From: an uncultured Clostridia bacterium
GTDB lineage: Bacteria > Bacillota > Clostridia > Christensenellales > UBA1242
Direction: 5' to 3'
Assembly: GCA_944362965.1 (NCBI GenBank)
Contig: CALVTR010000014.1
Location: forward strand, 1-35,952
DNA length: 35,952 nt
Under the pieces are notes generated by a model that saw only the letters and a program-made list of their open reading frames with translations, did no database searches and was not told the origin of the DNA. Shown here piece by piece: positions 1 through 35,952 of the stretch. Each line of letters begins with the position of its first letter. Position 1 is the stretch's first letter. Both the position numbers and the translations under genes were made by a program.

Positions 1-398
1 ACCCAGATAATGATATAATATACACAGACATAATAGGCAGAACACTTGGTGATTTATATACAGACATGTCAAATTCAACAACAAATCCACAGGATGTAGA
101 TTTTCCTAAGGGTTCACCGGATGATTGGACGGGAGCAACAATAACCTATAGTAGAGAAGATACAGACAAATTTTGGTTATTATCATATTATGAAGCATAT
201 CATTTGTTAGGTGCAGATACAACAGGAAGTGATACAGACAGGTCGTGGGGATACTCTTATTGGCTCCGTTCACCTCGTTCGTCTAATAGTCTTCATGCAT
301 ATCTTGTTACTACGTCAGGCGTTCTCGGTAGTACTAATGTCTACAGCAGCACTTATGCGGTGCGAGCAGCTTTCAAATTTTCAGTAGATGAGCTTTGA
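1..398 (+). CDS. C-terminal part of a DUF6273-like protein (5' end outside window)
   Basis: The reading frame is open from the first bases of the window (codons start at position 3), so the gene begins upstream and only about 132 residues are seen. The end has the pattern typical of DUF6273 domains of gut Firmicutes: a WLRSP motif, then a small-residue stretch, then a closing VRAAFKF. Such domains usually sit at the C-terminus of secreted or surface proteins, and their function is not established. An internal ATG at 66 is not the likely start because the frame stays open and protein-like before it. A terminator follows at 487-518. The family call rests on motif memory only. Confidence 0.6.
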   Translation, partial: PDNDIIYTDIIGRTLGDLYTDMSNSTTNPQDVDFPKGSPDDWTGATITYSREDTDKFWLLSYYEAYHLLGADTTGSDTDRSWGYSYWLRSPRSSNSLHAYLVTTSGVLGSTNVYSSTYAVRAAFKFSVDEL

Positions 399-486
399 TA
401 TTTTAAAAAACTTGAAGAAAATTTGAAATCGTCTTTCTCCTAAAACTCACAGACTGCTAGCATGGTTAGACTTATAGATATTTAAT

Positions 487-518
487 AAAGCATGTCTTTT
501 AATTGAGGCATGCTTTTG
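487..518 (+). terminator. Rho-independent terminator after the DUF6273-like gene
   Basis: AAAGCATG (487-494) pairs perfectly with CATGCTTT (509-516), and the descending arm runs into TTTT. It lies about 90 nt after the stop codon and insulates the ribosomal cluster from upstream transcription. Confidence 0.75.
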
Positions 519-757
519 TCTATTACATGATTATTTTACAAAAATATATCTATTTTTTACAAAAATCAAAATATTTATTTCGTGATACGATTTTGCCCAA
601 AAAACTCCATATTTGTATTATATATAATATATTAAATACAATCCTTATAATATATAGCCTTTAAATAATCTAAACCTTTGTTCTACAGGGGATGAGCCTT
701 GACAGATTTGATTTATAAAAATAATTCTAAAAAATAAAAATTTCTTTTAAAAAATCG
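519..757. other. AT-rich intergenic stretch with a possible second upstream promoter
   Basis: No coding frame is credible here. A TTGACA at 699-704 is followed 17 nt later by TAATTC (722-727), a possible weak promoter upstream of the main one at 758. The rest is A/T runs. Confidence 0.4.
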
Positions 758-786
758 TTGACAATTAATGCAAACTTTGTTATTAT
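758..786 (+). promoter_or_regulatory. Strong sigma-A-type promoter of the S10-spc-alpha cluster
   Basis: A consensus -35 TTGACA (758-763) is separated by exactly 17 nt from a -10 TATTAT (781-786). It is followed by the structured leader and then rpsJ. No other strong promoter is obvious before the terminator after rplQ, so it probably drives most of the 16 kb cluster. Confidence 0.85.
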
Positions 787-792
787 ATTATA

Positions 793-1254
793 GCTGTGAA
801 AAAATGGGTTGATGCGTAAGGTTACTTTGATTACCGGCAATCAAAGAGAATTTACGCGGACAAGTTCGTGGCAACGACCGCGAGCGGCTAACCACTAAAT
901 CACATTTTTTAATGAGTAGCAGCGGGACACACGCGGGTTCGTGTATCATTCAAACATCAAAAAGGCTTCACACTTCTTCGTTTGCTGTCAAGCGTCCAAA
1001 GGCAGTCATTTAGGTCTACTAAACTCCTGCCGTTGTCCACTTGCCGAGCCTTGAATTGTTCGTCTTTTTAATGTTTGAATAAAATAGCTTTGAAATTCAA
1101 ACTTTGTTCTGCTCGCCTTTGTGCGAACTGAAAAGATTATCAAAACTTGAATTGCTAGACTTTTTTAATGTTTGATTATCTTGACCTTTAAGTGTGTTTT
1201 AAAAGTGATTTATATCATATGATTAGATTTGCTATTACAGGAGGTTTATATTTA
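793..1254 (+). promoter_or_regulatory. Long structured 5' leader RNA upstream of rpsJ
   Basis: About 460 nt lie between the likely transcription start and the rpsJ ATG, with no coding frame. Stems seen are: GCGTAA/TTACGC (814-819/852-857) enclosing CTTTGATT/AATCAAAG (825-832/839-846); ACACG/CGTGT around CGGGTT near 930-945; GGCAG/CTGCC (1001-1005/1027-1031) enclosing TTTAG/CTAAA; and AAGGCT/AGCCTT (962-967/1047-1052). A long-range stem joins 949-964 with 1064-1079 (15 of 16 pairs). GTTTGAA at 1073-1079 could instead pair with TTCAAAC at 1096-1102, giving two exclusive states. The stretch 1051-1078 recurs imperfectly at 1147-1175. Ribosomal operons are commonly autoregulated by a product binding the leader (L4 on the E. 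coli S10 operon). Whether this one belongs to a described leader family cannot be decided here. Confidence 0.7.
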
Positions 1255-1563
1255 ATGGCAACACAAGTTATCAGAATTAAATTAAAGTCCTTTGAACATG
1301 CCTTAATCGATGATGCTTGCAAAAGAATCATTGATACTGCCGAAAAATTCGGTGCTAAGGTTGCAGGACCTATTCCACTTCCAACAGATAGAGAAGTGGT
1401 AACAGTTATTCGTTCACCACACAAAGACAAAGACAGTCGTGAACAATTCGAGTCAAGAACTCACAAAAGACTTATTGATATCTACTCACCAAATGCTAAG
1501 GCAGTTGACGCTCTTATGAAGATTGACCTTCCAGCAGGTGTGGACATCAAAATCAAACTATAA
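1255..1563 (+). CDS. rpsJ: 30S ribosomal protein S10
   Basis: S10 sits in the head of the 30S subunit and also acts with NusB in transcription antitermination. The 102-residue product matches the family length and shows the KLKSFEH start, the GPIPLPT loop and the [15 protein letters not shown] stretch. I chose the ATG at 1255 because an AGGAGG (1239-1244) lies ten bases upstream and the protein then begins [10 protein letters not shown]. The in-frame ATG at 1192 would add 21 residues unlike S10. First gene of the cluster, 18 bases before rplC, preceded by a long structured leader that probably controls it. Confidence 0.97.
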
Positions 1564-1581
1564 AAGGAGTAAGACAAAATT

Positions 1582-2214
1582 ATGAAAAAAGCAATTATTG
1601 GCAAGAAACTTGGAATGACACAAGTCTTCACTCCAGAAGGTTTGGTTGTCCCAGTGACAGTAGTAGAGGCTGGTCCTTGCCCAGTTGTTCAAGTTAAGAA
1701 CAATGAAAAAGACGGTTATGATGCTCTCGTCGTTGCATTCGACAAGCAAAAAGCTCAAAGAGTCAACAAGCCTAAGACTGGTGCTTTCAAGAAAGCCGGA
1801 GTTGACACTTACAGAGTTTTAAAAGAATTTAAGTTTGAAAACACATCTGACTATTCACTTGGTCAAGAAATCAAAGTTGATATCTTTGCTGAAGGTGACA
1901 AGGTTGATGTGACAGGCACAACTCGTGGTCGTGGATTTACTGGCGTTATCCAAAGATGGAACCAACATCGTCTTAAGATGACACACGGCACAGGCCCTGT
2001 TCATAGAGAAGTCGGCTCTATGAGTGCAAACTCAACTCCATCAAGAGTGTTCAAAAATAAAAATATGCCAGGACACTACGGCGTTGAGAGAGTTACAATT
2101 CAAAATCTTGACATTGTTAAGGTTGATCCATCAAGAAATATAATTCTTGTTAAGGGTGCTATCCCTGGACCTAAGGGCTCTATTGTAACTATCAAAGAGG
2201 CAGTTAAAAGGTAA
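1582..2214 (+). CDS. rplC: 50S ribosomal protein L3
   Basis: L3 binds 23S rRNA early in assembly and reaches toward the peptidyl transferase centre. At 210 residues it has normal length. It starts with [15 protein letters not shown] and contains the diagnostic central segment with [25 protein letters not shown] and the NKNMPGHYG loop. An AAAGGAG 12 bases upstream sets the start. It lies between rpsJ and rplD with an 11-base gap to the latter, as expected in the S10 operon. Confidence 0.97.
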
Positions 2215-2225
2215 AGGAGAAGATT

Positions 2226-2852
2226 ATGGCAAAAGTTAAAGTTTATAATATGCAGGCGGAGGAAGTTAAGCAAATCAATCTCCCTGACGACCTTTTTGCA
2301 GTGGAAGAAAATATGCCACTTATTCACGAAGTTGTTGTTGCATACAACACAAATCAAAGACAAGGCACAAAGAGTGCTCTTACTCGCTCTGAAGTAAGAG
2401 GGCACGCAAAGAAACCTTGGCGTCAAAAGGGCACAGGTCATGCAAGACAAGGCTCTTCTAAAGGTCCACAATGGAGAGGCGGTGGTATCGTCTTCGCTCC
2501 AAAGCCAAGAGATTTCTCAAAGAAAGTAAACAAGCAAAAGAAGAGATATGCGCTTCTTTCTGCTCTCTCTAGCAAGCTTAGAGATGGTCAAGTTGTTGTT
2601 CTTGACACATTCAGCTTTGCAGAGCCAAAAACAAAACAAGCTAAGGCATTTGTTGATGCTTTCAAGTTTAACGGTTCAGTTCTCGTTGTAAACGATAAAA
2701 ATGACAAAAATGTTAAACTCTCAACTGCAAACATCCCAACCCTTAGCATTGAAGAAGCTGCAAACCTTAACGCATACGAGGTTCTTGCAAACAAGAACGT
2801 TGTTTTAACTGAAGCAGCTATCAAACAAATAGAGGAGGCTTACGCAGAATAA
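2226..2852 (+). CDS. rplD: 50S ribosomal protein L4
   Basis: L4 lines the nascent peptide tunnel through a long basic loop and, in Gammaproteobacteria, represses its own S10 operon by binding the leader. The 208-residue product carries that loop (TRSEVRGHAKKPWRQKGTG, then GGGIVFAPKPRD). The stop codon TAA overlaps the rplW ATG by one base (TAATG), which points to translational coupling. It is a candidate ligand for the structured leader at 793-1254, but Bacillota S10 operons are not known to use the E. coli mechanism. Confidence 0.97.
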   Translation: MAKVKVYNMQAEEVKQINLPDDLFAVEENMPLIHEVVVAYNTNQRQGTKSALTRSEVRGHAKKPWRQKGTGHARQGSSKGPQWRGGGIVFAPKPRDFSKKVNKQKKRYALLSALSSKLRDGQVVVLDTFSFAEPKTKQAKAFVDAFKFNGSVLVVNDKNDKNVKLSTANIPTLSIEEAANLNAYEVLANKNVVLTEAAIKQIEEAYAE

Positions 2853-3154
2853 TGGAAAACGAAAAAATCATTATAAAACCACTTCTCACAGAGAAAAGTT
2901 ATTCTGGCATAGCAAACAAAGTTTACACTTTCATCGTTGCAAAGAATGCTGGAAAGATTGAAATCAAAAATGCAGTTGAAAAACTTTTCAATGTTAAGGT
3001 TGCACGCGTCAACACAAGCATTGTAAAAGGTCACAAAAAAACACAAAACACAAAGGCTGGAAGAACAGTTGGCAAAACTAGCGATTACAAAAAGGCTGTT
3101 GTAACTCTTACACCAGACTCAAAAACAATCGCCTTCTTCGACAGCTTATCATAA
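2852..3154 (+). CDS. rplW: 50S ribosomal protein L23
   Basis: L23 surrounds the peptide exit site and is the docking point for trigger factor and SRP. The 100-residue protein begins with the family signature IIKPLLTEKSY and has the V/A-rich middle segment with basic loop. Its ATG overlaps the last base of rplD. It is followed after 15 bases by rplB, with a GGGAGGGG Shine-Dalgarno in between. Confidence 0.96.
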   Translation: MENEKIIIKPLLTEKSYSGIANKVYTFIVAKNAGKIEIKNAVEKLFNVKVARVNTSIVKGHKKTQNTKAGRTVGKTSDYKKAVVTLTPDSKTIAFFDSLS

Positions 3155-3169
3155 GGGAGGGGCTAAATT

Positions 3170-3997
3170 ATGGCAATTAGAACACATAGACCAACTTCCG
3201 CTGGAAGAAGATTCTACACAACCTCTTCCTACGAAGAAATCACAAAGAAAGAGCCTGAAAAATCTCTTCTTGACGTTAAAAAGAAAAATGCAGGAAGAAA
3301 TGCTCAAGGCAAAGTTACTGTTCGTCACCAAGGTGGTGGAAACAGACAAAAATATCGTATAATCGATTTTAAACGTAATAAAGACAACATTCCTGCAAAA
3401 GTTGTAGGTATCGAATATGATCCAAACAGAACAGCATATATCGCTCTTTTAAACTACGCTGATGGTGAAAAGAGATATATAATCGCTCCTGTTGGACTTA
3501 AAGATGGTGATGTTGTTATGAGCGGGGAAGAAGTTGAAATCAAAGTCGGCAACGCTCTTCCGCTTGCTAAAATTCCTGTCGGTTCACTTATCCACAATGT
3601 TGAACTTGAACCTAAGAAAGGTGCTCAACTTGCTCGTTCTGCAGGTTCTGGTGTTCAACTTATGGCTAAAGAAGGCAAGTATGCAACTCTTCGTCTCCCA
3701 AGTGGCGAAATGAGAAAGGTTCTTTTAACTTGCCGTGCTACAATCGGAACTGTTGGTAACATTGATCATGAGCTTGTTTCTCTTGGCAAAGCTGGAAGAA
3801 ACAGACACATGGGTGTTAGACCTGCAGTGCGCGGCGTAGCTATGAACCCTAATGACCACAAGCATGGTGGTGGTGAAGGTAAGAGCCCTGTTGGTATGGC
3901 TTCACCTGTCACACCTTGGAACAAACCTGCTCTTGGCTATAAGACAAGAAAGAAAAAGAATAAATCTAACCGCTTAATGGTTAAGAGAATAAATTAG
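3170..3997 (+). CDS. rplB: 50S ribosomal protein L2
   Basis: L2 is a conserved core protein needed for subunit association and peptidyl transferase assembly. The 275 residues match the family length. Diagnostic segments are [37 protein letters not shown] and [10 protein letters not shown] with the functionally important histidine, plus a basic tail ending [15 protein letters not shown]. The gene lies in the expected place between rplW and rpsS. Confidence 0.97.
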
Positions 3998-4008
3998 GAG
4001 AGAAAACT

Positions 4009-4302
4009 ATGAGCAAATCATTAAAGAAAAAGCCTTACGTTCATCCAAGTCTTTTGAAAAAAGTAGCCGAGATGCAAGAATCTGGCGTTAAAAGACCTAT
4101 TAAGACTTGGTCAAGATCATCTACTATCTATCCTGATTTCGTAGGATTCACATTTGCAGTGCACAATGGTAAAAAACATGTCCCTGTTTACTGCACTGCT
4201 GATATGGTAGGTCATAAACTTGGAGAATTCTCTCCAACAAGAACTTATAAGGGACACACTAAAAAGTCGGCAAGTGTTGCAACAAAAACAGGCAAAAAGT
4301 AG
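4009..4302 (+). CDS. rpsS: 30S ribosomal protein S19
   Basis: S19 binds 16S rRNA in the 30S head next to S13, near the A-site tRNA. The protein has 97 residues. It starts [18 protein letters not shown] and carries the hallmark [18 protein letters not shown], then [10 protein letters not shown] and [18 protein letters not shown] Shine-Dalgarno lies just upstream. Its stop codon TAG (4300-4302) overlaps the ribosome binding site of rplV, so the two are tightly coupled. Confidence 0.97.
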
Positions 4303-4311
4303 AGGTAAATG

Positions 4312-4701
4312 ATGGCTACAAGAATTAGACAAAAAGCAGAAAAAAGAAACGCACAGACAAAATACCCTTATGCTAAAGCTAAGTATGTAAGAATGAGCCC
4401 AAGCAAAATCACTTACGTTCTTGACCTTATTCGTGGCAAAAAAGCAGGGGAAGCTGTCGCTATACTTGAAAATATGCCTGATAAGGGCGCTTTTGAAAGT
4501 CTCAAAGTTTTAAAGAGTGCAATCGCAAACGCTGAAAACAACATGGGCAAAAATGCTGAAACATTATTTGTTAAAGAAGCCTATGCAACAAGCGGTCCAC
4601 AATTTAAAAGAATGAGTCCAAGAGCAAAAGGCTCAGGCAACATTATTCTTAAAAAGACTTCACATATCACTATTGTGCTTGATGAAGTAGTAGGAGGCTA
4701 A
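4312..4701 (+). CDS. rplV: 50S ribosomal protein L22
   Basis: L22 contacts all domains of 23S rRNA, and its beta-hairpin lines the exit tunnel next to L4. The 129 residues include YVRMSPSKITYVLDLIRGK and the C-terminal hairpin SGPQFKRMSPRAKGSGNIILKKTSHI. Two ATGs stand three bases apart (4309 and 4312). The second gives better spacing to the AGAGG at 4301-4305, so I use it. The N-terminus is some 15 residues longer than a typical L22. Stop and the rpsC start are two bases apart. Confidence 0.95.
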   Translation: MATRIRQKAEKRNAQTKYPYAKAKYVRMSPSKITYVLDLIRGKKAGEAVAILENMPDKGAFESLKVLKSAIANAENNMGKNAETLFVKEAYATSGPQFKRMSPRAKGSGNIILKKTSHITIVLDEVVGG

Positions 4702-4703
4702 GA

Positions 4704-5375
4704 ATGGGACAAAAGGTTAGTCCAATAGGACTTCGTATTGGAATAAACAAAGATTGGAATTCAACTTGGTATGCAGACAAGAAAACTTTTGCCGCAAACC
4801 TTAAAGAAGACCAAGATATTAAAAACTTCTTAATGAAAAAATACAAGGCTTGCTCTATTTCTAAGATAACAATAGAGAGAACAGAAGGTAAGCTTGTTAT
4901 CAATATCTTCACAGCAAAACCTGGTATGATTATCGGAACAAAGGGTGCTGGTATTGAAAATATTAAGAAAGACGTTCAAAAATTAATCAGACCTGTAAAA
5001 CTTTTACTTGTAAATGTAAAAGAAATTAAGAAACCAGATCTTGATGCTCAACTTGTTGCAGAGTCAATAGCAGCTCAACTTGAAAAACGTGTTGCTGCCA
5101 AACGTGCTTTAAAACAAGCCGCAGAAAGAATTATGAAAGCTGGTGCTAAGGGCTGCAAAGTTCAAGTTGCAGGCGTTCTTGCAAAAGCTAACGAACAATC
5201 TCAAGTTGAAAAACAATTCAGAGGTTCAGTTCCACTTCATACTCTTAGAGCTGATATCGATTATGGTGAAGCTGCAGCTTACACACTTATTGGTAAAATT
5301 GGTGTTAAGTGCTGGATTTACAAAGGTGAAATACTTGGCAAAAAGTCGTCTGATAAAAAAGGAGGACAAGAATAA
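4704..5375 (+). CDS. rpsC: 30S ribosomal protein S3
   Basis: S3 forms part of the mRNA entry tunnel and helicase activity of the 30S subunit. The 223 residues begin with the family signature [12 protein letters not shown]. They contain a KH domain with the [18 protein letters not shown] loop at roughly residues 73-90, and a C-terminal domain with [13 protein letters not shown]. It starts two bases after rplV, with AGGAGG inside the rplV end. Its last base overlaps the rplP start codon. Confidence 0.97.
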
Positions 5376-5821
5376 TGTTGATGCCTAAAAGAGTTAAAAG
5401 AAGAAAAGTTCATAGAGGCAGAATGACAGGTAAAGCAACAAGGGGTAACACTTTAACATACGGCTCATATGGTATCATTGCCACAGAGCCATGCTGGATA
5501 AAGTCAAATCAAATTGAAGCCGCTCGTATCGCACTTACTAGATATACAAGAAGAGATGGTAAAGTTTGGATTAAAATTTTCCCTGATAAGCCAGTAACAA
5601 AGAAACCAGCTGAAACTCGTATGGGTTCAGGTAAAGGTTCTCCAGAGTTCTGGGTTGCAGTTGTAAAACCTGGCAGAGTTCTCTTTGAGATAGAAGGCGT
5701 GTCTGAAGAAGTTGCAAAAGAAGCTTTAAGACTTGCCGGACATAAACTTCCTTGCAAGGTTAAGTTTATAAAGAAAGAAGACAATGCTACAAAAGGTGGT
5801 GTGAAAGATGAAAATAAATGA
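5375..5821 (+). CDS. rplP: 50S ribosomal protein L16
   Basis: L16 organises the A site of the large subunit. The 148 residues begin [19 protein letters not shown] and include [22 protein letters not shown], the loop near the aminoacyl tRNA. The ATG at 5375 overlaps the rpsC stop (TAATG) and has a GGAGG nine bases upstream. The ATG two codons later is less well spaced. The gene overlaps rpmC by 14 bases. Confidence 0.97.
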
Positions 5822-6026
5822 AATTAAATATTTATCAGTAGCAGAGCTAAACGCAAAGCTTAAAGAGCTTAACAGCGAATTATTTAATCTTCGTTTCTCT
5901 CACGCTACTAGATCACTTGCAAATCCTATGGCACTTCACAATGTTAAGAAGGACATTGCAAGAGTAAAAACTGTTTTAAGAGAAAAAGAATTACAAGAAA
6001 AGGGGGCAAACGATGGAAACAAGTAG
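5808..6026 (+). CDS. rpmC: 50S ribosomal protein L29
   Basis: L29 is a small two-helix protein near the exit tunnel, close to L23. The 72-residue product shows the expected [22 protein letters not shown] helix and the second helix [16 protein letters not shown]. It begins inside the end of rplP (14-base overlap) and itself overlaps rpsQ by 14 bases. Translation of rplP, rpmC and rpsQ is therefore likely coupled. Confidence 0.95.
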
Positions 6027-6279
6027 AAATTCAACAAGAATTACTCGTGTGGGCGAAGTAGTATCAGCTGGTAAAATGGACAAAACCGTTGTTGTTAAAG
6101 TCGTTTCCAGAGTAAAGAGCCCAATTTATAAAAAAGTCGTTCAAAAGTCAAAGAAGTTCAAGGCTCATGATGAAAACAACGAGTGCGGAATTGGCGATAC
6201 CGTTAGAATTATGGAAACAAGACCACTTTCTAAAGATAAACATTTCCGTGTTGTAGAAATCGTAGAGAAAGCTAAGTAA
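6013..6279 (+). CDS. rpsQ: 30S ribosomal protein S17
   Basis: S17 is a primary 16S rRNA binding protein with an OB fold. The 88 residues contain [17 protein letters not shown], then [16 protein letters not shown] and [22 protein letters not shown], all standard for the family. The ATG is preceded by AAAAGGGGGC within the end of rpmC. rplN follows after 12 bases. Confidence 0.96.
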
Positions 6280-6291
6280 AAGGAGTGAGTT

Positions 6292-6660
6292 ATGATACAA
6301 CCTCAAACAAGATTAAAAGTAGCAGATAACACAGGTGCAAAAGAAATTATGTGTATCAGAGTTCTTGGCGGTTCTTTTAGAAGAAGCGGAAACATCGGTG
6401 ATGTTATCGTAGCTTCTGTAAAGAAGGCAATTCCTGGCGGAACTGTTAAGAAAGGTGATGTCGTTAAGGCAGTTATAGTTCGCTCTTCAAAAGGGCTTAG
6501 AAGACCAGATGGTTCACATATCAGATTTGATGATAATGCAGCTGTTATCATTGATAATCAAAAACAACCAAAAGGGACTCGTGTTTTCGGACCTATCGCA
6601 AGAGAACTTCGTGATAAGGGATATATGAAGATTATATCTCTAGCACCAGATGTTATATAA
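6292..6660 (+). CDS. rplN: 50S ribosomal protein L14
   Basis: L14 forms an intersubunit bridge and is the binding site of the silencing factor RsfS. The 122 residues start [20 protein letters not shown] and contain [26 protein letters not shown] and [13 protein letters not shown], as in all bacterial L14. AAGGAG lies seven to ten bases upstream. The protein has exactly the family length. Confidence 0.97.
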
Positions 6661-6673
6661 AAGGAGCGGCATA

Positions 6674-7276
6674 ATGAAGATGACAATAAAAAGCGGCGAT
6701 AGCGTTGTAGTTATCGCAGGAAAAGATAAAGGCAAAACTGGCAAAGTTACAGCTGTTTATGCCGACGAAAATAGAGTGCTTGTTGACAATGTAAACATTG
6801 TTTCTAAGCATCAAAAGCCAAGGTCACAACAAGATAAGGGCGGCATTTTCAAAAGACCAGCTCCAATCGAAGCATCAAATGTTATGGTTGTTTGCCCAGT
6901 ATGTGGCAAGGCAACAAGAGTAGGTCACAAAGAAGTTGACGGAAAGAAATTCCGTGCTTGCAAAAAATGTGGTGCATCTCTTGATAAAGAATTTGTTAAA
7001 GCAACAAAGAAAGAAGCTAAGAAAGCAATCAAAGCAAGCGATCTTAAGGGTGCAAACCTAAAGGCAGCTTCAGCAGAAGAAAAACCTGCAAAGAAAACTG
7101 CTAAGACAAGCGAAACAAAAGAAACAACAAAGAAAACAGCAGCTAAGTCAACAGCAACTAAGACAGCAGCCAAAACAACAAAAACTACTGCAGCTAGCGA
7201 AAAGCCAGCAGCAAAAACAACAGCTAAGAAAACAGCAACAAAAAAGTCGACAGCCGAAGCTAAGGAATCAAAATAG
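6674..7276 (+). CDS. rplX: 50S ribosomal protein L24 with a long Lys/Ala/Thr-rich C-terminal tail
   Basis: L24 starts large-subunit assembly by binding 23S rRNA near the exit site. Residues 1-105 are a normal L24: a KOW motif (SGDSVVVIAGKDKGKTGKV), the RSQQDKGGIFKRPAPI segment and a Cys4 zinc ribbon (CPVCG and CKKCG). The protein then continues for about 95 residues composed almost wholly of K, A, T, S and E, like the tails of histone H1 or AlgP. The usual family length is 100-110 residues, here 200. The tail continues in the same frame to a single stop and rplE follows at once, so it is not an obvious frameshift. I chose the ATG at 6674, seven to nine bases after AAGGAG; the ORF opens upstream at 6650 inside rplN. 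Confidence 0.94.
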   Translation: MKMTIKSGDSVVVIAGKDKGKTGKVTAVYADENRVLVDNVNIVSKHQKPRSQQDKGGIFKRPAPIEASNVMVVCPVCGKATRVGHKEVDGKKFRACKKCGASLDKEFVKATKKEAKKAIKASDLKGANLKAASAEEKPAKKTAKTSETKETTKKTAAKSTATKTAAKTTKTTAASEKPAAKTTAKKTATKKSTAEAKESK

Positions 7277-7285
7277 GAGTAAAAC

Positions 7286-7837
7286 ATGGCAAAAGAACAA
7301 AATAGAATTTTAGAGACATACAAGAAAGAAATTGTTCCTGCTCTTATTAAAGAATTTAACTATAAAAATGTTAACGAAGTTCCAAAACTTGTTAAAATAG
7401 TTTTAAATATGGGACTTGGCGAAGTTAAAGGAAATTCAAAGAGCTTCAACATCGCTGTTGACGAACTTGCAGCAATTTCAGGACAAAAACCTGTTGTAAC
7501 AGTTGCTAAAAAATCAATTTCTAACTTCGGTTTAAGAGAAGGACAAAAAATTGGTGCAAAGGTCACACTCAGAGGAGACCGTATGTATGAGTTCTTTGAT
7601 AGACTCACATCAATCGCTCTTCCAAAGGTGAGAGACTTCAGAGGAATTTCAGACAAGTCATTTGATGGCAAAGGAAATTACTCTATGGGAATCAAAGAAC
7701 AACTTATATTCCCAGAAATAGTTTATGAAAAAGTCGAAAAGATTAGAGGTTTTGATATTACTTTTGTAACAACCGCTAAAACTGATGAAGAGGCAAAAGC
7801 ACTCTTGAAGGCACTTGGTTTGCCTTTTGCTAAGTAG
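7286..7837 (+). CDS. rplE: 50S ribosomal protein L5
   Basis: L5 binds 5S rRNA and contacts the P-site tRNA. The 183 residues carry [16 protein letters not shown], the [23 protein letters not shown] segment, [23 protein letters not shown] and a closing [19 protein letters not shown]. The start has a GGAGTAAAAC site, nine bases after rplX. Length and order are as expected for the spc operon. Confidence 0.97.
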
Positions 7838-7847
7838 GAGATAAGTT

Positions 7848-8033
7848 ATGGCAAGAAAAGCATTAGTTGAAAAACAGAAAAGAACACAAAAGTATAAAAC
7901 CCGTCAGTATACTAGATGTTCTCTTTGTGGCAGACCACATGCAGTGCTCAGAAAGTATGGCATTTGCAGAATTTGCTTCAGAGAACTCGCCAACAAGGGT
8001 GAAATCCCGGGCGTAAAGAAGTCTAGCTGGTAA
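7848..8033 (+). CDS. rpsN: 30S ribosomal protein S14, zinc-binding (type Z)
   Basis: S14 completes the 30S head. At 61 residues this is the short zinc-binding form: Cys24-Cys27 (CSLC) and Cys40-Cys43 (CRIC) form the metal site, followed by [18 protein letters not shown]. The Cys form is the usual constitutive one in Bacillota, whereas zinc-independent paralogues lie outside the spc operon. AGGAG precedes the ATG by six to ten bases. Confidence 0.97.
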
Positions 8034-8048
8034 GATAAGGAGGAAAGA

Positions 8049-8447
8049 ATGTTAGTTACAGATCCAATCGCAGATATGCTCACAAGAATCAGAAATGCAA
8101 CGCAAGTTAAGCATGAAACTGTAAGCATCCCTGCATCAAATGAAAAACGTGCAATTTCTAAAATCCTTCTTGACGAAGGTTATATCACTTCTTATGAAGA
8201 AAAAGAAGAAGCTAGACACAAAAATATCATCATCACTTTAAAATATGATGAAACTGGCGACAGCGTTATACAAGGTCTTAAAAGAATTTCTAAACCAGGA
8301 CTTCGTATCTACGCTCAAAAAGATAAACTTCCAAAGGTTATAAGCGGACTTGGCATCGCAATCATCTCAACAAACAAGGGTATTGTTACTGATAAAGAAG
8401 CAAGAAAACTTGGAGTTGGCGGCGAAGTGCTCGCTTACGTATGGTAA
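8049..8447 (+). CDS. rpsH: 30S ribosomal protein S8
   Basis: S8 binds the central domain of 16S rRNA and is the repressor of the spc operon in E. coli. The 132 residues start with [13 protein letters not shown]. They include [26 protein letters not shown] and end [13 protein letters not shown], the typical S8 tail. An AAGGAGG lies at the correct distance. rplF follows after ten bases. Confidence 0.97.
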
Positions 8448-8457
8448 GGAGGTAGTT

Positions 8458-9006
8458 ATGTCTAGAATAGGTAAAGAACTAATCGTTATGCCAGCTGGCG
8501 TAACTGCAAAATTTGAAAATGATACACTTACTGTAACAGGTCCAAAAGGCAGCTTATCTCAAACTGTTGACAATGTTATCAAGGTAAACATCGATGGACA
8601 AAACCTTTCTTTTGAAATCGCAAAAGAAACTCCATCATCAAATGCAAAACATGGGCTTTATAGAGCTCTTGCACACAACATGGTTGTTGGCGTTCATGAT
8701 GGATTTACAAAAACACTTCAAATCTCAGGTGTAGGTTACAAGGCAAGCGTTAGTGGCAACAAACTTGTTATGAATCTTGGTTTCTCTCACCCAGTTGAAG
8801 TTGAAATTCCACAAGGCATCACTGTTACTTGCCCAAGTGCAACAGAAATTGTTATCAATGGAATTAACAAACAAGAAGTTGGTCAGTTTGCTTCAAATGT
8901 TAAGTATATCAGACCTGTAGAACCATATCATGGCTACGGAATCAGATATTCTGACCAAGTAGTTATAAGAAAAGTCGGAAAAACTGCCGGTAAAGGCAAG
9001 AAATAG
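8458..9006 (+). CDS. rplF: 50S ribosomal protein L6
   Basis: L6 has two copies of a beta-alpha fold and lies near the factor-binding site of the 50S subunit. The 182 residues begin [15 protein letters not shown]. The C-terminal signature is seen as the [28 protein letters not shown] segment. The reading frame opens upstream at 8350 inside rpsH, but the ATG at 8458 with AAGGAGG eleven bases before gives the correct L6 N-terminus. Confidence 0.97.
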
Positions 9007-9017
9007 GAGAACTTCAC

Positions 9018-9386
9018 ATGATTAACAAAACAGATAAAAATCAAGAAAGAGTAGTTCGTCATAAAAGAGTTAGAAGAAAACTTTCAGGAACAAGCGAAAG
9101 ACCACGTCTTTGCGTATACAGAAGCTTAAGCCAAATCTACGCTCAAGTTATTGACGATGTCAAAGGAGTTACTCTTGCTTCTGCATCCACTCTTGATAAA
9201 GATGTAAAAGCTCTTTGCCAAGGAAAATCTAAATCAGAACAGGCTAGGATTGTAGGCGAAACTGTTGCAAAACGTGCAATGGAAAAGAATATCAACGAAG
9301 TTGTTTTTGATAGAGGTGGATATATCTATATCGGACGTGTTCAGGCTTTGGCTGATGGTGCCAGAGAAGCTGGACTCAAATTTTAG
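9018..9386 (+). CDS. rplR: 50S ribosomal protein L18
   Basis: L18 binds 5S rRNA together with L5. The 122 residues show [44 protein letters not shown], the [12 protein letters not shown] segment and the family tail [26 protein letters not shown]. It lies between rplF and rpsE with short gaps and an AGGAGAA site upstream. Confidence 0.97.
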
Positions 9387-9395
9387 GAGGTCATC

Positions 9396-10004
9396 ATGGC
9401 AGAAAATGAACAAGTAGTAGCAGAAGTAGCAAGTCAAGAGGGCGAAAACACATCTGCACCTAAATCAAAAAGAGGCAACTTCTCAGGAAAGAGAAAGGAC
9501 GAACGTAGAGAACGTGCTCCTAGAAAGGAAGCTAGCGAATTTGACAAACAAGTTGTATCTGTTCGAAGAGTTCAAAAGGTTGTCAAAGGTGGTCGCACAC
9601 TTCGTTTCTCAGCTCTTGTTGTCGTAGGCGACAGAAAGGGCAGAGTTGGCATTGGTATTGGCAAGAGCAAAGAAGTTAGTGCAGCTATTGAAAAGGCTAC
9701 AACTGACGCAAGAAAGAATGTTGTAAATATTCCTATTGTAAATGACACAATACCACACAACACTATTGGAAAATTCTCAGCAACAAGCATCATTATGCTT
9801 CCTGCTCCAGAAGGAACAGGAGTTATCGCTGGTGGTTCAACTCGTGCAGTTATCGAACTTGCCGGCATTAAGAACATTGTTACAAAGAGACATGGTTCTT
9901 CAAATAAAATGAACTGCGTAAAAGCTACAATGAATGGCCTTCTCAGCCTTAAAACTAAGGAAGAGATTGCACGTCGTCGTGGCAAGGCAGTAGAAGAGAT
10001 ATAA
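9396..10004 (+). CDS. rpsE: 30S ribosomal protein S5 with charged N-terminal extension
   Basis: S5 contributes to translational fidelity and the mRNA entry site. The dsRBD-like region is clear (VVSVRRVQKVVKGGRTLRF, VGIGIGKSKEVSAAIEKA), followed by the C-terminal domain with PAPEGTGVIAGG, RAVIELAGI and KRHGSSNKMN. The product has 202 residues against about 165 usually. The extra length is a low-complexity charged segment at residues 1-45, a feature common in several Clostridia. AGGAGG sits six to ten bases before the ATG. Confidence 0.96.
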   Translation: MAENEQVVAEVASQEGENTSAPKSKRGNFSGKRKDERRERAPRKEASEFDKQVVSVRRVQKVVKGGRTLRFSALVVVGDRKGRVGIGIGKSKEVSAAIEKATTDARKNVVNIPIVNDTIPHNTIGKFSATSIIMLPAPEGTGVIAGGSTRAVIELAGIKNIVTKRHGSSNKMNCVKATMNGLLSLKTKEEIARRRGKAVEEI

Positions 10005-10014
10005 GGAGGGCATC

Positions 10015-10209
10015 ATGGCAGAAAAAGAAAAAATGCTTAAAGTTACTTGGGTTCGTAGCACAATCGGCTACAACAAAAAACAAGCCCTCATTATAGAGGC
10101 TCTTGGTTTCAAGAAACTTGGACAAACAAGAATGCTCCCAGACAACGCATCAATCAGAGGAAGCCTTCATCATGTGGCTCACCTTGTTAGCGTTGAAGAG
10201 GTAAAGTAG
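10015..10209 (+). CDS. rpmD: 50S ribosomal protein L30
   Basis: L30 is a small 23S rRNA binding protein found mainly in bacteria. The 64 residues have the classic layout: LKVTWVRSTIGYNKKQ, then ALGFKKLGQTRMLPDNASIRG and the final helix HHVAHLVSVEE. The gene lies between rpsE and rplO, each with an AGGAGG-type site within ten bases of the start. Confidence 0.96.
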   Translation: MAEKEKMLKVTWVRSTIGYNKKQALIIEALGFKKLGQTRMLPDNASIRGSLHHVAHLVSVEEVK

Positions 10210-10218
10210 GAGGACAAA

Positions 10219-10665
10219 ATGGAACTTGGAAATTTAAAACCAGCAGAAGGTGCTACCACTAAGAAAGCAAGAGTTGGTCGTGGCATTGGAAGCGGAATTG
10301 GTAAAACAAGTGGAAAGGGTCACAAGGGTCAAAACGCACGTAGTGGCGGTGGCGTTAGACCTGGCTTTGAAGGCGGAAATATTCCAATGATTAGAAAAAT
10401 CCCAATGCGTGGATTTAACAACAAGAATTTCTCAAAGAGATATGCTTGTGTAAATGTTGGAGACCTTGAAGCATTTGAAGCTAACGCAGTTATCGACCAA
10501 GACCTTTTATACGCAACAAGATTTATCGGAAAACGTAGTGAATATGGTCTTAAGATTCTCGGAGACGGCGAGCTTACGAAACCACTCACTGTTAGAGCAA
10601 AAAAATTCACAAAACAAGCAAGAGAGAAAATTGAAAAAGTTGGCGGAAAAGTAGAGGAGTTATAA
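10219..10665 (+). CDS. rplO: 50S ribosomal protein L15
   Basis: L15 joins late in 50S assembly. The 148 residues start MELGNLKPAEGATTKKARVGRG and have the glycine-rich KTSGKGHKGQNARSGGGVRPGFEGG arm and the IPMIRKIPMRGFNNKNF motif. The length is standard. secY begins four bases after the stop codon, so these two genes are probably translationally linked. Confidence 0.97.
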   Translation: MELGNLKPAEGATTKKARVGRGIGSGIGKTSGKGHKGQNARSGGGVRPGFEGGNIPMIRKIPMRGFNNKNFSKRYACVNVGDLEAFEANAVIDQDLLYATRFIGKRSEYGLKILGDGELTKPLTVRAKKFTKQAREKIEKVGGKVEEL

Positions 10666-10668
10666 TCG

Positions 10669-11994
10669 ATGTTTAGAACGATAATTGACGCATTTAAAGT
10701 GAAAGAAATTAGGAACAAGATTTTAATCACACTCCTTCTTCTTTTCATTTATAGGGTAGGTTGCTGGATTCCATGCGTGGGATTTAGCGCAGATTTCGCT
10801 CTTGGAGAGAGCAGCACATTTGGTTTCTTTGAACTTATGAATATGGTGTCAGGTGGTGCGCTTGCAAACTGTTCAGTGCTGGCGCTAGGTGTTTCACCTT
10901 ATATCACCGCATCAATCGTTATACAATTATTGACCGTTGCCATTCCATCTCTTGAAAGACTTTCAAAGAGTGGTGAAGACGGCAGAAGAAAACTTAGCCT
11001 ATACACTCGTATTGCAGCCCTTGTTCTTGCAATCGCACAAGCGGTTGGTATAGTTGTTGGCTATGCAAGCGAAGCAATGGACCCAAACCTTACAGCAGCA
11101 ATGCCTGAATGGCTTATTGGCTGTGGAATGGTTATTATAATGGTTGCAGGTTCAATGTTTACTGTATGGATTGGTGAGAGAATCACAGACCTTGGAATAG
11201 GAAACGGCACAAGCCTTCTTATCTTTGTAGGTATTCTCTCTTCTGCAGGTTCATCAGTTGCAGGAATCATTCAAGCTTGCACCCAAGATATCACATATAT
11301 ATGGTATCTCGTGCTATTCATCGTTGCAATCATCTTAATCTTTGCTCTTATTGTCTTTATGGATGGTGCAGAAGAACGCGTTCGTGTTCAATATGCAAAA
11401 CAGATTAAAGGTAATAAGATGTATGGCGGACAAAGCAATCACATTCCTATCAAATTAAATGCAACAGGGGTTATGCCAATAATCTTTGCATCAGCACTTC
11501 TAACATTCCCACAACTTATAATTTCAATTTTCTGGCCAGATTCAGCAGCTTATGATTGGTATAACACATGGCTTGGAACAAACTCATGGTTATACATCGT
11601 GTTAACTGCACTTCTAATTTTAGTATTTGCATTCTTCTATTCAAAGATATCTTTCAACCCAGATGATATCAGTAAGAGATTGCAACAGCAAGGCGGTTTC
11701 ATCCCTGGCATTAGAGCAGGTAAGCCAACAGCTGAATATCTAAATAGAATTTCAGGCAGAATAACACTCTTCGGAGCTATCTTCCTTGCAGTTATAGCAC
11801 TTATTCCATCACTTGCATTCAAAGCAATAGGTGGTGCGGTTGGAACAGCATCTGACGCGGCACAAGCTGCATCTGTCTTAATAAATGCGTTCTCTACAAC
11901 AGGACTTATGATTGTGGTTTCTGTTGCACTCGAACTTGAGAAACAACTCTCAGCACAAATGTTTGTTAGAAATCATAAAGGATTTTTAAGTTAA
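10669..11994 (+). CDS. secY: Protein translocase subunit SecY
   Basis: SecY forms the membrane pore for protein export together with SecE and SecG, driven by SecA. The 441 residues contain ten predicted membrane helices. Family motifs include the N-terminal DAFKVKEIRNKILITLLLLFIYRVG, LGVSPYITASIVIQLL in TM2, and the cytoplasmic loop RVRVQYAKQIKGNKMYGGQ with HIPIKLNATGVMPIIFA. The tail MFVRNHKGFLS has lost part of the usual GFI ending. It closes the spc part of the cluster. A 168-base gap with a large inverted repeat separates it from adk. Confidence 0.97.
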   Translation: MFRTIIDAFKVKEIRNKILITLLLLFIYRVGCWIPCVGFSADFALGESSTFGFFELMNMVSGGALANCSVLALGVSPYITASIVIQLLTVAIPSLERLSKSGEDGRRKLSLYTRIAALVLAIAQAVGIVVGYASEAMDPNLTAAMPEWLIGCGMVIIMVAGSMFTVWIGERITDLGIGNGTSLLIFVGILSSAGSSVAGIIQACTQDITYIWYLVLFIVAIILIFALIVFMDGAEERVRVQYAKQIKGNKMYGGQSNHIPIKLNATGVMPIIFASALLTFPQLIISIFWPDSAAYDWYNTWLGTNSWLYIVLTALLILVFAFFYSKISFNPDDISKRLQQQGGFIPGIRAGKPTAEYLNRISGRITLFGAIFLAVIALIPSLAFKAIGGAVGTASDAAQAASVLINAFSTTGLMIVVSVALELEKQLSAQMFVRNHKGFLS

Positions 11995-12039
11995 TAAAAG
12001 GCTAAAACATTTAATAATGTTAAAGCATATAGTGGAATT

Positions 12040-12125
12040 GCTAGGTTTTATTTAAAGTTTGTAATTAAAATTTAAATCACAAATATTTTAAATTTTTAAT
12101 CTTAACAAAGCTAATAAAACCTAGC
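12040..12125 (+). repeat. Large inverted repeat in the secY-adk gap
   Basis: GCTAGGTTTTATT (12040-12052) is perfectly complementary to AATAAAACCTAGC (12113-12125). Inside it a second, near-perfect stem pairs ATTAAAATTTAAA (about 12064) with TTTAAATTTTTAAT (about 12088). RNA of this region would form an 86-nt hairpin. No T-run follows, so it is not a standard terminator. It may be a processing site or a control element for adk and the genes behind it. Confidence 0.7.
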
Positions 12126-12162
12126 GGATAAATTTCACAAAGATTGAGAAAAAGGAGATTAT

Positions 12163-12795
12163 ATGAGAATAATTCTTTTAGGTGCACCAGGCAGTGGCAA
12201 AGGCACACTTGCAAAAAAAATCTCAAGAGATTTTGACATTCCACAAATTTCAACAGGCGACCTTTTTAGAGCAATCGTAAAAGAGAATAGCCCACTTGCA
12301 GAAAAAGTTAAAAGCATCATGGCAAGCGGTGGACTTGTGCCTGACGAGATAACAGTAGAACTTGTCAAAGAGAGAATATCAAGACCTGACTGTAAAAAAG
12401 GATTTATTCTAGATGGTTTTCCAAGAACTATAGCTCAAGCTGAAGCTCTTGAAAAAATTTCTCAAATTGACAGTGTTATTCTTGTTGAGCTTGCAAATGA
12501 GATAATCATTGACAGACTTTCTTCAAGAAGAACATGTCCAAATTGTGGAGAGATTTATAGCGTGCAAGACAATCCTGAAAATGTATGCAAAAAATGTTCA
12601 ACTCCACTAATTCAGCGTGATGACGATAAACCTGAAACTATAAAACATCGTCTGGAAGTTTATGAAAATAGCACATCACCACTCATAAACTTCTACAGTG
12701 ACAGGCTTTTCAAAGTGTCATCGGCAGGTTCGCCTGACCAGACTTATATGCCTGTAAAAACTTTTCTTGAAAAATTGGAGGCAAAAGGTGAATAA
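12163..12795 (+). CDS. adk: Adenylate kinase (zinc-lid type)
   Basis: This enzyme interconverts ATP + AMP and 2 ADP in the cytosol. The 210 residues show the P-loop GAPGSGKGT (7-15), the AMP site motif STGDLFR, DGFPRT (84-89) and a LID with four cysteines, Cys125, Cys128, Cys142 and Cys145, which bind structural zinc as in Gram-positive adenylate kinases. The start has AAGGAG six to eleven bases upstream. The gene follows secY as in most Bacillota. Its last eight bases overlap map. Confidence 0.97.
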   Translation: MRIILLGAPGSGKGTLAKKISRDFDIPQISTGDLFRAIVKENSPLAEKVKSIMASGGLVPDEITVELVKERISRPDCKKGFILDGFPRTIAQAEALEKISQIDSVILVELANEIIIDRLSSRRTCPNCGEIYSVQDNPENVCKKCSTPLIQRDDDKPETIKHRLEVYENSTSPLINFYSDRLFKVSSAGSPDQTYMPVKTFLEKLEAKGE

Positions 12796-13531
12796 CTTAA
12801 CTCCTGCAGAGATTGTTTTAATGCGAAAGGCAGGGCAAATCACAAGAGACGCCCTAAATTATTGTGAAACCCTTATAAAACCGGGTATTTCAACAAAAGA
12901 ACTTGACAATCTTGTAGAAAAGTTTATAATAGATAGTGGTGGGCTCCCTGCATGTAAAGGTTATGAAGGCTACCCAGCAACCATCTGTGCGTCAGTAAAC
13001 GACATGGTGGTGCATGGCATTCCAAACGAGAAAACCATACTCAAAGAGGGAGATATAATTAGCATTGACCTTGTTGTAAACTATAAAGGTTTGCATGGGG
13101 ATGCTACCCGCACATTTCCTGTTGGAAAGATATCGGAAGATAAAGCAAAGCTGATTGAAGTCACTAAGCAGTGCTTTTTTGAGGGTATCAAATACTTAAA
13201 AGTCGGACATAGACTTGGCGAAGTTAGCCATGCAATTCAAGCTTACGCAGAGAAAAATGGTTTTTCTGTTGTGCGAGAACTTGTGGGGCATGGTATAGGA
13301 AAGGATATGCATGAGCCACCTAATGTTCCAAATTATGGCAAGGTGACTGATGGTCCGATTATAACAGAAAACGCATGTCTTGCAATAGAACCTATGATAA
13401 ACATGGGACGAAAAGAAGTATGGCTCATAGAAGACGGCTGGGGAGTGGTAACCAGAGATGGTAAGGCTGCTGCTCACTATGAGAATACTGTGCATGTAAC
13501 TAAAGACGGCGTTGAGATTTTAACACTTTAA
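12788..13531 (+). CDS. map: Methionine aminopeptidase, type I
   Basis: This metalloprotease removes the N-terminal methionine from nascent proteins. I take the GTG at 12788 as start: a GGAGG lies seven bases upstream, inside the end of adk, and the product then begins with the normal NLTPAEIVLMRKAG. A TTG at 12767 would add seven residues. In the 247-residue product all five metal ligands are present: Asp94, Asp105, His168, Glu201 and Glu232, plus the substrate-contacting His76. It overlaps adk by eight bases and precedes the KOW protein gene by nine. Confidence 0.95.
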   Translation: MNNLTPAEIVLMRKAGQITRDALNYCETLIKPGISTKELDNLVEKFIIDSGGLPACKGYEGYPATICASVNDMVVHGIPNEKTILKEGDIISIDLVVNYKGLHGDATRTFPVGKISEDKAKLIEVTKQCFFEGIKYLKVGHRLGEVSHAIQAYAEKNGFSVVRELVGHGIGKDMHEPPNVPNYGKVTDGPIITENACLAIEPMINMGRKEVWLIEDGWGVVTRDGKAAAHYENTVHVTKDGVEILTL

Positions 13532-13540
13532 GAGGACTAT

Positions 13541-13816
13541 ATGTATAAAATCGGAAATGTTGTCATAGCGCTAGCAGGAAAAGAAAAAGGACAATTATTT
13601 ATAATTGTGGGCAAAGATGATAAATACGCTTATTTATCAGATGGTAAAAGGCTTAAGACAAGTAGCCCAAAGAAAAAAAGTTTTAAACATATAAAACTTT
13701 TCACAACTGAAGCCTTAAGCGAAAGCGATGTTCTTGACAAAAATGAAAGAGCAAACGCTTTGATAAGAAAATTTTTATATAAAATAAGGAGTGAGGCATG
13801 TCAAAAGATGATGTAA
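13541..13816 (+). CDS. KOW-domain RNA-binding protein (YbzG/L14e-like)
   Basis: The 91-residue protein starts with a KOW motif ([22 protein letters not shown]) and then a basic segment, [18 protein letters not shown]. Genes of this type are found between map and infA in many Bacillota and are annotated as KOW-domain or ribosomal L14e/L6e/L27e-like proteins. A role in rRNA binding is assumed from fold and position, not shown. The last 19 bases overlap infA, whose Shine-Dalgarno lies within this gene. Confidence 0.85.
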
Positions 13817-14019
13817 TTGAATTTGAAGGAGTGGTAGTAGAAGTGCTGCCAAATACAACATTTAGAGTGCGTCTATCAAATGGTCATGAAATACTCACTT
13901 ATCTTTCAGGGAAACTTAGAAAAAACTATATCAAAATCCTTGAAGGAGATAAAGTAAAAGTTGAAATGAGTCCTTATGATCTCACAAAAGGTCGTATAAC
14001 GTGGCGTGATAAGGGCTAA
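13798..14019 (+). CDS. infA: Translation initiation factor IF-1
   Basis: IF-1 occupies the 30S A site during initiation. The product has 73 residues, the family length. It begins [25 protein letters not shown] and continues with the OB-fold signature [41 protein letters not shown]. The ATG has AAGGAGTGAGGC upstream, inside the KOW gene. rpmJ follows after 12 bases. Confidence 0.97.
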
Positions 14020-14031
14020 AAAGGAGAAAAA

Positions 14032-14145
14032 ATGAAAGTAAGAGCATCTGTAAAGCCAATTTGTGATAAGTGTAGAGTTATAAAGAGAGATGGAAAAGTT
14101 ATGGTCATCTGCAAAAACCCTAAACACAAACAAGTTCAAGGCTAA
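14032..14145 (+). CDS. rpmJ: 50S ribosomal protein L36, zinc-binding
   Basis: This is a short gene of 37 codons. The product starts [14 protein letters not shown] and has the zinc ligands Cys11, Cys14, Cys27 and His32, ending KHKQVQG. Cys-containing L36 is the zinc-replete form. An AAGGAG six to eleven bases upstream marks the start. The position between infA and rpsM is the same as in B. subtilis and Clostridium. Confidence 0.96.
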
Positions 14146-14169
14146 TTTAAAAAATGGAGGAATAGTTAA

Positions 14170-14547
14170 ATGGCAAGAATTGCTGGTGTAGATTTACCCA
14201 GAGAAAAAAGATTAGAAATTGGTCTTACCTATATCTATGGAATAGGCAGACACACTTCTAATGAAATTTGTAAAGCAACTGATATCAGTGCAGACATCCG
14301 TGTTAAAGATCTTACTGATGACCAAGTTGCTAAACTTCGTAACTACATTGAACACAATGTAATTGTTGAAGGTGAACTTCGTAAAAAAGTCGATATGGAC
14401 ATAAAAAAACTAGGCGAAATAGGTTGCTATCGTGGTGTTCGTCATAGAAAAGGTCTTCCTGTTCGTGGACAAAACACTCGCAACAATGCAAGAACTAGAA
14501 AAGGTCCTAAGAAAGTTGTAGCTGGAAGCTCAAAGAAAGGTAAGTAA
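14170..14547 (+). CDS. rpsM: 30S ribosomal protein S13
   Basis: S13 contacts the P-site tRNA and forms an intersubunit bridge. The 125 residues begin [27 protein letters not shown]. They contain the helix-hairpin-helix region and end with the basic tail [25 protein letters not shown] lies upstream at 14156-14160. Confidence 0.97.
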
Positions 14548-14558
14548 GGAGATTAGAT

Positions 14559-14960
14559 ATGGCAGCTAAAAATACACAAAATAAAAAGACAACAAAGAAA
14601 AGAGTTAGCAGAAATATCTCTGCTGGACAAGTTCATATTAAAACTTCTTTTAACAACACTATCGTAACTTTCACAGACTGTGATGGTAACGTTCTTTCTT
14701 GGTGCAGCTCAGGCAAACTTGGACTTAAAGGCTCAAAGAAAAGCACACCTTTCGCAGCACAATCTTGTGTTGAAGATGCAGCAAAAGTCGCAAAAGAACA
14801 TGGTATCAAAAGTGTTGAGGTTTTTGTTAAAGGACCGGGCAGCGGCAGAGAACTTGCAATCCGTTCACTTGCAAACTGCGACCTTAATGTAACCATGATA
14901 AAGGATGTATCTCCAATCGCTCATAACGGTTGTAGACCTCCTAAAGTTAGAAGAATATAA
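14559..14960 (+). CDS. rpsK: 30S ribosomal protein S11
   Basis: S11 lies on the 30S platform near the Shine-Dalgarno duplex. The 133 residues include [43 protein letters not shown] and the C-terminal [15 protein letters not shown] and [14 protein letters not shown]. The start has a TAAGGAG site and follows rpsM by 11 bases. Confidence 0.97.
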
Positions 14961-14975
14961 AAGGAGATAGGCTAA

Positions 14976-15602
14976 ATGGCAAGAACTATTGAACCTGATT
15001 GCCGTCAATGTAGACGAGAAGGATGCAAACTCTTTCTTAAAGGCGAAAGATGTACATCTAAGAAATGTGCTATGGAAAGAAGGCCAGTTATTCCTGGACA
15101 ACATGGCAACTCTAAGAGAAGAGTAGCTTTCTCAGAATACGGCACTCAACTTCGTGAAAAACAAAAGGTTAAAAGAATGTATGGAATACTTGAAAATCAA
15201 TTCCATGAATACTATGAAAAAGCAAGCAAAATGAAAGGTGCTACCGGTGAAGTTATGCTTACTTTGATTGAAAGAAGACTTGACAATGTCGTTTACAGAA
15301 TGGGCATTGGAGCAAGCAGAAAACAATGTCGTCAAATTGTAAATCATGGACTTATCACTGTAAATGGAAAACGTGTTGATATTCCATCATACATGGTTAA
15401 GGCAGGCGATGTTATTGCAGTTAAGGAAAATAAACAAGATAACGAGATGTTTAAAGACCTTAAGGGCAGCAAGATTGTAATGCCAAAATGGCTTGAATTT
15501 GACACAAACACTCTCACTGGGAAAATCCTTTCACTTCCTAGCAGAGAAGATATCGACGCCGATATCAAAGAACAACTTATCGTTGAATTTTATTCAAGAT
15601 AG
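14976..15602 (+). CDS. rpsD: 30S ribosomal protein S4, zinc-binding
   Basis: S4 starts assembly of the 16S 5' domain and is a translational regulator in E. coli and B. subtilis. The 208 residues have an N-terminal zinc motif with Cys9, Cys12, Cys26 and Cys31, plus an extra Cys17. Next comes RRPVIPGQHG and an S4 RNA-binding domain (RRLDNVVYRMGIGASRKQCRQIVNHGLITVNGKRV). Its position between rpsK and rpoA is the Clostridia arrangement; in Bacillus it lies elsewhere. AAAAGGAG precedes the ATG. Confidence 0.97.
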   Translation: MARTIEPDCRQCRREGCKLFLKGERCTSKKCAMERRPVIPGQHGNSKRRVAFSEYGTQLREKQKVKRMYGILENQFHEYYEKASKMKGATGEVMLTLIERRLDNVVYRMGIGASRKQCRQIVNHGLITVNGKRVDIPSYMVKAGDVIAVKENKQDNEMFKDLKGSKIVMPKWLEFDTNTLTGKILSLPSREDIDADIKEQLIVEFYSR

Positions 15603-15623
15603 TATAAGCGGGGGTATTTATTT

Positions 15624-16574
15624 ATGGAAATGGAAAGACCAAGAATTTCTTGTGAAGAAACAGATAATGGTGCTTATGCAAAGTTTGTTGTTGAGCCACT
15701 TGAAAAGGGTTATGGTATCACACTTGGAAATGCTATGAGAAGAACACTTCTCTCTTCTCTTCCTGGTTCTGCTGCTATTGCAGTCCGAATTGCAGGTGTT
15801 GCTCATGAATTTTCAACAATTCGTGGGGTAACTGAAGATGTTGTTGATATTATTTTAAACCTTAAACAACTTGCAGTTAAATGCAAAGATCAAAGCCGTG
15901 ACTATGTAACATATTTGCACTTAAGAAAAACAGGTGCAGGCGAAGTTACTGCTAAAGATTTTGAAGAAAACAGTGATGTTGAAATCTTAAACCCAGACCT
16001 TCACATTTGCACAATGGATGATGGTGCTGTGCTTGATATGGATTTAATGATTGGCAATGGTCGTGGATACGTTCCAAACAATATCAATAAAGAAAAATTT
16101 GATGATATTGACTACATCGCTATTGATTCATTATTCTCACCTGTTAAGAGAGTTAATTTCAATGTTGAAAGCACTCGTGTAGGACAAAGCGTAAACTTTG
16201 ATAAACTTACACTTGAGGTTGAAACTAATGGAACAACTTCAGCAAGAGAAATTGTTTCACTTGCAGGCAAGATTATCATGGAACATGTTAATTTGTTCGT
16301 AGAACTTTGTGCACAAATTGCAAACACTGATATTCTAGTTTCTCGCGAAGAAGACAAACAAGTAAAACTTCTTGAACTTCCTATTGAAGAAATGGATCTT
16401 TCTGTTCGTTCATATAACTGCTTGAAGAGAGCAGGAATCAACACTGTTGAAGACCTTATCAAAAAATCAAGAGGCGATATGCTTAAAGTTAAGAATCTTG
16501 GTATCAAATCTATTGATGAGGTTATTGCAAAACTTGAAAGTTATGGACTTTCACTTCGCAAAGACGAAGACTAA
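15624..16574 (+). CDS. rpoA: RNA polymerase alpha subunit
   Basis: The alpha dimer nucleates RNA polymerase assembly and binds UP elements and activators. The 316 residues consist of an N-terminal domain (residues 1-230; EPLEKGYGITLGNAMRRTLLSSLPG) and a C-terminal domain with the two HhH-type segments LSVRSYNCLKRAGINTVEDL and VKNLGIKSIDEVIAKL. The upstream GCGGGGG is a weaker ribosome binding site than those of its neighbours. Confidence 0.97.
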   Translation: MEMERPRISCEETDNGAYAKFVVEPLEKGYGITLGNAMRRTLLSSLPGSAAIAVRIAGVAHEFSTIRGVTEDVVDIILNLKQLAVKCKDQSRDYVTYLHLRKTGAGEVTAKDFEENSDVEILNPDLHICTMDDGAVLDMDLMIGNGRGYVPNNINKEKFDDIDYIAIDSLFSPVKRVNFNVESTRVGQSVNFDKLTLEVETNGTTSAREIVSLAGKIIMEHVNLFVELCAQIANTDILVSREEDKQVKLLELPIEEMDLSVRSYNCLKRAGINTVEDLIKKSRGDMLKVKNLGIKSIDEVIAKLESYGLSLRKDED

Positions 16575-16595
16575 ACTTTATAAAGGAGATATACA

Positions 16596-17105
16596 ATGGC
16601 TAACGCAAAATTAGGTAGACCAAGTAAAGAAAAAAATTCTATGTTACGTGGACTTGTTTCCGATCTTCTATGGTTTGGAAAAGTTGAAACTACTCTTGCA
16701 AAGGCTAAGGCAGTTAGAAGTAAGGCAGAAAAGATTTTAACTCTTGCTATCAATTCTTATGAAGATATCACAAAAGTTCAAAAAGAAATCAAAGATGAAA
16801 AGGGAGTTAAAGTTAAGAAAACTGTTTCTAATGACGGACCTAAGAAGCTTCAAGCACGTAGAGCAATAATGGCTTATGTTATGGATAGACAAGAACAAAG
16901 AAAGCCAAAGGAATCACTCGAAGCATTTGAGGCAAGAACACAAGGCATCAACCACCCACTTCTTGAAAAAATCTTTAACCTTTATGCACCAAAATATGCA
17001 GCAAGAAATAAAGAAAATGGTCAAGGTGGTGGCTACACTAGAATAGTTAAGCTTGGACAAAGACGTGGCGATAGTGCTGAAATGGCAATCGTTGAGTTAA
17101 TTTAA
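16596..17105 (+). CDS. rplQ: 50S ribosomal protein L17 with internal insertion
   Basis: L17 lies near the exit tunnel. The N-terminal part (KLGRPSKEKNSMLRGLVSDLL, VETTLAKAKAVRSKAEKIL) and the C-terminal GGYTRIVKLGQRRGDSAEMAIVEL are standard. The protein has 169 residues against about 115-130 in most species. The extra length is a lysine-rich insertion at about residues 55-117 between the two conserved halves, and the usual MRHRK start is absent. It is the last gene of the cluster, with a terminator 20 bases after the stop. Confidence 0.95.
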   Translation: MANAKLGRPSKEKNSMLRGLVSDLLWFGKVETTLAKAKAVRSKAEKILTLAINSYEDITKVQKEIKDEKGVKVKKTVSNDGPKKLQARRAIMAYVMDRQEQRKPKESLEAFEARTQGINHPLLEKIFNLYAPKYAARNKENGQGGGYTRIVKLGQRRGDSAEMAIVELI

Positions 17106-17122
17106 AAATAAATTGTAAATAA

Positions 17123-17162
17123 AAAACAAGGGTTTGATTTTAGACAATCCCTTGTTTTTTTG
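17123..17162 (+). terminator. Terminator of the S10-spc-alpha cluster
   Basis: AAAACAAGGG (17123-17132) pairs with CCCTTGTTTT (17149-17158), followed by more T residues. It stands directly after rplQ and closes the ribosomal transcription unit. Confidence 0.85.
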
Positions 17163-17216
17163 TTTGTGATTTACTTTAAAGTATGCCAATAACCCACAAC
17201 TGAATTTACAAAGATA

Positions 17217-17244
17217 TTGACAAATATAGCCTTTTGTGTTAAAC
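17217..17244 (+). promoter_or_regulatory. Promoter of the two-TM protein gene
   Basis: A perfect TTGACA (17217-17222) is followed by a 16-nt spacer and TTAAAC (17239-17244), with TG just upstream of the -10. It lies 22 bases before the ATG at 17266. Confidence 0.55.
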
Positions 17245-17265
17245 TGCTTTTGCAAGGAGTAATAT

Positions 17266-17841
17266 ATGGAAAAAATTGACTATAAAGAAAATAATTATCA
17301 AACACAAGTAAAAAAATTTTCATTAGCAGCAAATCGTTCATTTAGAGCCTTTGTATCTTTTACAGGGTTATTCTTTTTAAGTGTAGCTAGTGGTATTGTA
17401 TCATATCCAGTTGCTATTAATACCATTGATGAGTTTAAGGAAAGTGACCAAAATTATAATGCTATTATTGAAAATGGTTTAAGCGATATAAATGAAAGAT
17501 ACGAAAATGGTGTTTTATCTCAAGAAGAATATAACAATGAAATTGAACAATTATATTCAAATAGCAATGCTATAGAGATTTTAAAAAACTCGTCTAGCCC
17601 ACTTAAATATAGATATGAAACAAGTATCACGCTAGGTAGTGTTTTGTTTGTTGTGTCGATAGCTAATGCTTTAGGTGCTTTAGCAAGTGTTGAAATTTTT
17701 GCAAATATAGAAGAAGCTAGAAAAAGACTTGGAAGAGAAATGGAAATCAGCCGTTTGCAGAATAATATAAAAGATGCTGATTTAAATCCACGTATTATAT
17801 ACAATTATGAAAGCGAAGAAAATGGCATAAACTATCCTTAA
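17266..17841 (+). CDS. Hypothetical membrane protein with two TM segments
   Basis: I do not recognise a family. The 191-residue product has two hydrophobic segments, at about residues 28-50 and 120-142. They flank a roughly 70-residue polar, mostly helical region with YNAIIENGLSDINERYENG. The tail is charged. AAGGAG six to eleven bases before the ATG supports the start. The gene has its own promoter and a terminator at 17895-17930, so it is a single-gene unit. Codon use looks like the chromosome around it. The small size and topology suggest a sensor-like or accessory membrane protein, but no function can be assigned. Confidence 0.75.
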   Translation: MEKIDYKENNYQTQVKKFSLAANRSFRAFVSFTGLFFLSVASGIVSYPVAINTIDEFKESDQNYNAIIENGLSDINERYENGVLSQEEYNNEIEQLYSNSNAIEILKNSSSPLKYRYETSITLGSVLFVVSIANALGALASVEIFANIEEARKRLGREMEISRLQNNIKDADLNPRIIYNYESEENGINYP

Positions 17842-17894
17842 AATGATAGATTGGTGTTAAGGTTTGATTTTTTTAAATATAATTTTTTTGAAGG

Positions 17895-17930
17895 CTATGT
17901 CAAAATATTTTGACATAGTTTTTTTATTTT
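17895..17930 (+). terminator. Terminator whose right arm contains the dtd -35 box
   Basis: CTATGTCAAAA (17895-17905) pairs with TTTTGACATAG (17908-17918), then a run of seven T. The same bases TTGACA at 17910-17915 form the -35 box of the following gene. Confidence 0.85.
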
Positions 17931-17938
17931 TATATAAT
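17910..17938 (+). promoter_or_regulatory. Consensus promoter of dtd
   Basis: TTGACA (17910-17915), a 17-nt spacer and TATAAT (17933-17938) form a perfect sigma-A consensus. Transcription should start near 17945, leaving about 14 nt of leader before the dtd ATG at 17959. Confidence 0.8.
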
Positions 17939-17958
17939 TATAAATGTTAAGAGGAATT

Positions 17959-18405
17959 ATGAAAGCGATAGTGCAAAGAGTATTAAAGGCTGATTTAAAA
18001 GTAGATGGAAAGCTTATTTCAGAGATTGGAAAAGGACTTGTTGTATTTCTAGGTGTAGGGCAAGGCGACGAAGAAAATGATTTATTAAAACTTGCGGCAA
18101 AAATATCAAAATTGCGTATTTTTGAAGATGAAAATGGCAAGATGAACTTGTCTATAAAAGATGTTAGCGGGCAGATACTTCTTGTCAGCCAATTTACTTT
18201 ATATGGTGATTGTAGGCATGGCAATCGTCCAAGTTTTATCATGGCAGAAAAGCCAGAGCGAGCAAATCAGTTGTATGAAAATATGAAAACTTTGCTAGAA
18301 AACGAAAATATTCCAGTAAAAACAGGTGTCTTTGGTGCTGATATGAAGATAAATGTCTTGAATGACGGTCCTGTAACAATTATTTTAGATAGCAAAGAGC
18401 TTTAA
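17959..18405 (+). CDS. dtd: D-aminoacyl-tRNA deacylase
   Basis: The enzyme hydrolyses D-amino acids (and glycine mischarged on tRNA-Ala) from tRNA, a proofreading step in the cytosol. The 148 residues begin MKAIVQRVLKADLKVDG and carry the two active-site signatures SQFTLYGD and NDGPVT. The ATG at 17944 is a poor start because it lies at the expected transcription start. The ATG at 17959 has AAGAGGA upstream and gives the family N-terminus. The gene is a single unit with the promoter described at 17910-17938. Confidence 0.93.
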   Translation: MKAIVQRVLKADLKVDGKLISEIGKGLVVFLGVGQGDEENDLLKLAAKISKLRIFEDENGKMNLSIKDVSGQILLVSQFTLYGDCRHGNRPSFIMAEKPERANQLYENMKTLLENENIPVKTGVFGADMKINVLNDGPVTIILDSKEL

Positions 18406-18502
18406 ATGTGATAGCTATTTAGTTCAATATTTGCAAGCTCTTGAAAATTTTTATAAATTTTACATTTTTAACAAAGATTTCATAAAAAAATTGTAAAATC
18501 TA

Positions 18503-18531
18503 TTGACAAAATCTTTAAAATATGTTAATCT
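18503..18531 (+). promoter_or_regulatory. Promoter of tRNA-Ala
   Basis: TTGACA (18503-18508), 17 nt, then TAATCT (18526-18531) preceded by an extended TG. It ends 24 bases before the tRNA. Confidence 0.7.
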
Positions 18532-18555
18532 TTAAGAGCATTGAATATTGCTCTT

Positions 18556-18632
18556 GGGGGATTAGCTCAGTTGGCTAGAGCGCCTGCCTTGCAAGCAGGA
18601 GGTCAAGAGTTCGAATCTCTTATTCTCCACCA
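18556..18632 (+). tRNA. tRNA-Ala(UGC)
   Basis: A 77-base cloverleaf with encoded CCA. The acceptor GGGGGAT pairs with ATTCTCC with G-T wobbles. The D-stem is GCTC/GAGC, the anticodon stem CCTGC/GCAGG with loop CTTGCAA (anticodon TGC), and the T-arm AAGAG-TTCGAAT-CTCTT. It has its own promoter and a terminator directly behind it, so it is a single-tRNA unit. Confidence 0.96.
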
Positions 18633-18633
18633 T

Positions 18634-18665
18634 AAATAAGTATCAGAAATGATACTTATTTTTTT
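18634..18665 (+). terminator. Terminator of tRNA-Ala
   Basis: AAATAAGTATCA pairs with TGATACTTATTT around a GAAA tetraloop, followed by T-rich sequence. Confidence 0.85.
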
Positions 18666-18788
18666 ATTTATTTAAATAAGCAAATGAGATTGATGCTTTA
18701 TTTAGAAAAGCAACGCTTAAAAAAGTATTTTTTAAGATGCAATAATTTTATTGTTTTTAGTATTTTTTCATAACTTTTTGCAAAATAC

Positions 18789-18817
18789 TTGGAAAATTTT
18801 AGATAATGTTATACAAT
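18789..18817 (+). promoter_or_regulatory. Probable promoter of the three-TM protein gene
   Basis: TTGGAA (18789-18794), a 17-nt spacer and TACAAT (18812-18817). The ATG follows at 18860. The stretch between the tRNA terminator and this promoter (18666-18788) is A/T-rich and holds nothing I recognise. Confidence 0.55.
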
Positions 18818-18859
18818 ATCCTTAAGAAATGAATATATAAAATAGGAAAGGAGAAAATT

Positions 18860-19318
18860 ATGAAAGAAGGTTGGTCAAACAGATGGAAAAAACTTCTTAT
18901 ATGGGTTTGCGGCTATTTAAATATTATAGCTTTTGCCATTGTTGGCGGTTATACAATAGTTAAAAGTGATGATAAAGAACTTAAGAAAACATCACATAAA
19001 GCTTTTGTTATAACAGTTATATTCACAATTATTGAAGCTTTTCTTGCAATTTATTCGGCATGTTTATCAATGGCAAACACACAAACTTATTCTAGTGGAG
19101 CAAGCGAAGCACTCACTTGGCTAAGAGCAATAGACACAATAGCAAAAACCATAGTATTTGCCATTTTTGCAATAATAGATTTTTGTGCAAAGGGTGAGAA
19201 GAGAGAAGATAAACAAGAGAAAAAAGCAAAATCAGAAACTGAAGATAACAAAGATGAAAGCATGAAAACTGATAGTGAAAGTAATCAAGGTGATGATTTT
19301 ACTAAATCTTCCTTTTAA
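18860..19318 (+). CDS. Hypothetical membrane protein, three TM segments and charged tail
   Basis: No family is recognised. The 152 residues have hydrophobic segments at about 11-34, 47-70 and 94-111. A 40-residue hydrophilic tail rich in K, E, D and S follows and is probably cytoplasmic. The AAAGGAG nine bases before the ATG is strong. The gene has its own promoter and a terminator at 19337-19359. It could be a small chaperone-like or stress membrane protein, but nothing in the sequence decides this. Confidence 0.75.
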   Translation: MKEGWSNRWKKLLIWVCGYLNIIAFAIVGGYTIVKSDDKELKKTSHKAFVITVIFTIIEAFLAIYSACLSMANTQTYSSGASEALTWLRAIDTIAKTIVFAIFAIIDFCAKGEKREDKQEKKAKSETEDNKDESMKTDSESNQGDDFTKSSF

Positions 19319-19336
19319 ATTGATTTTTCTTAATTT

Positions 19337-19359
19337 GAAGCCCAAAAGGCTTCTTTTTT
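19337..19359 (+). terminator. Terminator after the three-TM protein gene
   Basis: GAAGCC (19337-19342) pairs with GGCTTC (19348-19353) around CAAAA, followed by T-rich sequence. The remaining gap to 19569 is A/T-rich with no recognised feature. Confidence 0.85.
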
Positions 19360-19569
19360 ATATAGAGTATTTAATAGACTATTAGTTAAACACCCATATT
19401 AAACTGCTAGTATAATAATTTATTATATTTAAATTGATAATTAAATATATTTATCAAGATTGTGCATAATAAAACTATATTTTGCTAACTTTTCGAATTT
19501 TAATTTCATGTAAAACTAATAGTGCTGTGCATTATTTTACTAAAATTTAAAATTTTTTTACTTTAACTA

Positions 19570-19598
19570 TTGAAATAATAAAATAGTTGTGATATAAT
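19570..19598 (+). promoter_or_regulatory. Promoter of the repeat surface protein gene
   Basis: TTGAAA (19570-19575), 17 nt, then a perfect extended -10 TGATATAAT (TATAAT at 19593-19598). The ATG at 19621 follows an AGGGA site. Confidence 0.8.
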
Positions 19599-19620
19599 AA
19601 AACTAAACATTGGAGGGATT

Positions 19621-21210
19621 ATGTCTAAGCATTTAATAAAAATCTTATCAATATATGCACTTATTGTGCTCGTGCCTTTGATTGTTGTGGGCTCTGCACT
19701 TTGCGTGACAGAAGCTGCACCTGCAACTTTAACTATCTATGAAGGTGGCAATGACGGGCAATATGGTGGAAAAAGTTCGCAAATTGTTATCAGCGTTGGG
19801 GGAGAAGCACAACTTGATGAAAACCAGCAACCTATCACTTCTATAACCTTACAGAAAAATACAGAAGTAACGGTAAGTTTCACAGGCGCTGGTTATGAGT
19901 TTTCTGGTTGGTATGATGGCAATCCACAAGAGATTGATGGAACAGAAGAGGCTGTAACAACTGATACAAGTTACACATTCAATTTAAGAGGCTCAACTCA
20001 TCTTACAGCACTTAGAGATGCTATGCAATACCAAATTCAATACACAGGCACTTATGATGATGGCTCTGAGCTTGGCAGTTTTACTGGCGACAATGTGAAC
20101 ACCGAAGTTCAAGTTGTAGAATATGGACAATCACTTGTTAGCCTTACTTCACAAGCAGGTGCAACGTTTGTAGGTTGGTATGTTTATACAGGAGAAGGCT
20201 CAAGCTACACTGGAACAAAAGTTGCCAATTTTGACGTTGCAAACAAAAATGAAAGTGGAGAGCTTGTAACACTTACACTTAGACCTGTATGGTCAAACCA
20301 AATGATTATTAGATATTATGACACTGATAGAGCAAGCGTAATTGCTGAAGATATAGTAACAGCTGACACTCTTGCAAGTTATCAACTTGTTTCAGGTGAT
20401 AATGAAAGAGTTCAAGCAGCACTCACACCAGGCTATGAATTTGCCGGTTGGGTAGATTCAGTTGGCGATCCAATAGTTGTTTCTAATATAGAATTTTCAG
20501 TTGGTGAATATGCAATTTATCTAAGTGAAACAGCACTTGACTATGATGTGGTTGTAAACTATAATGCACTTAGCAGTAATTCCGTAACAATAAACTATAA
20601 TGCTACAACCGGATTTGGTGCCTACACAGAAACAAGAGCAGGCTATGAATTTGCAGGTTTCGAATATGACGGAACAACCTATACACTCAGTGGCAACGAC
20701 TACACAGCAGGAAATGAATCTCTTGCAGCTGCAGTTATAGCAAACAATGGCTTAACTGTAAACGCTGTTTGGGATTGCACATATCCAGAACTTACTTGGA
20801 CAGCTGCTATGTCATCTGAACAAGAAGGTGGACTATATCTTAGTGGTGTATTCTACTATGATGGAACAGATTATATCCCAATGGAAAATCGTGGCGGAGA
20901 CCCAATTTATTTTGAAGATATAGCAGAAGATTATTATGCTCAACTTGAAACTAATTTCATAGAATATTTCTACAGTGATATAGACCTTGACAACATTTAC
21001 ATTTACGTTGATGGAAATTATCAACGAGTAACACTTACAGACGTTTGGATATCTACTGACTTAAATCCTCAAATCCACACTTCACATAGTGATTCCTATG
21101 GCAATATGGTTGCTTACACATTCAAGGATTTAATCGAATTTAAAAACTTAAATGAAGGCGCTGATGGAGTTACAGGACTAACAGTAAGATACATTTTCTC
21201 AGTAGCCTAG
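19621..21210 (+). CDS. Secreted protein with InlB B-repeat-like (Flg_new) modules
   Basis: The 529 residues start with a signal sequence or membrane anchor (hydrophobic residues 6-27, possible cleavage near TEA-AP at 31-33). Four short motifs of the GYEFxGW type stand at about residues 91, 181, 271 and 341, spaced 70-90 residues apart and embedded in beta-strand-rich, T/Y/D-rich sequence. These match the Listeria-Bacteroides (InlB B) repeat pattern of surface proteins. The C-terminal 140 residues, acidic and tyrosine-rich, are not recognised. No LPXTG or other sorting signal is seen, so the N-terminal helix may be the anchor. Role unknown; adhesion is only a guess. The gene stands alone between its own promoter and terminator. 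Confidence 0.75.
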   Translation: MSKHLIKILSIYALIVLVPLIVVGSALCVTEAAPATLTIYEGGNDGQYGGKSSQIVISVGGEAQLDENQQPITSITLQKNTEVTVSFTGAGYEFSGWYDGNPQEIDGTEEAVTTDTSYTFNLRGSTHLTALRDAMQYQIQYTGTYDDGSELGSFTGDNVNTEVQVVEYGQSLVSLTSQAGATFVGWYVYTGEGSSYTGTKVANFDVANKNESGELVTLTLRPVWSNQMIIRYYDTDRASVIAEDIVTADTLASYQLVSGDNERVQAALTPGYEFAGWVDSVGDPIVVSNIEFSVGEYAIYLSETALDYDVVVNYNALSSNSVTINYNATTGFGAYTETRAGYEFAGFEYDGTTYTLSGNDYTAGNESLAAAVIANNGLTVNAVWDCTYPELTWTAAMSSEQEGGLYLSGVFYYDGTDYIPMENRGGDPIYFEDIAEDYYAQLETNFIEYFYSDIDLDNIYIYVDGNYQRVTLTDVWISTDLNPQIHTSHSDSYGNMVAYTFKDLIEFKNLNEGADGVTGLTVRYIFSVA

Positions 21211-21220
21211 AAAAATTAAG

Positions 21221-21250
21221 GAGAAGTCAAAATTGACTTCTCTTTTTTTA
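21221..21250 (+). terminator. Terminator after the repeat surface protein gene
   Basis: GAGAAGTCA (21221-21229) pairs with TGACTTCTC (21234-21242), followed by a run of T. Confidence 0.85.
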
Positions 21251-21312
21251 TGTTTAAAGATGATATGAATTTTAATCTTGAGACTATGTTTTATTGTTTA
21301 AACAAAAAAAGT

Positions 21313-21341
21313 TTGATTTTTATATATGTTTATGATAAAAT
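21313..21341 (+). promoter_or_regulatory. Promoter placing transcription start at the engB ATG
   Basis: TTGATT (21313-21318), 17 nt, TAAAAT (21336-21341). The engB ATG begins only seven bases after the -10 ends, so the message would start at or next to the start codon. Confidence 0.5.
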
Positions 21342-21347
21342 TTAAAC

Positions 21348-21944
21348 ATGGTAATCAAAAAGGCTGTTTATAAAACAAGCGTGACAAACATAAAGAATAT
21401 CCTAGATGACGGCGTGCCAGAGTTTGCCTTTGTGGGCAGGAGTAATGTTGGCAAGTCGTCGCTTATCAATGCCTTAACAAACACAAAGTCTCTCGCTAAG
21501 GCTTCCGCAACACCTGGCAAAACAAAAATGATAAATTATTTTGAAATAAATGATTCGTTTAGGTTCGTTGACCTTCCAGGCTATGGCTACGCAAAGACAG
21601 GCAAAGTGCATCAAGAAGTGTGGTCAGAGCTTATAGGCAAATACCTTGAAGAGTCAAAATCACTAGTCACTATCTTTGTGCTTGTGGATATTCGTCACTT
21701 ACCAACAGTGCAAGATATGCAAATGGTAGAGTTTTTAATATATAATCAGCTACCATTCATGCTTATAGCAACTAAGGCAGATAAGATTGCTAAGAGCAAG
21801 TATAAAAGCAGTATTCAAGCTATAGCAAAGCAGCTAAAGGTGCGAGAAGAGATGTTTATTCCTTTTTCAAGCCAAAGTGGCTACGGTAAAGAAAGAGTTT
21901 TGAATTATATTGAAAATAAGTTGGAAGATATCAATGGAAAATAA
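21348..21944 (+). CDS. engB: Ribosome biogenesis GTPase YsxC/EngB
   Basis: EngB is a small GTPase needed for late 50S assembly. The 198 residues have G1 (GRSNVGKS), a switch region with STPGKT-like ATPGKTKMINYF, G3 (DLPGYGYAK), G4 (TKAD) and the G5-like SSQSGYG. The start is fixed by family alignment (VIKKAVYKTSV at the N-terminus). No Shine-Dalgarno precedes it, and the promoter sits so close that the message may be leaderless. The gene ends inside the start of the rlmD-like gene (11-base overlap). Confidence 0.95.
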   Translation: MVIKKAVYKTSVTNIKNILDDGVPEFAFVGRSNVGKSSLINALTNTKSLAKASATPGKTKMINYFEINDSFRFVDLPGYGYAKTGKVHQEVWSELIGKYLEESKSLVTIFVLVDIRHLPTVQDMQMVEFLIYNQLPFMLIATKADKIAKSKYKSSIQAIAKQLKVREEMFIPFSSQSGYGKERVLNYIENKLEDINGK

Positions 21945-23181
21945 AATAACTACCACTATAATTGATTATGGCTATGATGGCGAAGGTGTGGGCAAAGTCA
22001 ATGGCAAGGTTTGTTTTGTGCCATATGTGTTAAAAGATGAGCAGGTAGAGATAAGGATAGTTGACGAAAAGAAGGATTTTATCTATGGAAAACTAGAAAA
22101 AGTTATTTTGCCAAGTCACAAAAGAATAAAGGCAAGGTGTCCCTATTTTGCAGATTGTGGGGGTTGCAGCTATCAGCATACAGATTATGTTGAAGAGCTT
22201 GAAATCAAAAGACAGCTTGCAGAGAGACAGCTAAAAAAGTTGAACTACAATGGTGAAATCAAAGTTCATCCGTCACCAAATGAGTATAATTATCGCAACA
22301 AAATTAAATTGTTTGTTGAAGATAAAAAAATAGGGCTAAAAAGAAGAAATAGCAATGAAATAAGTGCGATTGATAACTGCGACCTAGCTGAAAACTTGAT
22401 AAATAAAGCACTGCACACAATAAATATTTTTGTTAAAACCCATGATTTGTATGATAAGCTTGAAAATATTGTTTTGCGACAGGAAGGAGAAAACTGCTTA
22501 ATAAATTTCTATGTAAAAACGCCGATTGACAATAATCTTATGAAGCAACTTTATGATAATTTAGGACAAAATTATGGCATCTACCATACTTTAGGCAAAA
22601 AGAAGATGCATATCTGTGGGTTAAAATTTTTAGAGACAAAAGAATTTTCTTTGTCATGCAGGTTTTCACCATATAGTTTCCACCAAGTAAATGACTATGT
22701 TTGTCAAAAACTATATAAGCGTGTTTTAGATGAAGTAAACGGAAAAAATGTTGTAAATTGTTATAGCGGAAACGGCGTCTTAAGTGGCGTGCTATGTCAG
22801 AAGTGTCAAAAAGTGACGGCAATAGAGCTTGGAAAAAGTGAACACGAAGAAGCAGAGAAATTGAAACAGATAAATAAACTTCAGAATCTCACTAATATAA
22901 ATGGCGATTGTGCGGATGTCCTTCCTAAGATTGTAAATAGCTTTGACACAATCATAATTGACCCACCACGCAAAGGGGTTGATAAAAAGGTTATACAAGC
23001 GATAGATAACGTAGATTTTAAAAAACTTATCTATATTTCCTGCAACATAGCAACGCTTATTCGCGATTTGCAAAGGTTAAAAGATATCAAAATTGAATGT
23101 GTGGAGCTTTTTGATATGTTTGCAAGAACAGGAGAGTATGAGATGCTTGCAGTGATAACCAAAGACAAAAAATCTTTATAA
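21934..23181 (+). CDS. rlmD: 23S rRNA (uracil-5-)-methyltransferase, RlmD/RlmCD family
   Basis: RumA-family enzymes methylate U1939 and/or U747 of 23S rRNA using SAM. A TRAM-like N-terminal domain comes first. It is followed by the iron-sulphur motif CPYFADCGGCSYQH, then the methyltransferase domain with NCYSGNGVLSGVL, IIDPPRKG and YISCN containing the nucleophilic cysteine, and FARTGEYE near the end. The product has 415 residues from the ATG at 21934. An upstream ATG at 21910 is in frame but adds residues unlike the family. In Gram-positives one enzyme may modify both sites (RlmCD); sequence alone does not say which here. Co-transcribed with engB. Confidence 0.92.
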   Translation: MENKITTTIIDYGYDGEGVGKVNGKVCFVPYVLKDEQVEIRIVDEKKDFIYGKLEKVILPSHKRIKARCPYFADCGGCSYQHTDYVEELEIKRQLAERQLKKLNYNGEIKVHPSPNEYNYRNKIKLFVEDKKIGLKRRNSNEISAIDNCDLAENLINKALHTINIFVKTHDLYDKLENIVLRQEGENCLINFYVKTPIDNNLMKQLYDNLGQNYGIYHTLGKKKMHICGLKFLETKEFSLSCRFSPYSFHQVNDYVCQKLYKRVLDEVNGKNVVNCYSGNGVLSGVLCQKCQKVTAIELGKSEHEEAEKLKQINKLQNLTNINGDCADVLPKIVNSFDTIIIDPPRKGVDKKVIQAIDNVDFKKLIYISCNIATLIRDLQRLKDIKIECVELFDMFARTGEYEMLAVITKDKKSL

Positions 23182-23225
23182 ATTGCAAAAAATTGGTTAA
23201 AATATGCGAATATTCGATAAATATA

Positions 23226-23234
23226 TGATATAAT
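23226..23234 (+). promoter_or_regulatory. Extended -10 promoter of the Sel1-like gene
   Basis: TGATATAAT at 23226-23234 is a perfect extended -10. No convincing -35 is seen. The ATG lies at 23257. Confidence 0.55.
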
Positions 23235-23256
23235 AAAATAGGATAGGGAGCAAGTT

Positions 23257-23820
23257 ATGGATAGAATTTATAAAAGGCCAGCGTATCTAGATTATGAAGA
23301 AGCTTTAGAAGGCTTCACTGACCTTAGAAAGACTTTAAATGAATACATAGAAAATGAGCCTGAGAAGTTCACAGAAAAATTTGCAGAAACCAAGAAAAAG
23401 GCGGGCGAAGGCGACTTGGTTGCAATGGATATACTTGCATATTATTATAAGACGGGTGTGCCAGACCTTCTTCCGGAAAACTATGAGAAGTATTTAAAGT
23501 GGGAGATTGTGGCGGCGGCACGTGGCAATGAGCTTGCTATTGAAAAATTGCAGTTTTTGCTTGGATATGCTTATACAGAAATCATGGATAGTGAAGACTA
23601 TGAGACCATTGAATATAAAAATGATATAGATGACTATAATGTTATCTATGTTATTGGCAAGAATATTTGCAAGATGCTTGTCCGTGAGATGTCAATCTTC
23701 CCCACTGATATGGCAGTGGAAGAAGATGATTATAAACCTTATACTCAAGAGCAATTTGTGCTTTTTAGAGAAACAATAGATAAAGTTATACCTAAAACGA
23801 TAGACTTTATGAAATCATAA
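23257..23820 (+). CDS. Hypothetical protein with a Sel1/TPR-like segment
   Basis: The 187-residue acidic protein contains a helix pair, KKAGEGDLVAMDILAYYYKTG, then EIVAAARGNELAIEKLQFLLG. This fits the Sel1-like repeat pattern (A..GD..A...LA..Y..G) that mediates protein-protein contacts. No signal peptide is seen, so it is probably cytoplasmic. AGGGAG precedes the ATG. It converges with the minus-strand gene at 23807-24256, and the two coding ends overlap by 14 bases with no terminator visible between them. Confidence 0.7.
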   Translation: MDRIYKRPAYLDYEEALEGFTDLRKTLNEYIENEPEKFTEKFAETKKKAGEGDLVAMDILAYYYKTGVPDLLPENYEKYLKWEIVAAARGNELAIEKLQFLLGYAYTEIMDSEDYETIEYKNDIDDYNVIYVIGKNICKMLVREMSIFPTDMAVEEDDYKPYTQEQFVLFRETIDKVIPKTIDFMKS

Positions 23821-24256
23821 ATGTGTTACCTAAGGTTATAAGCCTGTCATCAACCATCTTTTTAAGCTCAGTCTCATAGTTTGTTTTTTCAGCAAGAGAT
23901 AATAGGTTCTTAAGCACTTTTGCTTCTAATCCTAAAAATCTCAAAAAGCATAGCGTCTTGTCGTGTTTTAATTTAAAGGTTTGAAGCGGGCTCGAATAGT
24001 CAAATATAATTCGTAATTTTTTGATTTGACGTTCATTTAATGAATAAAAACTCGCCGTGTTTAAAAATCCACCCATAATAAAAAGGCAGGTTTTAATCTC
24101 TGCAAGAAAGTCAAAAGTCTCTTCAATTAGTGCTTTAACTACACTGCTATCAACCTGAATAAAGATAAAACCTTTGCTTTTCATGGTGCTAGCATAAGCT
24201 TTAGCCATAACTTCGTAATCTTCCACACTTAGAATTTGCTCGTCATTATATTCCAT
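23807..24256 (-). CDS. Hypothetical protein
   Basis: No family is recognised. The 149-residue product is mixed alpha-helical, begins with an acidic segment (DEQILSVEDYEVMAKAY) and ends KKMVDDRLITLGNTFMIS. No signal peptide or clear membrane segment is present. A GAGGGC site stands about ten bases before the ATG. It is the last chromosomal gene before the very A/T-rich tract and the tRNA-linked elements. It faces the Sel1-like gene tail to tail with a 14-base overlap. Confidence 0.6.
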   Translation of the reverse strand: MEYNDEQILSVEDYEVMAKAYASTMKSKGFIFIQVDSSVVKALIEETFDFLAEIKTCLFIMGGFLNTASFYSLNERQIKKLRIIFDYSSPLQTFKLKHDKTLCFLRFLGLEAKVLKNLLSLAEKTNYETELKKMVDDRLITLGNTFMIS

Positions 24257-24546
24257 TATTTTGCCCTCAAGATTATTTATTCTTATAATGGAAAAATTGT
24301 GAAAATAATAATTTTTACAAGTTAAGATAAATAATAAAAGCGGAAATAAAAAAGTTTATAAAAAAATTAAAAAATAAGTAAAAATCATTTTAAAAGCCAC
24401 ATCAAAATAATATTTTATAAAAAGAATAATAAATAAAAATAAAAAAATATTAAATATTAAATAAAATAAAAAAATATATTAAAAAATAATATAAAAATAA
24501 ATAAATTCAAATTTTTTTGATAATTTTATAAAAAATTATCTATTTT
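24257..24546. other. Extremely A/T-rich tract before the tRNA-Arg array
   Basis: Nearly 300 bases of almost pure A/T with long A runs and no coding frame. Its end carries GATAATTTT...AAAATTATC followed by TATTTTGC. This resembles the segment in front of both later tRNA copies and suggests that this tract is the left edge of an older element. Confidence 0.5.
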
Positions 24547-24584
24547 GCACCTATAGTGAAGTGGATATCACAATCGTCTTCGGA
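24547..24584 (+). pseudogene. 5' half of a tRNA-Arg (remnant X), cut at the anticodon loop
   Basis: The 38 bases read as acceptor GCACCTA, TA, D-arm GTGA-AGTGGATA-TCAC, A, anticodon 5' stem ATCGT and loop CTTCGGA (UCG). The sequence that follows does not supply ACGAT or TAGGTGC, so the gene is broken exactly after the loop. Its 3' half is not in this window. It would be expected to the right, at the far end of element A. Confidence 0.75.
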
Positions 24585-24663
24585 TCGCATTTCAAGGGGT
24601 TCGATAATCCCCATAAAAAAATTATCAGTTTTGCTCCCATGGTGAAATGGATATCACAATCGA
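24578..24663 (+). mobile_element. Left end of outer element A (interrupted by element B)
   Basis: From the loop of remnant X to the loop of remnant Y, this stretch matches the layout of the B left end: core CTTCGGA, a short spacer, the 32-base block (24596-24627), TTTT, then a tRNA-Arg gene (Y). Element A continues at 35644 on the other side of B. The assignment is inference from the repeated architecture. Confidence 0.6.
24596..24627 (+). repeat. 32-base left-end block, copy 1
   Basis: Exactly identical to 24682-24713. It looks like a T-arm (GGGG-TTCGATAAT-CCCC) followed by ATAAAAAAATTATCA. GATAAT and ATTATC within it can also pair with each other. It stands just before a tRNA 5' end in both copies, and a TTCGAT-17-TATCAN arrangement could serve as a promoter, although its -10 is only four to five bases from the tRNA. 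Confidence 0.8.
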
Positions 24664-24670
24664 CTTCGGA
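24633..24670 (+). pseudogene. 5' half of tRNA-Arg(UCG) Y, split by element B
   Basis: The 38 bases read as acceptor GCTCCCA, TG, D-arm GTGA-AATGGATA-TCAC, A, stem ATCGA and loop CTTCGGA. The sequence behind it has no partner for the acceptor or anticodon stem. The exact partner, TCGAT and TGGGAGC, lies at 35644-35676. Joining the two halves at CTTCGGA gives a 75-base tRNA with all stems paired. Confidence 0.88.
24664..24670 (+). other. attL core of element B
   Basis: CTTCGGA, the anticodon loop of tRNA-Arg Y, is the only sequence shared by both junctions. Seven bases is a normal overlap length for tyrosine recombinases. In the empty site it is flanked by ATCGA and TCGAT, a perfect inverted repeat formed by the anticodon stem. 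Confidence 0.8.
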
Positions 24671-24681
24671 ACACATATTTT

Positions 24682-24713
24682 GGGGTTCGATAATCCCCAT
24701 AAAAAAATTATCA
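24682..24713 (+). repeat. 32-base left-end block, copy 2
   Basis: Identical over 32 bases to 24596-24627. It stands five bases before the intact tRNA-Arg. Confidence 0.85.
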
Positions 24714-24717
24714 TTTT

Positions 24718-24794
24718 GCTCCACTAGCTCAACTGTATAGAGCATTGGTCTTCGGAACCAAGGGTTGGGGGTTAGAATCCCTCGTGGAGCACCA
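24718..24794 (+). tRNA. tRNA-Arg(UCG) Z, carried by element B
   Basis: A complete 77-base cloverleaf with encoded CCA: GCTCCAC/GTGGAGC, GCTC/GAGC, TTGGT/ACCAA around CTTCGGA (anticodon TCG), variable GGGTT and T-stem GGGGG/CCCTC with one G-T. The Arg determinant A20 is present. The D-loop has GT instead of GG, and the T-loop is TTAGAAT instead of TTCGAAT. The normal G19-C56 tertiary pair is therefore replaced by a possible U19-A56. It presumably substitutes for tRNA Y, which the element breaks. A terminator follows at 24818. Confidence 0.9.
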
Positions 24795-24817
24795 TAAAAC
24801 CCTTTATTTTAGGGATA

Positions 24818-24849
24818 TCTAGCGATTTTAGGTTTCGCTAGATTTTTTT
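24818..24849 (+). terminator. Terminator of tRNA-Arg Z
   Basis: TCTAGCGA (24818-24825) pairs with TCGCTAGA (24835-24842), then seven T. The homologous hairpin after remnant Y at 35703-35734 differs in the stem by compensated changes. Confidence 0.85.
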
Positions 24850-24868
24850 ATTAGAAAACAAAAAATCC

Positions 24869-24905
24869 GAACCCACAAATCAATAAATTATCAACTTATG
24901 GGTTC
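24869..24905 (+). repeat. Inverted repeat in the left arm of element B
   Basis: GAACCCA (24869-24875) pairs with TGGGTTC (24899-24905). The A copy (around 35750-35790) has an even longer AACCCACAA/TTGTGGGTT. Conservation between the elements suggests a role in integration or transcription control. Confidence 0.6.
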
Positions 24906-24959
24906 GATTTCTTAAAAAGAAAATTGTTTAATTTTAGGTTAAAAAATACTTAAAAATGA

Positions 24960-25004
24960 GCAATGTCTACGAATTTGTCACGAATTTGTTCCAAATTTTT
25001 GCAA
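24960..25004 (+). repeat. Conserved left-arm site with tandem ACGAATTTGT (B copy)
   Basis: Forty-five bases match 35844-35888 with two differences. They contain ACGAATTTGT twice with one base between, then CAAATTTTTGCAA. A further GTCACGAATTT stands at the other end of B (35430-35440). This distribution fits arm-type binding sites of the integrase; binding is inferred. Confidence 0.65.
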
Positions 25005-25058
25005 GAATGCTGTAAATATCGTGTAATATCGTATGTTATCATAAAGTGCTTTATACAC

Positions 25059-25089
25059 AAAAAATACCGAGAGAAAAGCTTTTGGTATC
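25059..25089 (-). terminator. Terminator of the ATPase-TOPRIM operon
   Basis: On the minus strand ATACC pairs with GGTAT around an AAAAGCTTTT-containing loop, followed by six T. It begins directly after the stop codon of the RloB-like gene. Confidence 0.7.
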
Positions 25090-25090
25090 T

Positions 25091-25852
25091 TTAATTCTTA
25101 CTTTTCAATATTGTGTCATAAAATTCGGAATACAAAAATGTTGAAGTGTTTAGAACTAGCATTTTTTTCTTTTTCAAAATTAAATCGGCTTGTTTTTTGT
25201 TAATATTGGCAATGTCTATTAAGTCAACATAATTAGTCACATTAGGTTTTTTAAATTGACCATTAACTAATAAATTTGCTTGCATTAGATGTGCTAGTGT
25301 TATCGTGTAAAAGTCTTTTGATGTATATTTGCTTACATTTTTATTAGTGCCTTCTTGTCCGACAAGTTCTTTATATTGAGTTAAAATTTCATTATCAACA
25401 ATTACAGATTTGTTATTTAATGTATCTGGATTTGTTATGTCAAAATGCCTATATGATTCCATCATCGGATAATTTACAAACAATTTACCATATTCAGTTT
25501 CGTTATTAAACAACTTGAGCATTTTAGACACTTGTTCTAACTTTTCTTTTCTTTCATCTTCAGCGCCGTCTTGTAAATCTAAATCGAACACTAAATATGT
25601 ATAAACAAATTTAGTTCCTTTTAGTAAATTTCTAGTTTTATCATCTAAGTCACAATAATTTAAGATGACATCTTTTGTTGTTGTTTCCCCCAATTCTTCA
25701 ATATGTTTATATAATTCATAAATATCATTACAAAAAGGAATGATAGTTATATTCTTATCCGCTTTTATTGTTTTGATAAACTTATCAAAAAACGCTTTCT
25801 CACAACTTTCCCCTTCAATAATCAAAAGGGTATTATATCGTGAATCCGCCAT
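25091..25852 (-). CDS. RloB/AbiLii-like TOPRIM-type protein (putative defence effector)
   Basis: The 253-residue product has the layout of RloB-type proteins: an N-terminal strand with IIEGESCEKAFF (Glu13 and Glu15) and a later LVFDLDLQDG (Asp90 and Asp92). These are the acidic Glu and DxD residues of a TOPRIM-like nuclease fold. It pairs with the ATPase upstream, as in RloAB, AbiL and the PARIS system, where the TOPRIM partner is the toxic nuclease. I chose the ATG at 25852 because AAAGGA lies nine bases upstream; a TTG at 25870 would add six residues. The start overlaps the ATPase end by 20 bases, so the two are coupled. Target and trigger are unknown. Confidence 0.72.
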   Translation of the reverse strand: MADSRYNTLLIIEGESCEKAFFDKFIKTIKADKNITIIPFCNDIYELYKHIEELGETTTKDVILNYCDLDDKTRNLLKGTKFVYTYLVFDLDLQDGAEDERKEKLEQVSKMLKLFNNETEYGKLFVNYPMMESYRHFDITNPDTLNNKSVIVDNEILTQYKELVGQEGTNKNVSKYTSKDFYTITLAHLMQANLLVNGQFKKPNVTNYVDLIDIANINKKQADLILKKKKMLVLNTSTFLYSEFYDTILKSKN

Positions 25853-26948
25853 TCTTATACATCCTTTCAAGGTTATGTGCTTCTCGAATTTCCTTTTCAG
25901 TGCATTCTGGTAAAGAGCGGATATTTTTATTATCAGATATGATAAAGCAACAATCAGGTCTTATTAAATCATTATTCATTAAAGATGTATTGTGAGTAGA
26001 TAAAAATGATTGGAAATTACCTCTTTCATTAATATTATTTAAAATCATTTCAGCTGTCTCGTAATGATAAAAAGCATCAAATTCGTCAATATATAAGAAT
26101 GAAATATTTTCAAATTCTAATGCCCAACAGTAAAATAACCACAAAGAAAGAGTTCCTGTAGAAGCGACATTATTAAAAGGTAATTGAACGCCATTTGGAT
26201 AATTTGCAACCAAAATCTTTTGATTATATATATCTTTTTCAACAGAAAGGTTGAATTCTAATGTTTTATCTATACTTAACAAAAACTTTTCGAAATCCTT
26301 TACTGCATTTTTTGTCTCCAGCATATTTGCTAATTGGTCAGGTTTTTCTTTGTATCCACCAAATTGATTATCTTTGACGCTTCTAAACCACAACATCTTA
26401 TCAACAAAATTCATAAGTTTGCTTAAAGGTGAACTTTCTGGAAGTTTACTATTGTGATAAACAAATCTTATAAAACTTTGTTCTTGTCTTAATGTCATAT
26501 TATTTAATTGAAGTGTTTGAGCTTCTTCTATTAATAATTTTGTGCTGTCTTGGTTTCTAAAATTATAATTAACAACTTCTTTTCCATTAATAATTAATTT
26601 TTCAGACAAGATTGCCAATTGATTTGCTTTCGAATAAGAATACTCTATTTCATCATTGTCAAAAACGAATACATATTTAAAATCTACAGGCTTGCTAATT
26701 GAATATCCATTTTGATAAGATAAATTAAAATCTGGCTTATATTTATCTGTTAAATGATAAACAATATCAAATAGTGCCAATCCAAAGTTTGATTTACCAG
26801 AACCATTCTTACCATAAATAAGACCTTTGTTTACTATGTTGTTTTTAATAAAGTCTTTATGAAATGTATAATCTCTATGATTAGAGAAATCAATAGATAA
26901 ACCCTCTTTAAAGCCTTTATAGTTTTTAACTTCAAAATATTTTAACAT
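25833..26948 (-). CDS. ABC-type AAA ATPase of an RloA/AbiLi/AriA-like defence pair
   Basis: The 371 residues start MLKYFEVKNYKGFKEGLSIDF, the usual beginning of AAA_15/SMC-like ATPases. Walker A is GKNGSGKS (46-53), a signature-like ASTGTLSL lies in the C-terminal half, Walker B is FLYIDEFD and the H-loop is STHNTSLM. Such ATPases sense phage and control a nuclease partner; here the partner is the overlapping RloB-like gene. Two starts are possible: ATG 26981 and ATG 26948, each with its own AGGAG-type site. I prefer the second, which gives the family N-terminus. Two related palindromes upstream (27009-27025, 27083-27099) may be operators. Confidence 0.78.
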   Translation of the reverse strand: MLKYFEVKNYKGFKEGLSIDFSNHRDYTFHKDFIKNNIVNKGLIYGKNGSGKSNFGLALFDIVYHLTDKYKPDFNLSYQNGYSISKPVDFKYVFVFDNDEIEYSYSKANQLAILSEKLIINGKEVVNYNFRNQDSTKLLIEEAQTLQLNNMTLRQEQSFIRFVYHNSKLPESSPLSKLMNFVDKMLWFRSVKDNQFGGYKEKPDQLANMLETKNAVKDFEKFLLSIDKTLEFNLSVEKDIYNQKILVANYPNGVQLPFNNVASTGTLSLWLFYCWALEFENISFLYIDEFDAFYHYETAEMILNNINERGNFQSFLSTHNTSLMNNDLIRPDCCFIISDNKNIRSLPECTEKEIREAHNLERMYKNGGFTI

Positions 26949-27008
26949 ATTTACCTCTCCTAACTGATTATACTTTAACATATTTCTATACTCCTTGTCA
27001 ATAATTTA

Positions 27009-27025
27009 CCGTAAAAATTTTACGG
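27009..27025. promoter_or_regulatory. Putative operator 1 (17-bp palindrome)
   Basis: CCGTAAAA-A-TTTTACGG is a perfect 8+8 inverted repeat about 60 bases upstream of the ATPase start. It shares geometry and sequence with the palindrome at 27083. Confidence 0.6.
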
Positions 27026-27082
27026 ATATAATATAATTTATGATTAATTTTTAGATTTAGTTATTAAAATTGTTGACTATAA

Positions 27083-27099
27083 TCGTAAAAATTATACGA
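27083..27099. promoter_or_regulatory. Putative operator 2, overlapping a minus-strand TATAAT
   Basis: TCGTAAAA-A-TTATACGA pairs in seven of eight positions, and its centre is 74 bases from that of operator 1. On the minus strand it contains TATAAT, a possible -10 for the defence operon, so a bound repressor would block the promoter. Confidence 0.5.
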
Positions 27100-27139
27100 A
27101 AAAGCAAGATTATGCCTAATGCAACAATCTTGCTTTTTC
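27098..27139. terminator. Bidirectional terminator after the integrase gene
   Basis: GAAAAAGCAAGATT (27098-27111) pairs perfectly with AATCTTGCTTTTTC (27126-27139). In minus-strand reading it ends the int transcript and separates it from the defence operon. Confidence 0.85.
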
Positions 27140-27211
27140 AAAAGTTTTTATTTATATAATTTAAGTGTATCATATAATTTTCAAAAGTCAATAGAGAAGT
27201 GACAAGGAATT

Positions 27212-28534
27212 TTACATTTCTGCTTGTTCTCGTTTTTTCTGTTTACACTTTTCTTCTCGTTCTTTTTCTATGCGTTCTTGTTCTTCTTGTTCTTTGATAA
27301 GTTCTTGAAGTCGTGAAATTTCATCTTCTAGTTCTTGTTTTGTTTTTTGTTTATTTTCTTCATCAACTTGTTTTTTCTCTTTGTTTTGTGTAAGTGCTTG
27401 ATTGATAGCATTTGCAGATTCGTATTTAGTTGTATAGTCAAGGTGGGAATAAACATCAGCAGTTGTGCTGAAATTAGAGTGACCTAGCCATTCCTGAATA
27501 TTTTTCATAGGGATTTTACTTGCCACAAGTAAACTAGCACACGAGTGCCTTAAATCGTGAAATCTGATATGTCTTAAATTGTTTTTCTTTAAGATATTGT
27601 TAAATCTATCGCTGACTTGGTCTGGGTTAAACAAATCTCCAATATCGTCAACAAAAACATAATCTTGATATTTGGTATTATAACTACTACCAAAAATAAA
27701 TTTGTTATGTTCTATTTGTGCTTTTCGTTCAAGTAATAATTCTTCAATTTCGGGTAGTAGGGGCAAAGTTCTATGACTTGATGTTGTTTTAAGAGTGTCA
27801 GACAAGTAAAGCACACCTTCAACATTTAAGACCTTATGTTGAATTGTTATCATCTTTTGTTCAAAATCTATTGCTTCCCATTTAAGTCCTATTAGTTCGC
27901 TTCGTCTAAATCCATAATAGGCAGCTACACGAACTATAAGTTTTAGTGGCGAGTTGTCAGTAAACTTAAATAATTCTTCAAGTTCATCTTTATTGTAATA
28001 ACTCATACGAGATTTTTCTCTTTTAATTGGTGGCATAAACTCATAAGGGTTTTTAGCAATCAAGTCATCTCTATATGCTTGTCTTAATGCTGGGGATAAT
28101 ATAACTGCGTGATGTTTGATTGTGACATTTTTATTTCCTCGTTCATTTTTAAGATAATCATAAAAATCAAGCAAGTGATGATAAGTGACATCTTTGAGTT
28201 TTAAGCTATATTTGAAAAACTTTTTCATTATATCAACGCAGCGCATATAACTAACATAAACTGCTGGTGATAATTCTTTTTGTTTATTCTTAACATAATC
28301 TTCAACATAATCCATAAAGATTATATCATTCTTTACTAATGGCTCTGGTTGAGCTTCAAATAAGTCGGGTTGAAAAGTGTTTAACTTCTCATCTAAAATT
28401 CTTTGAGCTTCCTTTTTATTGCCTCTTTCTTTAAGTCCTGTGTTAAACCATTTTTGTTTATATTTGCCATAGTTGTCTTTGTAGTTGATAACTGCATAAT
28501 AATATCCACGTTTAACTTTCAATGCTCCTGTCAT
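27212..28534 (-). CDS. int: Tyrosine recombinase (integrase) of element B
   Basis: The 440-residue enzyme has an arm-binding-like N-terminus (ALKVKRGYYYAVINYKD...KYKQKWFNTG), a core-binding domain (about 70-170) and a complete catalytic domain: Arg210 in GFRRSEL, Lys249 in LKTTSSHR, His326 and Arg329 in HDLRH, His352 in GHS and Tyr362 in VYSHLD. It should integrate and excise element B at the tRNA-Arg anticodon loop. The last 45 residues are a highly charged K/E coiled-coil-like tail that is not part of the usual fold. The ATG overlaps the stop of the HTH gene by four bases (ATGA), making a xis-int operon. Confidence 0.93.
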   Translation of the reverse strand: MTGALKVKRGYYYAVINYKDNYGKYKQKWFNTGLKERGNKKEAQRILDEKLNTFQPDLFEAQPEPLVKNDIIFMDYVEDYVKNKQKELSPAVYVSYMRCVDIMKKFFKYSLKLKDVTYHHLLDFYDYLKNERGNKNVTIKHHAVILSPALRQAYRDDLIAKNPYEFMPPIKREKSRMSYYNKDELEELFKFTDNSPLKLIVRVAAYYGFRRSELIGLKWEAIDFEQKMITIQHKVLNVEGVLYLSDTLKTTSSHRTLPLLPEIEELLLERKAQIEHNKFIFGSSYNTKYQDYVFVDDIGDLFNPDQVSDRFNNILKKNNLRHIRFHDLRHSCASLLVASKIPMKNIQEWLGHSNFSTTADVYSHLDYTTKYESANAINQALTQNKEKKQVDEENKQKTKQELEDEISRLQELIKEQEEQERIEKEREEKCKQKKREQAEM

Positions 28535-28743
28535 ACTTGTTCACCGCCCATAATATAAGCAATAACATTAAACTTTGAAATCTTGTAGTCCTTGCCGATT
28601 TTAATTGATTTGATAATTCCGTTCTTTAAAAGTTCGTATGTTTTAGTTCTTTTGATTCCTAACATTTGTGCAAGTTCTTGAACACCAACGCAATCGGGAT
28701 AGTTAGTAAACATTACTTGTGATAATTCCTTCATGTTGTTCAT
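28531..28743 (-). CDS. Excisionase-like helix-turn-helix protein
   Basis: The 70-residue product has a MerR/Xis-type winged HTH: VGVQELAQMLGIKRTKTYELLKNG, then IKSIKIGKDYKISKFNVIAYI. Small proteins of this kind next to int bend the att DNA and favour excision. Several ATGs are close together (28746, 28743, 28734); GAGGTG best fits 28743. The stop codon overlaps the int start by four bases, so the two are produced together. The upstream gene ends eight bases before it. Confidence 0.82.
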   Translation of the reverse strand: MNNMKELSQVMFTNYPDCVGVQELAQMLGIKRTKTYELLKNGIIKSIKIGKDYKISKFNVIAYIMGGEQV

Positions 28744-28750
28744 CATCACC

Positions 28751-29437
28751 TCACATTTCCATATCCGACTTGCGACTTTGATTTTCGCATTCAAGTAAAT
28801 CGTTCATAGCATTTAGGAATTTTTTATTTTTGTTGAAATTAAAATCAGCATAGTTGTTATTTGATTTTTTATACTTGCAATCAAACCTTGTCCAAGCACG
28901 ATAGTAGTCATAATCTCTTGCCTTTTCACAAATAAAGTTATCAAGGCAAATTGATAATCCTGAAAGCAAAATTTCTGGCAAGTTGTTATCTCGTGCAATA
29001 TATCGTAAATTGCGACTTAAAGTGTTAAAATTAAACCTTGTTCCGTCGTTTTTAACGCAGACATATTTGTTATTTGTGAAGTCATAATCATCATTTGCAA
29101 TTTTGTTTATTTCCTGTTTTTCTTTCACTTCTAAAAGAAGTTTCTTCAGGTTAGTGAGTAGTGGAAAAGTTCTGCCTAAATGTGTTTTCTTTTCCATTTC
29201 CCATTTGTAGTAAATTTGATTTGTTCGCTCTTGTGAAATTGGATAGATTGTGATAGTGTTGTTATCAAAATCAATATCGTCCCATTCCAAGCAAACAAGT
29301 TCAATTCTTGATAATCCATAAGTCATTATCAATTTAAAAAAGCATTCATATTTATTTCCCTTACAGGCTTTCAAGAATGCTTTTGTTTGTTTTAAATTAA
29401 ATGTGTTTTCATTGTTTATTTCATTTAAGTAAATCAT
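28751..29437 (-). CDS. Tyrosine recombinase-like protein lacking catalytic residues
   Basis: The 228 residues align by eye with the catalytic domain of the integrase downstream: LIMTYGLSRIELVCLEWDDIDFDNNTITI corresponds to the VRVAAYYGFRRSELIGLKW region, and KKTHLGRTFPLL to LKTTSSHRTLPLL. The catalytic Arg I is replaced by Ser43. The HxxRH box has become SGLSICLDN (159-167), and no GH or final tyrosine motif is visible. The core-binding domain is missing as well. The frame is intact and has a good AGAGGA site, so it is not simply debris. A DNA-binding or integrase-partner role is plausible. First gene of the operon with the HTH gene and int. Confidence 0.7.
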   Translation of the reverse strand: MIYLNEINNENTFNLKQTKAFLKACKGNKYECFFKLIMTYGLSRIELVCLEWDDIDFDNNTITIYPISQERTNQIYYKWEMEKKTHLGRTFPLLTNLKKLLLEVKEKQEINKIANDDYDFTNNKYVCVKNDGTRFNFNTLSRNLRYIARDNNLPEILLSGLSICLDNFICEKARDYDYYRAWTRFDCKYKKSNNNYADFNFNKNKKFLNAMNDLLECENQSRKSDMEM

Positions 29438-29780
29438 TTTATTCCTCTCATCAATTTAAATTTTTTGGTTCTATTAAGTTGTCATTTTCTATTCTAAATT
29501 TTTGAGAAAGAATGTTCTTCTTTCTGCTTTTCTATTCTCTTAAATCTTCCTATTTGCAAGTATAAGAAGTTGGCAGTTTACTGCCATAAAAAGCGAAAAC
29601 GGGCTTCACGTTTGTCGCAAAAAGGGGCATGATACAAAATGATACGCAAATACTTTAAATTTGCGAAAAGTGAATCAGCAGAAAACCCTTATTTTATAGG
29701 GGTTTTCTAAGCTGAACACTGTCATTTTGAATCCGTGCCTTATCCTGCTCACTAAAATTTTAGGCACTTTCTTATCGATT
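29438..29780. other. Intergenic region with several palindromes upstream of the integrase operon
   Basis: No gene is seen. Hairpins present are TGGCAG-TTTA-CTGCCA (about 29570-29585), CGCAAAT/ATTTGCG (29645-29651/29659-29665), AGAAAACCC/GGGTTTTCT (29680-29688/29700-29708) and GTGCCT/AGGCAC (29735-29740/29762-29767) containing CTAAAATTTTAG. GATAC occurs at 29631 and 29641. The region probably holds the promoter and control sites of the int operon and the end of the upstream transcript. Confidence 0.55.
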
Positions 29781-30254
29781 TTACTCAACTTCGTATAAAT
29801 AATTGGCTCTTAATTGCTTTTTTAATTTTGCCAAACACTCTGGCAAAACTTTAAGATTATCAAGTTCTTTTAAAAACATTTCTCGCTCTGCGTTGCCCAT
29901 TTTTCTAGCCATATGATTTAGTAAAATACAAAGTAGTTGTTGGTTGATTTCACTATCTGCATAAGCTGTTTGTATGAAAGGTTTACTAAACTTAATAAAG
30001 TAGTTCATACGCTTTGTATGGTTGTGCATTGTATCTAAAAGAGTTTGCTTTTCGTTCTTAATTGCCCAATTATCATTCTCTTGTTTTTCAAGCACTTGTA
30101 TGCCTATTCTTATAACATCATTTAAAAAAGCATTTTTAGATAAATACAAATCATCTTTGTATTGGTCATACATTTCATTGAGTTGAGAGAGAACTTTCTC
30201 ATCTTTAATTCTCACCATATTTTCAGTGCCAATTTCATTAACTTTCTTGGTCAT
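29781..30254 (-). CDS. Ribbon-helix-helix-like protein of the element
   Basis: The 157 residues begin with a strand-helix-helix pattern, ENMVRIKDEKVLSQLNEMYDQYK followed by LYLSKNAFLNDVIRIGIQVLEK. This fits ribbon-helix-helix DNA-binding proteins of plasmids and integrative elements. The rest is helical and hydrophilic with no motif I recognise. AAAGGAGGTGA before the ATG is the strongest ribosome binding site in the element. A role in element control or mobilisation is possible, but no relaxase is encoded nearby. Confidence 0.6.
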   Translation of the reverse strand: MTKKVNEIGTENMVRIKDEKVLSQLNEMYDQYKDDLYLSKNAFLNDVIRIGIQVLEKQENDNWAIKNEKQTLLDTMHNHTKRMNYFIKFSKPFIQTAYADSEINQQLLCILLNHMARKMGNAEREMFLKELDNLKVLPECLAKLKKQLRANYLYEVE

Positions 30255-30334
30255 ATTTTCACCTCCTTTTGTTTTAGATTTTTGTTTGTGTATTGTATTT
30301 ATTTACACCTCCTCTTATTTAAAATTCCACAACA

Positions 30335-30365
30335 AAAAAGAAATCTCGGCCGATAGATTTCTTTT
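30335..30365. terminator. Bidirectional terminator
   Basis: AAAAGAAATCT pairs with AGATTTCTTTT around CGGCCGAT. In minus-strand reading it follows directly after the candidate small ORF. Confidence 0.75.
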
Positions 30366-30426
30366 AGTTCTTTCTATATTTAGTTTTGATTAACAAAGAA
30401 AAAATGCCCATCAATAATAAGGGCAA
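30364..30426 (-). CDS. Candidate 20-residue hydrophobic peptide in a compact transcription unit
   Basis: On the minus strand a perfect TATAAT (plus coordinates 30452-30457) is followed by a run of eight G (30439-30446) that could act as Shine-Dalgarno. Twelve bases later a TTG opens a 20-codon frame encoding MPLLLMGIFSLLIKTKYRKN, with the stop at the edge of a terminator. A short hydrophobic stretch plus a basic tail is the layout of many type I toxins and membrane peptides. The start codon is weak, and a GCCC/GGGC hairpin lies in the frame, so a non-coding RNA is equally possible. Confidence 0.3.
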   Translation of the reverse strand: MPLLLMGIFSLLIKTKYRKN

Positions 30427-30526
30427 TTTTATCTTCTTCCCCCCCCTCACTATTATAGGTTTAGTCCAAGTTTTTGCATCGATTTTAAATGTCATTTTTT
30501 ATAATTTCTTGTAAACGAGCATTAAA

Positions 30527-30548
30527 AAAGCCCGTAAATATCGGGCTA
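30527..30548. terminator. Terminator after the winged-helix gene
   Basis: AGCCCG pairs with CGGGCT around TAAATAT, with A/T runs on both sides. In minus-strand reading TTTTTT follows the stem about 60 bases after the stop codon of the gene at 30604. Confidence 0.75.
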
Positions 30549-30603
30549 AAAGTTTTTTAAAAAATTTTTGAAAATTTGTCCACAAAGTAATAATTTAGGC
30601 TAT

Positions 30604-31536
30604 CTATTTCACCCCTAAAATCTCTTTTGTGATATAATGCAAACCTTTATTGATGTCAAAACGTTTAATTCTTCTTGGGGCAACTTTAAGTGTAATCCAT
30701 CTATATCCTTCTCGTGGGGGATATAACTTCTCTAGTTCAATCAATGAAAAATATAATTTGTTTGTCCACCTTTCATAAACTTTCTTTGTGTCTTCATCAA
30801 CATCTTTTCCTTTAACAATATATGAATAAACTTCTCCATAGTATTTTAAACTTATATTATTTCCAAAAACATTATTTGCATAAGTCAATGATATCTTATC
30901 TATGTCAGAAGTCTTTTTGAGTGGGAATTCTGGCAATTCAAAAAAGAACAATTCTATATTTCGATATCCACGAACTACTTTGCTTTCATCATAATCTGAT
31001 TGTGTGATAATGTAGTAATTTTCATTTTGTTTAGCAATTATAATTGGATGAACAAAACAATCATCATCAAAAGGAAAGTCTTTTTCTTTTTCAGGGTGGA
31101 CAATGTAAGAATTTTTAATTTGTCTATTTAAGTGAGTTTTATTTGTTTGTCTTTCAATAAATCCATTATCTATTAAGTATTTTAAATCGCTTTGTATTGT
31201 GCGTTCAGTGACTGCATATTTCCAAGCTAGATTTCTAACTAAAACCTTTTTACCTTTCAAGTATTTAAGATATTTAAACAAACTTTTTCGGCGTTTATCC
31301 CTTGTATAAACACATTTAATTTGCCTTATTTCATTGCCATCTTTATCTTCGTAAACAGGTATGTCATAATCGTAATATCTTCTAACACCACGTTGACCTT
31401 TGAGATATGTTTTGTTGCGTTCTTTTTTCTCTCGTAATCTTTCAGCAAGTTCTTCTCGTCGTTGCTGTAAGATGATTTCTCGTTCGTATGGATCTCTAAA
31501 ATCTAAACCATCTTCGGTTATGTATTTGCTTATCAT
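30604..31536 (-). CDS. Winged-helix DNA-binding protein of the element (regulator or replication protein)
   Basis: The 310-residue basic protein has a charged helical N-terminus (about 15-50). A winged HTH follows at roughly residues 85-135: LFKYLKYLKGKKVLVRNLAWKYAVTERTIQSDLKYLIDNGFIERQ, resembling HTH_11/DeoR-type folds. The C-terminal 170 residues are not recognised. A large protein of this kind in a small element could be the replication initiator or the master regulator; the sequence does not decide. AAAAGGA precedes the ATG, an extended -10 lies at 31555-31560, and a terminator follows at 30527. Confidence 0.6.
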   Translation of the reverse strand: MISKYITEDGLDFRDPYEREIILQQRREELAERLREKKERNKTYLKGQRGVRRYYDYDIPVYEDKDGNEIRQIKCVYTRDKRRKSLFKYLKYLKGKKVLVRNLAWKYAVTERTIQSDLKYLIDNGFIERQTNKTHLNRQIKNSYIVHPEKEKDFPFDDDCFVHPIIIAKQNENYYIITQSDYDESKVVRGYRNIELFFFELPEFPLKKTSDIDKISLTYANNVFGNNISLKYYGEVYSYIVKGKDVDEDTKKVYERWTNKLYFSLIELEKLYPPREGYRWITLKVAPRRIKRFDINKGLHYITKEILGVK

Positions 31537-31554
31537 ATAATATTCCTTTTGACC

Positions 31555-31560
31555 ATTATA
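31555..31560 (-). promoter_or_regulatory. -10 element of the winged-helix gene promoter
   Basis: On the minus strand TGATATAAT (extended -10) stands about 20 bases before the ATG at 31536. No clear -35 is present. Confidence 0.5.
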
Positions 31561-31593
31561 TCACAAAACAAAATCAAAATAATATATTTCTAC

Positions 31594-31625
31594 AAAAAAA
31601 GACACTCAAAATTTTGATGGGTGCC
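31594..31625 (-). terminator. Terminator of the methyltransferase / radical SAM operon
   Basis: Minus strand: GGCAC pairs with GTGTC, enclosing the palindrome TCAAAATTTTGA, followed by seven T. It lies seven bases after the stop codon of the radical SAM-HD gene. Confidence 0.75.
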
Positions 31626-31632
31626 TTTGTCC

Positions 31633-33042
31633 TTATTCATATTTTCCTGTAAATTCTTGGATAAATATATGCATAAAATCTTGCATGAGCTTCGTTTTAG
31701 ACTTTGCTAATTTCTTTGCTGTTTTTGTATTCATGTATTTACCTAATCTTAAAAGTTTATTATTCATATGATGAATGGTTGAAGCGTCTTCTTTACTCTC
31801 ATTATATTCATTTTGATATAATGGAATATTAGGATCAAAATCTATAATATTATGAGCTATACCATATTTAAAATTTCTGATAATGCCAATGGCTCCAATT
31901 GCATCTAAATTATCTGCATCTTGCAATATTAGCGTATTTAAATCATCAACATTGTTTCCATTCCAATTGTATTCTTCATGGTATTCTATGCAATAACATA
32001 TTTTATCTATTTGCGTTTTTGTTAAATCTGTAGTTGATAAAATTTCTTTAATTTTTGTCAAAGAGTCTTTTGGTGCAACAAATCGTCCTAATTGATTTTG
32101 CATTATTCGATGAATATCATGAAGAAAAGCAGAAATTCCAATAACAATTTTATCTCCACCTTCTTTACGTTGAAGATATAAGGCCAAATTTGTTGTTCTT
32201 TCCAAATGACTTATGTCATGCCCACTTTTGTCACTTTGGAACATTTCTTTAATCACAACTTTTAGATTTTTGATATATTGGTACACTTTAAAACTATTTA
32301 CAACTTCTGTACTTCTCCTATATACATTTGATTTCTTGGACAATTCCCTTATTAATATATCTTCGTCATCAACTTTATTGTAAAATAATTCATTTTTATT
32401 AGAGAAGTGCACGGTTTCATTAGATTGTTCATTAGTAAATATGCTTCCTACAACCACATTTCCTATATGATTTTTAACTATATATTCTTTAAATAAATCC
32501 ACATCTTTTACTGTTATGCCTTTTAGTACAGGTTTTATATATAATACTGAAGGAATATTTAGTTTATTTAACAAATTAAAGTTTTCAAATCTTTGCTCAA
32601 TAGGTGTTGTATTTTTTTCTAAAATGTGATGATTTGAAACCGTAGTTGCGCTGATAAATACAATTAGTTGGCCGTAGTATTGTATTAAAGGTAAAATATC
32701 AGAAAGTTCATTTTCTTTTATTTGCTTTTTTGTGGACAACTGAATTTGATTGCCTTTCTTTAAAAAATGCTTAATTAATTTAATTGTTTCATTTACATTA
32801 TGAGAATCCCAACATTCAGAGTAGCAACCGATTGTGATTAATGTTTCTTCATTAATTTTCAAATCACTTTTTTCTATACAATCTATTATCCATTCTGCAG
32901 TTGTTGTATTAAAATTTGTTGAGTTATTGCTATAACCTAATTGTGGCAAATAACAATAAGAACATTTACCAGAGCAACCTAAACTTGTATTAAGAAATAT
33001 TCTTTTGTTATCCTTAGCAAAAATATATCCGTTATCAATCAT
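31633..33042 (-). CDS. Radical SAM - HD phosphohydrolase fusion protein
   Basis: The N-terminal half (1-260) has the radical SAM cluster motif Cys23-x3-Cys27-x2-Cys30 (LGCSGKCSYCYLPQLGY), a style seen in spore photoproduct lyase-like proteins. TIGCYSECWDSHNVNETIKLIKHF and later FISATT and YIKPVLKGIT fit the barrel. The C-terminal half (265-469) is an HD domain of the YedJ/YpgQ type: GHDISHLERT (His275, Asp276, His279), AFLHDIHRI (His308, Asp309) and LQDADNLDAIGAIGI (Asp375). All catalytic residues of both halves are present. The fusion suggests that a radical SAM product or its nucleotide is hydrolysed by the HD part. Substrate unknown. TAGGAG before the ATG overlaps the stop of the methyltransferase gene, with which it forms an operon. 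Confidence 0.85.
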   Translation of the reverse strand: MIDNGYIFAKDNKRIFLNTSLGCSGKCSYCYLPQLGYSNNSTNFNTTTAEWIIDCIEKSDLKINEETLITIGCYSECWDSHNVNETIKLIKHFLKKGNQIQLSTKKQIKENELSDILPLIQYYGQLIVFISATTVSNHHILEKNTTPIEQRFENFNLLNKLNIPSVLYIKPVLKGITVKDVDLFKEYIVKNHIGNVVVGSIFTNEQSNETVHFSNKNELFYNKVDDEDILIRELSKKSNVYRRSTEVVNSFKVYQYIKNLKVVIKEMFQSDKSGHDISHLERTTNLALYLQRKEGGDKIVIGISAFLHDIHRIMQNQLGRFVAPKDSLTKIKEILSTTDLTKTQIDKICYCIEYHEEYNWNGNNVDDLNTLILQDADNLDAIGAIGIIRNFKYGIAHNIIDFDPNIPLYQNEYNESKEDASTIHHMNNKLLRLGKYMNTKTAKKLAKSKTKLMQDFMHIFIQEFTGKYE

Positions 33043-33051
33043 ATCAATCTC

Positions 33052-33822
33052 CTAAACATTGCCTATGTACATTTCTGTATGGAAATCAAAACACACATTG
33101 TTATCCATTTGATATTTGTTAAATATCTCTATTATACCACTCATAAACTCGGTATAAAATGAATCTCCTTCTTTAGGTGCATAGGATAGTGATTTAGTTA
33201 ATCCTATTAACATTTCTAACGTATAATATTTTGAGTGAATAAACGTGTAGGTTTGGTACTCTTTATTCCTAAAAAAGTTTTTGCGGTCGTCTTCATTTTT
33301 ATGTTGATAAGTTTTACCTGTTAATTTTGTATTCCATTTACTAATGTAGTCAAAATATTCAATGCTAAAGTTATTATTTTTATCAACCCAGTCATTCCAT
33401 ACTATTGCAAAAAGACCATCGTCTTTCAAAATTTTAGACACTTCTTCTTTTAACTTTGACTTATCAAACCAATGAAAAGATTGAACAGCGAATACAATGT
33501 CTGCGACATTCTTTGTAAGTGTTGTTTCCTCAGCGCTAGCATTTACAAATGTAATATTGGACTTATCACAACAATATTCTTTGCCTTTTGTTAACATATC
33601 AATATTTGGCTCAACATAATAAAGATGTTCACAATAATCACTAGCTAGTTTGGCAAATTTGCCAGTGCCAGCTCCCAACTCAACAATTGATTTATTTTTC
33701 ATTCCATATTTAGAACTTAAAAATTCAAATAATTCTATTGGATAAGTAGGCCTATATTTAGAATAATCTGCTTGTTTGCCAAAATAAAATTTCTTACTAT
33801 CTTTTTCAACTTTATATCTCAT
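33052..33822 (-). CDS. Class I SAM-dependent methyltransferase
   Basis: The 256-residue protein has motif I VELGAGTGKF (47-56), an acidic end of strand 2 (YVEPNIDML), a motif around NASAEETTL and VADIVFAVQSFHWFDK, typical of the Methyltransf_11 group. The substrate cannot be told. The ATG at 33822 has GGAG six bases upstream. The ATG at 33834 lies only five bases after a TATAAT and is therefore unlikely. Nine bases separate it from the radical SAM-HD gene. It is transcribed divergently from the ApeA-like gene. The two enzymes may act in one pathway, such as RNA, DNA or nucleotide modification. Confidence 0.83.
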   Translation of the reverse strand: MRYKVEKDSKKFYFGKQADYSKYRPTYPIELFEFLSSKYGMKNKSIVELGAGTGKFAKLASDYCEHLYYVEPNIDMLTKGKEYCCDKSNITFVNASAEETTLTKNVADIVFAVQSFHWFDKSKLKEEVSKILKDDGLFAIVWNDWVDKNNNFSIEYFDYISKWNTKLTGKTYQHKNEDDRKNFFRNKEYQTYTFIHSKYYTLEMLIGLTKSLSYAPKEGDSFYTEFMSGIIEIFNKYQMDNNVCFDFHTEMYIGNV

Positions 33823-33896
33823 AATGTACTCCATATCTTATTATAACATATATTTTTATAAAATTATCTATATTTCTACAAATTTAATAATTTTTA

Positions 33897-33905
33897 TGCT
33901 ATAAT
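33897..33905 (+). promoter_or_regulatory. Extended -10 promoter of the ApeA-like gene
   Basis: TGCTATAAT at 33897-33905 (TATAAT 33900-33905) stands 17 bases before the ATG; the -35 is weak. The 88-base gap holds the divergent promoters of this gene and the methyltransferase gene. Confidence 0.6.
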
Positions 33906-33922
33906 TGGAATAAGGAGTATTT

Positions 33923-35326
33923 ATGAATCGAAAACATTATTTGGGTTATATGCAAAATATTGAAAGTTTCACTGCAAGGGGAGAAATTCAAATTAAAAAA
34001 AATAAACTTAGTTATGATATTAAAAACGGTATTGCAAGTTTTAGATTTAAAACTCGTAAAGATATAGATATAAGAATTATAGAATCTATATCTAATAAAT
34101 GGCTGAATTTTACAGAGTATAGAGACAATGAACGGGGTCATCACGATTCTGAATATTCTTTATCTCAAGGGTTTTCTGCTTTATTGTCTTATGTATATCA
34201 TGATAATTATTCTATCTGTTTTAAAGTAAAAAGCATAATAGAAAAACCAATTAAAAAAGCTAAAGTATTTAATTTAGAAATATTCTCAAATTGTTTATTA
34301 AACCATTTTTATAAATTCGATGATTTTGACTATAACACAAATGGATTTATAGAAGATACACCTTGCGCGGCTATAGAAATGAAAAACATAAAATTTAAGG
34401 TATTTAGAACTATTGGAGTGTCACTTGGACGTAGTTTAGAAACCTTGAGAGGTCAATTTCCAAAAGAATTTTGGGGAGGTTTTAGATTTGAATCAAATAG
34501 AGAGTTGAGCAACGAAATTATTTATAAATGTATTAACGCTGTAAACTCATATTGTAATTTTGTTTTAAAAGCATCGGGAAATTACATCAACAATGTTAAT
34601 TTAGAAAATAAAGAAGAAAATCAATCAATCTTTGAGAAAATATGCTTAACAAACAAACCTAACGAAATAATAACGGACACACTATTCTCTTTTGATGATA
34701 TTAAAGATAGATTTCAGTCACTTTTAGAATTGTTTATTATAAAAGAAGTGGATTTTTCACCATTATATTACTCCAATAATAATCAATGTGAAAAAATTGA
34801 TATTTTAAGAATTGCTAGTATGTTCGAAAATCAATATAGGACTTGTGTTGAAGTAGGACTACTTGATTATGTCAAAAAAGAACAAGAATACAAAAATGCG
34901 TATTTAAACTGCATAAAAATATCTAAGCCAACAACAGACTTAGAAAAACAAATTGTGCAGGGTGAAATAGCAAAAAGAGAGAACACTCTAACATCTTCTT
35001 TATCAAATAGACTAAAATTTGTTTTTGATAAACTATTAAATGTTTTAGGAACAAGTCGAAATCAAATAAAAAATGGATTTGGTTATAAATTTTATAAATA
35101 TGATATAACCAAAATTGCAAATAGAATAAAGGATGCAAGAAATGATATTGCCCACTTTCTACAACAAGGTATTGATTATGAGATTGCAATGAAAGATACT
35201 ATTATCCTACAAAGAATAATATATTTTATGATATTTGAGCAAATTGATTTGTGTGCTGATAAAATAAAGCAAATTATTTTAGGCGGGTCTCGATATATTC
35301 AACATCTATTTGGTATTGATAAATAA
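33923..35326 (+). CDS. ApeA-like HEPN-domain protein (putative abortive infection RNase)
   Basis: The 467 residues show an N-terminal half rich in beta strands, with GARGEIQIKKNKL-like text and long polar segments. The C-terminal helical domain holds RIKDARNDIAHF; Arg406-N-D-I-A-His411 is an R-x4-H HEPN ribonuclease motif in the context (ARND.AH) seen in ApeA-like HEPN proteins. ApeA proteins halt phage growth by RNA cleavage. Assignment to ApeA rests on the motif and the two-part layout, not on a search. AAGGAG six bases before the ATG is strong. It is the only clear plus-strand protein gene of element B and stands next to the right end. Confidence 0.68.
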   Translation: MNRKHYLGYMQNIESFTARGEIQIKKNKLSYDIKNGIASFRFKTRKDIDIRIIESISNKWLNFTEYRDNERGHHDSEYSLSQGFSALLSYVYHDNYSICFKVKSIIEKPIKKAKVFNLEIFSNCLLNHFYKFDDFDYNTNGFIEDTPCAAIEMKNIKFKVFRTIGVSLGRSLETLRGQFPKEFWGGFRFESNRELSNEIIYKCINAVNSYCNFVLKASGNYINNVNLENKEENQSIFEKICLTNKPNEIITDTLFSFDDIKDRFQSLLELFIIKEVDFSPLYYSNNNQCEKIDILRIASMFENQYRTCVEVGLLDYVKKEQEYKNAYLNCIKISKPTTDLEKQIVQGEIAKRENTLTSSLSNRLKFVFDKLLNVLGTSRNQIKNGFGYKFYKYDITKIANRIKDARNDIAHFLQQGIDYEIAMKDTIILQRIIYFMIFEQIDLCADKIKQIILGGSRYIQHLFGIDK

Positions 35327-35612
35327 TATAGTATATATTTTTCAGTCAATTTAAGTTTTGTTAACTAACTTATACAATTATAGAGTTTCTTTTAATTTGT
35401 TTGTTGTTAAAATGAAAAACAATCATAGTGTCACGAATTTTTGCAGTAAATTTGCAAGATTTTTGCAAATGGGGTGTTTTGTGTTGTATTTTTTCGTGTT
35501 TGTATTATATAATATTGTTTGATAAGATGAAGTGGCTAAAATGCCGATAAATAAAGGGGTTAAGGGTTTTTTGATACGGTATTTTATGATAAAATATGAT
35601 ACGAAAAGTTGA
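35327..35612. other. Right arm of element B
   Basis: No gene. It holds GTCACGAATTT (35430-35440), the motif TTTGCAAGATTTTTGCAA (35451-35468) resembling the left-arm site, the palindrome ATTTTAT-G-ATAAAAT (35581-35595) and GATACG on both sides of it (35573, 35598). AAAGGGG followed by GATAC resembles the region before the int operon (29620-29646). These are plausible integrase and excisionase binding sites. Confidence 0.55.
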
Positions 35613-35636
35613 ACTCCCAACATTTTCAGGTCGCCC

Positions 35637-35643
35637 CTTCGGA
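35637..35643 (+). other. attR core of element B
   Basis: CTTCGGA, identical to 24664-24670, marks the right junction. Upstream is element DNA with no D-arm or anticodon 5' stem; downstream is the 3' half of tRNA-Arg Y. Confidence 0.8.
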
Positions 35644-35680
35644 TCGATTATCGAGGGTTCGAATCCTTCTGGGAGCACCA
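35637..35680 (+). pseudogene. 3' half of tRNA-Arg(UCG) Y, displaced by element B
   Basis: Loop CTTCGGA, anticodon 3' stem TCGAT, variable TATC, T-arm GAGGG-TTCGAAT-CCTTC, acceptor 3' strand TGGGAGC, then ACCA. These pair base for base with the 5' half at 24633-24670 (GCTCCCA and ATCGA). The 33 bases in front of the T-arm contain no D-arm, so this copy cannot work alone. By chance CTCCCA at 35614-35619 could pair with the acceptor strand. Confidence 0.88.
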
Positions 35681-35702
35681 TAAAACCCTTATAAATAAAG
35701 GG

Positions 35703-35734
35703 ATTCAGCGATTTTAGGCATCGCTGAATTTTTT
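35703..35734 (+). terminator. Terminator formerly behind tRNA-Arg Y
   Basis: ATTCAGCGA (35703-35711) pairs with TCGCTGAAT (35721-35729), followed by T. Homologous to the terminator at 24818-24849. Confidence 0.8.
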
Positions 35735-35843
35735 ATTGTTAGCAAAAAAATAACCCACAAATCAAGACTTAAATCTTAACTTGTGGGTTCGATTTTTATG
35801 AATTAATATTTTTTATTTTTTTATTAAAAACATTAAAAAATTG

Positions 35844-35888
35844 GCAATGCCTACGAATTTGTCACGAATTTGTTGCAAATTTTTGCAA
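35844..35888 (+). repeat. Conserved left-arm site with tandem ACGAATTTGT (A copy)
   Basis: Matches 24960-25004 over 45 bases with two differences, while the sequence on both sides has diverged. This points to selection on the site. Confidence 0.65.
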
Positions 35889-35952
35889 AATGCCGTTTAT
35901 TTTCGTATAATATTATATCTTATTATAAAGTGTTTTTTTGCAAGATTTTTAC

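Follow-up and report, generated by a model that had tools for sequence, protein, structure and literature searches.

Results

Split tRNA genes and element ends

The window, i.e. the whole stretch of 35,952 nucleotides analysed here, comes from an uncultured Clostridia bacterium and contains two successive 5′ halves of tRNA-Arg(UCG) genes (X and Y), an intact tRNA-Arg(UCG) gene (Z), an integrase-bearing element and, at the far end of that element, the 3′ half of Y:

24547..24584, + strand: 5′ half of tRNA-Arg(UCG) X with the 7-nt anticodon loop CTTCGGA; attL of the outer element
24585..24632, + strand: left end of the outer element, comprising a leader and a T-arm-like remnant (GGGGTTCGATAATCCCC); a unit also present in relatives
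24633..24670, + strand: 5′ half of tRNA-Arg(UCG) Y with the loop; attL of the inner element
24671..24717, + strand: left end of the inner element, a 47-bp leader with a T-arm-like remnant
24718..24794, + strand: intact replacement tRNA-Arg(UCG) Z
24817..24851, + strand: terminator-like hairpin and T run, 3′ of Z
35571..35600, + strand: promoter-like pair pointing outward, 36 bp from the core and within the conserved right end
35601..35636, + strand: conserved right end of the inner element
35637..35680, + strand: loop and 3′ half of tRNA-Arg Y; attR of the inner element
35681..35952, + strand: further part of the outer element, similar to the sequence after Z

Z sits 47 bp inside the left end, in the same orientation as the destroyed gene, and stem pairing in the window indicates that the separate 5′ half is completed by the displaced 3′ half, not by the intact tRNA; the first-pass annotation, which had noticed split tRNA-Arg halves with an intact, different tRNA inside the element, is thereby confirmed. 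The core common to both sites is the 7-bp CTTCGGA, and sharing of this length is too short for the tRNA to be rebuilt; therefore, the 5′ half lies at one end and the 3′ half at the other. The proposal that the target is destroyed rather than rebuilt also holds: ARAGORN reports no tRNA at the junctions of the window or on contig C4 of the same genome (G000), Z is the only tRNA-Arg(UCG) found in this 98%-complete genome, and the conventional 3′-restoring layout, in which a host 5′ half and an element 3′ half form an intact tRNA, does not occur in the window.

The 3′ half of X, expected beyond position 35952, was located on C4 (G000:C4:114483-114526), where it adjoins a second, related right end; the right ends of the two elements, in the window and on C4, are alike. 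No overlap between contigs C14 and C4 was found, and the outer element, split by the assembly gap, presumably runs on to C4 across it. Y is evidently the former cargo tRNA of the outer element: an identical, intact Y stands in another genome (G124) at a right-end/CTTCGGA/left-end junction.

Genes of the inner element

The inner element encodes the following proteins:

25091..25870, − strand: RloB-like/PDC-M12B candidate defence protein (Pfam PF13707 below cut-off; PADLOC PDC-M12B, 1.3e-43)
25833..26981, − strand: AAA ATPase, PDC-M12A candidate defence protein (PADLOC, 1.6e-118)
27212..28534, − strand: tyrosine integrase P0001, 440 aa (Pfam PF00589, 1.1e-28, and PF13102; PHROG phrog_1)
28531..28794, − strand: excisionase-like HTH protein (TIGR01764 above cut-off; PF12728)
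28751..29437, − strand: short second integrase-like protein, apparently degenerate (PF00589, 1.4e-6)
29781..30254, − strand: unassigned protein; weak exonuclease-like match far under cut-off
30604..31536, − strand: unassigned protein; weak HTH regulator-like matches far under cut-offs
31633..33042, − strand: HD-domain protein, partly radical SAM-like (radical SAM match just under cut-off)
33052..33834, − strand: methyltransferase (Pfam)
33923..35326, + strand: Apea-like HEPN-domain protein (1.6e-5, above cut-off)

Pfam searches of ten inner-element proteins (including the excisionase) and of nine from the C4 part of the outer element, which is possibly incomplete, matched no phage structural family; PHROGs were run on the integrase, the excisionase and the integrase-like protein. 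Such islands are apparently non-phage. Neither the inner element nor the examined outer part has relaxase or conjugation genes; Mob_Pre is present in two relatives (L106 and L128). Defence genes are carried by some islands of the lineage.

The layout recurs across the integrase lineage

A survey of integrase homologues, the follow-up suggested at first pass, recovered the same layout at 52 of the 105 loci examined: a tRNA gene truncated at the anticodon loop, of which the 5′ half remains, and next to it, on the integrase side, a complete tRNA with the same loop. Ten anticodons, plus Leu-AAG, are represented, and a control scan past the integrase gave 0 matches. The 105 loci are 107 minus two duplicates (L091 and L102); the 107 comprise 80/80 from genome_contigs, 8/20 viral and 18/20 family loci together with the window, after exclusion of one near-copy and 11 weak matches from the viral set and of L087 and L089 from the family set. 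The near-copies L171/L172 and L174/L175, none with the layout, were retained. Among the 107, an integrase-side tRNA lacks a recognised upstream half in 24, no plus-strand tRNA occurs within the stretch examined in 26, and 3 are too short; four integrase relatives (L097, L129, L156 and L157) fit conventional 3′-restoring elements. Mapped on the tree, the layout is clustered (21 changes vs. a shuffled mean of 32.3) and is not confined to one clade. The islands were found in Clostridia and Paenibacillus; the 20 loci of the viral-contig scan reach identities of at most 34%, and the integrase relatives in 53 phage and 18 plasmid records are all <60% identical. Judged from these loci, the layout is general in the integrase lineage.

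Stacked halves, two to four per locus, occur in 11 of the 52 loci (11 rather than 12, as the second match in L131 is an intact tRNA-Ser(UGA)); the outer half in L106 has one loop mismatch. With the X 3′ half beside a second right end, these stacks bear out the nesting proposed for the window. The further suggestion that each new tRNA serves as the next landing site agrees with the splitting of Y in the window and of Z-type tRNAs in two other genomes (G026 and G027).

Joined halves form complete tRNA stems

Assembled attL/attR pairs, covering five anticodons, gave 12/12 stem pairs in 22 of 22 cases, which is not an unbiased rate because some pairs were picked after their acceptor stems were seen to fit, so that the mismatched joins (8/142) serve as the comparison. 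The 22 pairs come from genomes showing a second, non-intact 3′ half: 11 Arg pairs, drawn from 10 of the 19 genomes that have a split 3′ half; Ser-CGA pairs from 5 of 21 genomes; and Leu-UAA pairs from 4 of 9 genomes, where L156 is conventional, three have a single match and G171 gave no resolved pair. The pairs of L163 and L090 complete the set. For tRNA-Ser(CGA), 14 of the 21 genomes have only one pattern-matching 3′ half, so that no attR remnant is seen in them (among them the genome of L104, a locus with four stacked 5′ halves); G166 gave no resolved pair, and the second match in G167 was not taken as tRNA-Ser. ARAGORN on joined halves proved non-discriminating, since 33/334 cross-joins pass, as do 33/35 with true right ends only, and stem pairing was therefore used.

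Intact, occupied and relic sites in related genomes

Over 81 bases, the joined halves of G123 do not differ from the intact tRNA region of G134, a genome of the same genus, and the left flanks of the two are partly alignable (77% over 339 bp). An empty site for X with both flanks was not found among the genus loci examined: two left-flank genes match in five of seven loci (L221, L222, L223, L224 and L226, with L220 and L225 lacking the match); in L222, L223 and L226 a further left-flank gene is located on the opposite side of the tRNA; and the right-flank genes gave no match.

The element body appears sometimes to be lost while the foreign tRNA is kept as a resident gene. The best case is G059, a genome of the same genus as the window and partly syntenic on the left side, which has the 5′ half, the left end and Z, and no integrase match. 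G112, considered as a further post-loss stage, was rejected, a split 3′ half lying 1 kb downstream.

Promoters, terminators and decoding

With a threshold of p ≤ 0.05 against shuffles, promoter-like sites lie upstream of the outermost fossil half in 45% of 62 loci and in the leader in 2% (omitted: L077, L152, Lys loci with a leader <40 bp); such sites precede 34% of 53 genes without a fossil. The leaders, which are related rather than independent sequences, score as their shuffles do (mean z 0.00). In the window, neither the leader (24671..24717; p 0.11) nor the upstream region (p 0.61; 0.39 in a second test) has a promoter-like site significantly above shuffles. A terminator-like hairpin follows the tRNA in 36 of 52 loci vs. 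6.1 expected. The carried tRNA usually has no detectable promoter of its own and stands behind the promoter of the old tRNA, and a terminator often comes after it. Expression through capture of the host promoter is therefore probable, on a pattern drawn from many loci and not significant in the window itself.

The tRNA-Arg genes found in the genome have the anticodons ACG, UCU and UCG, and a gene for a TadA-type deaminase is also present; CGG should therefore be read by Z alone, under a decoding rule that we take to apply here. A cellular dependence on Z is plausible. As the gene is cut in two and a complete replacement is brought in, it is probable that the cell becomes dependent on the tRNA of the island, a gene that is itself a possible landing site for the next element.

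Discussion

We read the window as two nested islands of the same family, which split tRNA-Arg(UCG) at the anticodon loop and replace it with a carried tRNA, and we give this reading a probability of roughly 90%. The junctions suggest that a tyrosine integrase would recombine CTTCGGA in tRNA-Arg(UCG) with the same 7 bp of a circular element; the carried Z would then take over the function of the destroyed tRNA. Because the anticodon loop of a carried tRNA is intact, another element of the family landed in it, and this second insertion produced the arrangement present in the sequence, with the 5′ halves of X and Y stacked ahead of an intact Z. A transcript of 5′ half, leader and tRNA would start at the host promoter, with the tRNA subsequently cut out; precise excision would restore the previous tRNA, and a cell losing the region imprecisely would be left with no such tRNA. 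For the Clostridia integrase lineage as a whole, we lean towards the view that it spreads by promoter-trapping tRNA replacement: promoterless carried tRNAs would land behind the promoters of cognate tRNA genes and serially overwrite host tRNA genes; the 5′ halves left behind would form a dated ladder, and the island-derived version of an essential tRNA would have become permanent in some lineages.

A conventional island, in which the complete tRNA is made of a host 5′ half joined to the element's 3′ half, with the remaining halves as displaced fragments, would follow the known rule for tRNA islands (PMC4383910) and fits the four relatives noted above; it is very improbable here, as the window has its complete tRNA within the element and downstream of a separate 5′ half, which the displaced 3′ half completes, and as carried and split tRNAs clearly differ in sequence in L131, L106 and G110. 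Still harder to credit is an origin of the 5′ halves as partial tRNA duplications or assembly artefacts without a tie to integration. Many of the genomes are MAGs by title, and tRNA fragments are described as common in prokaryotes (PMC9897764), but the exact cut at the loop, the conserved left and right ends, the matching distant 3′ halves and the recurrence in many assemblies, including isolates by title, argue against it.

Two alternatives concern the carried tRNA rather than the integration. It may be a mere mobile landing site or an extra copy that the cell can do without: CGG codons are rare (3 of 7840 sampled), CGA is readable by the ACG tRNA with TadA, whose gene was found, and some of the targeted tRNAs (Ser-CGA, Leu-CAA and Lys-CUU) are usually redundant. 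We hold this to be unlikely, given that exactly one intact copy is present in 78 of the 81 family genomes having a pattern-matching (census) intact copy, that the stems are complete in nearly all copies and that G059 retains Z although the element body is gone. Somewhat less unlikely, though still doubtful, is a promoter of the tRNA's own, placed in the leader or, in the circular form, in the right end. Many of the Arg right ends have the outward pair 36 bp from the core (p ≤ 0.05 in 7 of 19 with a 75-bp test window and 5 of 19 with a 150-bp one; p 0.02 in G000 with 150 bp), which could drive the tRNA in the circle; against this, the leaders score like shuffles and, once the element is integrated, the right-end promoter points towards the host 3′ half rather than towards the tRNA.

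The principle of tRNA replacement is already known from phages: tRNA-dependent lysogeny was published for actinobacteriophages in 2024 by Guerrero-Bustamante and Hatfull (PMC10865867). As described there, those systems share with the islands a tyrosine integrase with attB in a tRNA gene (the reaction here being deduced from junctions), a core too short to rebuild the tRNA together with a complete carried tRNA of the same isotype, and related integrases that either rebuild or replace. They are temperate phages using tRNA-Lys-TTT, Ile2-CAT and Leu-CAA (Table 2 of that paper), whereas the islands are apparently non-phage and span ten to eleven anticodons. The tRNA of phage Fionnbharth is described as having a strong promoter of its own and an overlap with a coding gene; in the islands, the tRNA stands beside attL with no detectable promoter and often a terminator, with serial nesting and permanent takeover, points of which we found none described in the available text of PMC10865867. 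The islands thus differ from the phage systems in their apparently non-phage nature, serial nesting, permanent takeover and a replacement tRNA without a detectable promoter.

Other systems share parts of this arrangement. The tRNA islands of Islander (PMC4383910) likewise have an anticodon-centred tyrosine-integrase crossover with displaced fragments marking the ends, but are described as restoring the disrupted gene by a carried fragment, which the islands here do not. Prophage Lj965 of Lactobacillus johnsonii (cited in PMC10865867) and Lo5R7ANS-like prophages of Mesorhizobium (cited in PMC12429752) are reported not to restore the tRNA and to carry a cognate one, or to use that mechanism; both are prophages, compared here through those cited descriptions. 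An element disrupting tRNA-Thr in Caldiarchaeum (PMC3293823) has, by its description, a 5′ tRNA fragment beside a recombinase-bearing element and a further tRNA, as here, but is archaeal and intron-linked.

Our results bear on the question of how far tRNA replacement reaches beyond actinobacteriophages (raised in PMC10865867), suggesting its use by one large Clostridia integrase lineage. Promoter capture, if true, would make an island hard to lose save by precise excision, and island finders that seek matching tRNA/fragment pairs would tend to miss such islands. The stacked 5′ halves form a readable insertion history, and the islands offer a route by which tRNA genes in different genera can be taken over by mobile DNA: Z occurs in identical form in 14 of the 85 family genomes with a site.

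Nested islands in the window

The genome of the window is 1.37 Mb in 24 contigs (98% complete); the window is its contig C14, whose left part is chromosomal, as judged from sampled proteins (ribosomal proteins L3, L4, S3, L24 and S5, adenylate kinase and an M24 peptidase). From 24547 rightward follow the 5' half of X (the outer split tRNA-Arg(UCG) gene), a left end, the 5' half of Y (the inner split gene), a further left end and Z, a tRNA-Arg(UCG) gene that is intact; the two left units form an 86-nt direct repeat, with 85% identity between the copies. The other half of Y lies at the far end of the inner island:

35637-35680, 3' half of Y

The first-pass annotation had looked to sequence beyond the window for the 3' half of X, and the genome indeed holds a single match to its pattern, on another contig (G000:C4:114483-114526), with 0 matches for the reversed control. 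The stretch preceding it (...ATTTTCAGGTCGCCC-CTTCGGA, ending in the anticodon-loop core) is nearly the same as the right end of the inner element. When their halves are joined, X and Y alike pair at 7/7 acceptor and 5/5 anticodon-stem positions. No overlap between C14 and C4 was seen, so the outer element as a whole is a putative reconstruction. In a relative, G124, a tRNA with exactly the sequence of joined Y is carried intact at a right-end/CTTCGGA/left-end junction, the form that should be expected of attP or of a tandem junction.

The layout among integrase relatives

Relatives of P0001, the window's tyrosine integrase (E<=1e-20), occur in 36/147 family genomes, often as weak or partial matches; in the genome collection they were confirmed in at least 564 stretches, the best 80 of which were kept. 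A locus was scored as having the layout if a complete tRNA lay on the side of int and a 5' half of >=75% identity, ending at the same loop, stood at most 450 bp upstream of that tRNA. The layout is present at 54 of the 107 loci examined, the others having a tRNA without such a half (24), no plus-strand tRNA (26) or too short a sequence (3), and at 52/105 once two duplicates are removed. The 52 loci cover Arg-UCG, Lys-CUU, Ser-CGA, Ser-UGA, Leu-UAA, Leu-CAA, Leu-CAG, Gln-CUG, Gln-UUG and Phe-GAA; a Leu-AAG locus (L090) falls under the threshold, yet has a matching attR. Isolates, going by their records, are Lachnoanaerobaculum sp. OBRC5-5, Caproicibacter fermentans, Oscillibacter ruminantium, Marasmitruncus massiliensis and Paenibacillus cellulositrophicus. 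At L152 a tRNA-Phe 5' half stands 25 bp ahead of the complete tRNA-Phe, a shorter spacing than at the other layout loci. Upstream of tRNA-Arg at L220, L221 and L224 lies a longer type of left end, which may belong to another integrase subfamily; the 5' halves there are almost identical to the intact tRNA ~170 bp downstream. Of the genomes concerned, G131 and G080 gave no P0001 match, and in G118 the matches were all broken or distant.

In 22 attL/attR pairs with five anticodons, a selected set and not a random sample, all 12 stem positions pair in every case; mismatched joins with the same loop pair fully in 8/142. No second 3' half matching the exact pattern was found in 14 of 21 tRNA-Ser(CGA) genomes.

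Two or more 5' halves are stacked upstream of the intact tRNA at 11/52 loci (the script gave 12, from which L131 was taken out), and scanning 2.5 kb past int gave no such halves. Four are stacked at L104 (-725, -543, -351 and -170), in whose genome the 3'-half pattern matched nothing besides the intact tRNA. If each island lands in the tRNA of the previous one, the outermost half would be the oldest and the stack a time order. At L074:18710-18838 (oriented; int on the minus strand), in G005, a tandem right end/CTTCGGA/left end junction leads into a second intact tRNA-Arg(UCG); G005 is among three census genomes with two intact copies.

Expression signals

Promoter scores at 62 loci were judged against mononucleotide shuffles. 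The 75 bp ahead of the outermost half are promoter-like (mean z 1.84; p<=0.05 in 45%), the leader ahead of the intact tRNA resembles shuffles (mean z 0.00; 2%), and comparison genes without a half (n=53) reach z 1.25 (34%). The upstream region outscores the leader at 48/62 loci, which, the leaders being related, are not independent trials; the window's own upstream region does not score above shuffles. A terminator-like hairpin lies 3' of the tRNA at 36/52 loci vs. 6.1 expected. From these promoter scores and hairpins we infer that the old tRNA promoter would drive the carried tRNA. In many Arg right ends a promoter-like pair points outward, 36 bp from the core (p<=0.05 in 7/19 with a 75-bp and 5/19 with a 150-bp window), which could serve the circular form.

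Origin of the layout

Four relatives (L097, L129, L156 and L157) fit a tRNA rebuilt from a host 5' half and an element 3' half; thus rebuilding and replacing are both present in the lineage. Arg left ends retain a T-arm-like hairpin 11 nt past the loop, about the T-arm position in these tRNAs, as would be expected of a decayed 3' half. We infer that the layout descended from 3'-restoring elements. In a tree of 96 rows (46 with the layout) the layout is clustered (21 changes vs. a shuffled mean of 32.3); the tree does not fix the direction of change.

Cargo and relation to known systems

The inner island encodes a candidate defence pair (PDC-M12A/B), an excisionase-like protein, int, a short int-like protein, an HD/radical SAM-like protein, a methyltransferase and a HEPN_Apea protein. 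For the outer island, the part on C4 encodes an AbiEii protein with an AbiEi-like neighbour (below cut-off), a GmrSD/HNH protein, a radical SAM protein, and GMT-wHTH-like and YpsA-like proteins, both below cut-offs. No phage structural families were seen among the proteins of the inner island or of this C4 part. The principle is the same as in the tRNA-dependent lysogeny of temperate phages, whose frequency elsewhere its authors leave open (PMC10865867). Our literature search (open-licence papers, mostly by listing) returned no account of such replacement for non-phage islands, of nested ladders or of promoter capture.

In addition to int, a short second integrase-like protein is encoded in the window (28751-29437), at L163:1344-1904 and at L164:7598-8056; the window copy, which lies upstream of xis and int, looks degenerate. 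Cargo of relatives includes Mob_Pre (L106, L128), RepA_N (L128) and, at L127:4706-8823, a tRNA-Leu(CAG)-replacing locus of P. cellulositrophicus, a HamA-like protein adjoining a DEAD-box helicase beside int, a pair that we take to be a Hachiman-type defence.
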